The notes under the pieces were generated by a model. That model was not told the origin of the DNA, made no database searches, and was given only the letters and a program-made list of their open reading frames with translations. Of a stretch of 5,730 bases of DNA, positions 1-5,730 are shown in pieces. The translations under genes were made by a program, and so were the position numbers. Source of the DNA: Methanomethylovorans sp. (GTDB lineage: Archaea; Halobacteriota; Methanosarcinia; Methanosarcinales; Methanosarcinaceae); NCBI GenBank assembly GCA_020854785.1, contig JAHFZE010000044.1, forward strand, positions 1 through 5,730. Reading direction: 5' to 3'. Within the stretch, counting starts at the first letter, position 1, and the number at the start of each line of letters is the position of its first letter.

Positions 1-38
1 ATGGTCAGGGCCATTTTGAGATAGCTGCTGTTCCTCAT
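1..38 (-). CDS. Start of a probable MacB/FtsX-type ABC permease (partial)
   Basis: Only the first 12 codons plus two bases are inside the window, reading MRNSSYLKMALT. The ATG lies two bases after the TAA of the surface-protein gene, and an AAGGT ribosome site (47-51) sits eight bases upstream, inside the end of that gene, so translation is probably coupled. A short polar start followed by LKMAL resembles the N-terminus of MacB-like permeases, which precedes their first membrane helix. The order ATPase, COG1361 protein, next gene also favours a permease. The call is inference from context; too little sequence is visible to show a domain. Confidence 0.6.
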   Translation of the reverse strand, partial: MRNSSYLKMALT

Positions 39-40
39 TG

Positions 41-1381
41 TTAATTACCTTCTTTCTTTTTCCTGTAGTGCGAAAGAACCCCTAATTTAGTGATAATAGC
101 AGGACAATCACCGTACTTTTTCCTGTAATACACAATAGATCCTGCCCCCAAGATGCCTAATACCAGAGCTATGGACGTATAACTGGAACTGGATGAGCTC
201 TTACCTCGTGCACCCGGCCCCATTGATGCAGTAGTTGTTGCCAAGCTGCTCTGCTTGATCGGAACAGATTTCTGCACGCTGTTCCTCTGACCTGAGGAAT
301 CTGTGTACTCTATGAGGACTTTGAGATCTTCATTAGAACTTGCATTAGTGAACGAAGCTGGAGCTACAGTTCCTTTGCTGCCTGGCTCACCAGCAGCACT
401 AGTTGGCATGGTTCCTGCTCCCTGTTGTGAAACGATGAATGAGGCAATCGTATAATCGCCTTTTTCGAGGTTACCGACGATGGAAGAGGAGCTGCCTGAT
501 ACGCTATAACCATCCTGTTCCGGTATCGAGACTTTTACTGAATATGCTTCATTGTTACCTACATTAGCTATTGAGAACGATATCTCCCCATCAGAATTGT
601 CTGAGAACGCCACATCAAAATCAGTCCCTCCGCCAACGAACAATCCCGCAGTTGTTGATATGGTGCTTAGGTTGGAATCATAGTCCTCTAATTTGAGTGT
701 GATGTCCAGCTGGTAAAGACCCGGATCGGCATTCACATCTGCCATCACTATATAGCTTACAGTTACAGATCCATTGGGATCCAGATAGCTGATGTATTTA
801 GTATTGTCAGAGTAGACAGGCAGGATTGTACCAGTGGCATCCACCCAGGAGATCTGCATGTTCTTCAAAGGCGAACTGCCGGTATTTGTAATGACAAGAT
901 CAAGTTGCTCCTCAGTTGCGAAGTCGATACTTGACTTGCTGATCGTCACGATCTGAGCATATTCCTTTCCTCTTACTTCAATATCCAGGATAGTGATTTT
1001 GGTAGTCCCTGTGGAATCCGTTGTTACTATGTCCAGCTCGTATGTGCCTGCTGGTACATCACTGGCCACCTTTAGTTTTAATTTCACTATCGCAGCATCA
1101 TCCTGTCTTGCATTGAGATAGGATATTGTCCTGGTCAGAGATTCACCATCTAACTGTGAGAAAGGGTACTCAGGTTGTGCAGTTACAACTATGTTCTTTA
1201 GATCTTCATTCCCGAAGTTCTGCAGACTGAGGGTCAGTTCAACGCTCTCGCCTGGTCTTGCAGGATTGGGTGTCTGGCTTATAATACCAACGTTGGACGC
1301 AGCAGAGTCCACATAGGTTGCTGCGGATGCATAAGATGTAAAAAATAATATAAAGAGTACAAAAAATAGCATTTTTTTCAT
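41..1381 (-). CDS. COG1361-like membrane-anchored surface protein of an ABC operon
   Basis: A 446-residue exported protein. It begins with a signal peptide (KK, then a Phe/Leu-rich core, probable cleavage after ASA at residue 20). Three Ig-like, NEW3/CARDB-style beta domains follow at about 28-137, 140-250 and 253-380; the first shows the pattern PGESVELTLSLQNFGNEDL, the second LDLVITNTGSSPLKN. A Ser-rich stretch (about 393-402) leads to one membrane helix (about 403-418) and a basic cytoplasmic tail ending RKKKEGN. The ATG at 1381 is chosen over a GTG at 1390 because that GTG lies within the likely ribosome site AGTGAT (1386-1391). Only 10 bases separate it from the ATPase gene. COG1361 proteins often accompany MacB-like ABC genes in methanogens; here it may be the extracytoplasmic partner of the transporter (inference). 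It could instead be an S-layer-associated protein. Several Asn-X-Ser/Thr sites suggest glycosylation. Confidence 0.85.
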   Translation of the reverse strand: MKKMLFFVLFILFFTSYASAATYVDSAASNVGIISQTPNPARPGESVELTLSLQNFGNEDLKNIVVTAQPEYPFSQLDGESLTRTISYLNARQDDAAIVKLKLKVASDVPAGTYELDIVTTDSTGTTKITILDIEVRGKEYAQIVTISKSSIDFATEEQLDLVITNTGSSPLKNMQISWVDATGTILPVYSDNTKYISYLDPNGSVTVSYIVMADVNADPGLYQLDITLKLEDYDSNLSTISTTAGLFVGGGTDFDVAFSDNSDGEISFSIANVGNNEAYSVKVSIPEQDGYSVSGSSSSIVGNLEKGDYTIASFIVSQQGAGTMPTSAAGEPGSKGTVAPASFTNASSNEDLKVLIEYTDSSGQRNSVQKSVPIKQSSLATTTASMGPGARGKSSSSSSYTSIALVLGILGAGSIVYYRKKYGDCPAIITKLGVLSHYRKKKEGN

Positions 1382-1391
1382 AAATATCACT

Positions 1392-2129
1392 TTAATTATT
1401 TTGTTTTTCGTCTATTGACTCCACCATTCCGTCCTTGATGTGGACAACTCGCTCAGCATATCTGACAAGGGAAACGTCATGTGTCACAATGATGACCGTT
1501 TTTCCTTCTTTCTTGTGCAGACCATGCAGAAAATCAAGAATATATGTCCCGGTTTTGCTGTCAAGGTTGCCTGTGGGTTCATCAGCCAGTATTATATCAG
1601 GGTCTACAGCCAGTGATCTGGCAATAGCAACCCTCTGCCTCTGACCTCCTGATAACTGGGAAGGAAGGTTACGAGCTTTTTCAGATAGTCCTACAAGATC
1701 CAACAGCTCTGTTGCCTTCTTTTTTGCGAGAGAGGGGTCTATGTTCTGGAACTCCAGAGGAAGCATGACGTTTTCTAGAGTGTTCAATGTAGGAATAAGG
1801 TTGAACTGCTGGAAAATGAAACCTATCATCCTTCCCCTTATGGTCGCAAGTTCGGATTCCGAAAGATGTGAGATGTCTTTCCCGTTGAGAAAAACATTAC
1901 CTTTGCTCGGGAGGTCAAGGCAGCCGAGCAGGTTCATCATAGTGCTTTTACCGCTGCCGCTTGGACCCAGTATGACCACGAATTCGCCTTTAAAGATATG
2001 CAGGTCAATGCCCTTCAAAGCTGCAAATTCCACTTCTCCCATCTGGTAGACCTTCCACACATCCTCAAGTATGAGGAGAGGGGATGGATCGATCGGTTCT
2101 GTAGAGACTCCAGCAAGATAAGCCGACAT
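1392..2129 (-). CDS. ABC transporter ATP-binding protein, MacB/LolD type
   Basis: The ATPase subunit of a lipoprotein/macrolide-export-like ABC system; it hydrolyses ATP on the cytoplasmic face to drive an FtsX-like permease. In the 245-residue product the Walker A motif GPSGSGKST is at 55-63, the Q-loop FQQFN near 107, the signature LSGGQ at 159-163, Walker B ILADE at 180-184 (Glu184 catalytic), the D-loop NLD next, and the switch histidine in VTHD at 217. All catalytic residues are present. LGCLDLPSKG and ADEPTGNLDS are typical of the MacB/LolD subgroup. The ATG at 2129 is preferred to one 11 codons upstream (2162): AAGGAG at 2137-2142 is seven bases from it, whereas a CCCCTTC run precedes the upstream ATG. 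It follows the 48-codon ORF and precedes the surface protein gene by 10 bases, so it is operonic. Substrate unknown. Confidence 0.95.
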   Translation of the reverse strand: MSAYLAGVSTEPIDPSPLLILEDVWKVYQMGEVEFAALKGIDLHIFKGEFVVILGPSGSGKSTMMNLLGCLDLPSKGNVFLNGKDISHLSESELATIRGRMIGFIFQQFNLIPTLNTLENVMLPLEFQNIDPSLAKKKATELLDLVGLSEKARNLPSQLSGGQRQRVAIARSLAVDPDIILADEPTGNLDSKTGTYILDFLHGLHKKEGKTVIIVTHDVSLVRYAERVVHIKDGMVESIDEKQNN

Positions 2130-2136
2130 AATATGG

Positions 2137-2142
2137 CTCCTT
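2137..2142 (-). promoter_or_regulatory. Shine-Dalgarno site that fixes the ABC ATPase start
   Basis: AAGGAG on the minus strand, seven bases before the ATG at 2129. It overlaps the TAA stop (2141-2143) of the upstream 48-codon ORF, so a ribosome finishing that ORF stands on this site. It lies downstream of the alternative ATG at 2162 and therefore argues against the longer ATPase start. Confidence 0.8.
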
Positions 2143-2287
2143 ATTTTGTATCGTTGCGACATGAAGGGGAAGAAGATGGAACGTGCTCTGAACTATTTGA
2201 AAGGCTTTTCATCATGTTCCACATCAATAGGTTGAACTGCCTTCTATCAAGAACATTGTAATGCCTGAAACCGTACTTTTTATTCAT
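2141..2287 (-). CDS. Small 48-residue ORF upstream of the ABC ATPase
   Basis: I do not recognise this protein. It starts MNKKYGFRHYNVLDRRQ, is basic and aromatic in its first half (NLLMWNMMKSL in the middle) and Ser/Pro-rich at the end (SSSPSC), with no signal peptide or membrane helix. A ribosome site GGAG (2295-2298) lies seven bases before the ATG. The TAA stop overlaps the AAGGAG site of the ATPase, the layout expected for coupled translation. A strong AAGGAGG site with an ATG 33 bases upstream is in the same frame but is closed after two codons. It could be a genuine small protein, a leader peptide that delivers ribosomes to the ATPase start, or a chance ORF. It overlaps the discarded longer ATPase start in another frame. 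Confidence 0.5.
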   Translation of the reverse strand: MNKKYGFRHYNVLDRRQFNLLMWNMMKSLSNSSEHVPSSSPSCRNDTK

Positions 2288-2311
2288 GTTGTTTCTCCAG
2301 ATACTTCGAAT

Positions 2312-2320
2312 TTAATTCAT
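2312..2320 (-). other. Two-codon minimal ORF (ATG AAT TAA) behind a perfect SD
   Basis: On the minus strand AAGGAGG (2329-2335) is followed after eight bases by ATG AAT TAA. This is the best ribosome site in the intergenic region, yet it leads to an immediate stop. The ATG is in the same frame as the 48-codon ORF at 2287, with only this TAA between them. It could be a minimal leader ORF, a former N-terminus closed by mutation, or coincidence. Confidence 0.35.
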
Positions 2321-2328
2321 GAACAGAT

Positions 2329-2371
2329 CCTCCTTGAAGGAGGCATCCACGAGAGAGTGAGATGCCTCCTT
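2329..2371 (-). promoter_or_regulatory. Mutually exclusive hairpins around an SD sequence
   Basis: Read on the minus strand, AAGGAGGCATC (2371-2361) pairs perfectly over 11 bases with GATGCCTCCTT (2347-2337), and GTG/CAC may add three inner pairs after a bulge. The same CCTCCTT is also a perfect inverted repeat of the next AAGGAGG (2335-2329), one base away, giving a short CCTCC/GGAGG hairpin. The two pairings cannot coexist. The distal AAGGAGG is the ribosome site of the two-codon ORF, so the long stem would expose it and the short stem would hide it. The repeats are plain in the sequence; the switching role is inferred. Confidence 0.55.
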
Positions 2372-2377
2372 TCACTC

Positions 2378-2398
2378 CTTTGTGTGATCACACACAAG
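2378..2398. repeat. Palindrome centred on TGATCA
   Basis: TGTGTGATCACACA (2381-2394) is a perfect 14-bp palindrome. After one unpaired C at 2395 the arms extend by three more pairs, out to 2378 and 2398. It could be a dimeric regulator's operator or a hairpin in the structured leader. It lies between the two larger inverted repeats. Confidence 0.55.
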
Positions 2399-2415
2399 AG
2401 ATAGGGGCTGTGTTG

Positions 2416-2453
2416 GGTGGTACACCTGCCAAAGTTCCTGGCAGTAAACCACC
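2416..2453. repeat. GC-rich two-part hairpin next to the promoter
   Basis: On the plus strand GGTGGT (2416-2421) pairs with ACCACC (2448-2453), and inside it CTGCCA (2426-2431) pairs with TGGCAG (2439-2444) around a seven-base loop; the internal loop has four and three bases. All 12 pairs are Watson-Crick. On the plus strand it is followed by a T-rich run (ATTTTGTATTTTAT), so it could also end a plus-strand transcript. On the minus strand it would open the ABC leader, if transcription starts upstream of it. Confidence 0.55.
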
Positions 2454-2460
2454 ATTTTGT

Positions 2461-2486
2461 ATTTTATAATAAAAACATACTTAAAG
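2461..2486 (-). promoter_or_regulatory. Candidate TATA boxes for the ABC operon
   Basis: Two TATA-like elements read on the minus strand: TTATAAAA (2462-2469), predicting a start near 2440 inside the GC-rich hairpin, and the weaker CTTTAAGTAT (2477-2486), predicting a start near 2456 just before the hairpin. The first matches the archaeal consensus better; only the second would transcribe the whole structured region. A transcript start has to be measured to choose. Confidence 0.4.
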
Positions 2487-2520
2487 CTTAAAGACAAAAT
2501 AGAAATTAGTTTTTGAATTT

Positions 2521-2563
2521 AACCTTTAATGCAGGAATTCAATGAAAAAAAACCTTTAAATGC
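2521..2563. repeat. Short direct repeat upstream of the ABC promoter
   Basis: AACCTTTAATGC (2521-2532) and AACCTTTAAATGC (2551-2563) are the same element with one inserted A, starting 30 bases apart, upstream of the promoter candidates on the minus strand. About three helical turns of spacing would suit a regulator binding twice on one face of the DNA. Both copies are AT-rich, so chance is possible. Confidence 0.3.
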
Positions 2564-2613
2564 CAGTTTAATACTCTTTAGAGTTGGAATAAAGGATCAT
2601 TTCAAGAAAAAAA
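2545..2613 (-). terminator. T-tract termination region after the winged-helix gene
   Basis: Downstream of the stop codon at 2643 the minus strand carries a run of seven T (2607-2613) and a run of eight T (2545-2552). Archaeal RNA polymerase commonly stops at such tracts without a stem. They would end the lipoprotein/regulator transcript before the ABC operon promoter. Confidence 0.5.
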
Positions 2614-2642
2614 GGAACAAAGAACAAGATCATGTATTAAGC

Positions 2643-3596
2643 TCAATGATCCTGTTCAACAAGAATAATAACATTCCCTCTGCCTCTTTTGAACTTCTGT
2701 ATCATGCCCCGATTTTCAAGATCAAATAGCATAAGGCTCACTTTACCTTCTGAGTATTTGAGTTTGCTCCTCAGGTCTTTCTGGGTCATACGCCCCCCCT
2801 GGGAACGAATGATATCCAGTATCTCCTGCAGATCAGCGGGAATTGGCCTTTTAGGAATGTCATCAAAAGTAGTTGAAACAATATAATCTGGCTCGGTGGT
2901 GGTCGATCCTGTAGGATCATACACTTCCTCTGATCCCATTATTTCGGGCTCTTCTGATATCACCTCGATCACCTCAGCAGGTGATGAGAACTCTACTTTC
3001 CTAGGTATAAGAAGTACTTTTTCTTCGACCTTTTCTTGCTTTGGTGTACGATGCCTTTCGAGATGGGAAGTGGTTTTCCGACTTGTAGGATGCCTTAACC
3101 ATATGAACAGGACTAAAAGTATTATAACCAGTAGAAGAATTGTATCAATTGAAATAAAAACATTCTGACCTGCAGTCACATTCTGGGTGTTCACTGACTC
3201 ATTTAAAGCAGATGAAGAAGAGACATTAATAGAAGAAGAAACATTGGTAAAAGACGTACTCTGAGAATAATCAGGAAAAAGCAGCAGATCGAGCACATAG
3301 CTGCCCTCTTCTGTGATGTTCACGAAATCCTCGCCATAGTAAACAAGTTTACTGTTCTCATAATAATTTGCTATTATAGTGTAATTTCCCACTGGTAGCT
3401 CAAAGGAATAAGTACCATATTTGCACACCATTGACTGCACAGGAGAAGAGTTGACACTTACAACCACATTTTCCAGAGGTTGGAATGTATTCCATTCATA
3501 AACTACACCATGAATGGTAGAGCTTGCACCTGCAGTCATTAAAAGTGGAATGACGAACAAAACAGCAAATACTATTCTGCGGGAAAATGCCTTCAT
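2643..3596 (-). CDS. Membrane-spanning winged-helix regulator with an extracytoplasmic beta domain
   Basis: A 317-residue one-component sensor/regulator candidate. Order: signal or anchor helix (6-24, ending TAGA); a carboxypeptidase-regulatory-like beta domain at about 26-106 (IHGVVYEWNTFQPLENVVVSV, then GTYSFELPVGNYTI); a Ser/Thr/Asn linker (110-145) with Asn-X-Ser/Thr sites at N118, N124, N132 and N139; a strong membrane helix (149-167) with basic residues after it; a long acidic cytoplasmic linker; and a C-terminal winged helix at about 253-314 (LQEILDIIRSQGGRMTQKDL, SEGKVSLMLFDLENRGMI, basic wing KRGRGNVIIL). This matches the COG2512 type of membrane-associated regulators. The start overlaps the lipoprotein stop by four bases (ATGA), with a weak GGT site five bases before it, so translation is probably coupled. 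The ligand and target promoters are unknown; the adjacent ABC operon is a natural candidate. Topology is predicted by eye. Confidence 0.8.
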   Translation of the reverse strand: MKAFSRRIVFAVLFVIPLLMTAGASSTIHGVVYEWNTFQPLENVVVSVNSSPVQSMVCKYGTYSFELPVGNYTIIANYYENSKLVYYGEDFVNITEEGSYVLDLLLFPDYSQSTSFTNVSSSINVSSSSALNESVNTQNVTAGQNVFISIDTILLLVIILLVLFIWLRHPTSRKTTSHLERHRTPKQEKVEEKVLLIPRKVEFSSPAEVIEVISEEPEIMGSEEVYDPTGSTTTEPDYIVSTTFDDIPKRPIPADLQEILDIIRSQGGRMTQKDLRSKLKYSEGKVSLMLFDLENRGMIQKFKRGRGNVIILVEQDH

Positions 3597-4540
3597 TTGA
3601 TACCAGTATAGACAGAGGGGCTATTAATAGTTCTTCTTACTGCCGGTACTTCCCATTTCATTCCATCTGAACTACCGTCCTGACATGTTATGGTGTAAGT
3701 ACCATTACCAAAGAAATCGACTGTACCATTTCCTTTTACATTAAGTGATATCTCATTAGCTTCCACTATAAAGGCTGACCTTTGAGCTGAGATATCCACT
3801 GTCGCATCAAATATCTGGTAATAAGATACGCGATCCTGTGGTTTTTCGGACTTTTCAAATTCGTATTTTCCCAGTATGCTTAAAGGTGATCCCGAGCTGT
3901 CGGGAAGGCCTATTATGTATAAGATTCCATTCCTTATAGAAAGATTTGCACTAAGATCGCCTGCAAATAACACCCTTCCGGCACCTTTTCCTGAAAGAGT
4001 GCAACCCTCGCCTAATCTGACATGACCTGGAAGCATCATTTTCATTTCATTGAAGATATCTGAAAGGACTGCGTTAGATCTTTTAAGATTTTCTCTGGAC
4101 AGGTGCAGATATAGTTCTTTCTCAATTGCCTGACATTCCGGGTCAGTACAGTCTTCATGACCCTGATCTGCAAGTTCCTGATATGTTTTTGCACTGACGA
4201 TCAATGCATTATATTCTTCCAGGAGAGACTTAAGCTTTTGGACATCTTTTCCTTCTTCCTCATAGCTCAGTATCGTGGAATTTAACTTCTGAGATATCAA
4301 AGCAGCCTCTGAGAGGATCTTGTTGAACTCTTCTCTTTCATCCCATAGAACAGGATGAGCATCAGGCTGTTCTGGCTTAATATTATCAGGTGAAGAAAGA
4401 AGGTTGAAATATGGCGGAACAAGACCATAGCTCATCTTCTGATCTGGACCGCTGTTCTGAGTGGAAAGCTTCTCTGCACATCCACCTGCGATCGTACTAG
4501 AGATCATTACAAATATGATCATTAAAGCCTTGAGATTCAT
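3593..4540 (-). CDS. Putative lipoprotein with coiled-coil and beta-rich halves
   Basis: A 315-residue exported protein whose family I cannot name. A hydrophobic signal (residues 5-18) ends in IAGGC, and Cys21 would be the lipidated residue. The box is not canonical because Ala, not Leu, stands at -3. A linker rich in Pro (30-65) is followed by a helical, Glu/Lys/Leu-rich region (about 66-170, probable coiled coil) that contains a CTDPEC pair (C131, C136). From about 176 the protein is beta-rich with repeated glycines (GKGAGRVLFAGDLSANLSI; later VKGNGTVDFFGNGTYTITC), and Cys180 and Cys286 flank this half. The four mature cysteines suggest two disulfides. An AGGT site lies 11 bases before the ATG. 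It is first in a two-gene unit and overlaps the regulator gene by ATGA. It may sense or bind something outside the cell for that regulator; this rests on context. Confidence 0.75.
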   Translation of the reverse strand: MNLKALMIIFVMISSTIAGGCAEKLSTQNSGPDQKMSYGLVPPYFNLLSSPDNIKPEQPDAHPVLWDEREEFNKILSEAALISQKLNSTILSYEEEGKDVQKLKSLLEEYNALIVSAKTYQELADQGHEDCTDPECQAIEKELYLHLSRENLKRSNAVLSDIFNEMKMMLPGHVRLGEGCTLSGKGAGRVLFAGDLSANLSIRNGILYIIGLPDSSGSPLSILGKYEFEKSEKPQDRVSYYQIFDATVDISAQRSAFIVEANEISLNVKGNGTVDFFGNGTYTITCQDGSSDGMKWEVPAVRRTINSPSVYTGIK

Positions 4541-4580
4541 GTGATCAGTGTACCTATTTTAATATTGGGTCATTTTCTGC

Positions 4581-4601
4581 CCATCAGGAAATTCCTGATG
4601 G
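4581..4601. promoter_or_regulatory. 21-bp palindrome, possible operator or leader hairpin
   Basis: CCATCAGGAA (4581-4590) and TTCCTGATGG (4592-4601) are perfect 10-base inverted repeats around a single A. A further ATCAGG half-site is at 4610-4615, near the predicted transcript start. The position, about 40-60 bases before the lipoprotein ATG and downstream of the TATA box, suits a repressor operator. As RNA it gives an eight-pair stem with a five-base loop. Confidence 0.65.
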
Positions 4602-4636
4602 ACCGGGATATCAGGTCTATAATGATATTGAACTAC

Positions 4637-4644
4637 AATATAAA
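4637..4644 (-). promoter_or_regulatory. TATA box for the lipoprotein/regulator unit
   Basis: TTTATATT on the minus strand. The usual archaeal spacing of about 25 bases puts the transcript start near 4612-4616, giving a leader of roughly 75 bases that includes the 21-bp palindrome. Confidence 0.45.
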
Positions 4645-4978
4645 TATGCTTGAGAAACTTTTATCTGATAGTTAGAATATAAAACAAATATACTATTATC
4701 TATAGTTTTTTTTAACAATGAAGCTTTACAAGAGGTTTTTAAGTAAATATACCTTACACTTTGGCTTCAATAGAAAATTGAATCATATTAAGTTCTTAAT
4801 AAAACTTTTAAGTCTCTTTGAATCTATTATAAGTAATAAAGATCAATATAATTGCCTTATTTTAAAGAAAATGTGTTTTTATACATATACATCTAATTGA
4901 TTAATTATTTTGTATATTTTAAATATATTTTGGATAGATTTTTTTTAAAAATAAAGAACAAGGTGACCTATAGCAATA

Positions 4979-5018
4979 AAAGCTCTAATAAAGCTTTTTT
5001 TTGCAAATTAAAGCTCTA
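4979..5018 (+). repeat. Direct repeat AAAGCTCTA before the plus-strand gene
   Basis: AAAGCTCTA occurs at 4979-4987 and 5010-5018, starting 31 bases apart, with a related AAAGCTTT between (4990-4997). The repeats lie just upstream of the TATA-like box at 5044 and could be regulator sites, though the AT-rich background weakens this. Confidence 0.3.
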
Positions 5019-5043
5019 TAATTCCTTTAGAGACTAAGTATCC

Positions 5044-5051
5044 TTATATAA
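5044..5051 (+). promoter_or_regulatory. TATA box for the repeat-protein gene
   Basis: TTATATAA on the plus strand, predicting a transcript start near 5073 and a leader of about 60 bases to the TTG at 5132. It fits the archaeal consensus and stands at the point where AT-rich DNA gives way to mixed sequence. Confidence 0.45.
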
Positions 5052-5131
5052 TTCTCAGGGAATGCAGGATTGGTTCCAACGATAAACTGGTTGGGCACAA
5101 AGAATTGGGAGGAAATCATACGCAAAGGAAA

Positions 5132-5730
5132 TTGACAAGATCCATAGCAGTCTTTTCAGTGACTTTGATGGTTATATGCCCAGTACCATCCACTTTCGCT
5201 GTGCAGGACAATGGCCAGAAACACGATCTTAATAGAGCGATACATGAGAAAATGGATACATTGGGAACAGCAAGTTTCTCTATAGACAATTCAGCTTTAG
5301 AAATCCGGCAGGAAAAAATGCTGGAGCAAATAAATGATACGATTTCATTTATAGAGTTTTCAATGACCGGTTCACATGAGCCGAATGATGCGAACATCAC
5401 GGCAGAAATGCTGGCTGATGTAACCACACAACTGAAGGAAGCAAAAACACTGGTAGAGAACGCAGAAGATAAAAAGGATCTCAAAGAAGCAACGGAAATG
5501 GTCCATTCAGCAATGGAAACACTTGGAATGGGACCAGCCACAATGGACAAGCCAGAAGCTTTGCCTGAACATGAAACCTTCCAGACACAGCAGGAAAGAA
5601 TGCTGGAGCAAATAAATGATACGATTTCATTTATAGAGTTTTCAATGACCGGTTCACATGAGCTGAATGATGCGAACATCACGGCAGAAATGCTGGCTGA
5701 TGCAACCACACAACTGGAGGAAGCAAAAAC
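5132..5730 (+). CDS. Secreted repeat protein, non-ATG start, incomplete at the window end
   Basis: The frame is open from 5012 to the window end (199 codons from 5132) and reads as an exported protein: MTRSIAVFSV, a hydrophobic core, and a likely cut after STFA at residue 23. The mature part is acidic and helical, with a module at 60-106 (QEKMLEQINDTISFIEF...) that recurs at 154-199 with a 94-residue period. Asn-X-Thr sites (NDT, NIT) occur in each module. I do not recognise the family; surface coiled-coil is the best guess. No ATG lies in frame before the signal peptide; TTG at 5132 (or 5105) is the only usual alternative. The strong GGGAGG site (5107-5112) is 19 bases from TTG 5132, too far for normal use. 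It is well placed for ATA at 5118, but that frame stops after five codons. A lost start codon or a small frameshift is therefore possible. Confidence 0.75.
   Translation, partial: MTRSIAVFSVTLMVICPVPSTFAVQDNGQKHDLNRAIHEKMDTLGTASFSIDNSALEIRQEKMLEQINDTISFIEFSMTGSHEPNDANITAEMLADVTTQLKEAKTLVENAEDKKDLKEATEMVHSAMETLGMGPATMDKPEALPEHETFQTQQERMLEQINDTISFIEFSMTGSHELNDANITAEMLADATTQLEEAK
5308..5448 (+). repeat. Repeat copy 1 in the secreted protein gene
   Basis: This 141-base stretch matches 5590-5730 with four mismatches and no gaps, in frame, offset by 282 bases (94 codons). Upstream of 5308 the similarity ends abruptly. Confidence 0.9.
5590..5730 (+). repeat. Repeat copy 2, cut by the window end
   Basis: Second copy of the 5308-5448 module. 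The four differences change Lys to Arg, Pro to Leu, Val to Ala and Lys to Glu. Identity continues to the last base, so the true unit is longer and more copies may follow. Confidence 0.9.

Follow-up and report, generated by a model that had tools for sequence, protein, structure and literature searches.

The segment at 2329..2371 carries P3, the last of the three hairpins predicted for a conserved leader that stands before a small ORF and a MacB/LolD-type ABC operon in Methanosarcinaceae methanogens, and we tentatively favor the reading in which this leader acts as a translational gate. The segment lies on the minus strand of a 5,730-nt stretch of Methanomethylovorans DNA (the window, meaning the whole stretch that was analyzed). 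The three-stem anatomy is conserved among relatives and its stems covary in Methanolobus, and computed stabilities favor the folded form of P3. If the leader is transcribed, it would control the small ORF and the operon, and opening of P3 in response to a signal would lower initiation.

The genes on the minus strand of the window run in the order 4540-3593, 3596-2643, a gap, the 48-aa ORF, the ABC ATPase, and the secreted or membrane protein, and the segment 2329..2371 sits in the gap (Table 1). The ABC ATPase is 82-88% identical to its relatives in the genus, and at locus L040 of Methanolobus a MacB_PCD/FtsX permease follows the gene of the secreted or membrane protein. Over its first 31 codons the 48-aa ORF has a dN/dS of 0.12-0.32 (six members; 10 of 15 pairs with unsaturated dS), and neither NCBIfam (E 0.001) nor Pfam (E 1) gave a match for it. 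A motif resembling RKLxxEQMxRLxxIS is common to several of the small ORFs in Methanolobus (2478-2645 in L055, 1242-1439 in L040, and others), some of which have DFxW at their end; the three that were tested gave no Pfam match better than E 0.13.

Table 1. Parts of the leader and neighboring genes in the window
Feature	Position	Strand	Basis or remark
Promoter-like element AAGTATGTTTTTATTATAAAAT, TATA region	2461..2482	-	Kept in relatives; motif match with 0 mismatches
Hairpin P1 (core)	2422..2446	-	Fold and alignment
C/A-rich linker ACCACCCAACACAGC	2407..2421	-	Identical in 6/6 genus leaders
Hairpin P2, CTC.TTGTGTG..CACACAAAGGAG	2375..2400	-	Fold and alignment
Hairpin P3: arm 1 AAGGAGGCATC (2371-2361) and arm 2 GATGCCTCCTT (2347-2337)	2337..2371	-	Fold and alignment
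SD2 AAGGAGG, 1 nt past arm 2, able to pair with CCTCCTT 2343-2337	2329..2335	-	Sequence, fold
Two-codon ORF ATG AAT TAA, downstream of SD2	2312..2320	-	Not conserved (genus alignment)
SD3 GGAGA, presumed RBS for the 48-aa ORF	2294..2298	-	GGAG/GAGG 6-7 nt before the start in 6/6 leaders
Conserved small ORF, 48 aa, MNKKYGFRHYNVLDRRQFNLLMW...	2141..2287	-	Six members
ABC ATPase, LolD/MacB-like, ATG 2129 after AAGGAG	1392..2129	-	Best NCBIfam matches below cut-offs
Secreted or membrane protein with NPCBM-associated/CARDB domains	41..1381	-	Domain search
Membrane protein with DUF7343 end	3596-2643	-	Domain search
Protein without Pfam match	4540-3593	-	Pfam search

The initial annotation described three words on the minus strand, AAGGAGG (2371-2365), CCTCCTT (2343-2337), and AAGGAGG (2335-2329), with the middle one able to pair with either of the others, and this order and these coordinates are correct. 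The 11-pair first stem is also as described: AAGGAGGCATC pairs without interruption with GATGCCTCCTT (2371-2361 with 2347-2337), and CAC/GTG pairs added to it give a 33-nt P3 hairpin of -21.5 kcal/mol in RNAfold. The tight hairpin of the last two words can be drawn with at most 6 pairs and a 3-nt loop at -7.3 kcal/mol, and its extended form reaches -12.5 kcal/mol in folds once arm 1 is blocked. The window can thus be drawn with either of two mutually exclusive helices that have one arm in common. The last AAGGAGG had further been read as a ribosome site near an ATG. The 8-nt spacer to the ATG at 2320-2318 is there, but this ATG opens ATG AAT TAA and is therefore not the start of the ABC gene or of any conserved ORF; in the window, SD2 leads to these two codons and not to a real downstream gene that its sequestration could silence. 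CCTCCTT had also been likened to the 3' end of archaeal 16S rRNA; a search for SSU rRNA in the window's assembly (76.5% complete) found none.

Could SD-like purine words simply be complementary by chance? Genome-wide, the bare triple is about as frequent as a reversed-pattern control (6 matches vs 5 in the six genus genomes) and so is not enriched at that scale, and three of the six matches are instances of this leader. Nevertheless, coincidence is very improbable, being disfavored already by the conservation of P3: the hairpin is accompanied by a purine-rich word at the SD2 position in 6/6 leaders of the genus. Moreover, the triple GGAGG..CCTCC..GGAGG arose in 1/3000 shuffles of the leader and 0/300 shuffles of the window, and the stretch 2287-2460 folds more stably than its own shuffles (z -4.4).

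Six leaders from 4/6 Methanomethylovorans genomes could be aligned, three of them from one genome (G069); the search of the six genomes found no match to the leader in G067. All six leaders retain P1, the linker ACCACCCAACACAGC, P2, and P3, apart from L012, in which the promoter and the sequence of P1 are missing. The three stems together have 93.9% of cells paired and both-side changes at 3/34 pairs (reached by 7 and 27 of 500 shuffles). All three of these pairs belong to P1 and P2; P3 has 98.6% of cells paired and no both-side change, and for lack of compensatory change the covariation within the genus neither proves nor refutes P3. The other five leaders have no ATG or GTG 5-12 nt after SD2. 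Three loci depart from the common arrangement. The second copy in G069 (L012, 1480-1800) has no similarity to the promoter and P1, and its likeness begins at GTACCACCC; the third (L013, 1499-1870) has promoter, leader, and small ORF, with no ABC match in the remaining locus, which stops at the contig end. In G066 (L006, 1499-1600), promoter and P1 join the secreted-protein gene directly, with no full linker, P2, P3, small ORF, or ABC gene.

In an alignment of 26 Methanolobus leaders, the same three stems have 97.7% of cells paired, compared with 39-46% in slid registers, and both-side changes occur at 14/32 pairs. The both-side cells number 70, vs 26.5 in shuffles; pairing, both-side counts, and the covariation score were reached by 0/500 shuffles, and the pair-type count was reached by 30/500. 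P3 covaries in this alignment, in contrast to the alignment of the window's genus. On comparative grounds, the 14 compensatory pairs are strong evidence for an RNA structure. In Methanolobus these covarying stems lie 5' of the same genes as in the window, whose own leader is linked to them through synteny and anatomy. Two leader copies are found in each of 12 Methanolobus genomes searched; on one contig the copies lie ~2.5-2.9 kb apart, one before the ABC operon and one before the neighboring operon.

A covariance model of the leader (R1) had matches in 20/111 genomes of the family, in three genera. Its 35 matches comprise 27 at ≥121 bits in 14 Methanolobus genomes, the training sequences of the model included, and 8 at 22.7-44.5 bits, one of which is antisense to a leader, like the artefacts that the P3 palindrome produces; the matches of 44.5 and 34.3 bits come from one genome of another genus, outside model building. 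At the order level (E 0.001), 18/185 genomes matched, all of them Methanosarcinaceae. R1 did not match the window's own leader or L005, and other Methanomethylovorans copies scored 12.6-23.2 bits, compared with up to 28.4 bits for antisense P3-palindrome artefacts. The window's tie to the Methanolobus family thus rests on synteny, the promoter, and the order of the parts. Rfam (version 15) gave no match over the leader where searched: in the window (E up to 5), a single unrelated match below threshold lay elsewhere; eight loci at the gathering threshold yielded only HEARO and tRNA outside the leaders; and L040 900-4200 (E up to 5) had three sub-threshold matches, none of them in the leaders. 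In G081, which belongs to another genus of the family, probably Methanosarcina, two leader copies (L118, 4300-4545 and 6950-7190, minus strand) stand before unrelated genes, namely, those for an Lcl_C protein and for a small membrane protein beside a 607-aa ORF. Neither copy has a clear SD right after P3, and the leader module can therefore exist without an SD partner.

For comparisons that involve the SD, we used a set of 33 leaders: 6 from Methanomethylovorans, 5 from Methanolobus II, and, from Methanolobus I, 13 of ABC operons and 9 of neighboring operons. Leaders L053, L067, L069, and L107 are in the 26-row alignment (A2) and outside this set, as no small ORF with an SD was found for them; the leaders of Methanococcoides, Methanohalophilus, Methanosarcina, L025, L118, and L006 were too diverged or rearranged to be included. 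Alignment A5 was left out, as it contains antisense matches. The end of P3 lies 2-6 nt upstream of the first SD-like word in 28/33 leaders, a count that scores the misparsed L070 and L080 as misses. The initial proposal of a structured leader on the ABC operon, with the first stem and an SD immediately after it, is supported.

Where would the transcript begin? The promoter element AAGTATGTTTTTATTATAAAAT is aligned in 5/6 Methanomethylovorans leaders, L012 being the one from which it is absent, and AAGTATGCTTTTATTT or close forms of it precede the Methanolobus leaders. Related operons in Methanolobus, Methanohalophilus, Methanococcoides, and Methanosarcina likewise lie downstream of AAGTATGCTTTTATTT or a close form, and their leaders vary in length. 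From the conserved word at 2482-2461, we predict a transcript start near 2449-2444, on the 5' side of P1, and for this reason a start downstream of 2329, which would leave the paired words out of the transcript, looks unlikely.

A predicted 5' end at P1 is also what would be expected of an element of stability or processing, in which P1 at the 5' end and the later hairpins protect the mRNA without any switching. Long 5' UTRs are common in a related organism, Methanolobus psychrophilus, in which 24% exceed 150 nt (PMC5378194). We nonetheless regard this account as unlikely in view of what it leaves unexplained, namely, the sequence conservation of the linkers and the placement of the end of P3 just before the first SD-like word. 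Those linkers are at the center of another account, doubtful but somewhat better placed, in which the C/A-rich linkers are the functional parts, kept open by the hairpins for a protein or a G/U-rich small RNA to bind. The unpaired linkers are indeed strongly conserved, and their columns, like those of the P2 loop, rank among the unpaired columns with the highest conservation; ACCACCC or variants close to it are seen again in Methanolobus, and the similarity of L012 starts at GTACCACCC. Against a binding platform, no conserved exact 12-nt complement of the P2 loop or of the second linker was found elsewhere in 27 Methanolobus genomes, the 12-nt complements outside known leaders being 6 and 7 scattered sites, vs 10 and 9 for controls, and there is no candidate protein.

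In the gate that we favor, folded P3 would be the stable default and would leave the adjoining ribosome site open. As the last hairpin, P3 directly adjoins the 5' side of an SD, and its 3' arm contains CUCC/CUCU. With this anti-SD strand tied up in P3 next to the RBS, the site would be open by default, and melting of P3, or binding of its 5' arm or of the C/A-rich linkers, would free an anti-SD beside the RBS. Given that SD2 in the window serves only the two-codon ORF, the gate could affect the 48-aa ORF there only indirectly, and we speculate that such an effect could run through ribosome docking or reinitiation onto SD3. In folds of the full leader, the probability that the SD is unpaired is middling, 0.05-0.88, in 31/33 leaders (the L032 ABC leader and the L101 leader, in which the SD was not located, are excluded). 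More speculatively, and with low confidence, we posit an undescribed class of archaeal riboregulator: one three-hairpin leader that stands, in many Methanolobus genomes, before each of two neighboring envelope operons with a small protein apiece. The 3' strand of P3 would be a standing anti-SD, and capture of the C/A-rich linkers by a factor would let it close the ribosome site. Two further ideas were rejected. Single-sequence folds show the C-rich linker that precedes P3 in a basal pairing with the SD, but the consensus does not; an ORF from a GTG in the P3 loop joins the small ORF in L003, but in the other five leaders its frame ends after 9-19 codons, as judged by eye. A possible pairing of the P3 loop with SD3 was also noticed by eye.

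The initial annotation went further and inferred a regulatory SD/anti-SD switch. In such a switch, arm 2 would alternate between arm 1 (ON) and the SD (OFF) under the influence of a ligand or factor. Several observations fit it. The window and L003 have 7 consecutive arm 2:SD pairs. The five Methanolobus II leaders have the ATG of the small ORF 6 nt after the SD, such that the third arm is the RBS and a real gene stands behind the SD that would be sequestered; the longest uninterrupted arm 2:SD runs in these five are 11, 11, 8, 6, and 5 pairs, and two of the five have an SD copy, GGAGGCAUU, that repeats arm 1, GGAGGCAUC. (Run lengths are lower bounds in several leaders whose SD windows were short, L018 among them.) In L021 and L061, one U of arm 2 is bulged in P3 yet matches the SD arm. 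In each of three alignments, the alternative helix is paired above its slid registers: 77.8% vs 42-67% in the genus, 96% of cells vs 36-56% for the 10-pair helix of the five Methanolobus II leaders, and 63.8% vs 36-56% in the 26 Methanolobus leaders.

Compared with shuffles, however, the same helix does not stand out. The six genus leaders reach 77.8% against 79.7% in shuffles, with no compensatory change, and the 26 Methanolobus leaders reach 63.8% against 62.9%; both-side changes number 0 in the genus, 0 in Methanolobus II (where the helix lacks the variation by which to judge it), and 2 vs 2.3 shuffled in the 26 leaders. Covariation in relatives, which had been proposed as the check, therefore upholds the three stems in Methanolobus, P3 included, but not the alternative helix, and the two helices do not both covary. 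In addition, 4/6 genus leaders have only 4-5 consecutive arm 2:SD pairs, and the two states are not of comparable stability: in isolated folds, P3 is calculated to be more stable than the arm 2-to-start alternative in 33/33 leaders, by 9-23 kcal/mol (median gap, 15.3). A permutation test, with the parsing of L070 and L080 corrected, gave a complementarity of each arm 2 to its own SD above that to permuted ones over the 33 leaders (P 0.0006), with P 0.24 in the genus and P 0.28 in the 13 Methanolobus I ABC leaders. Control windows did equally well or better in 0/40 cases (all leaders), 2/40 (Methanolobus I+II), and 5/40 (Methanolobus I), and the signal is thus not clearly apart from controls; given these counts and the P values within groups, shared descent may explain the complementarity. 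We reject the switch as a general feature, consider it improbable as the explanation of the segment, and note that a lineage-restricted switch is a possibility. Arm 2 itself keeps UCUCU in 25-26/26 Methanolobus leaders while two partner columns vary A/G 18:8 and 16:10, and this invariance against drifting partners suggests a second constraint on arm 2.

To our knowledge, few cis-acting leader RNAs have been described in archaea. Bacterial translational attenuators and riboswitches are built from SD, anti-SD, and anti-anti-SD arms. The window has the same order of arms (SD-like, anti-SD, SD), but its alternative helix lacks covariation beyond shuffles, and neither an aptamer nor a stalling peptide was noticed. 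ROSE-type RNA thermometers hold the SD within a hairpin. Such thermometers are reported before bacterial ABC transporter genes (PMC12857270), and the leader resembles them in being a hairpin leader before an ABC transporter gene. In contrast to an SD within a meltable hairpin, the SD lies outside P3 in the consensus; in folds of single sequences it is partly paired. In archaea, the L7Ae autoregulatory leader is built on a kink-turn bound by L7Ae (PMC5539422, PMC6298567); it is likewise a structured 5' leader proposed for translational control and differs in its genes, and no kink-turn was noticed in the window's leader. For the hsp20 mRNA of M. psychrophilus, a predicted structure in the 65-nt 5' UTR buries the RBS (PMC5378194). 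That case belongs to the same family, whereas here the default hairpin would leave the RBS open and three hairpins are conserved. With these two precedents of proposed leader control in archaea, the kind is already known. No description of the three-hairpin leader was found among the papers listed in searches of the open-licence literature, and within these searches the element appears to be new. It pairs covariation in Methanolobus and the lack of an Rfam match with a conserved small protein that has no convincing Pfam match and lies before a MacB/FtsX-type exporter operon. Genetic tools exist for Methanosarcina acetivorans (PMC11409679), and the element would open translational control in archaea to testing in the family to which that species belongs.

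The promoter word recurs within the window. With one mismatch, AAGTATNNTTWTATT is found again at 4637-4651 (minus strand), before the 4540-3593 gene, and at 5036-5050 (plus strand), before the ORF that begins at 5105; at ≤2 mismatches the window has 4 matches in all, vs 0.56 expected. As far as a sequence motif can indicate, this recurrence suggests a shared regulon. Inside the ORF at 5105-5728 (plus strand), LEQINDTISFIEFSMTGSHE... is repeated almost exactly, and the frame continues past the contig end.
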